A program made the translations under genes and the position numbers. The notes beneath the pieces were generated by a model that searched no databases, was not told the origin of the DNA, and was given only the letters and a program-made list of their open reading frames with translations. A DNA stretch of 64,000 nucleotides from Branchiostoma lanceolatum (lineage: Eukaryota > Chordata > Leptocardii > Amphioxiformes > Branchiostomatidae): assembly GCF_035083965.1 (NCBI RefSeq), contig NC_089723.1, forward strand, positions 31,313,193 to 31,377,192, read 5' to 3'. Below are positions 1-64,000 of this stretch, piece after piece (position 1 is the first letter of the stretch; each line of letters begins with the position of its first letter).

Positions 1-3000
1 TACGAACTCCTTGGCGCCTTCTGGTTTGTCTAATGTATACTCATATACAGTCCTGTGCTGGAAAAACGCTGGGAGATGAGCTGTTCCGGATCGGAGCAGA
101 ACATGATCGTGACACAAGGATCGGACGACCGTAGAGGTGACAGCCTGGGAAAATCTGGTCATGACAGCCGCCATTTTGGAACCTACTGTAAGCATGACAT
201 GCAGATTCGCCTAAACACATTCACATTCCTTCCAGTGGCAATGTCTCCATCTAACTCAATTTAAACAACAAGGCATTAGAACTATACTCATATAGATTAT
301 CTAAGTTGATTAGGTATTAGTACCTAATCAATTTTTGCTCAAAAGATACGCTTACAAGTGAGCAACATTCGGTTTTGGGTGACATTCAGAACAGACGGCT
401 ACATTTACCGTCATGAGGCATTAGGCATTTACACGAGCGTCACCTGGCGACTTTGATAAATCACAGCAAGGATTATGGGCAAAGTGTAATGCGGTGCACG
501 TGTCCCAGAGGGCGTAGGGATACATTTAAAAATACATAAATCATTTACTTTCCCCGAGAATTTCAATGAGGCGTTCGTCAGCAGTGATTCAGCACAATTG
601 GGCTCTTTGCTAATTGCCCTGTGGGTTTTTAAAAAGCAAACTAAACTTTGCGACTGTTCTATCACTCAGTAAATGGTAATCATAAGTTTTTGGCATTTCA
701 ATGTTTCTAAAGTTTACCTCAATAAAAGCCTATTCCATATTTCACCTAAGCCTCAGTAACTAATTTGTTTGGAGCGACATATAAAGACGTTAAAATTTTT
801 CCTCGCAGTTTATTTTCAAGGTCCTGCCCGAGGGCTTATTGCAACATGAAACAGTATATAGAAAAAGAATACAGATATAGTGTACGATAACAAAGTTGAC
901 GAGTGGAAATGAGTGACTATCTTAATAAACGGCTACGGAATACAACCTAAGCTTTTTCGGCTTGTTTTCCTTTTTTGGAAGCAGTGGAAGATGATTTTGC
1001 AAATGTTCTGGAAAGGGACAGACAATAGGCAAGACAGCACAGTTGGACGTTTGATGAACTTTGGTGGCTTCTTTCAATAACTGTTTTCTTTCCTGGTCGT
1101 TAGAAGGACATACTAGTACACAGCCATACATTTACTACTAGTGTTCCCGACGTTTTGTTCATATCTCTTCTTATGCGTGTATTATATTCTGTATACTGCA
1201 GTCACTTTCACGTGTGCGTGTGTGAATTTGAGAAATCAGTTGCAGGGCTAGGGAGTTAAAACATCCCCAAAGATACTTTGCACACGTCCTTTGCTGTTCC
1301 ATTACGATTATATAAGTCGGCCTGTGAGGTCTGATTAGTAGCTTTAGTAATTCTTTTCGCTCGTTACTTCCCAAGGGCTCTCATTACTTCTTGGGGAGCT
1401 CGAGTAGACAAAAAGTGACGACTATTCCGGAGAACATTCATCGTACTTTGTTATCCCAAACTGTGCCGTGTCACGCAGATATGTTTTTGCAGACAAGTAT
1501 TGTTGTAATAATCGGATCGATGCTTTGACTCAAAGCCAGGCTCTGCTGACCCTCAGAGCCATAGCGACGCCACGTTGCAATTTTGTATTATGTTTGATAG
1601 ATATTCTCTACAAAATCTGTTTTTACTTTTTTCAGTTCTGCTGGAATCTTGGGTAGCGTCTTCAAGACAGCCATTCTACTAACATCTTGTTCCGTAACGG
1701 TGCCGAGACAATTTAGAAAATGTTGATTTGTACTCAATCAACAACTGGGGAAGACAAATGTTGACCCTTTCAATGTTCTAGTTTCATCTGTTTATATATA
1801 TCATTATTGACTCGGTCACTCCTGTTGATTTGGCGTAACAAGTTTCAACAAGTAATATATTACCTTGTATCATCAGCAGTCCAAAATGATACTAGACACT
1901 CCTTTTTATGGACCAATATCGACGTTAGGGATCTTTTCGTCTAGACGTCTATAGCTGAATTTCTTTGTTTTGTTTTCGAAAACAAAAACATTCAAAAACT
2001 GGAAAGTTTGTGGGGAGGGTAAAATTGCACAGGGAGGAAAGAATTCTTTCCTCCCTGTGCAATTTTACCCTCCCCACAAACTTTCCAGTTTTTGAATGTA
2101 TCTTTGAGATAAGAGAAGATGGCATCGGCCTCGGAAAAGTGACGACCACGACCTCTATATATGTGAGAGATGGTTAACAAAGACGCAGAGACAAAAGATT
2201 TCATTGTGACGATAAACTGCATGACTTTATTCACAACTCATGGACACAAAATGTCCAACAATACCATAGAAATTTACACAAAACTTAATGGAAAATTAAA
2301 TATCCCGGCAAGTAAAACAAAAAAAATCGCAGTATGTACAAAAATAAGAACATTCTTGTATCAACCACAAGTAGCGCGCCCGTGTACACAATAAATACAT
2401 ATTGAATAAATTAGGAATACAGCGTTAGAAAAAAAGGAGCACACATTCCTTAAAGATATGTCGCAAACACAAAACTTAAGAATTACTGTCCAATTTCTTG
2501 AACATATGCGTAGAAGTCTAAAGCCTCACACTTCTAGAGGTATTCAACAATTTCTATGTTCCTAAATTCTGACTCGTCACTCAGGTTTTACACTTTTAAA
2601 TTCAGCCTTTCAATCACTGCAGCCAACAGCTTTTCATTTACGCAAGAAGGCAGTACTACGGCTGTATACGTGGCTATAATACTCTTGTGTACAGTCATTG
2701 TCACTGTATAATAGGTTCACTTTTTGGAATAATTCAATTGGAATCTTTTTTTAAAAATGCGATGCTTGTCCATTCACTTTATCAATGAATCAGGGTTATG
2801 TGGTCATGGCAATGTGTTATGGTGAACACAACAGTTCGAATTTACTTTTAAACTTTGGTACGGTCTATTTGTAATGGTCATGGGTTAGTCACGTAGCTGA
2901 GTATTGGATCAGCAGGATTTAGTAATTGACAGTGGCAAAAGCACACGGCCATCGACAATGGAGAAGGTGTAGGGCAGCACAGATTGAGAAAAGTAGACGG

Positions 3001-5511
3001 CAGTGGGTATGTTTACTTACTCGCAAACACAACCACTGCCACTAAACAAACTGTTGCACTCAACCCTCCACCTTTCAGTCGTTCATTTCTGTGTACCCAA
3101 AGAATTCTGTGGTAAAATTCTGGTTTCCTTTTTGCATAATCGAAAGAGCATTTCTGATGTGCAAACATCACCAATTCCACATTACGCTTGACGTAACCAA
3201 ACAGCCCTGATCACTGACTAAGGACAAGCATGCAATACCTCTTTGTCTCACACTCGTCTCTTATGTGTATCAAAGACAAATTCCGTACATTCCTCTACAA
3301 TTCAACTGGAATAATTTTATACATATATATGTGATACAGGTCATCATCACACAATTTCTATCACTACAATAGAACAATTTTTCACACGATTCGTTTGACA
3401 CCAGCAGACATTATTCAAGCACAAACATTAATGTATACTCATATAATCCATTCAAGTCATGTAATATTTATCATCTTCAGCAAAGGTTTCCCAGTGGCTG
3501 CATATAAAATCTACGTAATGCTGATAGTTGGTGCGGTGCCCACTGTGTGTAGCACCGTGGAGATGCATTGTTGATAGTTAAGGAGTAGGCGTTATTTTCA
3601 ACGTCATTTTCTCCTTGTTTTTATAGCAATCTATTTTGTAGCTGTCACTCCATGAAGAGGTAACTTACTACAGACAGAGAGCGATTTTTCTAGCCGTTGG
3701 ATAGACCACTGACAATAGTGTATCCAAAAACAAAAGGGAAACCAAAAATAGGGGTGACGTGATAGAATAACACATGTAAACAGAAGGTGGAATAATTTAC
3801 ATAATTAGTACCGTTCTTCCTGAACATTTTAAACGAGTAGCCAATAATTTGACTCTTTTTAATTTTCTTATGGCTTTACTTTGGACGTGTTTATGTCGAG
3901 GCAAACAGGGTTCCCATGACTTAGTGTGGTTATCCATATCCCCACGGAATTTCAAACCAGACGCATTAGCACAATTAAATGTGCATACGTGGTCTGGACC
4001 AGGGCGTGGTATCACAACCTTAATACTTTAATTGTCGTTTCTATTGAGCGGCGATGTTGTTCTTTCGAGCATTTGAACTCTCTTCAGACGAGTGGAGACT
4101 CGTGTTAATAGACAGTAAGTCGACGTATATGTATTACACGGTCAACTGGTCTATTTTGTCACATTGACAACCCCTGCCCTGGTAACAAGCCTTTTTGAAC
4201 GTCATGTTACTAAATCTGGACCTGAATGCAGCCAGAGACCGTGTACGGCCGTCACTCCCCACTCCATCAATAACGACATGCGCCATTTCACAGGCGTCAT
4301 GTGCCCTCGACCTCTGCGTCCTTTTACAAATGTGCTACAAATGTGCTTTCGTCGGTTTGTTCGCGACCCCGCAAAATCTGCGAGACAATCTTTTCGTCCT
4401 AGGGGGTACATAGGCCCTACCGGTTTGCCCCGACAAAACGCGTTCCACGGGTTGTTGAACATGCTTAAAGTACCAAACATTTCGTGTGTAGTGGTACCTT
4501 TTGGGTTCAAGAACCGGTAATATTATATGTATGTTTATATAACACACTTTCCATAACGCATGGCAACACTCTTCATGCGTGTCTAGGCCGAGAGATTTGC
4601 CAAACTTCAATACAAAGAGAGTTTCGCTGGCTAAAAACAAGATCGGGCCTTGAAGCCATAGCAGCAGTTAACGAAGTCTACACATTACATCGTTGGTGTG
4701 TTTCGGATTTCAGCGGTAAAAACATCAAACCGCTGTCACCCTGAAAAAAGGCGAATGTTGTATTTTGAACAAACACCCTTCTTTCACTTGACAAAGGAAG
4801 ATGGAAGTGGCCAAATTAGCTGAAATGTTGCAGACTTCGGCAGAGAAGATTTTGTTTCACCCTCGATCCCCTGTTCACTTACAGTTGCCCCATCAGGGAA
4901 ATTTCGGCAAGTCTGTCAAAAAACATCCCCAGGTAAATATAGGGCAATAAAAATGAATAAAGGTCTGGTGCGGTTAGATGGGAAGTATCGTACAGAGAAG
5001 GAGTTAGTCCTGGCAGTTGGGGGAGATTAGGTGCGATGCATAGTTTGGTCATACCTGGATTTCAGTGGGGAATCAAGTCCACTCTTAAAATGACACATAA
5101 ATTCTCTCTTTCTGACATAGAACAATGTTATAGATATATCTATGTTCATGGCATCACTGGAAATTCCTAAAGTAGCCAAGTCAAAATCACGTCATGAAAT
5201 CTTCACATCAAGTACTGACTACCTGTTGTCATAAGACATAACAAGTGTTCCTAAAAATTGAGATTGTCGGGGTCAGATTCAAGTCACCAAGTCCTACCTC
5301 GTCATTTCTCGGGGGTCGAGACTCCGTCTCCCGACAAACGTTGTCAGAATTTTCCCAGTTCTCCACCAATCCTCCACCTGGAAGATATGACTGTCTTCCA
5401 CTCAGCAGCGGCATGCAGCGATCCAGACGCGAAGCGCATCCTTACTAGGTTCCCCGCCACACATAAGGGCGGGACGTCTGAACTGTTCGGATGTTCACAG
5501 AACGTCGAGTC
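1..5511. other. Gene-free stretch left of the FGF gene
   Basis: I see no coding exon I can support here. Open frames are short, have no recognisable protein similarity and do not join through good splice sites. The only striking structure is the perfect palindrome at 1988-2099, listed separately. The right end should hold the 3' UTR of the minus-strand FGF gene, but I did not find a convincing AATAAA on that strand. Confidence 0.5.
1988..2099. repeat. Perfect 112-bp palindrome with no spacer
   Basis: Bases 1988-2043 and 2044-2099 are exact reverse complements of each other: 56-nt arms, zero mismatches, no loop, centred on GAATTC at 2041-2046. A separate 20-bp perfect palindrome (1968-1987, centred on TTCGAA) abuts its left end. 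The flanks show no target-site duplication. The arms differ in sequence from the TAGCCTGGG foldback elements elsewhere in the window. It could be a very young foldback element, a template-switch duplication, or an assembly artefact. Confidence 0.9.
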
Positions 5512-8086
5512 TCAGTTCTTCTTCTTCTGCTTCTTTCCTCTTTTCTGAGCTCGTGACATTCCATGGTCCCTTCGTCGTCTGGACCGGCCGCTTTTATGTC
5601 TGGGTAAAAAATGAGCCGACCGTTGTGTTTTTTTCGTCTTCTTTCCTCTTCTTGGCCTCCCGTTTTTAGCAATACTCAGGAACCACCTGACTCCCCTGCG
5701 GTATCTTTTCTTGGGGTGCAGCGCCGACGAGTAGGTGTTGAAGTTGTTCTGCTCGATGATTTCGTGCCATTTGCAGTTGTCTCGTTTCTTCTTCTGTGGG
5801 GTCAGACAACAGAAATGATTTGTGATAAGATCAGAGACTAGAGCTGTGCGAATCTGGGTAGTGATATGTGATGGTATGTTAACAGAGGATCTTTGTGGCG
5901 CAGGTGTTTCGTTTTTCGCTGGAGGGTACAGCACTGACGTGACAGTCGTGTTATAACCCTCGCAGTAAGCCAAGTCCTAAGACACGTATCTCACATGCAA
6001 TAATCAATCATGTATGAGAATGATAACGCTTCTAGACATACAACCACCTGTAAACTGAACGACTCGATATTGTGTATCTGAGAGTTTGCAGAAGGCTTCT
6101 GAACATATCCAGTCGTTAGAATGGATCTATATCTGTCTATTGTCTTTTATGTTGTTTCTGAAAATTTTTCCCGTTTTGCTTGCTTGATTTTACCTCTAGA
6201 CAGTCCCTCCAGACAAAACGCCCATCACGTGGGAATAATACTTTCCTAGCTTTGAAGAGTCTCGCGAGGGATCAATGGAGATTTTTTTTTACTAACATCT
6301 GTCCAACACGGGTCAATTTGGCGGGGCAAACCCGCTCACCCGTGTGATGTTCTTCAGTTTTCAAAACCGCGTTAGCGTTGCCTGCTTGATGCCAATGCTC
6401 ATCAACTCAAGCATCCCCGGGGAAATTCTATCTATCTTTGTTTGGATATGAAACTGCTGCCTGTCATCGCCATACAAAGTGGCGACAGACTGTGGAATAC
6501 CGGTGTTACCACTTTCCTAGCCCGGGGCAATACAGCTGGCAAATTTGTCTCTCTTTCTTCTCCCTACTCCTCAATGTGCCAGGGAACGTTACTTTCCCTG
6601 AGTGCCGTAACGCGGACTGATACCGGACCACGTCCCGGGCGCTTGCGGGACGTGTTTCAAAGGCAGTTTACAGCCTGGCTAAATTGATCGTTCTACCTAA
6701 TGCACTGGTCGTCTTGCACTTTACATTTTTGGCGTGCCTTCGCTGAAGAAAGTCGACACCACATCTATTCATGTTTTGTTGTGTTGTTGTTCTAACCTTG
6801 TGTAAACTAGTTACTATAACATTGCTTACACAAGATTGTCAAAGCGTCTGAAGTTGTGCTTTTATAGTCGGAACGCGCCAGAGAGACACTCTATACCTTC
6901 CCTTATTCAGAGTCATTCAGCGCGCCTATTGAACAAGTGGTTTCACGGCACACGACGGACTGTTTTCCGTTATCAAAACCAAACCCTTTCATGTCCTGTT
7001 TTCTACTGTTCCACTTACCGAGCCGTACACCTTGCCCCGTTTGTTCATCGCCAGGTACAGGCCGCTCTTCACGCCTTTGATGGTCACGATCCCTACGTCC
7101 ACTGCTGTCATCTCTAACAGAGCTAGACGGCAGAAATGGACAAGGTACGGTCTATTAACGGAGAAGTCAAACAGAGGACGAAACACAATGACAAAAAAAC
7201 AAACAGGATGCCCTGTAATGGGACAAGAAAGTGGTGGAAATGGCGAGGAAAACACGAGCGGCATTCCCACTGCCCGATTATGCACGTGGGTGAGCAGAAT
7301 GCACCGATTAAAAGTTCCTGCACACAAGTCTATTTTGGGGGCATACTTTTTTAAAGTGCTTAAGAGGTGAATATTTCAAGCATGCTAACCAGCGATCGGA
7401 GATAAATACTTCTAAAGGGGCCATAGGTCCTTTTAAAACAATTTGATGGCGAGATATGATTGGCATCTTGTCGCGTTGTTGCAGGTATTACTGAGCTGGG
7501 CGGAATGGCACCACAGGTGGCATGGAAATGGCTTATCAAATCTCTGAAGGTCGTGATAAAGACGCTTAACAAGAAAGTATCCAGGTCTTTTGTGCCGGCC
7601 TTAACACTTACAGATACTTAAAATATTTATCGGAACATCTGAGGACTTAAACCTTACGGTGCGAGATCGATTCGAGATCATCCCCCTCCACTTGATAGAT
7701 ATCTGTGGATCCGTGGATAGACTTATTTGCACTACAATTAGCGAAATTGCGATGATTTGTCCATGTCCACCTGCCGGGTGATCGGATTGTCACGGGGAGA
7801 AATGACAGTAGGTAGCCTTACCGTAGGGCGAGGTGTGATCCCGGGTGCCGTTCACCTTCCCGTCGGCGTTGATCTGCAGGTGAAAGCGTGTGCGGCAGTA
7901 CAGGCGCCGCTCGTGCCCGACCAAGTGAGACCAGTCAGGACGGTTCGAGTTCTCGCTCCACGTCCCATATTCAGGCGGTACTGATCTCTCCACGCGGGTA
8001 CTCGCGGTTGTTGTGGTTACAATCAGGTCCAAATATCCTCCCAGAACGGTTAATAGTAATGCCAATAGTCTCACTTCTGCCCCCAT
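5512..8086 (-). CDS. Fibroblast growth factor, FGF3/7/10/22-like (three exons)
   Basis: Secreted ligand of FGF receptor tyrosine kinases. Coding exons on the minus strand are 7822-8086, 7019-7122 and 5512-5793, joining in phases 1 and 0 to a 216-residue protein. The first 25-30 residues ([17 protein letters not shown]...) look like a signal peptide. The beta-trefoil core follows: [20 protein letters not shown], then [20 protein letters not shown], then [26 protein letters not shown] and a very basic tail ending in a lysine run. The middle exon is 104 nt, the size typical of FGF genes. I chose the TAG acceptor just above 7122 because it gives [11 protein letters not shown], matching the family's ILEI stretch. 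Both conserved core cysteines (LYC, DNC) are present, and NGT is a possible glycosylation site. The core and basic tail most resemble FGF3/7/10/22 by eye; FGF9/16/20 also shares the LYCRT..HL start. Subfamily assignment needs a tree. Confidence 0.93.
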
Positions 8087-10379
8087 TCGGTCCCAGGCGG
8101 TCCGGCGTGTCGTCAGTCTGCGTCGGTCTAGACCGCGTAGTGCCGCGGGCCGAGGTCTGCCCTGTACAGGGGGTGTGAAGTAAAGTGTGGCCGTTCGGCC
8201 TGAGCCAAGTCTGGCGGCGAATTCCTCAGGTGAAGCCGTACCTGCGACATTGCCTTGGTTTGAAGAATGTCAGGTATTCACGTGGGAAACGCAAGGGGGT
8301 GAGACGACTCACTTACCACATTCCCTGTCCGTCGGCATTAGTTTTCGGAAGTCGTGCTGGCGGCGATGTAGCCGTCGGCATGCTTGCTCACCTCTCAACT
8401 GCAGGGTAGGTCGGTTCAACTTGCCCGCCCGATCCCGGATCAACACATGATTAAGTCACCCACTTGCTGGGCCTTTCCCCGCCTGCGCGCTTGTTTGTTG
8501 TCCCAGTGTTTGGGTACAAGCGCCCTACGTATCCAGGAGCGCGCAATAGGAGGCAGGTGATATGCTATGCCCACTTTGTTGCGACCGCCGTGGTCAGAAA
8601 CTTTTAAGTGGTTCTTGGGTATCAATTTGTACAATACGCCGACGTCACCGTTTTTGGACGATCCACACGGCGCGCAGTAGAGACCCAACAGTCATGACGG
8701 AACTTAATGGCATTTTCCTCATTGTCCATTTGTCGGGTCTTTCAGGTGAGAATTGTCCCCAAACAGCTGCTCTCCTTGCATTATTGACGTGCTTTGTAAA
8801 TGAGCTATTTTTACACGAGTATAAAGAGTCATTCTTCAAACACAATCACCATGTTTTCTTGTAGCAGACAGAGATATACATCGCACCACGCGCCACCTCT
8901 CATGAATTCGTGCTCTGTAAACCCACGGCTTACTTCAATTGGGTGGAAAAAAGCTAAAGAAAGCCGCCCCCTCCACCGAATTCTAAGCCCTGGACAGTCG
9001 ACAAAGAAACGGTCTCTGTCGTTTCTGGGTTACAACCACGTCAATGGTTTCCAACGAGCCCAATACTAAAAAGCAACATTTTCATCTACAAAAGCGCACC
9101 TGGGCGGCCCCTTTATACCCTTTGTATAGAGGGTCTACTCCTATCAGTTGACTAACAAGAGGCAGGCATTTTCCGCTAGTGTAAACAATTTCTTACAGGA
9201 TGATGAGGAGAGGGTATTTTAAAACATGTATGTAGCGCCGTTCACTCAAAAAATAAGACTGAAGATGTGAACATAATGGTACAGAGATCAGGTGCGATAG
9301 AGGGATGACGTCAAGCGGCGGCGACTAGAAGGGCTGGTCGCTCGGTGGCCGCCTCTGTTCTGTACCGTATCGTTACATCTTACAAGCACAAAACAAATTT
9401 ACCGGAATGTTCTGGAGCTCTAATGAGTAATAATGTACACACACCCAATTTGTGCTCTAGAGCATTTAGGGCAAAACGTATAAAAGCTTGACCGCCGTTT
9501 TAGTGGGAAACAGACCGCATATGTAGGTGGTCTCGTGATAAAATCACAGCTCACTAAACACACACAAAGGACACCCATTCCCTAATGAATACCATAATTA
9601 CTACCCTTTGCGCTCGAAATCAGTATATTAGGCATGGAGAGAAAGGTTTGATGGACACTGATGAGAGCGGGGCTGCATCAGGAGCGGAGGATGACGCTCC
9701 TGGGCGGGGTTGGTCTCAACAGTACACCTGTCTGTTTACATGACGACAGCGGAGAAAACGACGTTTAATAACACGAGTAATAGGTGATGTGGTAACGGTT
9801 GTAGCATAGCAGGTGGGCAGGTCTTCTGGGTCAGCGGAGATAACCCGAGGAGCTATTCTTCCCGCGGCAGGCCCACAAGGTAGGCTTGACAGGTTTGAGT
9901 GGATGTCAGGTCCTGCAAACACCGGGGAGGGAGCGGCCGTCAGGGTTGGTGGAAACGTCCCGTGGGTGCCTCACTGGGTGTGTCGGGAAACATGAGATGG
10001 CGAGTGAACTGATCACCTTTGATTCACGTTATGAGACTGACGAAAGCACAATATAAACGGGGATTATTGAAGGGCAGCGGTTATTCTGTGAAATGTTCCG
10101 TAGGAGGACAGTGAGTGATAGAGGGATGTTAGACCGTCATTTGTGGGTCCCGTCTGTGTTTTATGGATGGGTGGGTGGTCTTAGTATGTTGGTAGTAAAT
10201 ATCATACACATGACCAGGAAAGGCTTAGGAAATGAATAGGTGCCGACTACACACTAGCGCTAGACTTTTTACAGCTTAGGGAACGTCTATTATTCAGGTA
10301 TGGGTCTTTGTTCTACCGACATGAAAATTCCTTTCATTCACTTTTTCTCATCAGCCATTCTGTCGGTGTACATTTGACC

Positions 10380-10870
10380 CCCAATCTACGCTCTATTCCA
10401 GTTAGCAAAGGAAACGATGTCACTTTTTCCATTTATTCTTGTGACCGGATACTCCTATTCAAAATACCCCCAGTGTGTAGGTGTAGGTGTATCTCTGATA
10501 TTTTACGTAGGCTCCATCAATGGTAGATGGTGTTTTCCCACCTGTTAACCACTCCATCTAAGTTCTGTTCCATTAGAAAAGGAAACGATGTCACTTTTCC
10601 CATTAACTCCGGTGACCGGATACTCGCTTTCTCTCCACACAATTCCCCCAGTATGTAGGTGTATTTCTGACATTTAGCGTGGCGTAGTCCACCTGTTAAC
10701 CACTCCATCTATGTTGTATTTTATTTGGAAAGGAAGCAATGTCACTTTTGCCGTGAATGCAGATGACTGAATCAAAAGAAATCCCCGGTATCTTGACGTA
10801 GGTGTAACTGTGACGTTTTACGTGGGCTTTATCGATGGTAAATTGTGTTTTCACACTTGTTAATCACTCG
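10380..10870. repeat. Degenerate tandem repeat, about three units of 150-170 bp
   Basis: A block beginning near GGAAACGATGTCACTTTT recurs at about 10410, 10581 and 10732 (the third reads GGAAGCAATGTCACTTTT). Each copy is followed by a related segment containing GTAGGTGTA, a TTTTACGT- or TTAGCGTGG-like stretch, and CACCTGTTAACCACTCCATC or a diverged version of it. The units differ in length and sequence, so this is an old duplication. No open frame runs through it. Confidence 0.75.
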
Positions 10871-13800
10871 GGGTGAGTCAGACCTCCTTCCCCACCTCTA
10901 TAGACCCCTAAATTTCACCTGAGATGCCAATCGTCCATATCGCCACACCATTCTCATTCTTACCGTTCTGATTCATCATTATCATTCTCTGGTTTCTGTA
11001 TCTACAGTCGCTCTGGTTCATGTTCAGAAAAGATAAATCTAACACTAGTCGCAATCTTATCCCCGACAAAACTCAAGGGACAAGGGAGGCAGACGTTAAA
11101 AACCGCAGCTACTCCTAAACCTTTGACCGAAGCCTCTGCTTGGAGAATACAACATCTTCCTGACAATCAGTCCAGAGATGTTCTCATCATTGCCCAAGGA
11201 GGCTTCATACCGAACCGAACCCTTAATGTTGACATCGCTAATCATCAACCACCGACATTTAACACTAAAATGTTTCAACAGCGGCTTTAGCGTGACAACT
11301 TGCATTTTGTCATGAATCACATCAAGAGATATTTCACTTTATGAACCTGTCATCTTTTGAAATAGAACTCCTCCTATCGGGACTTTTGTGACATGATAAC
11401 AACCACTACCGTCAGTCCCCGTTATCCTGAATTGACAGTTATCATCGTCACTTGCGGTGACAGTTTTGTTTCCGCAATCTTTTCAGCAACCGCCCGTATG
11501 GATCGGTAGTGAACACCCACAGTCTTCCCGGATACAGAGTTTACCACGATGTCTTTCTAAATCTAAACAGCTCACCATTAAGCAATCGAGGATAGAGAAG
11601 GAGCTACAGATCTTGACTCAGTGAATCCCTCTTTACATAAACATTGATTAATACTAATGTCCTTGTTAATACTAAGTAATTCTGAATGTGTTTGGGAGGT
11701 CTAAAACGCTATTCATTCAAAGGGAAATATTCCCAGCATTTTCTCTTGAAAGGAAGAGAGGGGGAGGGGGATTTTGGATGGTGAGCCCCCCTCTCCACAC
11801 ACAATCGAACGCGCCCCTAAACGGATAATACAGCGCGGTATAATCTCCTGACAGGTATTAGAGGGAAGGGCGTTATCTACTTGGAGCTTATGTGTGCCAT
11901 ACACAGAGATAGCCAGTGACAATGACGGCTATGTTTCAACTCAATCCACTTCAGGTTATAATCTGAAAAGAAGTTAAGTCCGCGGCAGAGGTTCCCGTAT
12001 TGGAGCTGGAAAACAAACGTTTCAGCTAGTGTGACTTTGGTATTATCTTTGTCCATATATGGTAGCCAGCGAGGCAAGTGTTCATGGCTCAAGTACGTTT
12101 GTTATTGCAAGACAGATCAAATTCGCCACACGTGTTTGAGAGAATTTCGTTCATTTTGTTGTATTGTTGGCCGATAACCCTGCAGGTCACACACATGAAA
12201 GCGAGTGTTTTTCCAGCAGGTTTGGGCAGCTATGTTTACATGAGATGAATGTGTTTTGTGTCGCAGTTCTTTACGCAGAAGATGTTGTTACAGAACTCCA
12301 TTCTCCTCCACACCTCTCGGTAATAAAACCACGGCTCGGAATGCTTTAGACGACATAGTTTAGTTTGTTCGGATAATGTATCTTCCCGCGGTTAGTCAAC
12401 TTCTCGAGCTGCGGACATGTAACATAACCGTTAGTGATACAGGGCCACTCCTGGGGCCTTTGTGGGCTAATTGGTGTACCGTGATTGCTCTATACAATCC
12501 CATAGCTTTTCTGAGTATCTCACAGGAACAATACATGCATGAGACGCGCTTATAGGATGCTGCAGCAGAGTTCTACCCTGGTTCGGCAGTACCTGGCACT
12601 GGTTTCCCCGTTCTAACATGATACCGGGAGATGGAGATTATAAGAGATTAAAGCCGGTCTAAAAGGAGGGTTTAGAGGATGATGAGAACTAAGCGGTCTT
12701 GTCTTATCGATATTATAAGGCAGAACGGATTGAGATCCGTCAGTGTGTTTTATCTTGTCCGCCTGTCTCCCATCCTGCAATGTGGGGTTAAAAAAAGGGG
12801 GGGACGTGAGGACATGTCTGCCGACCCAAAATTCTTTAAGACACGTTTGCCTGAAATTACCCTCTTAAAACGTTGCACTCATCTACAGGTGGTTCATACA
12901 TTTTGCTACCAATAAGGCAAGCGTCCATTGGGCGTGTAGCTTTGGCAAGAATATGGAAAGGAAATGGCAAAAATAAGGAAAGAAAGACTCGGTGTTCTTT
13001 AGTCTATCTCTCTTTGCATTCATCGACTTTCGCCCAGAGCGGGCGGAGCAGAAGGGAGGTACGTCTGGTTGCGGGAAAAAGAGGGGGTTTGGTCCTCAAT
13101 AAATTAAGACGTTTACAAAATTCATCAAAAACAAATATAGTGCTTTAGGTAAATACGGAGAGGCAGTGACCCGGCCAGCCGGGAGCCAGTACGGGCCTTG
13201 TGTGTCGGTGTAATGTTGCCGCACAACAATACTGAACATTCTGAACATAGTTTCGTCCTGGTGCAAAACCCAGCTACTTGACCCCGAGAGCAAGGTGCGA
13301 TTGTGGAACGTTTCACACCGAGCAAAGCCTGATAAGTCGGGTTAAACCACTTGCCCAAAGCAGCGAGCTGCCACGACACGCAATGCGCTGTTTCCTTTCA
13401 ATGGGCGGGAAAATGCTCCATTTCTGTTGCCGCTTTGCGTGGCGGGTGCGTTAAACACCAGTCTTTGAGCTCTCAACGAGCGCCGTAATGGAGGACTTTA
13501 ATTCCACCGGCTGAAAAGTGCATACATTTGCCAGATAAAGGATAGTTCGGTCTTCATCCGATGATAGACGCAAACGAGCTTGATTTCTGTCAAATTAGCA
13601 CCGCTTCCAAATACTTTCCGTTTGAAACGCGCTTTAGGCGGTCAGGCAAAACAAAGGAAATTGGGCAAGACCGATCGGTTTGATGTTTGAAAGAAGGCAC
13701 AAACTAACAAACAGGAAAAAAGGTGATGAAAAGTTGTTGGCAGACGTCTCTAATGTTAGTGGCTAAGTGGTTTGGGGTACGGAAGCAAACAGGTGGAAGC

Positions 13801-15419
13801 TAGAAGAAGGTATGTGGGCCGGGGACACAAGAACTTGCGGACAAAAGATCGGGAGGGAGTGGTGGCGGTGTAGACTTGCAGTTGTTGTCAATTCCAAACT
13901 AAAGTTCCGCAGGCTTGAAAGGCATGCGCGTGTCGGCATACATTGATGATTTATCAAAATAGAAATGAACACCGTTACGTTGAAAAGGCGGCATGCCTTT
14001 TTGTCAGGCCCTTTGTCGAGCGTTTATGGCTTCTCGCCAACAAAAAGAAAGACTTCTCATTGAACAGCCATGAGTAAATGAACGACTTTTAAAAGCCTAG
14101 ATAGCTCCGACCAGGGCTGTTACTGGTAAAGCCTAGCAATTAGCTACACTAACTGTTGGGTTATGTCTATTCGAGGGGTTTGCATAATTGGAGAGGGCAA
14201 ACAGCAGCTAAAAACTTGAATCACTTTTCCGTCAATACAACGCGAGTAACATCAACGTGGGAATGTCCAAACTGTTTGTACTACAGGGTAATTAGTCACA
14301 ATTGCGCACTCCGTCGGCATATACTGATCTCCAAGCTCCGTTTTACTTGACCCGCACTTATGTTGGATACTGTAGCATTTAAACACAACAATGTAAATCC
14401 CCTCTTTTCTTCCCGTCCGCAACTATTCAGGAATTCAGACCACAGTTACTTTGAGCTTTTCATTCGAGCATCCAACGTGGACCGGTCAGCCATGGGAGAA
14501 TTGGTGCCTTTTGTCCCACTCTAGACAAGCGTGGAGAATCCACCCGTTTACTTCTAAACACTGCCAAGATCATAATGACTGGTACGAGGGGTTAGCACAC
14601 TTGGGACCGGCTTCTTGGTGCCAGACTATGGACCAGTCCATTCACAAGACTTAGGGGAGAAGTGGGGGTACTTTAGAACATTTCATTCATGGGGCGCCGG
14701 TGTCCGGGTAGGGAAATGGCAAACTCGTGCTGGCTTAGGATGTGGGAACGATTTAAAGAAAAATAAAATCGGTTTGAACAGTCTGCCTGGTATAACATAA
14801 AGGTAATTTCATCTGCACATATACGAAAACGGCCAAAGGCTGAGATAGTCAGCAGCGGTCTAGTAACTCAAGTATTGACTGGCAAACTTTTTTGTGTCAC
14901 AACAAGGCCTTCTCCGCTTAACAAAGTTTAATTTTGTTTCACCTCTCCGACTTCACCACACTTACTTCCTTAATTCCCCTAAAAACACACACAGATCCCA
15001 CATCATACGCGAGCTGCGAGCACGAGGTTCACACTGACCCGGCTGGCGTGACCCGTTAGTAACATCAAGGGGCGGGAAGCTCCGATTGAAGAGTCTTGGG
15101 GGAAGAGCTTATCTAAAACCTACACAGAAAATCCAGGGGTCAAGAAAGTCCTCAAAGAAAATCCAAAGGTCAACCACTGCACTTAAGGACCAGCAGAATT
15201 GGCCCCGGCTACTTTGTCAAGTATTTCAGATTATCCTTAAAGTTGTTTCATATGCTGACAGCTTTCTTTTGAAGTCTGGTCTTGCATTTTAGGGAACTGA
15301 TAATGGATGTGTGCAAGGTCATGATTCATTGCGGTGAAATGCCTTGTATGTAAATATGTGAGTAAACGTAACTGTATAAATGCGTCGGCACCTGTCTGAA
15401 GTAAGGGTAGGTGGGGTCA

Positions 15420-15720
15420 TGCGAAAGTGCACATTGAGTCATGGAAATATGTGGTAGCAATGGTAGCTTCATATCAATAATAAAGGGTACTTGAATATAT
15501 CTAGTTTCCTGTCATGGCCATACAATGAAGGAATTCAAAAGTGTACATTGACTCATGAAAATATGTGGATGAAAAAGGTACTTGAGAATACTTAATGTCC
15601 TGCCATGATTATATAATGGAGGAATTAAGAAGTGCACAATTGTGTCATGGAAATATGTGGTAGCAAATGTAGCTTCATATGAGTAGAGAAATACACTTGA
15701 CTACGCCTAGTGCCTTGTCA
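15420..15720. repeat. Degenerate tandem repeat, about three units of 90-115 bp
   Basis: The segment AAGTGCACATTGAGTCATGG followed by AAATATGTGG recurs at about 15424, 15539 and 15630 with substitutions. It is followed by a TACTTGA..TA..TAGT..CCTGTCATGG-like stretch and an ACAATG(A/G)AGGAATT-like stretch. Spacing shrinks from about 115 to 91 bp. It is AT-rich and non-coding as far as I can see. Confidence 0.75.
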
Positions 15721-16031
15721 TGGTTCAATAATGCTATTCACTGACATTAATACTATTGATAAAATAATGTTTGTGGGTGCACAGAATTGTATGCCATTCC
15801 TTTGCAGACCTATTTAGCTGACACCTGTTTCCACACAAATGCATGAATTATGCTAACACAAAACAACATGCATATATCAATCTTGTCACCTATTATGTAC
15901 AACTTAGCTAATAATTTTCACAATTATGTGTCGTGATAATGCAAAACAATTATGGAACTAGGGTTACAACAGATTATATATCAATTTGCATAAAGCATAT
16001 GACACCGCATACATTTCAACTTTGTTTCAAT

Positions 16032-16068
16032 GGTGTGTGTGTGTGCACTATGTGTGTGTGTGTGTGTT
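16032..16068. repeat. TG-dinucleotide microsatellite
   Basis: Two runs of alternating TG separated by a CACTA interruption, followed by further shorter TG stretches to about 16088. Ordinary simple repeat. Confidence 0.85.
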
Positions 16069-19000
16069 TATATCCGAGTGTGTGTGCATTATGAGGCTAA
16101 CAGATAATTACATATGCATGTATACACTGGTGTAGAATACTTTGGCATAGGAACCTGGTTACAATGACTTGTCATTCTGACAGAAGATAGAAATAGGACA
16201 ATAAAGTATAAGAAGAGGCAATTGTGTTTGTGGGTAGTTTATAGTGACACAAGGGTAAAGTACTGTTTTAGTGCAGCTTTTGTTGGATTTGATCATGCTT
16301 TAGTTTTAGATGCTCCTGAACATGGCACAGTGGGTGGCATATTCCAGGTAACAACAATAGACACTAAAGTTGATCTCACTTAAACCTGTTCAAAATGTGT
16401 CAGCATCTTTAGGATGTAGAAAGCTGTCATAAAAGTTCCATAATCCCTTTTAAAATGAGAAAGTATTTCTGGGTAACACAAAACACCAAGATTTAAAGGC
16501 TTGATGTCGGCAAGTACAAAGTCCTTGCCGGTTACAGGTGTGGTTACCTTGATCTTTATTGTCACCTGCTTTGACTGTTTTCTCATGGGACGAGGGGGCA
16601 CAAACCACACACAGTCAGCAGCGAGCCAATCTCACATCTGATGTAAAGAAAGTATTTCTTTCTCTCATACTTTCTGTATTTGGGGACAAACTAAATCAGG
16701 ATAAATGTTGTCATAACCTTCAAAGGTTAATATATCCAAAGCCTCCTTTTCAGCTCTCCAGCAATGCCTTACAGCCGAGCCACTCTGCAGTAATTATTGT
16801 TTGGGGCACAATGCCCGGTGTCCTGACATTCACATCTTCACGTGTGACCTCCCAGAAAAATGTGCTGCATTCAGGCTGGTGTGTGAAAATCCTTGGATTT
16901 CCATTTGCCAAGGTGTGTACTGTTCTGGGAATACTTCGTTAAGGCTGACTGTCATCGCCCTCTCAACGTGGCCATCTCTACTGACATGCTTGAAGTTTGA
17001 GACATAATAGCTTTCTGTCTGGTTATATATGGACAGCATTGTCCCATCAGCTGTGATCCGCACCTTTATCATATCACATGATCTTAGGACAGCCACCCTT
17101 AGCCGTGAGGCTGTCAAACTGGCCATGGTCAGCTGGCTACCTTGAGGCTGTAGTGACCTAATTTATGCCGATGCTTCTTTTCTAATCAGCTTTAATTCCA
17201 CTTCTATCAAGAAGGACAATCTCCCTCAATTAAAGCACTGTGGCCATGATTTACATTGCTCACCAGACCATGGAAATAATTGGCTGGAAAGTTCGTTGGT
17301 ATCCAAATTCCCAACCATTCCAGCCTTGCTTTGAAACGGTGTAATCAGAGGGTTGCGGGCACCTGTTATCTCGGACAACCCTTATTGGGTAGCAGCAATT
17401 TGCTTGGCTCGACAGTTCCTCCCCTCCCCCCATTGTGTCTCCCCGGTCGGCAGGCTCATCTGAGACAGTGTTGATATTAATAAGACCTCTTGAATGTCTA
17501 AAGCTCGGATTAGCACTGCTCTACTTGTTTCCTCGCCCGAGTAACTTGGTGGGAAGATACACAAGTGATCGCTTACTGAAGGACCACAGCACAAGGTATT
17601 GTTACCATGTTGAAAGACGATCAGACCAACACACCATTTTGTTATCTATTAGGTAGACCACCCCAGTTTGGTTACCCAGGACTGATGTGTCGTCCCACCT
17701 GACTTGTCACTCCTTTGTCTGCGAGCGCTTTTGCCTTTTTTTTACCTGTCTTCTCCGAAATCATCCATCTTGTCAGCTACAGTAACACTACTCCAGCATT
17801 TAGAACCCTATCCCCCCAACAAGGCACTCCTATCAGCTAATAGCCTCTTAATAGGTTGGTTTGCCCCATTTGGGGACCCAACTGGTGAATCCTACACTGT
17901 TTTGGCTGGGCTTTTCTGTGTTCACAGGTGTAAGCGGACTGCTGTGGCTGAAGTCTTTTGTGCAGGTGCACGTGGCTGTTGTAATGAAGATGGCACAAGT
18001 CTGCCATAGGTCAGGTGTGGTGGCCTGGGGCATGCTGCTGTCTGACACATGACACTGTTTGCTTCAAACACTTTACACAGAGAAAAAACAGTGTATCCCT
18101 TTGCGCTGTGGATAACATTTTAGCACACTCCCACTCCTTCCTTTTGATTTTTTGCAAATCCCAAGCCTCTCATTTTCCCTGCAATTCTAACAGTTAACAG
18201 CATTACCTCCCCACAGACTCGTGGAATGTGACTTCTTGCATAGCCCTTTTCCCTGGTCTTTCATTTTGGTTTGGGGGGAGAATTGAGTGGATGTGTATGC
18301 TAACTGACACAGACCACGTTTTTAGTTCTGCTTAGTACGACCCAGTGCAGAAGTCGAGCACCATTCTATGAAATAAAGCAGAAAGCTCCCACTGTCAGCT
18401 GAAGACCTTGTGCCTGTCACCTAACATTTCCCCCCAAGGCTACTCCACTTGTAAAAATAGATAGGACGTGATCAGGCATCCTTTAATGAAAGGGATTCTG
18501 TCCAACCAATCTGAGGCACAGCAGATCCTACAGATATGCTTGTATTCATAAATTGTTTTATGTCCAAATCTTAATTCCACATCCTGTATAGTCTTGTCCG
18601 CCCTTTGTAACGGCCACGCAGCTACATGTAGTTGGGTAGCCCTGGCTGTATTTCTTTCACAGGCAAACTCATAAATAAAACTAATCTGAATGAAACTGGT
18701 GTTCAGAAAATCAGAGTGAAGAAGGGGCACCCCAGCTCCCTCCCTGACCTCTGTTGAAGGTTAGAAACTACTCAATCTATGAAACTCCAAGCAGATGTTG
18801 GGATGAAAAATTGCAAACCTTTTCTGGCTTCGTATTTTTCACATACTAGATTATCAAATGGTGTTGAGGTATATTCCTTTGATGCAAATGAATTCATTAA
18901 TTCACCTAAATGTTATGTACCATAGCATGTTTTCCTGGGACACGTGTGGGGGCTATCTCTATCTTACCAAAAGTCTAGAAAGAATTTTTCTGTCAAGAAA

Positions 19001-20072
19001 TATCAGTGACAAGAATTACTGGACTACAGCAGGCATTGATCTGCTACAGTATGTATTGGATGCTATAGATAGAATGATGGATCATAAGGATGGATAGAAT
19101 CTGATGAAATAAAGATTTTTCTAAATTACAGAACATTATCAAGGTTTTGTCTTGCACATGTTACGTTTTTCCTCTGACTTTGATATAACTTTTTCACAAG
19201 GGTTAATGAGGAAGGGTGTGAAAATGTTGGTGGAATTTTTATCAGGTCAATCGTGTATTTACCAGTCTGCTATTTATCCTTGTGAACTTTCTTAACAAGT
19301 TTAATTTTGTTTCTCTTAATCTTATGGTACAATGTTTTTGTTTCTCCAATATCCTTCATTATAGCTATGAACTTCTGAGATAAAAATCCTTTCATCAGGA
19401 CTTTACCCGAGCTTTAATATCAACCCCTTCAAAGCCTCTTTTACTCCACGCTATCAGTTGCACCCTTTGGAAACACAAAACTTGATGTTGCTACATTCCA
19501 GAGACTTCTGCCCAGTGACCAGGTGGGACATTCAAGGCCAGTCACTTCAGTAGGCGTGAGGCTGTCCAGAACACCGCACAGGAAAACTGAGGTCCCCGCT
19601 GAGGAGTTGACCTTCCTTCTCGTCAGGATCGTCTGCTGACTTGGTGACGGTTTGTCACCAGTCTGTCAACGTCGTTTCCTTCTGTCCGTTAAGACATGGT
19701 CTGGGTGTTCTGTCCACCTTCAGGAGTGTAGGTGCATCCATCTGGGGATGTCGGGCTATGGTACCGGTACAATACCACAAAAATTGTTTACTTTTAGGAA
19801 CAGATCCAAAATACTGTGTCAATATACAAGTATTATCACTGGAAAAAGACAAAAACATTGTATAGGCATTGAAATCAGTGCCATCTTTGATTTTAAATCC
19901 TCTCAAGAGTAGGTTCTTTATATAAGTTACCAAAAGTCCAAATAAACATATTGGTTACTATTTCAGGCATCATTGAAGACCCAAAATAAGACAGCTACAG
20001 GTCAGATCCCAATCTTCACCTAAACCTCTGTACCCGATGTTACATTTAGGTATAGAACTCTACATCTGACAG

Positions 20073-20194
20073 TAGCCTGAGCATCATCCTGGTTAGTTTA
20101 TGTCTACTCTGATAGGCAATACTCACAATCCACAAGTAGCAACTATGTTATGTACTAGAGCAGACAGAAACTAACCAGGAAGGCACCCAGGCTA
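20073..20194. mobile_element. Foldback (MITE-like) element with TAGCCTG ends
   Basis: The left end begins TAGCCTGAGCATCATCCTGG. The reverse complement of the right end begins TAGCCTGGGTGCCTTCCTGG. The arms pair over about 38 bp with several mismatches. The nine bases on each side (ATCTGACAG and ATCCAACAT) match at about six positions, so any target-site duplication has decayed. The ends are the same as those of the intact copy at 39578-39685, so I take this as an older family member. Confidence 0.7.
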
Positions 20195-22155
20195 ATCCAA
20201 CATGGCTGCAGAAGAGTACATTTGGAGCAGCAAGTGATTATGAGACATCAATCCACTGGAAAAATCCTGGACTGTTGTAAACCCTATCAGACAACCCTCA
20301 GTTTTTATGCAAACATAAATCCGTGAACTTATAAAACTGTTGTAGACATTTTTGTGAGTGATATAAGATTTAAGATGCAAAAGTAGCAAAAACAGTTATA
20401 GTATACCTAGTAGATCTACAGCTACTTCTAAATATCACACAATCACACTGGCTATCCGTACAAGATAACCTTGTCTGTCAAATGTGAAAGACATTTTGTG
20501 GTTTCTGAGTGTTTATTTTGGGACTCTTGGAAACTGAGACGCTGTGATCCACATCCGATACGAATACTTCCAGCTCTTATGTTTGCTTATTTGCATTGTT
20601 ACATTATGATAAAAGTGGGAAACGTTTAATTGCTGTGGTAATTCTGGGAGCTTCACAATGGAACAAGACGTTGAAGGGGTCTTGTCATCTCAAATGTAAA
20701 TGTGGATTTTGCGGTTAGAGATCCTGTTTCCTGTTGCCATGGTACGGTCTGAATGTCTGACATTTCTCCCACGAATACAATTTCGAACGTCACAACTCAG
20801 TTTATAGTTTTGCCACACCGCGTGTGGCGTCAGCAGCGATGTTAGCCAACCGACAGGACCTATGTTAGATATGTCAGGCTTTCAGAGAGGGGCCTCCTTC
20901 GTCACTCAGATCTCCTGCATGATATCAGCCAGGACATAAAGACCGCAATGCTCTGTTTCTAGGCAAACAAATGATTTTTCTGTCTTCTCAAAGGGTACTT
21001 ATCTGGCCTGTGGTAGTAACAAGTGTTTTGACACAAACAAACTTGGCCAAACAAGAGTGATCAAAGGCACTGTGTTTTAGCGAGGACGAACTGTACAAAG
21101 ATGAACAGGGCATGTATTTTTATGTCCCACGCACTAACGTGTCCTCAGTCAGTTTTCACATTTGTGCTACAAACACCTCATTAGTAGATGTACAATAAGT
21201 GATAAAAGTCCTTGGTTACACAGAGCACTTGGATACCCATAGTCTCAATATTTTGCCAGTTTTGTCTACTGCAGATTCGTCAAACAACCACTCAACCTTA
21301 AGCAGTATTGACAGTGTATACAACAAATCTGTAGAACATTGTGGGGCTCGTAATACACTGGCTGCTGCCACCAAGTCATGTTCCCTCCTACCCGTACCTC
21401 TGAAGGACCTATAATTGGAAGATGACAAAGCACTGACAGATCCAGACCGTTTGTGGCCGGGGAGGGGGGACTTAACGAGCAGGGTGTAAGTAGCTAGGAG
21501 AGGTGCACGTGGCTAACCGTGGCATAAAGAACGCCTTTTTCCTCTGAACCTGATTTACCTGTTAGTACATGTAGCTTTTGTTCAAGTTCCCATTGCCAAA
21601 TGTAGACTGACGTCAATCCGGGCCCTGCAGCCAGACAGCTGTGTTAGTTACCAGTGTGTAAGGTCAGCGTAATTGTTCTGTGGGACATTGTAGTCCCAGC
21701 TCCACGAACACCAGAATGGGATTTCTGCCGTGAAGGTCAGGGGTGGGTGAAGCGTCCCCCCTTCCCAATCTATCGGTCTCCCCTTTATCTGTCTTGGTCA
21801 ATCATCTTAACTTTTGTGATTTTTATCAGTGCAGGATCAAATAAACTTCTGTGATATTCATCACAGGATCACATACAAAATGTCTGGGAGTCAAAGTCCA
21901 GTCTCCGAAAATCAGTCATCATTCAGTCTGCCTAATGTGGCTAAGGTCACGGGCACAATATTGTAGCACTCACAAAAATAACTCCTTCTGTCCAGTATGT
22001 GATACAACAATTCTTTAATCCTCATATTTGATCACTGAAACTTTGTCAATGTAAACAAAACTGTAAAACTAGCCGATTGATTTGAGTGCTCTATGAAAAT
22101 GATGTTTTCCATAAGTGCTAGTGCCCATGTTCCTTACAAATATGTCAGTTCAGTG

Positions 22156-22161
22156 TTTATT
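22156..22161 (-). terminator. Possible polyadenylation signal of ABT1
   Basis: AATAAA on the minus strand (TTTATT as written), about 450 nt past the ABT1 stop codon. It is the first canonical hexamer I noticed downstream. No transcript evidence is available. Confidence 0.35.
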
Positions 22162-22608
22162 TTCTGGAAATGAAAGGACAGAACAACAGATCTTCCTGTA
22201 TTGATATCATAATGACATCCAACATTTAATTCACAATACAGTTTGATAATGTAAGATTTTGGTACTGTCCAATCGATCACTGCTTTCAGAGTGGACAACA
22301 AAAATCAACTGAATCACACTTTACCTATAGGCAAAATGGACATGTGCGGGACTGCTCAAATATGGGAACATTTCTGAATTTAATTGTCAGTCCTTGGTAA
22401 TGATTACCAAAAAGTACCCATTTCTACTCGTATCCTCGTCGGTGCTTTGGAATTTTCTCCACCATCCAGTAGGCGGCAGAGACCATGACCAAGACCAAGA
22501 AATTCAATTTCTGTTGCCAAATTAGATCATTGCTTAAGTGAGTACAAGTCTTGATTTAATAAACTCTACTTACAACAGGAGCCCAAAGATACTTATCAGG
22601 GATCAAAT

Positions 22609-25600
22609 TCATTTCTTAGCCAATGCTGGCCCACCTTCGAATATTTTCTGCATAACATCATTTTCGATTGTCGGCTTTTTGCTTTTAGGCTTTTTCTTCT
22701 TTTCTTTTTCCTTTTCTTTCTTTTGCATCCACTGCCTGATTTCCTCTTCTGTTTTCTGCTGCTTAAAGTTCCTGCCCTCACGACTGCTGACTTCCTCTCC
22801 TTTCTTCCTCTTCTTCTCTTCGATTTTCTGTACAGCTTTGCTTTGCTCAAGACTTTCTTCGAAGAACTTGGTCTCCTTCTTGGCCTGAAGGATCTCTGTC
22901 CGCATCCTCTGTTCCCGTACAGCTCGCTCGTACGCAAGCTGTTCGCTCAGGTGGGTCCACTTGAAGCGATGCAGGTACTTTATGTTCCACAAGTCGCCGT
23001 AGAACGGACTTCGCCTCCTGGTCTCTATTGGTGTGTTGTTTAGAGACAGGGCGATCCGTTTAGCCAGCCTTTTGTCCCTGAACTCGACCCAACCCTCTAC
23101 AAAGTTCTGCCGCTGCCGCTTGCCGCCCGGCTTCTTTTTCATCAACCGCTTATGTTGATCTGTAAAATTAGAGATAAAAGTTTGGCTGTATTCCACTCAT
23201 GATGTTTTGGAAACATTACACACTCAGATAATTGACCTGAGAAGAAAGAAGTCAGTGTCGCCTTTTCTACAGGCAGTTAAATAACAGATTTCAATTGCAA
23301 ATAAAGTAACTCAAGACGTACATACAACAAACAGCAATTAACTCTGGTATGTAGACAGGCTATAATGCTAAAGGCTGGTTGAAATATCATGAGGAATTTT
23401 CGGAGGGAAATCATGCCGAACATTACAAGGGCCAGGATTTTCGCTGTAAACATGCTCTCTGAGGAACACATGTGCTGTCGGGACAGTGTCGTCGGTACAC
23501 TTGTAGCGATGGCAATGAGCTGTCCGTCCAGCTGGAATGGGGCCGGCAGACCTGATTTCCTGCCACCTTACACACCTGTCATGTCATTGGTGCCAAATCA
23601 CACCAAGCAGATCAAAGCCCTTGTGATTCTGACCATGAACATATGCAAAACATGGAAGAGGATATGTTTGTGCAAGCATACAGAATGACAAGCTAGCCCC
23701 CGGGCTGGCACAGCTTAGAAACTTCAAAGCAACAGTTTCTTTACAAAAGTTCCTCATTGTCAATCACGCTGACAGAACCACCGTCATACCTATGCAGACT
23801 TTTCATCCCATGAAGTCTTGCAGAAAACAAAAAAGACAAGAGCCGGGTCCTCGGGGAGTCGTGGGAAGGACAGGTAGCTATTTGACTAAATAGGTGGAAG
23901 GAATCTTGGTAAGTGAGCATTTCCCACCTGTTACACTCTCAGGCGTGGGGCACGGACAAACTGCTGAGTAACTGTGGTGTTCACGGGAGAGTCGAAATGG
24001 AACATGGAATTAAAAGAAGTATGATGTAGAATCAAAGTAAAAGGAAGTTAGTGGTAGAATAAAAGACAGTACAATGTAGTTGTCATAATCATCGTCGTCA
24101 TCTTGAGGCCCATTGGGTTGGGGTCAGCCATTGCAGCCGTATTGCCTAGTGAATGTATGTTTGCTAATGGACTTAATAAAGTATCCAAGCTAGACTGTTA
24201 CTTGTCCTGATACGATGATGGTTTCTGTACGCCATGACATACCATATATACCATATCATATGTGAATACGTAGATTAGCAGATATATAGGATTACATTTC
24301 ACTTCAGGCAGCTCTAGTCCGCCCTCATTGATCAGTTTTCCTGTATTCATCTCCAAACTCACTTCTGCTTGCCTTGCCATATTGAGTCCTAATCCCTATA
24401 AGTTATGATAACAAGAACAATAATCTATCCAAACAAAATGAGTGAATGTTGAATAGTCTGTAGACAGCATTTTCTTCTTTAAATTATTAAAAAAGGTCTT
24501 TATAAAAAAAGGATCTTTTTACACAATCCCTAAAGTTGTCATTGTATTGACCTTAGAAGCCACTCAGACTATTGACGTCATTTGGCATTTGCTATGCTGG
24601 AAGATTAAAGACATGCGTCATCATAAGAGATATGGCCCACTGGTTGCTTTCCTTAACAAAACATACTGACATTTCTATCTCTGTATTACTAGACTATGAG
24701 TAATTCTTAGAATTCCAAATGGACTGCCATCTTGGATCTATCTAACCCTCCAACATGGCATTGAAGTTTATTAAGATGGATATAAATTTTCCATTTTTTA
24801 GTACTCATGAGTTTTAACTGTTGATAAAGAACAATTTCTCATCATTCATCTCGGAAACAAAACACCAGCTTTAATTCATCATGTCAAAATTGTGAATGTC
24901 CTGCGTTATACAAAGTTAGATTCTGCTCTGCAATGTACAAAATAGCATGTGCGAAGCAAACGTTAATCCGAACCTACTCAGCTATGTTGGCAGTACTTCA
25001 ACTGTGGAGATAAGAAGAGTGATACTTGTATAAACTATGTGAGAAAAATGTGGCAGAAGTCCCAACAGTTCAGTTAGGATCAGGACAATGTTCTGTAGGT
25101 GTAACATCTGTTTGGACTTTCTTGTGGACATTCCTACTACTGATGAAACTTCTCTACAACAGAATTAGAGAAAAGTAACATCCATTTTTGTATGCTCATC
25201 ATCACTAACTGTATAACCAAGTAATGTCATTGACAAAGTTAATGAGTTAGTTGATGAAGAAAATGAGTCAGCACACTTAAATTTGTCATCACTTAAAAGC
25301 AAGTAGTCCTTATTTCTAGACATCACTAAATCAGTGATTCACTATTTTTGGTTGGCGCCTCTTTAGGAGTGGCAATGTTTGCATAGAAATCGGAATGTTG
25401 CTTTGTATTTCATACCACAGAGGTCAATTATGTGCACTTCGTGTTGTTCCTTTATACAAAATAGTAGTTACCAACCTCAACTCATTCATCACCATTCATT
25501 TATAGCATTGCAACAGTTGCAAAATCTCAAAGATAAATGCAGACGAATTTCCTTCATCTAGAAAGCATCCGAAGCAATTAGGAAATAGAGTCATACAAAA

Positions 25601-28600
25601 TGTGTATTTACAAACATTGAAGTCTGCATCAACGTTTCTCAAAGTTGTCTTGAAAGATATGGCTGGCATGGCTGGCCCAAATGCCATTTGGAGAGAAACA
25701 CCCAACAGGCCATACTTATCAAATTTTGAGGTCACTGCAACAAACAAACGTGTTTACAAATCAAATGTAAACAATAACAATATTCAGTTACAAGGCATAA
25801 AATGAACCAATTTGAGACAGTACTTGAGGCCTGACAACTTTGGACATACCAGAAGAATGCAATTTGTGAAACCAAGTGACAAAATTGGTTGGGCCTAATC
25901 ATCACAAAACGTTCCGCTTACGGCCGGTTCTACCTGGAGGGCTGACAGATCTGTCTGTGTCTCCCCGGGATCATCACAGGAAGCACAACATGCACTAATG
26001 AGTAATTCCTAACAAAGAACAAGTCTCTTTGATAAGCTTCAATCTTACTCATCATGGATTCATCCCTCCAGGGGGGGCTGATAATATCAGGCATATGCCC
26101 CACAATTGCCGTTGAGCCTACTGAGGTAAAAACAATCATTGGATGTCAACAATACCTGGATTTATTCACACATGACATACCTATCACACATGTGATATAC
26201 TGTTGACAATTTCACTTGCCCACCCTCAATTACCTAAGGCATCATATGGGGAATAATCAGTGGAACAATGGCATAAATCGTGCCCACTCCTACTCACACC
26301 TGTGTGGCCACCAGCTCACCACAGGCCTGGAGACAAAGGGGCTCACAGGTAACTCAGGTGAAGACATATGATGGATGTTTGACACAAAAACATCCTCTAA
26401 AGGCACAGAATTGATGATCTAGTGCTAAACTGAGGACTGAAGGATTCGTGGCTCAAAAATGTAGGGTGGAAGAAGTAAGAGACACCTGGTTTGTCAGTTC
26501 AGTAACCCTTCAATGGAAGGATTTTAGGTGGTTGATAATAAACTGATGCAAACATGTAGAACTACACAGAGGCCTGAACAGTGTTACAAATAACGTGATC
26601 TTTCAGTGTTATCATGCTATAAATGGTGAAATTCAATTTTGCAACAGTAGACTCTGAATTAACTAATGATAAATCTAGTATATCATTAGCAGTTTATGGT
26701 AAATTTACCATGGTTTGTGGTAGGACAGCCATTTGGGGAAAAAAAACATGATTCATTGCCAACTGTGTCTGACTATAACATGTTTCAGTCTCTTTCCTGC
26801 AATGTGCTAATAATAACACAAGTCATGAGATGCAGAATTCTCATTTAGTACCAGTAGCCTATTGTTACAACAAAGTCAGACACAGTTTACTGACGCATGT
26901 ATGTTTTTCTCTATGTTTTTACCATGTATTTACAATTAGCCCACGGGCATGAACTTGCAATAAACTTCTAATAAAAAGTGCATCTAATACAGTTCTATGA
27001 GCTTGGAGACTTAACACAGGGAAAAACAACAATAATGAAACACACAATCCCAGCTATTGATACTTCAACTTGTTTGTGGTAAAGATGGCCTTCGTTATCT
27101 CATCCTACTCATCAAGTCAGACAGGACTGACAAACAAAGGCACCAATTGATATCATACATCTGCTTTTGAGGGGAAGCGAGCTAACAACACCTGGACAAA
27201 AGGCACGAAATCCCCGAACATGCAGCGAACCAGGAGGGGTCACAGTGGCATCGCCATCCGGCTGGTCGTTCCGGCGGAACAGTGCCCTGCTTGTTCCCGG
27301 GGTCATTGAGCGCAGGAAACAATATGGAAGCTATTGTAATCCATCATAATACCCTGCTCAGGTGGGCTCCGCAGGTAGCTACTGTCTTGGTGAACTGTGA
27401 GCAGTCAGCTTGTTTATGTCCATACTGACTTCTGATAAATGGTTGTTTCCTGCATATACGGATGCATGTCCCACTATCTAACGACTTTTGCACACACACC
27501 CAGTAACTGCCAAATAAATAGAGTATGCTCCAATGCATGTACTACTAGCAGGACATTGAAAGAGGTTGCCAACTTTTTTTTAAATATGCAGTTAACTGGC
27601 TTGTGATTCATCTGGGTGCTATTGGTTCGTGGACATGCACATGACTCTCATAACAAAGAATCATATCAGAGGGTATTCTACTATAATAAGAACCGTAACT
27701 ATAGACTGTTCTATCAGTTATGTTTTTATACAATTAAATAAACAAGTAGACTCAGGTTTGACACTGTGTCTGCACATGAAAGGTGAAACATAACTTATTA
27801 AACAAACAAACTTGAACATGAAACTGTTGTAAGAAGCTATCTAACTCTTTATACCACTATGTACAAAAATGAGACACACGATTTAAAGAATCTTAATTTG
27901 AATAATTCCATGGATATCTGTAACCTTTTTCAATGAATTTTGAATTAATATAGCCTCCTACTCCAATCTAAGTCCTATGACAGGTTAGCTTTCTTCAAAA
28001 TAGATGCAGTGTGGTTATCTCTAAGTCTAACACATTTCAGAGGAACAAATATAGGGGGCAAGAGAGATACAGTTCTCTTTACTGATTCTGACACGTTGTG
28101 TTGAAATTTTGATATGAAATGAAAATAAGATATGTAAAGGCCAAGTTTTGAGATGTGTGTCAAGGAAGCTTTTGGATGCCTGTCATAGCTAGTTCTGAGA
28201 ACTGTTGCAGCTTTCATATTTGTCGGCCAAAGTTAATGTCAACCACTTGTTCTAGCATGGAGACATTGTTTGGTTTGCCTGTGAGTCATTTCTTTAACTT
28301 AAGTAACAATACTAGATCATGAATAGATTCGACTTTTGAAAAATTCTATGGGGGCTGAAGGGCACCAAAGTTTGAGACCCGGATATTTAACTTACAAGTC
28401 CCTTGTACCGGAGATTATAATAGAAGGTACTCAGAACATTTCATTGAACCACAACAAAGAATGGTCTGCACATGTTAAGTTCCTGAAATGCCTATTCAAC
28501 CAGAAAGACTAACTGTACTCTAATTACAAGGATCTGGGTCTTTTTCTGCCTGCCATTTTCAGACCTGCTCTGGAAAGGGAACACATGTAACAAAAGCGCC

Positions 28601-30569
28601 ACAGCACACTAGGGACAGGGAAAGGAACTGCACTTTACATGCTTCCATCCAAGGACACAAAACAGACGCTCATCTTTGTAATAATTGCCTGGAGGTCTTG
28701 GCAAGTCAGACATACATGTATCGTTGTGCTATAATGTACATGTACAATATCAATTCCTCGCCCATTTGAAAATATTTTCAAACATAGCATGCTAAGGACA
28801 TTTATGTCTAGCTACTTCTTTCCAGTCTTTTTGCCAAAATCAAACAAGCGTGTGTGGTTGTTGTTGTTGTTGTATCTAACCTTGAAAACTTACAATTATG
28901 AATCACTATTCGTGAGGAGGTCACACAATACACTACGAATACATATTGAGATAATGTGGCATCACAATACTTAACAATTATAATCAATAATAAACTAAAG
29001 CAAAATCAAAGTCCATTACATCATCAATAAGTCACCATTAATCAATATTTGTAAACACTGGTGTCTTGTTCATACGTCTCCCTTAAGGATGATAGCAAGC
29101 TCCTCTGGTGAAGCCTGGGCACCGTCCTCCATTGTTACCGCTGGCTCATCCATCGTCAGCAAGTGAAAATATTGAGCCAGCAGTAACAATTGAGGACGGT
29201 ACCCAGGCTACCTTTGGTGTCAAGAAGCAGGGCATTCCAGCTGATGACCAGTCCAGCATATTGCAGAGACCTTCTGAACACATTGCTGTTAAATCTATAC
29301 TTACTAATATGTAACAACCATTAACATTAATTCACGGGGTTACGTAAATCCACCACTTTGAAAGACAATGGGTTTGAGAGGTCTCTAGTGCAGCACCCCC
29401 AGGTATGCCAAGTTTAGATGTACAGGAATGCATTATACTGGGTGATTTTGGCTTGGAGATCAGTTTGGACGTGTCTTTTCAGGGTGGCAGAATTATGCAC
29501 CCGGATAGAATTATGTCTGTAGGTGTTACATTTAAGTCAACTGTAATAGATAATCAGGTGATATATAGTACTATACTTACCACCAGGCTGCAGGAATGTC
29601 CGTCCCACATCCCCGTACTGACTGAACATGTGGCGCAGGTTTTTTGGGTTCATGCGTGGCGGCAGGTGACTCAGGTACACCACACCTGGTTCTGATGCTG
29701 GGGCTTCTGTCATCTCCGAGTCGTCGTCATCTTCCTCTTCATCTGATGCCTCGACAGGGGCTTCTGTCCTCGCTGACTGGTCTTCATCTGAAACCAGAAC
29801 ACGAGATATAAAATCAAACCGGAAGTTCCACTGCCGTACCTTAGAGAGCCACTAGGGGGCCAGTATTGAACTGGACCAGACAAATATCATAAGGATCCAT
29901 CCACAGCTTCTAGAGTTACGCTGTCCACAGACACAAACAGCATTGAGAACATAACCTTCTTGGCGAAGGTTATAATAAAAGTCACACATGCAGCCTGATG
30001 CAGGTACCAGCAATGGCAGAGCTCTACAAAGATTTATTTGAGGAAGCTTTTGAATTTTTGTTGTATAATTAATTACTAGAAAGGACTTTTCCTAGGACAG
30101 GACTGCTTGGAGGATCCTCCTGGAAAGCAAGGGGCCAGTTTCTGGCCTGAGCACGTAGGCAGGTAGGCAGGCAGGACTTTTCCTAGGTTCTGATAACAAG
30201 GGTTCATCCTGATTTAACATATCAACATCCAGACCCTGACATCTGAGTACCCAAAAAATTATCACTCTCAGATTCTCTCTAAGAATCTATTAAGCAATCA
30301 TTTGAATTCTAAACACATTTATATCCAGTTAATTTGACTTGGTGGTTTACACTGACCAATTTTACAGACAAAGTCATATCACAACGCTACTAGTAGCTGT
30401 ACAGAAGATAACTTTACATCCCAAACCGGAAGTGGGGGAGGGGGGCAAAGCGCCCTATTTGTATCACGCTCCTATATTTTTGTATACCCACCTGTGCTAC
30501 TCGTGACCTACCTTTGTTCTGTTCTGTCTCCAGGTCGCTGCAACCCGAGGCTTCCCCCTCTCCAGACAT
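22609..30569 (-). CDS. ABT1: Activator of basal transcription 1 / ESF2 RRM protein (three exons)
   Basis: Nucleolar RNA-binding protein of the ESF2/ABT1 family, which acts in early small-subunit rRNA processing. Minus-strand exons are 30512-30569, 29581-29787 and 22609-23159; both junctions split a codon after its first base. The product is 271 residues, essentially the length of human ABT1. Order: an acidic, disordered N-terminus ([10 protein letters not shown]), then the RRM from [12 protein letters not shown] through [17 protein letters not shown] and [20 protein letters not shown]. The family signature [40 protein letters not shown], and a lysine/glutamate-rich coiled C-terminus ending in EGGPALAKK follow. 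The start is the only ATG in the first exon that reads through. The second intron is about 6.4 kb and carries a foldback element at 29111-29210. Confidence 0.95.
23160..29580. other. Large second intron of ABT1
   Basis: AT-rich sequence with no exon I can support on either strand. Scattered frames of 60-100 codons lack similarity and splice support. The recognisable contents are the foldback element at 29111-29210 and a (GTT)n microsatellite near 28858-28874. Confidence 0.6.
29111..29210. mobile_element. Foldback element with near-perfect 9-bp target duplication
   Basis: Left arm starts AAGCCTGGGCACCGTCCTCC. The reverse complement of the right end starts TAGCCTGGGTACCGTCCTCA. The arms pair over about 40 bp with a few mismatches around a short loop. 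The flanks are CCTCTGGTG (29102-29110) and CCTTTGGTG (29211-29219), identical at eight of nine positions. It lies inside the second intron of ABT1. Confidence 0.8.
29948..29976. repeat. Short hairpin ATAACCTTC..GAAGGTTAT
   Basis: ATAACCTTC and GAAGGTTAT pair around a TTGGC loop. Downstream, AGGACTTTTCCTAGG occurs twice (about 30083 and 30174) with a TAGGCAGG-rich stretch between. This may be the remains of a mobile element in the first intron of ABT1, but I could not define its ends. Confidence 0.3.
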
Positions 30570-33500
30570 GCTTACTTTGTGAACAAAATCTATGAAAAAG
30601 TTTCGATGATCAGAACAAGTACGAACAGTTCACCATCACGGGTCCGCTTTTGCCCTAGAGATGGTGTCTAAATTATGAGGAATTTAAGTCATAATCGATT
30701 AGAAACATAGTCCATATGGATGGACCTGTCTGAGCAATGTCGAAACAATGAGGTTCCAATCAAAACAACGCGATATTCCGAATATTTTCTTTTCTCCACG
30801 TGCAAAAACAACCCTGAACCTCAGTCAACCAAACAGGTGATACCATTATAACTTAAAAGGGTAGAAATTGCTTTTAGATATTTTTTGGATCGACTGAATT
30901 TAACACCACTTTCAGTCTTGCCTTACAAATTAAACTTACTTAGTTAAAAAGCTTTGCTTTTATAGTTTTTCACTCCTAAATCTGTACTTTTGAACATGTC
31001 TCACTCGGCGATAACCAAGCTAAATACTAATCCCCCACGATTTTCTTTAGATGAACCCTATCCCTCTTTGGTCTTGTTACGACCTCTGGCGGTTGTATTG
31101 ATAAATACAGCTTTACATATGTTTTTGTATTAAAAGCAAGACAGTATTGTATTCATATGGTACTAGCCCAAATATTCAATGTGATTTCCACATTGATATA
31201 CAAGGCTGGATTATCATTTCAATATCACACGTTCAAATGATCTCACAAAGTATTTCTAGCACCACAAATATAGCCACCCTATTTTCAGACAAACTTATAC
31301 GCTACCAAAACCTAAGGGGGTGCATATTTTATGAAATGCTATAAATCCATCATAGAAACATCATTTTACAAAATAAGTAATAGAATTATTTGGTAAATAA
31401 TTGATATGTAATTTCATGTAATCAAAAATATTTACACATTGTTTTCGTGTGAAATCATTATTACTGTTGACCAATATCAACCCTCAGTAGCTTTGGTATA
31501 TTCCGCCGGCTGGGACCTGAAACAACAACAACACCGAGACTGAAAACAGACGGCTCCGAGCTAGAGGTCGCGTCAAGTTCAGGTTTGCTTTGTTCCGGCC
31601 AGCATTTCCAACATCAAGAAGAACATTTTTACGTTACAATTTTCGTATTCAATGGGTTCAAAGTGGCTAACGTCGGCGTAAAAACAGCTGTGAGTCATTG
31701 ACAAAATCTGTCAGCTGGGTGGAGGGGCCAAAGGTGAAGGGTCCTTGACCTGTAGTACGGCTCCAACGTTGGAGTTTGAAATCAGCCTTAAATTTAGAAG
31801 TTGAGTCACAGTTTAGACTTTTGTTTGTCTGCAACTTGAACAATAGGTTGCAAGCTATCCAGCATACAGTCATCGATGGACAAGTGCATCTGAGTTGGGT
31901 GATTTAAGAATTCAAAAGGTAGGTTGTACAGTTTCAGTTTTCTGTTTTTGAAGTGGTTGTACGGCCTTAATTTTCGCCGTTAACGTTAATTAGTCTAAAA
32001 AATGTGGAGGTCATTTCTCTGGGTCGAGGATAACTGCCAGTGTTTCTGTACATTCGACGTGTAAACTCATTATAGTGAGGCGGTATCGTATGAAAATACA
32101 TTTGTTTCAGTCTAATGAAGTGTGAAATGTGACACCAGTTGCTTTGTTTTGATGCAACTTGTGTTGTAGTAGTATATTATTAGGGCTCACACATCGCATA
32201 TAATAGCATAAAATAACTTACATAATACTCATAGTAACATTACTTTTAGTTTTCTAGTGTAATTTGATTGAATGTTGCAGAATTGCAAAGTAATTTCATG
32301 CTGAGCTCCTCTTTTGTTTTGATATCAAACTTCAAAGTTATTAAATCTTCCTCTGCTTCCAAAAAAAAAGAAGCAAAACCCAACTATACTAGATATAGCA
32401 AACACTCATATTTGAATTAGTCTCCTGTTACATTAATGTCAATCACTGTCCCTGTCACATGTTTTATTATATATGTTTCCTATGTCTCTACCACATAACA
32501 ATGATGTTAAGCCTCCGTTGCAGGCTGCTTCTTGCAGTTTTCTTTTTCAAATTTTATTCACCGTTTTCTGATTGCATTTTTTCTTATTGCTGGCCGAGAA
32601 CGGTAACTTGAAAAAAAAAACAGCCGGAAGGAGTCTGCAATAAAGGCTAATGACATGTATTTTTCCCAAGATGTCAAAAGAAAGTTGTTCAAAGCAGGTC
32701 AGTTTGAATTGTGTACTCTCCAAGCAGAGGAGAGGTTCCGACTGGTTTTTTGACGTGTTTGTTGGGCTTTCTACTTTGTCATTTTCTTTGTCTCTTCAGC
32801 GTGGGGTTTGAAGAGACAAAAAAAAGACAAAGTTGAAAGCCTGACAAAAACGCCTAAAACACATCAAAAACCAGCCGAAACCCCTCCTCTGCTTGGAGAG
32901 TAGAATTGTGTAGTTTCAAGTTCAGCGTCCCCAGTGGTATAGATGTTGTGACAAGGACGTGTCCAAGGAGCCGGAAAGACTGTTGCTAACGCTGACGCCA
33001 CCTGGATCAATACTAATGTAGTTTCAGAGTCAGGGTCGTTAATAACAGCAAGCATGCAATCATCTCGTGGTCTGAACCATCGTGCTCTTGAATAGGAAGA
33101 TTGAATCCTGGCTGACAGGATACTAATCACACTATTTAGTATTACAAAAATGTGTTCTCTCAAAATTTGCTATAACTTGTTTATTATAATATTGCGAATA
33201 AAAAAATACTTTGGGCTTAAATATATGTATATAGGTATATATAGACTAGAGCTAGACCTAAATGATTTAGGAGTCAGACAAAGAATGACATCACCCCTGG
33301 AAATAGAGTATTAGTAATCTGCTAGGGTCAATCAGATGAAGCAAAACACTATTCTGTATGCCATCATATGTCAGGTACACAGTTAAATTGTTCACTTCTA
33401 CAAAACAATAGGCCAATGCTCTATTCAACTTCTTGATCACTTACAATATTCCATCCTAGAATTATATATGCAGTCATTGGGAATATTTTGTGTTAGTCTA

Positions 33501-33869
33501 ACAATTTGTACAATCAAGATGAAGTGCAAAAGTTCAGGTGAACGGGTTAGCATGCAGTGTTGAAATATTACTAGTAAGGACATGGGAAAGTGTTACTTCT
33601 TTTCACAATTCTCTCCCCAATTTATTGACAATTCTAACCTCTTAAAAAATGTTAATATCAATGGATGTGTAATCAACAGCAACACCTGCAATACAGCCTC
33701 TGTTCTGAAGTTCCACCTGTGCTTAGTTTACTGTAAATTTCAACAGCCCGCAGCATGTTTGTGAATGTCTACCCTCCTGTGTCGTCCTTTCTTCGGGAGG
33801 TCAATCCACACTTGTATATATGTCAATTCCAATCAATGAAGCTGACAATCCCGTGCTTTATGTCTGCAG
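30570..33869. other. Divergent intergenic region between ABT1 and TBCEL
   Basis: ABT1 is read leftward from 30569 and TBCEL rightward from 33896, so both promoters must lie in this interval. The TBCEL coding exon at 33870 begins with an acceptor, implying at least one upstream non-coding exon. A candidate ends at the donor AAAAG/GTAGGT at 31918. The stretch 32714-32902 is a foldback element. No coding exon is seen. Confidence 0.5.
32714..32902. mobile_element. Foldback element with TACTCTCCAAGCAG ends
   Basis: The left arm begins TACTCTCCAAGCAGAGGAGA. The reverse complement of the right arm begins TACTCTCCAAGCAGAGGAGG. The arms pair over about 85-90 bp around a short GTGGGGTTT-containing loop. 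GAATTGTG immediately precedes the element (32706-32713) and recurs immediately after it (32903-32910), giving an 8-10 bp target-site duplication depending on where the end is drawn. The tip resembles that of the 790-bp element at 62414. It lies upstream of the TBCEL coding exons. Confidence 0.85.
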
Positions 33870-33895
33870 GTGTCAGAGTTACCTCAGTAAGAAGA

Positions 33896-36197
33896 ATGGT
33901 TGAGGAGAAGCCTGCATTATCCCTGCCCCAGGCCTTGTGGCAGAAGTACTCAACGATAGAAGATGACCTTCCCAGGTTGAGTTCAAGCAAGATCTTCATT
34001 GCTGCCAACGCGCCCGGCAAGACTGCCTCAGGTGAGTACAGCCAGGCCGTTAGAGACACACCCAGTGTACTGTTGTCCTAGTCTTTTGATCTATCCCATG
34101 ATTAGAATGTCCTCAGGCCATTTCAGTTTGACAGGGTGGCTCTTGGATTTGCTTGTAAAAAAGATTTCAGAATGCAAGTACATGTATGGGTATCAAACTA
34201 AGCTTAAGAACTTCTTTCATCATGATGTACATCTTGATACTTATACCCAACTGGTAACTTCTTCCTTTTGTTTCTTGTCATGTCCATAGTTTGATCAGTA
34301 AACATGTTACCATTCCTTTACACCACGTTTCTCTAGAAATATCCCCAAATGTCAGTGAGAATCTTTGACTGACAAGTGAGTGAGAATGGCAAATGAGTAA
34401 CCATAAATTAGTAACCAAAGCTAACTGCACTTTTCCCCTCAGCCTTCCATTGTGACAAAAGTTTTGCAGACTGGTATGTTTTTTCATGGAAGTCCCTGCA
34501 GCCTGACAGGTAGCCTGATTTTAATTGCGCTTCTAGTCAGATGATATAATATACCCTACTGAAACAGCAAGGAAAATTGCTGCCCTATGTGCCACTAGTT
34601 ACTACAAGTATTTGAACAAACGAATGTGTTTTTTAGGGACCCTGCGTCTGCCTCCAGTCCTGGCCGTGCACAACTTCGGCATCACCTGTGGGGGGGAGGA
34701 GGGGGAAGTCTCGCGCCTCTGCAGCCAGGTCACGGAGCTGGACATCACGCAGAACTGCATCAGCCAATGGCAGGAGGTCTTCAAGATCATGCAGCAGATC
34801 CCCCACCTGACGTTCCTGAACCTGTGTAACAACCCGCTGGGGTGTGACATCCCCGCAGAGCTGGACATCCCCTCATGTCCACAACTCAGACACCTGGTAC
34901 TCAACAGCACTCAGGTAAACTGCTATCACATATAGCATCTAGACTATAGTATCTATGTATATATTTATATCCATCTGTAGTAGTAAAACATACATTATAG
35001 GATGACTAGTTTTTCAAAAAAATATTTATGGAAATAATGTCCAACAGCAGTGATACACTTTGTTAGGATTCTTGTAAACTTTTTTCACAACTTAATCGAA
35101 GGCTTTAGATATTTTCATTGACAACCACAACTTAAGGCTATCAAGGGCAGTTTTGTTTGGAAGATTTGATACAGCCAAACGATGGATGGTGATGCCCGTG
35201 TTTGTTTCTGTTATATCCCCAGGTTCCGTGGAAGACAGTGTACAACATTTTGGAGCAGACACCAAATGTGGAGGAGCTCCATCTAAGTATGAACAACTAC
35301 TCCAGTGTAGACCAACCGCCACGGCCATTCCCCAACATCAAGATCCTCCATTTCAATGGGAACAACCTACAGAGCTGGGCTGAAGTCTGCAAGCTTGGTA
35401 AGACCTTCCCAAATCTGGTAAGTCTGGTCATGCACGAGGTACCGCTCAAGGATATAGAGGCTCCCATGGAACAGCTGCAGCAGAGTTTCCTGTGCCTTCA
35501 GAAGCTGAACATCTCCAACACAGGGGTGGGGTCCTGGGAGAGCCTGGAGAAGTTCAACAGCCTGCAGCAGTTGAAGGATGTCCGGATGCTGGGGGTACCG
35601 CTTCTTGACGACATTGTGGATGAGAAGCTTAGAAGAAAGATGGTCATAGCCAGGATGCCGCACATCGTGCGCCTGAACGGAAGCTCCGTGAGTGAAGAGG
35701 AAAGAGAGGACGCGGAGCGAGCCTTCCTCCGACACTTCCTGGACAGCGAGGTGAAGCCGGAGAGATACCATGCCCTCGTCGGCGTCCACGGCGTCCTGGA
35801 CCCGCTGGTTGACATCGACTTGACGCCGCAGACCACCGCTCACGTCAAGGTCAAGTTTGAAGGTGAAGATCGTGAACAGGTGAAGGTCATGGACCTGAAT
35901 ATACAACAAACCCTGAAGGAGTTCAAGAAGAGCCTTAAGGACTGGGTCGGGCTGCCACCCAATAAGATCCGTGTGATCCACGTGGACACAGGGATCAACT
36001 TCGATGGACACGTCTGCTATCAAGAGGAACTGAAATATAACAAAACCTTGTACGCCTACCATATCAAGGATGGAGATGAGATCTTGATATGGGCCAGGCC
36101 TCCCTCGCTACCGTCGTCTCCGTCTAAGAAGAACCCACCAAAGTCAGCCTCAGCTCCTGCTGACAAGTTCCAGGCTAAGAAAGAGCTGAAGATGTGA
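33896..36197 (+). CDS. TBCEL: Tubulin-specific chaperone cofactor E-like protein (three coding exons)
   Basis: Cytosolic regulator of tubulin stability related to tubulin cofactor E but without its CAP-Gly domain. Coding exons are 33896-34031, 34637-34914 and 35223-36197, joining in phases 1 and 0 to 462 residues (human TBCEL about 424). Matches in order: ALWQKYST near the N-terminus, PPVLAVHNFGITCGGEEGEV, leucine-rich repeats (VTELDITQNCISQWQEVFKI, PHLTFLNLCNNPL, NIKILHFNGNNLQSW), RRKMVIARMPHIVRLNGSSV, and a ubiquitin-like domain ending HIKDGDEILIWARP. The start ATG has A at -3 and G at +4. The exon continues upstream to an acceptor at 33869, so 33870-33895 is probably 5' UTR. The lysine/proline-rich tail after the ubiquitin-like domain, about 30 residues, is longer than I expect for the family. 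Confidence 0.95.
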
Positions 36198-36374
36198 GAG
36201 GCTGGTGTTGTGTGCAATGTAAGATCTAAGTGACTCTGGGTTCTTTAGACTCAAAGCAAGAAGTGAATTTTTTCAAGTTAGTGCACAGATATTGTTTGCC
36301 CCGTGCAGTTGCATAGTAGGTAAATTTGAGTAAAGAAGGCATACTTATACATATGTAGTTGAAAGATTAACCAA

Positions 36375-36380
36375 AATAAA
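36375..36380 (+). terminator. Probable polyadenylation signal of TBCEL
   Basis: AATAAA about 180 nt after the TBCEL stop codon, in AT-rich sequence. Another AATAAA lies at about 37393 and could serve a longer 3' UTR. Confidence 0.5.
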
Positions 36381-37580
36381 GTTCTGTGCTCTCCGGGATG
36401 TATGTCATCCTTTTATATGTGCTAGCCTACCAGTGGCTAGGAAGCCTTGTGCAAGTGGTTTCACATCTACAGCATCGGGAAAAAAAGCATTCCAACAAAC
36501 CAAGTACAACTACGCACAAACCTTTGCCATGCCTTGACTTCATACGTACAGGGCATTACAATCAACAAAGTTCATTGTATAAAGTCCATTTCTTAAATGT
36601 GGTACTATTGGTTCTAAGATCTAGACAACCAAATTTTAATCCCCATCCACCCATTGTGATACTTTTTATTGAACTTTGTCAAATCGTGTGTGTAAAGAAG
36701 TTGTTTTTACATTTTGACCTGGTTCTTCTATTGTAGTTACAGATTTATGGAAATTCTGGCTAAGACGCTACTTTTTTACCTGACCCTGTTGCACAGACCC
36801 TTATGATACTGTCAGACTAAGGTATTGGGTGTCAATTTATCCAAGGATGTGGTAGACAACATGATATGTTACTAGGGTTCAAAAGATATCTTACATGTAT
36901 AAGTGCATTTTGAATGATATTGTATCATTTTAGTTAAGGAATTGTAGAATCTATCAAAACATGCATGTAAACATTGAAAGGTGTACAGATGATTAGAAGC
37001 TTTATAATTCTTTCTTTAAACATGGAAATGCCTGTAAATCTGCAATAGGTCCTAGATGACTCTAAGATGTTGTGACTTTGTTCTGACAGCTTAATTACTA
37101 TACCATTTAAGGTTCAAAAGACAAACAGAACATGCCATTCTAATTTGTTCTTAATGCTCAGGAGTTAGTCCCCAGCGACAAACAAATGGTGACTTGTACA
37201 AGATCGGTGTTGCATATTTTACTGTGCTTTTTCCTTGGAGCATATGTATATCATGGAATCAGGAAACATATTAGACATTTAACAAAATGACACCAGTAGG
37301 GGATGAAGTCATCTGTAACATTTACAGAGAAAAGTGCTATAAATTGCAATGAAACAAGCTTCATTGTAAGAAGTGGTCAGGTTTTGTCTTTTAATAAAAG
37401 ATGTTGTCAACAAGAATGTGTTAACTTTTATTTAATTCATAGCATTTTTGTCGAATCATACACATAACACGTTATTTGATATTCCATTGAAACCTCAATT
37501 ATGGCTGAAAGAAGGAACAATTGCTAGGATATATCACACAGCTGATATCAGATGCTGATTTTAATCTAAACAAATAAACA

Positions 37581-37902
37581 TATCCTTGGTGCTGAATACC
37601 ATCCACACGCAGGCAAAGAAACCTGTCATTGATCCTTGATACTGAACACCATCCATACACTGTTAACACACCTGTCCCTGGTTATAAACATCCACACACA
37701 GGCAGACCCGTGTCCTTGGTGCTGAACACCATCAACAGAGTCAACACACCTGTCCTTGGTGCTGAACACCATCCACTCAAACGCATCTGTCCTTGGTGCT
37801 GAACACAGTCAGCACACGCCTGTCCTTGGTGCTGAACAGCATCCACTCACAGAATCGACACACTCACGGGACCTGTCCCTGAACAACATCCACACAGAGA
37901 AC
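37581..37902. repeat. 43-bp minisatellite, short array (left copy)
   Basis: About eight imperfect units built on CCTTGGTGCTGAACACCATC followed by CACACA(C/G)AGGCA and ACACACCTGT. The same unit makes the longer array at 40081-41253. Each array lies just downstream of one copy of the duplicated two-membrane-segment gene, so the repeat was part of the duplicated block. Unit number differs strongly between the two arrays. Confidence 0.85.
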
Positions 37903-38429
37903 AAAGTAAAACATATTACTGACACGTGCAGTAAAACAATTCACAAAGTCTCGCACAAAGTTGTCTTTAATACCTAACGAGTGGTCACAGAAAGCTACAT
38001 TGTCCTCACACACTGTCACAGAACTTTCAATCAAGTTGACTGACACTGACAGCTGCTGGACTTGGCAACGTTGTAGACTAAACAAATGCCCAGTAGGGTT
38101 TTTTTAACGGTCTGATGTAGAATTATGGGACTAGTACCATGGAAACGTATGGTACAAGTATTTTCTGTTGATTGAGACTTTCTGGTATTCATTTGAACAG
38201 ATGGTATAAACGTTACAGTGCCGGTGAAGGGATGAATGTATTCCAATGGCCAATATTCGTATGAGACATTGGAATTCAAGAACTGCGAAGCTTATTTGAT
38301 GTCGGATCGGAATGTTGGCACGGGTAAAGTAAGCATGCACGGAACAGACCATCATTGGTCTAAAACTTTATCAGAACCACATTTGACACCAGCAATATAA
38401 GAGTAAAAAGATACATTCTGAACTTTCCT

Positions 38430-39831
38430 CTACGGGATCTGTGCCATGACATTGTAGGCCAACGAGCCCGCCACCAGCGCTCCAACCACGACCAGCGCCA
38501 ATGTCTCGACGCGCTTGATACGCCTTAACACGCGGTGCTTCCTCTCCCGGCATGTCATGTTTTTTGTCATGATGGAGCTCAGGTATAAATTCACGTCTTT
38601 TGAGTTCTCCAGCAGCACCTTGTCTACCGCAGTCTTTTCCGTGTTCTCGATATCACTCGTCGGTTTTACATCTACCGAAGAACCTGGCTTTGGCGCCAAC
38701 TGGGACATCTTGTCCACTGGGTCATCTGGGGCTGTGGGTGATTCCGAGTTGGGAATTGTTTTCGCGGCCCATGGCCTTTGTCTCGCACGGGCATGGTTAT
38801 CGTCCTCAAAATCCAATCGGATCTTTGGCTCATTCTCACGGCGGATAAGCTTGTTCATGTACTTGTGAATGCGAAGTCGCATCATGGCGTTATGGGAGTG
38901 CCTCTCTTGAGCCGTCATGACGTCCCAGGGCTTGAATCTGTGGCGACGTCGCACGTTGTCTGTCGGAGAGGCCACGGGATCATCTTCGCCAAGATGAACC
39001 ACAGTGTGCTTTCGTCCGCCGTCCGTCTCGTCGGGTCGCACGTGGTCTGCCGGAGGAGACACCGGACTTTTCGCCGGAGTCGCTGCCATGTCGTCGGGAA
39101 CTCGGGTGTTGTCTTCTGCAAATGCTGGGACCCTTTCCCTCAGCTTGTGCTTTGAGGTCACCTCGGGATCAGTGGGATAGGTTCCCACTCCGGTATATCC
39201 CCAGCTTCGGTATGGGTGAAAGTTGGTCTCATCTGCAGCGGTGTTTAACTGCACTGTGATTGTCACAACGACCACCTAAAATGAAAACGTTCTTACTTAG
39301 TAACACAGTATGGACAAAAATAAGGTCTGAGTATTCATCCATCGTTACTTGACTTGGGAAATTTCATCATGTTCTGCGAATCAATCCTCAAATCAGCTGA
39401 AACGATATTTACGATTTTTATGCATGAAACTGAAAGCGAGCGTAAACTAATTGCTGTGATCGATAATAACAAATCTGATGACCTATTTTCCCGTTGTTGA
39501 AAGATAGTATTCTATGTACTGCGATAACGTGATGATGTAGAGAACTCACCGTCGTCATAGCTACAGCCAACAACGCCTAGCCTGGGTGCCATCCTATTTC
39601 TACCGGGGCTCCTACACTCGCCTCCCTAAAAAAATAGGGAGGCGAGTGTAGGAGCCCCGGTAGAAATAGGATGGCACCCAGGCTAAACAACGCCGCGATC
39701 AACGCCGCTTTGAACAACCGCCGTCCTTCATCCTGCGGCTCATCGGACACGTCAGAGACCGGAAACCTGGGACACGGGACGCCCCGAGCTCGGGACCGCC
39801 GATGCCTCCGTCGGCCACGGCGTCTCGCCAT
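38430..39831 (-). pseudogene. Unrecognised two-membrane-segment protein, copy A, exon 1 broken by a foldback insertion
   Basis: Paralogue of the gene at 41778-43186. Exons would be 39550-39831 and 38430-39275 (phase 0 junction). The start MARRRGRRRHRRSRARG and the arginine-rich head are kept. Exon 1 carries the 108-bp element at 39578-39685 plus its 9-bp duplication: 117 nt inserted relative to copy B. The length keeps frame, but the element's end reads GGC TAG, a stop at 39577-39579, so translation would end after 84 residues within the first membrane segment. Exon 2 is still fully open for 281 codons and has the same length as in copy B; I count about 49 amino-acid differences, almost none in the last 60 residues. 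So the break looks recent. It could be a new pseudogene, an insertion polymorphism, or a gene using another promoter or splice form. No family is recognised. Confidence 0.75.
39578..39685. mobile_element. Intact foldback element with perfect 51-bp arms and 9-bp target duplication
   Basis: The arms (39578-39628 and 39635-39685) are exact reverse complements, beginning TAGCCTGGGTGCCATCCTAT, with an AAAAAA loop. AACAACGCC flanks it on both sides (39569-39577 and 39686-39694). Copy B has a single AACAACGCC at the matching place (near 43039-43047), which gives the empty site directly. It encodes no protein. It sits inside coding exon 1 of copy A. Confidence 0.95.
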
Positions 39832-40080
39832 CTTGTGCCGATAAAAAACTCTCAACTTTTGACTTGGATAAGGAGAGGCTGTCTGCCTGTGTTGCTTTCA
39901 GTAGTCAGTCGAGATTGTAAACAAGCCACATCGAACGCCGTTGCTAGTCTAGAACAAGGGAGGTTCATTTGCGATTCCAGAACAACGTTTCGAACAATGG
40001 GTCGTTGCCTAATAAAGCTAGTAAAATTAACTACTCTACATGTTGTACTGGAACATTTTGTGGTTACCCGTCGATGCAGA

Positions 40081-41253
40081 ATTTTTCTTTGATGTTGAAC
40101 ACCACCCATACACAGGCAAACACAGATATTCCTGGTGCTGAACACCATCAGTGAACATGCAAATCTAACTGTTCCCGGTAATGAACACCATCCACACACT
40201 CCTGTTCTTGGTGCTGAACGCTATACACATACAGTTAAATACACCTGTCCTTCGTTCTGAACACCATCCACACATAGGCAAATTGAACTGTTCTTGCTGC
40301 TGAACATCGTACACACATAGGCAGACCTGTTCCTCGTGAACACCATCTACGCACACATGCAAACACGCCTATTCTGTGGGTTTACCACTATAACATACAG
40401 GCAAACACACGTGTCCTTCGTGCTGAACGCCATCTACACACAAGCAAACACACCTGTCCTTGGTGCTGAACGCCATCTACACACAAGCAAACACACCTGT
40501 CCTTGGTGCTGAACACAATCTACACACAGGCAAACACACCTGTCCTGGGGTTTACGACTATATATATATACACAGGCAAACACAGCTATTCTTGGTGCTG
40601 GACGCCATTTACACACAATCAAAAATCCATGTCCTTGGTGCTGAACGCCATCTACACACAAGCAAACATACCTGTCCTCGGGGTTTTCCACTATAGACAT
40701 ACAGGCAAACACACCTATCCTTGGTCTGAACGCCATCTTCACACAAGCAAAAGCACCTTTCCTTGGTGCTGAACACCATCCACATACAGGTAAACATGCC
40801 TGTCCTTGGTGCTGAACACCATCCACACACAGGCAAACGCACTTGTCCTTGGTGCTGAACACCATCCACAAACAGGCAAACATACCTGTCCTTGGTGCTG
40901 AACACCATCCACACACAGGCTAACAAACATTTCCTTGGTCCTGAACACTATCCACACACTTGCAAACTTTAAACACATACATGTATGTCCCTGGTTCTGA
41001 ACACCATCAACATACTGGCTAACACACCTAGTCCTGGTGCTGAACACCATCCAACACACAGGCAGATACTTGTCCTTAGTGCTGAACACCTTCCACAAAG
41101 TCAACACACACTTGTCATTGGTGCTGAACTGAACACCATCCACACACAGGCATAAACATCTGTCCTTGGTGCTGAACACCATCGACTCACGGAATCAACA
41201 CACTCACGGGACTTGTCCATGGTGCTGAACAACATCAACACACAGAACAAACA
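40081..41253. repeat. 43-bp minisatellite, long array (right copy)
   Basis: About 26 imperfect units of the same 43-bp repeat as 37581-37902. Because 43 is not a multiple of three, open frames rotate through it on both strands and produce cysteine/valine-rich pseudo-repeats (CVDGVQHQGQ, CGWCSAPRTG, WMVFSTKDR). I treat these as artefacts. A few units near 40370-40700 contain a variant (GGGTTTACCACTATA...) in place of the usual core. The array separates copies A and B of the duplicated gene. Confidence 0.9.
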
Positions 41254-41777
41254 CACTAAATCATATCACTGACACGTGCAGTTGAAAAATTCTCAAAGTC
41301 TTTAATACGTAAGGAATTGTAACAGAAAACTTTTTTGCCCTCACTCACTGTCACAGAACGTCCAATCAAATTGACTGACACTGACATCTGCTGGACGTGG
41401 CAATAAACGTTGTAGACTAAACAAATGCCTAGTGGTTTTCTTTTACCAGTTTGATGATTAGGTGACTAGTACCATGGAAACGTATGATACAATTATTTTC
41501 TGTTGAGACTTTCTGGTATACAGCTGAACAGATGGTACAATACAGTAAAGGGATGAATATAGTCCAATGAACAATCTATTTCGAAACAACAAGAGCTATA
41601 CTGTAGCTATTGGAATACAAGAATTGCGAAACGTATCTGATGTTGATCGGAATGTTGACACGGGAAAAGCAAGCATGCACGGAACAGACCATCCTTGGTC
41701 TGGGGTGTTAAAACTTCATCAGAAACACATTTGACACAAGCAATATAACAGTAAAAGAATATATTTTGAACTTTCCT

Positions 41778-43186
41778 CTATGGGATCTGCCCAATAACAT
41801 TGTAGGCCAACGAGCCCGCCACCAGCGCTCCAACCACGACCAGCGCCAATGTCTCGACGCGCTTGATACGCCTTAACACGCGGTGCTTCCTCTCGCGGCA
41901 TGTCATGTTTTTTGTCATGATGGAGCTCAGGTATAAATTCATTTCTTTTGAGTTCTCCAGCAGCGCCTTGTCTACCGCAGTCTTCTCCGTGTTCTCGATC
42001 TCGCTCTTCGGGTTAACATCTACAAACGACCCTGGCTTTGGCGCCAACTGGGACATCTTGTCCACTGGGTCATCTGGGGCTGTGGGTGATTCCGAGTTGG
42101 GAAATGTTTTCGCGGCCCATGGCCTTTGTCGCACACGGGCATGGTTATTGGCCTCAAAATGCGATTGAATCTTTGGCTGATCCTCACGGTGGAGAAGCTT
42201 GTTCATGTACTTGTAAATGCGAAGTCGCATCATGACAATATAGGAATGCTTCTCTTGACTCGTCATGAGGTCCCAGGGCTTGAATCTATGGCGACGTCGC
42301 ACGTGGTCTGTCGGAGAGGCCACGGGATCATCTTCGCTAAGGTGTACCTCAGTGTGCTTTCGTCCGCCGTCCGTCTCGTTGGGTCGCACGTGGTCTGTCG
42401 GAGGAGACACCAGACTTTTCGCCGGAGTCCCTGTCATGTCGTCGGGAACTCGGGTGTCGTCTTCTGCGAAAACTCGGACTCTTTCCCTCAGCTTGTGCTT
42501 TGAGGTCACCTCGGCATCAGTGGGATAGTTTCCCGCTCCGCTATATCCCCAGCTCCAGTAAGGGGGAAGGTTGGTCTCATCTGCAATGGCGTTTAACTGC
42601 ACTGTGACAGTCATAACGACCACCTGAAATGAAAACGTTCTTACTTAATGGACAAAAACAGGCATCGGTGTCATGTGAATCCAGCGTTACTTGGGAAAAT
42701 GTTTATCATGTTCTGCGAATCATAGCTTCTCAAATAAGCTGCAGCTGAAACGATCATTATGATTTTTGATGCATGAAACTCAAGAGCCATCGTAAACTAA
42801 TCGGTATCCTGTGATCGATAATAACAAATCTGATTACCCATTTTCACACTGTTAAAAGATGGTATTCTATCTATAGAGAAAACTAGCCTGACGAATCGCG
42901 CACCTTAGTGGCCAGCCGGTCCTGTGACCGCCATCCCCCTAGGGGTGGGGGTCAGTAACCTCCGGCCGAGAGCTTGTGTAACACAGGCTATAGAGAAAAC
43001 GTGATGATGTAGGAAACTCACCGTCGTCACAGCTACAGCCAACAACGCCGTGATCACCGCCGCTTTGAACAACCGCCGTCGTTCATCCTGCGGCTCATCG
43101 GACACGTCAGAGGCCGGGAACCTGGGACACGGGACGCCCCGAGCTCGGGACCGCCGATGCCTCCGTCGGCCACGGCGTCTCGCCAT
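41778..43186 (-). CDS. Unrecognised two-membrane-segment protein with arginine-rich N-terminus, copy B (intact)
   Basis: Minus-strand exons 43022-43186 and 41778-42623 join in phase 0 (CAG/GTGGTCGTT acceptor) to 336 residues. The head MARRRGRRRHRRSRARG is strongly basic. Residues ~39-66 (LFKAAVITALLAVAVTT joined to VVVMTVTVQL) form a hydrophobic segment split by the intron. A polar, probably disordered region of ~220 residues follows, including a short internal echo (SPPTDHVRP, SPTDHVRRR). A basic stretch CRERKHRVLRRIKR and a final hydrophobic segment VETLALVVVGALVAGSLAY end the protein. NMT is a possible glycosylation site. The start is the ATG at 43186; no upstream in-frame ATG is needed. 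I recognise no domain. The tandem copy and conserved C-terminus support a real gene, possibly lineage-specific. Confidence 0.7.
42884..42990. mobile_element. Short element with TAGCCTG ends and 10-bp target duplication, in the intron of copy B
   Basis: The ends are TAGCCTG and CAGGCTA; inside is a GC-rich hairpin around CCATCCCCCTAGGGGTGGGG. TAGAGAAAAC lies on both sides (42874-42883 and 42991-43000). The matching intron of copy A lacks the element and is about 120 bp shorter, which confirms an insertion. Only the tips match the TAGCCTGGG family, so it may be a separate family using similar ends. Confidence 0.75.
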
Positions 43187-45201
43187 CTTGTATCGGAAAA
43201 AACTCAAAACTTTTGACTTCGAAAATCAGAGACTGAAATCTGCCTGTGTCGCCTTCAGTAGTCAGTCGAGATTATAAACAAATCACATCGAACTTCGTCG
43301 CTAGTCTAGAACAAAGGAGTTCCAGAACAACTTTTAGAACAATGCGTTGTAGGATCAGCTGTCTGTAAAAGCCGTACCGGAACATGTCTAGGAAACCCAA
43401 AATCACCTGTTTACTTCCTGGTCATAATTTACGAAATTGTATCTATCCCCATGTAAGATGGACCAAGGCCTTGGATGGACCCACCATTCGTGAACTAGGC
43501 AAAATAATGTAATGCCACTTGCTTATGGTGGAAACGTACCGTATAGTCAGGCCCATAATAAGGCATATTCATGCTCAAAATACAGCGTTTACTTACCGTT
43601 ATCTTATTGGGTAAGAAAGAAAATGAAAGACACAGACATATTCTGACCTGGATTTATGAAGAAGAAAAAAGCAATCATCCACTATTTTTTATTTGAACGA
43701 AAACGTGTGTGTCACTTTCTCTTATCTCTAATGCTTTAACTCCATTATGATCACACATTAGTTATCATACTTGATCCTCGATTTGACCATTACTTAATTT
43801 CTAAATGCACAGGAAATTTTGTTCGTGGCCTATGTAAGGATCCCATGGAGTCAAATGCGTAAATCATAACTTTATAGTGCCAAATAACTGACTTTAAAGT
43901 CAGGCAAAGGTTCACCGTTGCTACTCAACGGTAATTACGTAAATGTCATATACCAATGCCGGATAACTGCACCAACATTTTTCAAAAATCCTCGACAAGT
44001 TAACAAAAAGGTGCGCTAAAAATCGGCAAACGCAGCCAAGAACAATGTGGTATGGAAACAGCAAAAATAGTATGTGGTTCATTGAACTCTAGGTTGGTAA
44101 TAGGGATGTCATGAAAACAGTACTTTGAACCGCAATGTGCTGACAAGTACACGCTGCGTGCATGGGCGTGTTCTCGACATTTCACGACTATTACTCACAC
44201 ACTACTAAATAGAAGAACTTCGTTTATGGTGGGCTGACAGATTTACTAGAGGAAAATCGCTGTCACCGGTGAATGTGATGATCAGGGAACGGCAGATCTA
44301 GCCAACACCTAAATCACAAGTTCAAGGTCATTGCGGACGAGTACTTGGAACATCCTTGTCTATTTCCCGGCCAATGTCAGTCTGCTTCTCGTCCTTGTTT
44401 TCCGCCTTGCCAAGGACGGCGTTCTCTCTGGATTAGCAGAAGATCACTCCGTCTCTCCTGTTCGGTACGCGCTGACGACTCGGGACAAGTGCGCCCAGAC
44501 AGAAAGGCGACGTCCTCAGTTGTAAATCAGATTAAAAATACCAATCTCGTCGATTCTCTCACGTAGATGGAAAATAAAATACGACCGGCATGTCTTTAAT
44601 GGTGATTTAGACTCATAGTTCATTTTACGTCTGTGTTTATTAGGCACGTAGGGTTGTTATCACCAAGAGATGATTCCCCCTAAAATACTGGACGCGCATA
44701 CCGAGATATCATGTTGTCGTCAACACAAGGGCGTGTGCGTAATACGAGACACAGGCCTTCGTGAGAAAAGAGCCCATTTTGCCATACTGTCTGTCACTTG
44801 ACATAATTAACAACCGACAACCGTCGACCAGCATACCTCAGACCAAACCTACAGCCAGGTTAAAGTGTTTGCTGACCGTGCACAGAATGGCTGGAATGCT
44901 CAGTTTATGGTTTACACTTATGTTGATTGCGGTTGATTTTTGTTTACTTTTTGAATCGTTATCAAAGCCAACCCATTGGGTGGTTGGTGTAAATGAAAAG
45001 TCGGAATAAATAGATGAGCAATGTTCCAAACGTGCAGCCTATGGGATCATAACTGCCGTCCCTATCGGGTGTCCAACGATCTATTTATCACTGTCAGCGT
45101 CCGACGACTAATTTCAGGACGCAGATAGAGATAAATCATAAGGTCGTTTGGAGCCTGGTGTGTGCGCTAACTGCCGCAGTGTGTCCTGAGCTACAGCTAT
45201 C
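43187..45201. other. Intergenic sequence between copy B and the small plus-strand gene
   Basis: The first ~150 bp still match the region upstream of copy A (TAGTCTAGAACAA.. near 39945 and 43299), marking the right edge of the duplication at about 43340. Beyond that I see no supported gene. A short frame at 44887-45009 starts with a signal-peptide-like stretch (MAGMLSLWFTLMLIAVDFCL) but is only 40 codons and has no other support. Confidence 0.5.
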
Positions 45202-48200
45202 ATGGTGATCTACAGCACCGACCGCCCGTGGAACTACGACTGCAGCTTCGTGGCTGGCAGTGGCCGGAGGAAGTACTTCCGCCAGGAGGTGTACATGGTG
45301 TTCCCTCCTACCTTCTCCTCCGGACACCACGGGTCGGCTGCCTACTTCACCAAGCCTACCGCCTCCGTCCGCCTCAAGCTCAACAGGTCCCCGAACGCCC
45401 GCAGGAGGTAAGATGTGAAGATGGTGCAACGAAATTAGCCAGATATTGTGAAGTTGATCCAGTTTGCCATAATTATTCGAGTCCTAGAGAAACCAACAGA
45501 AACTTCAGTGACGTCAAAATACAAATCATGCTAAATCATGATGTTTTCTATACAGCTGAAGAAAACATTTGACATTCCCTTCTGCCACTCAAGTCAATCG
45601 CTGTTTTGATATAGCCGGCTAGATTTTACGCTTAGACTGGTGGGGTTTTTTTTACATCACAAAATGTAATGTAATTGAAGTTGTATAGTTGTAGTGTTTT
45701 CATTGGGGAATACATATTCCAATAGACCGAAGACGGTTAATCTCAGTGTGTGTATGACTATGTAACAGTGGTGTTCAAGCGCCTCCAACTGACCAGCCTA
45801 ACTGGTCTAGACCCCGGATTCGACTTCATATATTCCCATGGACTTGTGGTGCTATAAAGCTGTAATATATTTCATCATCATCATCAGTCGACGTGCTTTT
45901 ACGCAACGTCGGGGTTATACCACCCCTTGTTGGCTAATACAAGACGCCGGGGATGCGCCAGGTCTCCCGTCCGGGTGAATGATAGTACATGAAAATCACC
46001 GTATGGCTGATAAGAGATGGAGGTTCGCCAGGCCCCCATCCGGGTGATTTGCAGTAATATATTTACCGTCAGTCTTTCAGCAAATATGAATATGCTGGAC
46101 GCGAAACATTCTCGTTGCATTTTAGGAAATATTATTCTTTAAATTGCAATAATTATTAGCCCGAGTGTCATCGAACCAGTTTACCCAAGGACATTATATC
46201 CTTAGTTTCCCGGGGCTCCCATATTCTCCTAGGACGACACTCGGGCTAAATAATCCTACCTAGTTTTCTTTGCTAACAGTACAGTCGATCGGTGACTATC
46301 TTGTAACCTTAGATATCTCTGTATCATATGGAAAGCGTAGCAAAAGGAAATAGAAACCATAAAACAGTGTCCTTGTCCTTTTGGGACACTTTTTGACGGG
46401 GACGCAATAGAACCATCCTTCATCCATTGACGTAAAGCGTACCATGTTTGGTCATCGTCGATGCGTCATCCTGATACGTCATCTTGACATGTTGTATAAA
46501 AGAAATAAACAGCATAAGCTAAACAAATAGACATGTTTTCAAATTGTAATGAATACCCAACCTTGCAATCCGCTAGCTTATATCAGGGATTCGATTTTTT
46601 TTTTAAACTTCTTCTTCTTCTTCTTGTCATCCGAAAAAAAAACTTTAAAAAAACTTACGGGCTAAAGAACAATAAAATTCTAAGCTCGGTGCGGTACCTA
46701 AATCAGGGTAGCGACACTTTGTATTTATCAGACTGCAAGACTACATTTGTCATTCCGTAATTAGGCCTGTAACCAGGTTGTATGTGCTATGAGAAGACGT
46801 GTTTGATTTCATTAAATCTATTTGCTGTCGCATAATCGCACATATAGCTCGTTTGACACATACTAACTTGGGACAAAACGCCAGGCGAAAAACCCATCGT
46901 CATACTGACAAGCAGCATGAAACACTAACGTTCACAACGTTATGTAACAAGTTTCCCCCGAAAAGTTTCACGTACAAACAGCCTGTCATCGAGTGTTGCA
47001 GTTCAGTCAAACAGATGTCAGTGTGTCTAAAAGTGGGTATTCTATAAACCAGTCTACTATACTAAATACCAACTGCATCTGTCTTGGTGGTGTAGTTAGT
47101 ATTCCATTGCGCGCAGTGCGTGACCTGTAGGTCCTGTAGCGAACCGCTGCGGTCGTCATTTCCGATCGCTAGTCCACACGACGCCAGAGGTGTGAGGTTA
47201 GGCCATGTTGATTTGATTGCATGGATGACATCCTCTGGGTACCCCAAACCTGATGCGAGCGTGCGAATGAAAAATAAGTTTGGCAAAATAAAAAAAGTTG
47301 CCTTTATTATGAAAAATCTGCGTACGTGGTCAGGAAGGACGAATAAAATCTAACATGGCATACCGAAATATAGACTATTAATTTTTGTTCTTTCAAAACA
47401 TCCTCTTTGACTTTGGAATTGGCAATGGCATTCTGAGACTTCAAGTATCCGTTTTGCGAAATATTTTTTGCAATCTACAGCATGTATTTTCTCATTTTGC
47501 ATCTGCTTTTTACGATTTACAGTATAATGGTGGAAAACCCATCTTTATCATCTGGAAACCGACGAAATTGATGCGCGCGGATGTCATCCATATAACCAAA
47601 TCAACATGGCCTTAGCTACTGTCGATGCTGCTGATACCCTTGCGGTTCAGCCCGCTCCGTGGTGATGCCACACAGCACTTGCCCCAGACCGACCCTTCGT
47701 GACGACCCGGTAACCGAGAACATACCGACGCCGCGGAGTATGTGCTGATAGAGCCTTTTATGACGCTGTTGTTGGGGGTCACATCGGCAATCTAAAAACG
47801 ATTTTGTGACCATATATAAGGAGACATGATCAGGAACACGCCGCTTCGCAGTACATGTTGGGGGTAGTGTCCCTTGTCTGACCTAGTTGGCTCCTTTTTT
47901 ACGACTTCTTGGGGAGGGGGGTGTATCCCCAGTTTGCCAGGTGTGGAAAAAGTTATTTTAGCAAGGAATCCAAGGATAGGCAGGCAGTTGATGTCGTAAT
48001 GCTGCCTGAATGGTCATGGTCAACGTTCAACGGTGTACACAACCGACTATATAATAAACACACAAGCACTTTGATACGATTTGCACATTCGATGATAGCC
48101 GTAAAGCATATGAACAGTTGCTTAATACAAGTCAAAACTGTACTAAATTGATTAAAGTACCACGCTCACTCATCCAGACATCTCCTTCGACCCTTTGTAC

Positions 48201-48316
48201 CGTTTTTTTGATGAATGGACAGATAAAATTGACGCTGTTTTATTTTTCCCAGTAGGAATCACTCCTTCTACACCCGGAACTTCACCATCCCCATGGGACA
48301 GATCACCACCCGCTAG
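45202..48316 (+). CDS. Small two-exon gene of unrecognised family (88 aa)
   Basis: Exon 1 is 45202-45407, ending AG/GTAAGA in phase 2. Exon 2 is 48256-48316 after a TAG acceptor and ends with TAG. The join reads ..NRSPNARRRNHSFYTRNFTI.., in frame and coding-like on both sides: GC-rich third positions in exon 1, then FYTRNFTIPMGQITTR. The protein begins MVIYSTDRPWNYDCSFVAGS and contains FRQEVYMVFPPTFSS and AYFTKPTASVRLKLN. It is basic, with no signal peptide or membrane segment. A second acceptor three bases earlier (CAG at 48250-48252) would replace the junction arginine by Ser-Arg, a tandem NAGNAG site. I do not recognise the family. The intron holds two inverted-repeat elements, and further small exons in it cannot be excluded. 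Confidence 0.5.
45948..46050. repeat. Two copies of a GCCAGG..CCGGGTGA motif
   Basis: GCGCCAGGTCTCCCGTCCGG and TCGCCAGGCCCCCATCCGGG, each followed by GTGA, lie about 70 bp apart in the intron of the small gene. They are probably remnants of a dispersed repeat whose ends I cannot define. Confidence 0.4.
46157..46248. mobile_element. Short inverted-repeat element with TAGCCCGAG ends
   Basis: The ends TAGCCCGAGTGTCATC and GACGACACTCGGGCTA pair over 16 bp with one mismatch, enclosing a CCCGGGGCTCCC-containing centre. Flanks AATAATTAT and AATAATCCT match at seven of nine positions, consistent with a partly decayed 9-bp duplication. It resembles the TAGCCTGGG family in tip sequence, size and duplication length. 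It lies in the intron of the small gene. Confidence 0.65.
47201..47613. mobile_element. Inverted-repeat element with AGGCCATGTTGATTTG ends
   Basis: AGGCCATGTTGATTTGATTG followed by CATGGATGACATCC near 47202 is matched in inverted orientation near 47579-47612 (GGATGTCATCC..CAAATCAACATGGCCT), giving arms of about 35 bp. About 340 bp of AT-rich sequence lies between. No clear target-site duplication is visible. It could be a non-autonomous DNA transposon. It is in the intron of the small gene. Confidence 0.6.
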
Positions 48317-51295
48317 ACGCCCGGGATGGTCGGATTGCCGAGGACAGCAGACGCGCCACCAGGTAGTTTCATCTGCAGTTCCACCGCAGCTCGCTAGGAA
48401 CTGACTCTCCCGCCACGCTGAAGGCTTGTGTGCTCACGGTGCCCGGGCCCGGTGATTGTGTCCTATCGTGTTACCAGCTGGTGTACAGGAATGATCTGTG
48501 AAACACATGGAATGGAGGGCCCTTAAACCAACCAACATTACTTGTATCGGTTGGTCTGAACACCCTCCATTGAGTCCTTTCCATGTAACGTTGCGTGTAT
48601 CTACAACACCGTAAAGGAGGCAGAATCCTGTTACAACTGTATCAATGTAGTGAACTTGACATCTGTCACTTATGAGAAAAAAATACACTATAAGATCGCC
48701 AAAGATGCACAACACTTGCCCCTGCTCTTGCCGTTACTTCACCCAGCTTTAAAGTCAACTATTGTATACGGAAAGTCTAATCACATGCAATGATATTAAC
48801 AATGATGATAACAGTAGTTCAACCAGACAACTCAAATATATGAGATCCAAGTGTAAAACTTGTTGTCACGAATGTGCTCGCTTAGAGGTTTTTGTATGTA
48901 AATTTTCACAATGCTTCATAAGCTTACCACAATAGACAATAAACTAGCCACAATGAACTTACAGAATACAAGTACAGGTTGTGAGATTGAAAATTGCCAT
49001 GGCTGGAAGCTAGAGTGTTCTTGACTGTCTTACATGAATTACCATTGAATGGTTACAAATTGTAACATCTTTCTAAAGTGAACACATGACAAACATCTGT
49101 CATAAACCTGCTACTTTCTCTCTGGAGACCTTCTTGAAAGTTCATTGTGATTAGTTTATTGCCGATTGTAGTGAGTTTATGGAGTATTGTGGCGGATCGC
49201 AGCACGACAGGTGTAAGCACCGTTGTGGTCAGTCTACTGTCCATTGTAGTAAGTCTATCGAGTATTGTGGAAGTTTACTTACCAAGCGCTATCTGTATAT
49301 ACATGTACTTAGTTTACGTATAGTATAAGACAGCATGCTCTTATATGGCTATGAAATATTGCTGTAAGGAATGATATTGAGTATTTATGAATTATGATTA
49401 AAAAATAACACTTAAATGTTCACTGCAAAATTGGCCCATACCATTCAGTAACAGCCTTGCTAAGCCAGCGACAGTTGCAAAAGAAGAGATGCCTGAAGTA
49501 GGCCTCTGTGTATTCGTGCACAACCACTTCTTTGTTTACGTTCTTGAAAGTATTTGCTACACTGTTAACGCATACGATACTATTGGCTATGCTATAGTAC
49601 TGTTTTTAAACTGGGTTGCTCTTTTCTTGTGCACGGTTCGAACAGACATTGTGGCATGGTTCAACTGTATTGAATCCGGAAAACACCGGAGAACCCGACA
49701 ACGTTGACTTGTTTTGCCGTAGCCTGTATATATGTGATGTATACTGTGCTGTAAGTGTAGGACTGTTAAGGATCATTAGACCTAGAAACTTAGGTCGCCA
49801 AGGCTGGATGTCATGCCTTGTGATCCGGAGTCTTTGTCTAGTGCAGGAGGTTGCACTAGTAGTGAATGTTCTGTCCCAACCGTCCGCAGGGTAGACGTAA
49901 TGCCCGGTGCTTGTAAGAATGCTTACCGCAGTGTACAGATCTCTGTAGCAAACTTTAGGTGAGCCAGCTGTAGTCCTAGATTAATCTATATCAAAGTCTA
50001 CTCCATTAGTACATAACAGGTTCTTTTAATACCTAACAGTTTAGATATGAAAGTTTGATATCCAGACTGTTTGGTAGGGCTGATGTTTGGTTAGGGTACT
50101 GACATATGTGTACAATGCACGGAATGCGGGTCGCTGCTATATTGCAGTACATACTGTAACTAGAGAACCTATGACTATGTTTCGTCTTTAGGCTGAAGTT
50201 GTATCTATATACACGTATCAATGTCTGAAACATGTGTCTAGCCACTGTATCATGTTTAATGTACTATATTGATCCTTTGAACACGTGTCCTTCAATTGGT
50301 TTTGATTGTGTATCTTATCACGTATGATTATGGAATTGCTCGTTGTTGCATGTGTATCATGAACGAGTCGGAAAGAAAATTATAAATAAATACTAAAACG
50401 TCAAAAAATCTTTTGGGATATTACCGTTAATACAAAAACAACAAAAAATCTTTTGAGATCTTATCGTTTGCGGCATTGCCATATCTGAACTTACGGACAG
50501 AAACTGTGCTTTCATGCCTACCCTTTTATGGAATTGCTTTGAATTATTGTAGGGTGGGAGAAATAAAAGTACTGAAACGACCATACTTTGTCTTTGTACT
50601 GCTTCTTTGAAGGATGGTGAAAAGGTAAGGTACTTTCCGTGGTTAAAGTTTCTGGAAGACGCAGCAAACGAATCAAAATAACACACAGACTTGGAAGTTA
50701 TAATAACGTAATATTCTTTTTATTCATGGTTTAACATTGCATAGACACTTCCGTGACTGATATAGAAGAATATTAAACAATAACGTAACAAAACACTGCC
50801 CTTTGCTACTAAGTAAAAGAACAAGTAAGAAAGAATGAACAAAATATAAACTTCCTAAACACAAGCTTCAAAAAAGCTAATAGAATACCATATGTACACC
50901 TGCGTATTACTGAGATCTCTCGTCTAAAGCCCAAATATAAATTCCACGATGTTGTCAGTGATTTCTGATTTAAATGCATAAACATTGGCCGTGCCTCTAC
51001 AGGGAATTATGACATTCGGAATCTACTGAACATAGTTGTTAGAAAATTCTTACTCAACATGTCATCATGATTTCAGAAGGTTTCCGAACCAGCGAAAACA
51101 AGACTTGACGTCTTCTTTTATCTTAAAGTATAAATCCTATTGAACTGTTGTACTTCTAACAAAGGAAACGAAATGACATAAAGAAAACAATAAAGAAATC
51201 TAAACGTTAACCTGATAATATATATCTATATAAGTATATAAAGTTACAATTTAGTTATATTCACAACCGACAGGTAGTTTTGGCTATGTGTCCAT
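48317..51295. other. Intergenic sequence left of DACT
   Basis: No gene is recognised. The right part (about 50720-51295) is probably the DACT 3' UTR on the minus strand. A 73-codon hydrophobic frame at 49489-49707 has no similarity I know and no splice support, so I leave it unnamed. Confidence 0.5.
50719..50724 (-). terminator. Possible polyadenylation signal of DACT
   Basis: AATAAA on the minus strand (TTTATT as written), about 575 nt past the DACT stop, within AT-rich sequence. Confidence 0.4.
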
Positions 51296-54200
51296 TTACA
51301 ACTCCGTTACCAGATGGCAAGATGGGAACATCCTGGACAGACTGTCCTGGGACGACAGGCGCCGTCTAGTGGCCGTCCCTACAACTGCAGGCCATTTTGC
51401 CTCCGCCAAGACCAGTCCGCCCTCGTCACTGGACTCAGTGTCACTTTCGCTCTCGCTTCGGCGGATTTCTGAGTCGCTGGACGAGCTTTCATCGCTGGAG
51501 CTGCCGAGCACGCTGGTGTCGTAGTCGTACAGTCGAGAGGTGCTCCGACTCTGGCCCGCTTTCTTCAGACCACGAACGCCTCGGGAAAACGCGTGCGGGA
51601 CCCTGTGCTTGTGTGGGGCATTGGAGGGAAACTTTGACACCGGGTGGCCGTTCAGAGATGTGCTGCTGTGACTGTGTCTGCTTCTGTGGTCGACTAGACC
51701 GCTCATCGGCGGTATGAGAGCAGGACTGTTCACAGCGGTGGTGTGTCGCCTAGCCCGCTTGTCGCTCTGAGTTTTCCTGCTGTCCTTGTGGCTGTCGTGC
51801 CGCTTGTACCGACGACTCGAGTCGTCCTTTTTCGCATAGCCGGGGTTGTGGCTAGCCAACTGTTGTCTCAAGTCACCGTGTGGCCGATAGCGGTGACCGT
51901 GGGGCACCCCTCCCTGTTCTGGTCTGGAGTTGGGAAAACTTTTCCTCAAGTCAGTCGCCACACCGCGACTGACGATTGGTTGTTGGCCCAGGTGGCATTC
52001 CATCGGTGCGGGGCACTTCAAGTCATTCCGGGACATCGGCGCGGGGCACTTCAAGTCAGTCCGGGACACGTACAATGGAGGTGCTGCTGTTTGGGGCAAA
52101 GGCGCATCTTTCGACATCCTTCTTGTGGATGCCTGTGCAGAACCTCGGTTGGCAGAGATCTCTGCGCCATAGGGAACTTGTCCTTCCCTAGGTTGAGTAG
52201 ATATTCTGTTAGAATCATGCTGAAACTGCAGTTTTCGGCAAGGGCTGTTTCGTCCTTCGCTCTTCAGCTGGCGAGGCTTGCTGTTGACGGAGGAAGCAGC
52301 AGTTGTTCGCTCTCTACTTTCTGTTCTGTTGCTGTTGGGCTCGGATGGGGCCTTTGCGCTTCTGACGTGACTATTCTCGACTTTATCGTTGCAGTGACGG
52401 GGCCTGATGTCCACCCCTGGGGGAGCCCTGAACTTCATTCTTACAGTCTTTGCGCTGTTAGAGTCAGGTTGGGGCTGTTCTTTTCGATGGGGATTGTTGT
52501 GTTCGCTCTTTGTCTTCTCTTGAAGAGTTCTTTTCTCGATGCTTGTGGTGCTACTGCTCTTGGGCTCGGTTTGGGTTTGCTTACGGGGACTGTACTTTCC
52601 CACAATCTTCGTCAGCGGAGACTTGCCCTTCTCTTTACTAGGGACAGGTCTAACATCAGTCAGTCCTTGTACTTTGCCATCTGCTATCAGCGAAGCTATC
52701 AGAAGTGCAGGTCCCGGCTGTGCTGTTTTACTCGCAGTGTTCTCTTGGCTGGTTGTTTTGTTCGAAGACGTCTCGCCAACAGGTGTTTGTTTCACGTTCA
52801 CGTCGCAAGAGTCTGATTGTGGTTCTGCTCTAGGCTGTGGTGAAGGCGGAGTAACTGTGAGGCTGGCTTTCTTCAGCAGTGACTGTCTTGGCGTAGGTTT
52901 TGGTTTTCGTGGTGCCTTTCTCTCCTGGTGGACTTCAGATCGCGAGACAGTTTCTGAAGCAGCAGGGACAGGTTTTACTCCAGAATCTGGCGGTGACTCG
53001 GAGTGGACGACGCTCGCAGGCCTTGTACCTGCAGCTTGTGAGATCTGTGGCAAATCTTCAGGAGTGAGTGTTACATAGTCACCGTATTCGTTGTCAATGT
53101 CCGATAGGTTTTCGTAGGTGGGGATCGCGTCGTCAACATGCTTCTTCGTGACATGTGACCCGGCAAAGGAGTGGCGCCTCGGACATGGCGCAATGTCGTT
53201 CCCAGGAAGTTCTGAGTAGGCGGAAAAGATGTTCTCATAGTCCGGTATGTCGACGGGCTCCACAGTTGTCTGTTCACTGTTCTTTGTCCACGGCACTTGA
53301 CCGCCCCACACTCGCGAGATGTCAGGGGGTGTGGAAACTGGTCGGTGGAGTCCCACGCTTTTCCCGCTAGGGGGCGCTTTGACGAACTTGTCGTCTGCAG
53401 GGACGCCAGTCAAACTCACGACTTGAGCATCAGACTCAACTGCAGGCGGATTCGTGGACTGGTTGTGGTCACTTCTTACATCCACAGACGAGTGTTCCTC
53501 TTCCACTACACTCTCGCTGTCTGCTGGAACAAACATGTCGCTCTGTATGGCGATGGCGTGCATGGGGCTGGGGTACGGGTAGCACACAGACAACCCTGAC
53601 TTGGACCGCGGGCGAAATGCCAACTTGAACCGTCTGCTCAGCGAATCGTCCTTCTTTTGCTCTTCTCTCGTGGACTGACTTTGTACTGGCATCATTCCGC
53701 TGCTGAAGTATGACTGTTTCGCGTCATTTGATACCACGCTGTCGGATTCTGGCTCCCCAAAACTGTGGCGATTGTAGAACTGCGAGTTGGTGACAGACCC
53801 CAGTTCCCTGCTGGTTTCGTGCGGCCACCCCGCGGTGACCCGTCCGTCCACCTCCTCGTAGTGGTGGAGTTTCTCAGGTGAGGCGATGTCGGGGGTTGGT
53901 GGTGGGGACGGGGACGACGCGTCGAAGAATCCCGAGCTGCGGCGACTGTCAGGGAGGTCGATCAAGGTGCTGGTGCGAGAGCTGCAAGTAACAGTGACAT
54001 TGCGGGATTAGTTCATGCGTTCACAAAGTTGAAATACAAACTTGAAGGTCTTGAAGAGCGCAAATGGTGACTAATATCGGTTTCTCATAAAAATCGATAA
54101 GCTAGGAAAAAAACATTTAGGAAAAAGTTTGGACCACCATGCATTGGTCCTTTTGTTCGTTATTTTTGTTTTTTAAAATTCAAAACTCATACACACCTGC

Positions 54201-57200
54201 TGGTGAAACTTGGGATGGAGACTGCAGATGACGACATGGATCGACAGGAGGCGCTCATGAGCCCGTTCTCGCCGTCTGTGTCCTCGGCCTCGGCCAGCTT
54301 GAGCTGCAGGATCTGTGTGTTCAGGGTGTGCAGGGCGCCGACCAGGTCACTGTCCGTCCGCTTTAGATGGTCCTGGGGTGACGAAAATATACGTTTAGCA
54401 TTTTTGTATGTATGTAGGTATACGAGCACCCTTGATTATGGTCCTAAAGCTCCTACGAATGTGTCCGTAACTTTTGAATACGTCGGCGCTTGCCTGTCGA
54501 CACGTTGTGCTTGTTTGGATTACTAGAAAAACACAAAGACCAGGGGGTAATATCCACATTTGTCACGTCTTGTACATTTGTCAACTTTCGAAGCACGGAA
54601 AGAGTGTATTGTAACAATGTTACGAAAGATGCTGTAAAAATCACACACTCTAGTAGACATCCTTATTGTCTAAGTAGTTTAAAGGTGCTTATTATCTAAC
54701 GCCCATAATCAATAGATTCGTTATCGAAATCAATTATCAATATTTCTTCTTGTGTCTGTTACTTTGCACTTTGCAGTTTCTTATACATGTATTACAGTTA
54801 GGCCTAATCCGGCAACCGTTTGTGCTGTTCCAGTAACTTACTTCAATATGCAAAGATAATTAAATCTGGAAAGCGGCACCTCCCAACAAAGGAAGACAAA
54901 CTCTCACCCTGTGATTTCCCTTCGAAAATATTTGTACGTTTTGTTTGTGTTGTTGGCGGATTACAGTCGCACTTTTAAGATTTGCCCGGACAAAGTAAAT
55001 ATTTAGCCCGGAAGAGGACACCAATACCCTTCAACACATTTTATTGAACTGATTATGCAAGAACAATACCATTTTTCCTGCTTTAGAATTGGCGGGAGAA
55101 AACGCCGTGGAGAGAAATGGAAAAGATACAAGGATAAACATTTACTGACGCCCAGCACCAGCAAGTGCACAATACACGGGCAGCCGCTTTAAACCAAGCA
55201 GATGTGGGTCACTGCCAAAGTCAACTGTAGAAACGCTACGGGCTTTCTGATCCCTTCAACAACTTTGGGAACAGTAGAAACATCAAAGTAAAGGTGGTGT
55301 CAAAAAGAAAAGGAAACGGTGGCATGTCTTAGAAATTGAAGGGATGTGGGAGGCCTCAACTATTCAAGAAAGTATGAAAAAGTTTCAGCTACGATCTGTC
55401 CAAATCACAAAAATCTTGTGTGGTGCTTTCACAGTGTGTGTATGTCAACATTTCTGTATTTACACAAAGTGATTAATTGGGAGGTCGTTGCTAGCTGGTT
55501 ATCTATCTCTACTTTCAAAGGGAATTAGAACGTGTAAGTCTGCACAGGGCGTATGCATGCCCAAATCTTTTCTCAAAGTTCCTAGCAATTCGAGATAGTG
55601 GAGATGCGCAAGAAAGCATTTATAGGTCGAAAAATTTCTACTGTTTGCCGCCAAAACAATGACGTCATTTGGCGGTGACGTAATGGCTAGCCCTAGCCCT
55701 GCACATTTTTCCTGTGTGACTTTTTGTGGGAAGTTTTCCGGTCACTGTCGGCGTTCATAAACCATAAACAACGGAACGAACGCTTTCCCCTTTTCTCACC
55801 CAATTTGACGTGATGCCCAGCACGCCTAATGTGTATTAACAGCTGGGAGACACCAGGGTGCGGCGTAACTTCACACTCACACGCGAAGGGTGGTCCACGA
55901 TAATTAAGTGTAAACACAAAATTACGCACACATGTGAGAACACGCGCGTTGCGCCACCGTATAAGACAATAAAATCCAAGAGTCAATTTTACAGTATTTA
56001 CGCCGTATAAAGAGTTACATTATTGTGCGACACTTTTTGAAGCATGATACAATCCTAGAGGCCCTAGATGCACCTGTATTCGGTCAATCACTGTATCAAA
56101 TGGCATAGCCTCGGTTACAGAGCACGTCAAGTACACTGATGCCTACCGGGTTCTGATTGCATGCAGAGCCGTCTGATTCAAGCCCGGACGGCGGGTTCTA
56201 CAACGGAGGCTAGTACAGCCAATAGTATTCTTGGTTGCACGATGCGAATTTTCTAAGAACTTTAGGAATGTTAAAGTACCGTCCGTATTAGTTGAGACCA
56301 CACGGACACAAAAAAAGTTTGCGATGTTTCCACTTCGGTATGGTAATGAGATTTTCACAGGGATTTCGCACCCTCAGTTGGAACACAAACAATTAACTCG
56401 TGGCGTGGTCGCTTCGTATGTTTACCGCTATCCGGACACACACTTACTATTGGTAGAGAAACAGTGTTTGGCTACAAGTGGGAATAGAAAACTGTTTTAA
56501 AATTTTCCTACGAAATTTTCCTACATCCTGCCAAACGAATCATATATATATATAGATGATTTTATACAACGCGAGTCATATTTACATGAAAAGCTAAAGA
56601 GTACTATTATTGCACAACTAGAATACACCATTTGCTCTACAATCATAGCTGTACAATCACATGCAAGCCATTGCGAAATATAGAACCCATAATTTGTCCT
56701 AAACCTAATCGCTAGCACTAGACTCTTGTTGTACCCGAAAGGTTTTGTGCATATCCGACCGTTGCATAAATTCATGAAACCGCCAGGAAAGATAGTGAAA
56801 TGCCGAATAGAAGGATGTAACGATCGGACGACATAAATGCCTCACCATTGTTCTCCGTGCATCTCAAAAGAACGCGTACCTGCGAGAAGCGGCGAAAGAA
56901 CACCTGGTGTGCGTGCATGTTGCAACATGTTGTAGTTCTCGGAGTAACAGAACTTCGCGCTAACAACTTGGCCCGGGGGAAGTAACAAGGTTATCCCCAG
57001 ATCTTGTTATCAGCCGGCTTTCCTGTAGGCCAGACAAATTCGTTCCGCTGTCTCTGTCTGCCCGGTCGCCAACCTTTTAACTTTATCAGCTCCATGCACG
57101 GAACACTTTCTAGATTACTCATTAGCTGTCGGATCAAGGACCTGTCCTCTTTTGTTGGACACACGGGGAAGGGGAACGGAAAATGCGTCTGGCACTCAGC

Positions 57201-57768
57201 GCAGGGTCGTGTTGGTTTTTGCACAACCGAATGCACAAAGTGGATGATGTTTGTGTGACTAATAGGAGTCAAACAAAAGCCACGCACTCGCAATTCTTGG
57301 CGAAATAGTTGGGCGTCATGTCAGAAGCTTAGCTTGCACCCTGGCCTATTGTACTCTGTGTAACTTTGTTAGAAAGAAGGAATTATGCAACTCTGAAAAA
57401 ATGCGACGGTAGGTACAGGAAGCTATGTTCCTGTGTGGGCCGCCCTGACCTCAAGGGAGAACGGCTTGTATCATGATAAAAATTGAAACGCTGACCGATC
57501 TGAGTTTTCTGCTTCTGAAACTAATACCGATACGTAAATGTGTACTCACCACTGCGTTTCGGAGCTTGTCGATGGAACTGTTGATGTACCCGCCAGGTCT
57601 GATCAGCTCCTGGGGAAGTTTTCTCTTGGCTTCCTCCACTAGCGTCTCCTGTCTCTGCCGCAGCAGTCTCAGTTCTTCCATCGCGGCTTCGCTCGCCATG
57701 AGCCGGGCCTGTAGACTGCGTTCCTGTCCGCCTAGTGCTAGCCTGGTGCCTTCTCCGTCACTTCTCAT
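51296..57768 (-). CDS. DACT: Dapper / Dact, antagonist of beta-catenin (three exons)
   Basis: Cytoplasmic scaffold of the Dapper family, which binds Dishevelled and modulates Wnt and TGF-beta signalling. Minus-strand exons 57550-57768, 54197-54372 and 51296-53981 join in phases 0 and 2 to 1026 residues (human DACT1 about 836). The N-terminal coiled coil contains EELRLLRQRQETLVEEAKRK, matching the family's LRQRQELLV segment; a leucine-rich helix (NTQILQLKLAEAED) is in exon 2. Early exon 3 holds DSRRSSGFF (family DSRPSSGFY), and residues ~266-279 hold YPYPSPMHAIAIQS (family YPSPLHAVAVQS). The long middle is serine/proline/basic and disordered, with a doubled DLKCPAPM. Near the end is an acidic serine patch (ESDTESSDEGGLVLAEAKWP). 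The last four residues, VTEL, fit a class I PDZ ligand in the place where vertebrate members end in MTTV. The start is the ATG at 57768, the first in the exon. Confidence 0.93.
54373..57549. other. First intron of DACT
   Basis: About 3.2 kb of non-coding sequence. I see no exon, element or strong repeat in it. Some stretches may be regulatory, but nothing here shows it. Confidence 0.5.
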
Positions 57769-58250
57769 GCTCCACCTGCACACTGTAACCAAATCTCGTC
57801 TGTTTCCGTCCCAGCGAAGTGTTCGTGCGTCCTGTCTCTGGTGCGGCTCACATGGACTGACCGCTTCCCGAAGTGACGAGTGCCTGATGTATGCGCCCCG
57901 CAGTCTGACCGGCGCTCTGTTGTTTGATTACCTAATTAGCAATGTTTTCACAACAATCGACCCCTTTTTAACAATGGTCAGGTATTCTCTGAGGAAAGCC
58001 AGGGACGGCCGGGGGTCAATGGCAACTCGGAGAGCAGAGAAAACAGCGGATTGAAAGAACTGTTAACCACCACAATCAGGCCTTTCTTTGTCTCGTTTGT
58101 CCGGTGTTCTCGTGGGAAATGATGTGTGAAATGGACAAAGCACTGATCAAAACTTTAATTGTTACGAATTGTGAATACCCGCGACACGAGAAGAACGTTG
58201 ATGGGCCAAGATTAGGGAAGACCAACAGCACTTCGCCCGAGTCGCGACGC

Positions 58251-58322
58251 TACTCAACACAAATACCTTACTCAACACAAATTCCCTACTCAACACGAAT
58301 GCCCTACTCAACACGAATGCCC
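58251..58322. repeat. 18-bp tandem repeat, four units
   Basis: Four copies of TACTCAACACRAATNCCY in a row, the last two identical. An open frame reads them as repeated PYSTRM, but there is no other coding support. Confidence 0.9.
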
Positions 58323-59694
58323 CGCAAACAATAGCGGATGGCACCAAAGTACACGTCATTTCCAAAACACGTAGCACTAACACAAGTACTTGTTTGGGGT
58401 ATTCCATCGAAACAAGTCCCACTGGGACGAACAGGAAAAAAAATGCCGAATCTGATTGTTCAAAGTTTTCTCCCACTTTTTGGAAATGGAATGATAATAC
58501 TACTTTGGTGAAATTAATCTACAACAAACTTTAAATGGAATGGTCCCAAAGGAATGTGAAAACAGGAAGTTTCATTACTGTGGTTTGGCCAGGGAGGTTT
58601 TAAAACAAATCTAAGTTTTTAACCCTCCTTGGTTTCACCAAGTATATATTGTAATGAATCCGATCGATAACGATCAGCAGAAGCTAAGAATGTTTACTTA
58701 AATCACACCTTTGTCCTAATATCTATCAGGGCCGGAAGGTCAACCACAGAGAATCAAGAACGTTTCCATGGTTCCAGCAAGATAAGATTACTAGTACCTG
58801 AAATCCTACTAAGTTGGACGTTTTCATAAAGGTATAACATTGGGAACTTTCCAACTCTTTATACCTTAAGAAATGAGTGAATGCAAATTCTCTGACTTCG
58901 GTGAGAACAGTATCAAACAAAGGCTAATATGAAGTTGTTGTTATCATATACTGTATTGGTATGCATAAATCATGCAAACAAGCTCATACATACAAACATG
59001 CATATTTACCTTTGCAGGAAATGCTAATGCCCATGCAACTGGCTATTTTGTAGCACTGATAATCAGTAACTGAGTAACATGTATAACAGATAATAATTAA
59101 ATCTCCTTAAACTTCGCACAAACCACAAACAGGGAAAATGATGAAAACTTCCATGGACAGAAATCGTCATTTTAATGTGGTACAGAGTTAAATGTAACCA
59201 ACCAGAACCTCACATACAATACAACTTCTCTTCCCAACCTAGGAGGTTGTTCCCCAGACACAGGTACATATCCACAAAAACACTTTTCTTCCAACCATAT
59301 CTAGGTTAGCCATACACTTACAAGTACAAATGTATGTACAACTTGTACACTATATAGCACGTTCCATGACAGGGTCGACATGTTTAAGATCTCATCCACA
59401 GATTTTCATCATTTTTTCATACATACTACACAACATTGCGGTGCCAATGTTTAACTAGTGTAGAAAGGCTAGACCTTTAAAAGGTCTGTGTTACCAAGGA
59501 GTGTTACAAAGTAGGCCTTCCAATTCATACCAATACATTTTTGTACTACTGCTACAAACTGGTTTGGTATGACACACATGAGCCTGTCTCATGCTGGCTT
59601 ACAGCTTACAAGTATCATAAAGGAAGGTCCATGCGGAGTTGCTGGAATTTATAAGTATGAATATAACAAAAAAACTGTACAAAGTACATTTGTA

Positions 59695-59700
59695 TTTATT
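59695..59700 (-). terminator. Possible polyadenylation signal of RPA2
   Basis: AATAAA on the minus strand (TTTATT as written), about 310 nt past the RPA2 stop codon. Confidence 0.4.
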
Positions 59701-60008
59701 TGTATTTGTATTTAACAGCTCATCAGCAAAACAAATATGAGCCCGTGATATCATGCTGCTGTTTAAGGAGTGAAGAAACAGGCAGTTGAGAAAAGGCTTT
59801 GGCTCATACATGTACATGTAGTACAATGTACAAGTATCTCCATATAAATCTTACATGTATGTCCAACAAGGGTTGCTCAACTCTTAGTCAAGACTGCTAT
59901 ATCAATCATAGGAACATTCTTACAATGATAGCCAGGTCAGTTTTAATACTACACGCATGAAATACACTGTCTTCCTTCTTTACTCTGATATCCAGGTGTG
60001 GTGATAAA

Positions 60009-63000
60009 CTAGTAGCTGTCTGTAGACTTGTAGTGGTTCTCATCTATGGTGGAGTATATGTGACCCTCGTTACTCAGGAACTCAACGGCATTCCTGGAAA
60101 TACAACATGACAGAGTTACTGGTGTGCGGCCTCACCAGCGTGGACCTGCTGGACAGAGTGCGAACCCACTGGAATAGCCGACTGCTGCCCACCCCCGTGT
60201 CAGGGAAACCCGCAACAGTATAATCAAATACTGGATACTACTACTAGTTACTGTGTGTTACTCCTTACACACACTTGTTTCTGTCAGCAGAAAAAATACA
60301 GACATGTGCAATTAATTTAGTCTATATAACGCAAACTCCCACTGTTAGGCACTTTTATGGCCCCTCCCCGCAGAGGGCACTGTTGGGCCCCTGAAGAGGG
60401 ATTCAATTAGGCCAGAAACAATTTAGACTGTAAAAAGCCATGAAATACCTCTAAAATATCGTATTTTGGCACAATGGTGATTTAGAAGGTCAGAACACTG
60501 TCTGGACCATTGCAATGTCTTTCAATGTTTTGCCTTCTCCTGGTGTTACGTTCCTTTGAGTAGACTTAATACACACTACAGCTGCCCACCTGACTGCATC
60601 CCTGGAGATGCCCCTCAGGCGCTGTTCGATCACAGACACGTTGACTCCTGACTCATCCTGGCTGCTCTGGATCATTGTCAGAACCTGTGAGGAGGGAGGA
60701 GTGTCAGACTAGGTAGGATGTGACTGCAGTTCTACCTAATCATGCTAGGTGGCACACACACTCATGATGAGCAATGAACTCATCATGACTCTGTTTCTCT
60801 CTATCATGTGAAACGTGCCATTCCATTCCATTCTGTATCAAGTAGTGATGTTAGTACACTAGTTTAAATATTTCATAGTTGTTTATATTCCATGTTATTT
60901 GCCATATATTGTACCTGTTGCAATTGTTGTGCAATAAACTTTGACTGACTGCCTGACTGACTGCACAGCAGATGTAGTATGTTTGTAAGCTTCTTCTTTG
61001 AATGAAATTTGCAAGATTCACGTAGAACCACTTGCCTGGTTCTGAACATTGTTGAGGCCAAGGTCATTGACTAAACCCTGCTGACCCGTGGGTCTCCCAC
61101 CGGTGTTCTGTTTCTGTCCTCCCATCCCTGCAGACGTGCCTCCAGTCGACTGCTGTTTAATAGGAATATAAAATATAAATGTTATGACGTATGATCTACA
61201 ACAATCATTGTACAGTATACACATACCACTATTCTTGTCAATCTATGAGTAGGACACCACAAAATTCACCTGATACTCCCTGAGACAAATTGCCTTCATT
61301 TAGCAGCTTATACACATTCAAGTGTATCATCTAAAGAGAGCTGGTATGGTCTTGCACAACTTTCCACACTCTACTTTTTAATAGTGTAGACCTGCCATAC
61401 TCACCGAGCCCTTTTCTAACATCATATGTGCTTGAACCACCTCCAGTATGTGCATGGTGAGTTCGTTATAGTCAGTAACTGGTGCGATCTTGAAGGCCAC
61501 CAGGCTCTTCTTGCCCTGGAACGCCCTCAGGTGACCCGTGGCTCGGATGTAACTGTTGACGGGGTAGAGTTGGTCTTGATCCTCGTCTGGAATGTTATCC
61601 TGGAATGTACAAATGGACATGGTTTATATTTCCTGTAACGTATATACCTACATTGAATGGGCATGTTTTCAATCTCCAAACATTTGCTGCGGTCTAAGTC
61701 ATCCACATTGCTACATGCTACAACAGCACAATGCTGTAAAATTTGTACAGATGTAGCATCATCCTAACTGTAATAAAATGCAGCACTATCTTCTGAATAT
61801 AATGTTGTTGTTCAATAATATCTTTGTTAATACAAAGAAAAAATTACAGTACATAGACAAGAGAAGATGCCAAATACCAAAGTACAAGTATGTGCATGGT
61901 GGCCTCATGGTTATCGTATCATGTTGATTAATAACAATACTCATAACAAGTACATGCACACAGGCATTCTTCAGACCAACTACTACAGCACCCTTATGTG
62001 CTGCTGCAGACCTACCCACAGAACTAGATGTTGTGCTACTCACATCATTGTCCAGCCACTGCCTGACGTCCATGGGAGGACCTGTCATGTCGTCGATCTT
62101 GTACAGGATGTTGGTGGGAGCCCTGGTGGCATTTCGGACTACCCCAACTATGGTCACCTGTGTGTGACAACACAACAGATTATTAAAGTAGTCAAAGTGG
62201 ACATCATACAATGTGTTTAAATAGCCAGTACACAATAATACCTATAAACATTTTGTATGTTGGGTGGGCATCATATTTGTGTTTAAATACTAGTAACCAG
62301 TACACATACCCCACATACATTTTGTTTATGGGTATGGGCAGTCTTTCTGGTTATTGTTGCTTCAATTTCAACAACATTTGTGGACAGAAATCATGTAGCT
62401 AGCTGTACATGGTTAGTCTCCAACCAGACCCAATAGATTGCAAAGACCGTATCCAACTGGAAGAAGGAGCTTATAGTGCAATCTAAGGTCTGGAACAAGT
62501 CGGTCTGAACAAAGGCTATTAACATCTAATTGTTACCTAATCAAACTGTGCTTCTGTAAGTGAGTTTATTACTCTCTGTCCGCACGGGCGTGCGGCGCCA
62601 TGCCGGGCTGACACCTCCAGGCCGCGACTGAGAGGCCGTTCACTTGGGCAGAGCTGTACCGCGAAAATTAAACTTCCCAGGAAAAATAAACTAACAGAAA
62701 AGACTTGGTCTCTTTTTCAAAATCAATCTGTTACGAAGATCGCTACCAAAACTGCTTCAATCGTCACAAAATGCGATCAATTTTGACCAGTTACGTCGGA
62801 ACTGTAAGGGCTATTCCCGCCATGTAATCTCTTGTAATAGTGGCTTGAACCCGAAACAGTAAACATTGTCTACGAATGTCTTTATAAGAACGGTTTTCCA
62901 TGATGCCACAAACATCGCCGATGGGTGAAAGAAACTGCTATTGTGAGAGCTTTTTACTAGGCTCAACCAAGGCGCGAACCTCCCACTGGGACGTGCGCGG

Positions 63001-63560
63001 GTGACTGGGCTTGGTCATAAAAAGATTAGTACCCCGGACATTCGTACGGCTGTTAGAATTACAACGAGGAGGGGCAGCGGCACCTTTATTGAATAGAAAT
63101 GCTCCGCCCTGTTTGAGTTGTAGCAGACCTTGGGTTGGCTATGAAAACTCCTTCTGCCTGTTGGATACGGTCTTTGCCAACCCGTAGGTCTGCTTGGAGA
63201 CTAGTACATGGTGTCCTAAACACATACTGTACCTGATAACAGAAATAGCAGTCTTTCTGTAGTTATACAATTGATAATGAGGACATGTGTAACGATAGAT
63301 TAATCAAACACAGTAATAGCACGACTCCTGATTGCTGGAGTTCATCAGGACATGAAAGTTAGCTACTGCTGAACAACTTCAGGTGTCCTAACTGTCATTT
63401 CTAATATGGACAAAATGGTTGTACATCACTTCAGTGTATAATCTCAGATGAAAGATGTTACCTGATTAATATCAGTTTCCCCCAGTCTGAAGGAATCTTC
63501 CATCTGCTGGGCTTGTAGAAGGTGTGAAACGGTGCATGGCAACAGGTTCTGGGCTCTCCT
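60009..63560 (-). CDS. RPA2: Replication protein A 32-kDa subunit, partial (5' end outside window)
   Basis: Middle subunit of the RPA single-stranded-DNA-binding heterotrimer used in replication, repair and checkpoint signalling. Six minus-strand exons are visible: 63462-63560, 62044-62157, 61405-61599, 61036-61152, 60590-60684 and 60009-60093. They join in frame to 234 residues plus stop. The OB-fold runs from [20 protein letters not shown] through [38 protein letters not shown] and [20 protein letters not shown] to [12 protein letters not shown]. After a glycine/glutamine linker comes the C-terminal winged helix ([20 protein letters not shown]) used for partner binding. About 40 residues, including the serine-rich phosphorylation region, are missing and must be encoded right of 64000. 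The intron after 61036 starts with GC (CAG/GCAAGT) instead of GT. The acceptor at 61153 is a NAGNAG site (CAGCAG). Confidence 0.96.
62414..63203. mobile_element. 790-bp non-autonomous element with long inverted ends, inside an RPA2 intron
   Basis: The left end begins TAGTCTCCAACCAGACCC. The reverse complement of the right end begins TAGTCTCCAAGCAGACCT. Both continue through CAAAGACCGTATCCAAC and AGAAGGAG to AAGGTCTG, giving inverted ends of about 80 bp. Each end is itself a hairpin (CAGACC...GGTCTG). GTACATGGT flanks it on both sides (62405-62413 and 63204-63212), a perfect 9-bp target-site duplication. The interior includes a GC-rich patch near 62580-62660 and no meaningful open frame. The RPA2 intron's splice sites are untouched. 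Confidence 0.9.
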
Positions 63561-64000
63561 CTGGAGTCAACAATAAATATTTACGAGTGGAAAGTTTTTG
63601 TATAATAATGAGCAGTTTCATTTATGCTCTGCTTAGAAAACTATGATGGCAAGAAAACGTTGACAAAGTGTTCACATACTACTAGTAAGCCATCAGGGAA
63701 AACTTATCTACCAAAAGCACATACTGTAGTAAATAGCTTTAGTTGTACTTCGGCTTTAATGATGGTCCCTTTACTAACTCAGTGTTAGTCCACTACACAT
63801 ACACGAATGAAATTCATTTATTTTCGTGGGGACTTGATTTTGCGGTGAGAGGGGAAAGAAGGTTTTTGCAGGGTTTTAAGTTCACTGTTAAAACAATCAT
63901 GTTGAACAGTGGTAATATAATGGAAACATTTGCAGTCATGATTTCTCATCAGTGGAGAGGTCACAGCGAAATTAAAAGCACTGCAAACATGTCAAGACTT
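63561..64000. other. RPA2 intron running off the window
   Basis: Sequence upstream of the first visible RPA2 exon. I looked for the short, glycine/serine-rich N-terminal exon on the minus strand and did not find a convincing one, so the missing exon(s) probably lie beyond the edge. Confidence 0.5.

Follow-up and report, generated by a model that had tools for sequence, protein, structure and literature searches.

Elements of the Mutator superfamily make target site duplications of 9-11 bp, and the MITEs derived from the Mutator-like elements (MULEs) combine a 9-bp duplication with long inverted ends. The hAT superfamily is characterised by an 8-bp duplication, and foldback (FB) elements have arms composed of internal repeats, with a 9-bp duplication in the case of Drosophila FB. 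For amphioxus itself, a group of MITEs with five named families, LanceleTn, was reportedly described by Osborne and colleagues in 2006. Within the window (the whole 64-kb stretch of lancelet DNA that was analysed) we found a comparable element in the first exon of a gene, copy A, that has a tandem paralogue, copy B, and consider it very probable that a young, perhaps polymorphic MITE insertion disables copy A. The features concerned are the following:

39550..39831, minus strand: exon 1 of copy A, interrupted, 282 nt (predicted boundary)
38430..39275, minus strand: exon 2 of copy A, open, 281 codons and a stop (from the frame)
43022..43186, minus strand: exon 1 of copy B, 165 nt without interruption, with the empty site (predicted boundary)
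41778..42623, minus strand: exon 2 of copy B, open, 281 codons and a stop (from the frame)
39578..39685, no strand: foldback MITE, 108 bp, with arms 39578-39628 and 39635-39685 and loop 39629-39634
39569..39577, no strand: target site duplication, copy 1, AACAACGCC, read at the element flank
39686..39694, no strand: target site duplication, copy 2, AACAACGCC, read at the element flank
39577..39579, minus strand: in-frame TAG, formed by the element's end and one host base

The first exons of the two copies differ in length by 117 nt (282 versus 165 nt), which is the sum of a 108-bp element and a 9-bp duplication. The arms of the element are complementary at 51 of 51 nt (100%) and separated by 6 nt, its ends read TAGCCTGGGTGCC (TAGCCTGGGTGCCATCCT ends), and the flanks on both sides read AACAACGCC. 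The preliminary description had deduced that a foldback element was inserted into one member of a tandem pair of paralogues, from an exon 1 that equals that of copy B plus 117 nt, from two identical 51-bp arms in a 108-bp element and from a perfect 9-bp duplication; each of these statements was borne out by the measurements, and the insertion itself also by the empty site, the similar elements nearby and the open exon 2 presented below. Copy B carries AACAACGCC once, without an element there, and because the host parts of exon 1 show 132/137 and 27/28 identities, copy B represents the empty site. A 9/9 flank match at the spacing of this element had a frequency of 4e-5 among 400,000 randomly drawn pairs of window positions, and a search for TAGCC..GGCTA ends with a perfect 9-bp repeat (with a preset spacing of 60-400 bp and the repeat taken directly from the ends) returned one case in the window and none in 200 resampled windows. 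When folded alone, the element yielded -115.2 kcal/mol, whereas its shuffles averaged -36.8 (z -21.9), and when folded together with exon 1, it yielded a z of -13.4. The element has the following characteristics of a MITE: it is short (108 bp) and non-coding, it has terminal inverted repeats (51-bp arms), and it is accompanied by a target site duplication and by an empty site in copy B.

Four further elements of 92-122 bp in the window are like the one in copy A by their ends and size, none being a close copy:

42884..42990, no strand: TAGCCTG-ended element, 107 bp, in the intron of copy B, with a 10-bp duplication TAGAGAAAAC (42874-42883 and 42991-43000)
29111..29210, no strand: similar element, 100 bp, left end AAGCC, right end GGCTA, flanks 8/9
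20073..20194, no strand: similar element by ends and size, 122 bp, arms 82% over 38 nt
46157..46248, no strand: similar element, 92 bp, TAGCCCGAG ends, flanks 7/9

Three of the four are flanked by repeats of 9-10 bp (10/10, 8/9 and 7/9, the last being a weak match when taken alone, with a frequency of 0.0025), and no duplication was seen at the flanks of the 20-kb element. The arms of the intronic element in copy B match over 7 bp and hardly beyond. Nucleotide likeness to the copy A element is clear only over the terminal 18 bp, for the 20-kb element (17/18) and the 29-kb element (16/18). The idea that the arms of the family members are mutually unrelated was dropped, as the copy A element resembles the 46-kb element inside the arms (21 bp, 81%, with an E of 2.6 that is a chance-level score by itself).

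Several other observations were made on repeats in the window. Both copies were struck near the homologous donor, with 28 exon bases up to the element in copy A and 31 intron bases in copy B; these are different elements at different sites, and the proximity was noticed post hoc. Positions 1988-2099 form a perfect, loopless palindrome of 112 bp without flanking repeat, which is either another foldback or an artefact. Two more inverted-repeat elements lie at 62414-63203 (TAGTCTCC end, arms 83% over 59 nt, perfect 9-bp duplication GTACATGGT) and at 32714-32902 (its ends read TACTCTCC, its arms are 92% alike over 37 nt, and the repeat GAATTGTG(TA) of 8-10 bp flanks it).

Since similar elements with like ends and flanking repeats are present in the window, we take the copy A element, judging by its structure, to be a MITE (i.e. 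a short non-autonomous DNA transposon) with a 9-bp duplication that belongs to a local family; the Mutator type is our best guess, derived from the length of the duplication. The element shares the 9-bp duplication and the long inverted ends with the MULE MITEs, and the lengths of the duplications agree with those of Mutator (9 bp at copy A; 10, 9 (8/9) and 9 (7/9) bp at three neighbours), but no MULE transposase is tied to its ends, which start with TAGCC. None of the 16 frames of at least 150 aa in the window matched a MULE transposase, and the one Transposase_21 match, in a minisatellite frame, was below the curated cut-off (E 0.0014). The duplications do not have the 8 bp of hAT, being perfect at 9/9 for the copy A element and 9-10 bp long for the neighbours; taken alone, the copy A element may have an 8-bp duplication plus one chance base. 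The FB elements share with it the almost wholly inverted arms and the 9-bp duplication, but the copy A element is only 108 bp long and lacks repeats within its arms, the sole direct repeat in 39400-40000 being a host repeat (39688-39711). The introner-type MITEs resemble it in that an insertion of MITE size sits in a coding exon and is accompanied by a duplication, but in the present case no good splice-site pair in the ends and duplication removes the insertion exactly. The LanceleTn elements agree with the copy A element in being short, non-coding, inverted-repeat elements of a lancelet with target duplications. An exact 30-base search of viral contigs with the element's end gave 0 matches, as expected for an animal element, and the literature matches to the end sequence look, by their titles, like primer matches.

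Copies A and B are predicted to be tandem two-exon genes for a two-pass membrane protein, with the exon boundaries inferred from the paralogue together with the frame and the splice consensus. The predicted protein of copy B has 336 residues and hydrophobic segments that start at residues 43 and 314, and both copies retain the donor and acceptor motifs. Two more claims of the preliminary description could be followed directly in the reading frames, namely that exon 2 of copy A is fully open (281 codons and a stop; 846 nt in each copy, no gap, 772/846 identical) and that the insertion keeps the frame by its length of 117 nt yet brings in the TAG at 39577-39579. On the coding strand this TAG lies at the 3' junction, where the element ends in T and A and the second host repeat begins with the G. 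The minus-strand frame of copy A ends after 84 residues (48 native, one at the junction and 35 element-coded), TAG being codon 85. The predicted product keeps the arginine-rich start, contains a hydrophobic segment that is partly element-coded (mean 2.38) and loses all of exon 2. Copy A hence has what marks a disabled paralogue: a disabling change (the TAG at codon 85) in an otherwise intact copy with an open exon 2. The TAG lies 27 nt ahead of the sole predicted exon junction of copy A, and given the 50-55 nt rule for mRNA decay, the copy A mRNA might escape decay.

With 0 mismatches in 51 positions, the divergence of the arms is bounded to at most about 2.9% per arm (95%), and the non-coding divergence since the split of A and B amounts to about 7.8-11.4% per copy. 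Because the bound lies below the non-coding divergence and because copy B holds the empty site, the insertion is clearly younger than the duplication of the genes, unless the arms convert each other. The earlier qualification of the event as recent stands in the sense of this order; the age as such is only bounded, by the same figure and under the same proviso.

As possible escapes the preliminary description had named the loss of the element from the RNA, another start codon and a polymorphic insertion; for the first of these the splice signals are weak. Copy A might still make a long protein if its RNA or a start further down circumvented the insertion (via donors in the element, the ATG at 39558 or editing of the UAG), which we consider improbable. 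Splicing from the element donors 39604 and 39616 leaves exon 2 open in both cases (353 and 357 residues), but these donors score 2.4 (39604) and 2.5 (39616) versus 10.1 for the normal donor located 55-67 nt downstream, on a frequency-based scale. The frame is open to the end of exon 2 with 5 of the 18 other exon-1 donors and with 7 in-exon GT-AG pairs as well, and therefore such in-frame fits are commonplace. A strong acceptor-like T-run with a score of 11.0 ends at 39625, and exon 1 offers no good donor to pair with it; the one GT-AG pair that spans 117 nt (scores -0.2 and -0.6) relies on an acceptor in host sequence beyond the duplication. Support for an RNA route may be seen in amphioxus PRHOXNB, for which a gained intron that holds a MITE is cited in a passage of PMC5802833. 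As to a later start, the sole exon-1 difference downstream of the insertion creates the following codon:

39556..39558, minus strand: in-frame ATG after the stop, unique to copy A (copy B reads GTG at 43028-43030)

Initiation there would leave little of the first hydrophobic segment, the best mean over 19 residues being 0.91 instead of 2.52, and an out-of-frame ATG at 39592 comes before this start. With respect to editing, UAG is a favoured ADAR context and the predicted hairpin runs about three pairs beyond the element, so that the UAG is inside it; yet the codon lies right at the base of the stem, a position at which inefficient editing would be expected. We judge none of these routes to be likely. 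The most far-reaching form, in which living animals would edit the UAG of the 54-bp predicted hairpin to tryptophan, or splice the element donors in frame to exon 2, and so make a new membrane protein with transposon-coded residues, is in our view highly improbable; a literature search with all terms together found nothing joining MITE, premature stop and A-to-I editing.

That the predicted exons are not used as such in either copy, and hence that no coding exon was broken, is very unlikely too, and here the comparison of the two copies bears on the matter. Coding positions differ less between A and B than non-coding positions do (80/1011 versus 115/701, p 8e-8), and the 1005 coding nt hold 0 indels, whereas the 701 aligned non-coding positions contain 15 internal ones (Fisher p 2e-6); these figures, like the splice motifs kept in both copies, speak against unused exons. 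Because of this absence of coding indels, the reading frame of the pair appears to have been guarded over most of the time since the duplication, while the protein changed fast. What could be held in favour of unused exons is that no Pfam family was found in any of three queries (exon 2 of copy A, exon 2 of copy B and exon 1 of copy B), and that dN/dS between the copies is indistinguishable from 1 (0.76 overall, with a bootstrap interval of 0.48-1.30 and 14.8% of the replicates reaching at least 1), for which reason constraint at the protein level is weak or unproven. By part, dN/dS is 0.70 for exon 2, 0.34 for the last 80 codons of exon 2 and 1.61 for exon 1, where it is based on five differences only, one of the six being omitted because the exon junction splits its codon. 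The comparison of exon 2 that had been proposed as a check was made pairwise between A and B and gave this value of 0.70.

The non-coding identity of the copies is 213/265 in the intron (7 gaps; aligned with the intronic MITE of copy B removed), 239/280 in the 3' flank and 134/156 in the 5' flank. The possibility that the tandem pair is a haplotig artefact was rejected, since this identity (80-86%) is far under the allelic level expected from the SNP polymorphism of 4.39% given for the Chinese lancelet in a part of PMC4284660. Perfect palindromes can arise as assembly or library artefacts, and the loopless palindrome at 1988-2099 would fit such a process, but for the palindrome in copy A this origin is extremely improbable, as an artefact would not be expected to carry a perfect 9-bp duplication and to have neighbours with like ends and flanking repeats.

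The window furthermore contains a minisatellite with a unit of about 43 bp (40196-41190) and a second array with a 40-bp unit (37633-37849). The minisatellite has 7 gathering-level matches to Rfam mir-2060, which we take to be an amphioxus family, and 8 at E ≤ 0.001, one of them below gathering. The mir-2060 consensus reads as two tandem copies of the minisatellite unit, and of two of the seven matches that were folded (z -1.44 and 0.59), neither was much more stable than its shuffles. The sequence of bbe-miR-2060c-3p, listed for Branchiostoma belcheri in a section of PMC5650284, was found at 13 places with at most 2 mismatches, 2 of them exact. The mir-2060 'miRNA family' may thus be a minisatellite that yields small RNAs. 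Among the frames of the window, two had Pfam matches to FGF and one to Dapper, and these frames, taken with the mir-2060 matches, indicate a lancelet as the host; a PDB search with the Dapper-like frame gave 0 matches, and a scan for bacterial promoters and terminators, which is unsuited to animal DNA, returned nothing.

Under the reading we favour, the disablement of copy A, a transposase supplied from elsewhere would have put a short non-autonomous element into exon 1. The insertion would add 35 element-coded codons, one junction codon and the TAG, leaving 84 residues from the usual start and none from exon 2, and copy A would be a recently disabled copy or allele, the loss of which is presumably tolerated because copy B is intact; the insertion is perhaps still polymorphic. 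Counting against disablement are the undecayed state of exon 2 in copy A, and the dN/dS values between the copies (0.76, with 0.48-1.30, and 1.61 in exon 1). The kind of event is known: it is an ordinary gene-breaking insertion in an animal rich in such elements. In the Chinese lancelet, where TE and indel polymorphism is very high according to the same part of PMC4284660, 65-77% of large indels (of 300-10,000 bp, thus larger than the copy A insertion) are ascribed to TE activity, and in view of this and of the SNP level mentioned above, the disabling of one tandem copy by a young MITE comes as no surprise there. The locus offers a clean case in which a MITE breaks one tandem copy in a highly polymorphic chordate while the empty site is preserved in the adjoining paralogue, and if rescue at the RNA level, by splicing or editing, were true, the tolerance of exonic hairpin insertions would become directly testable.
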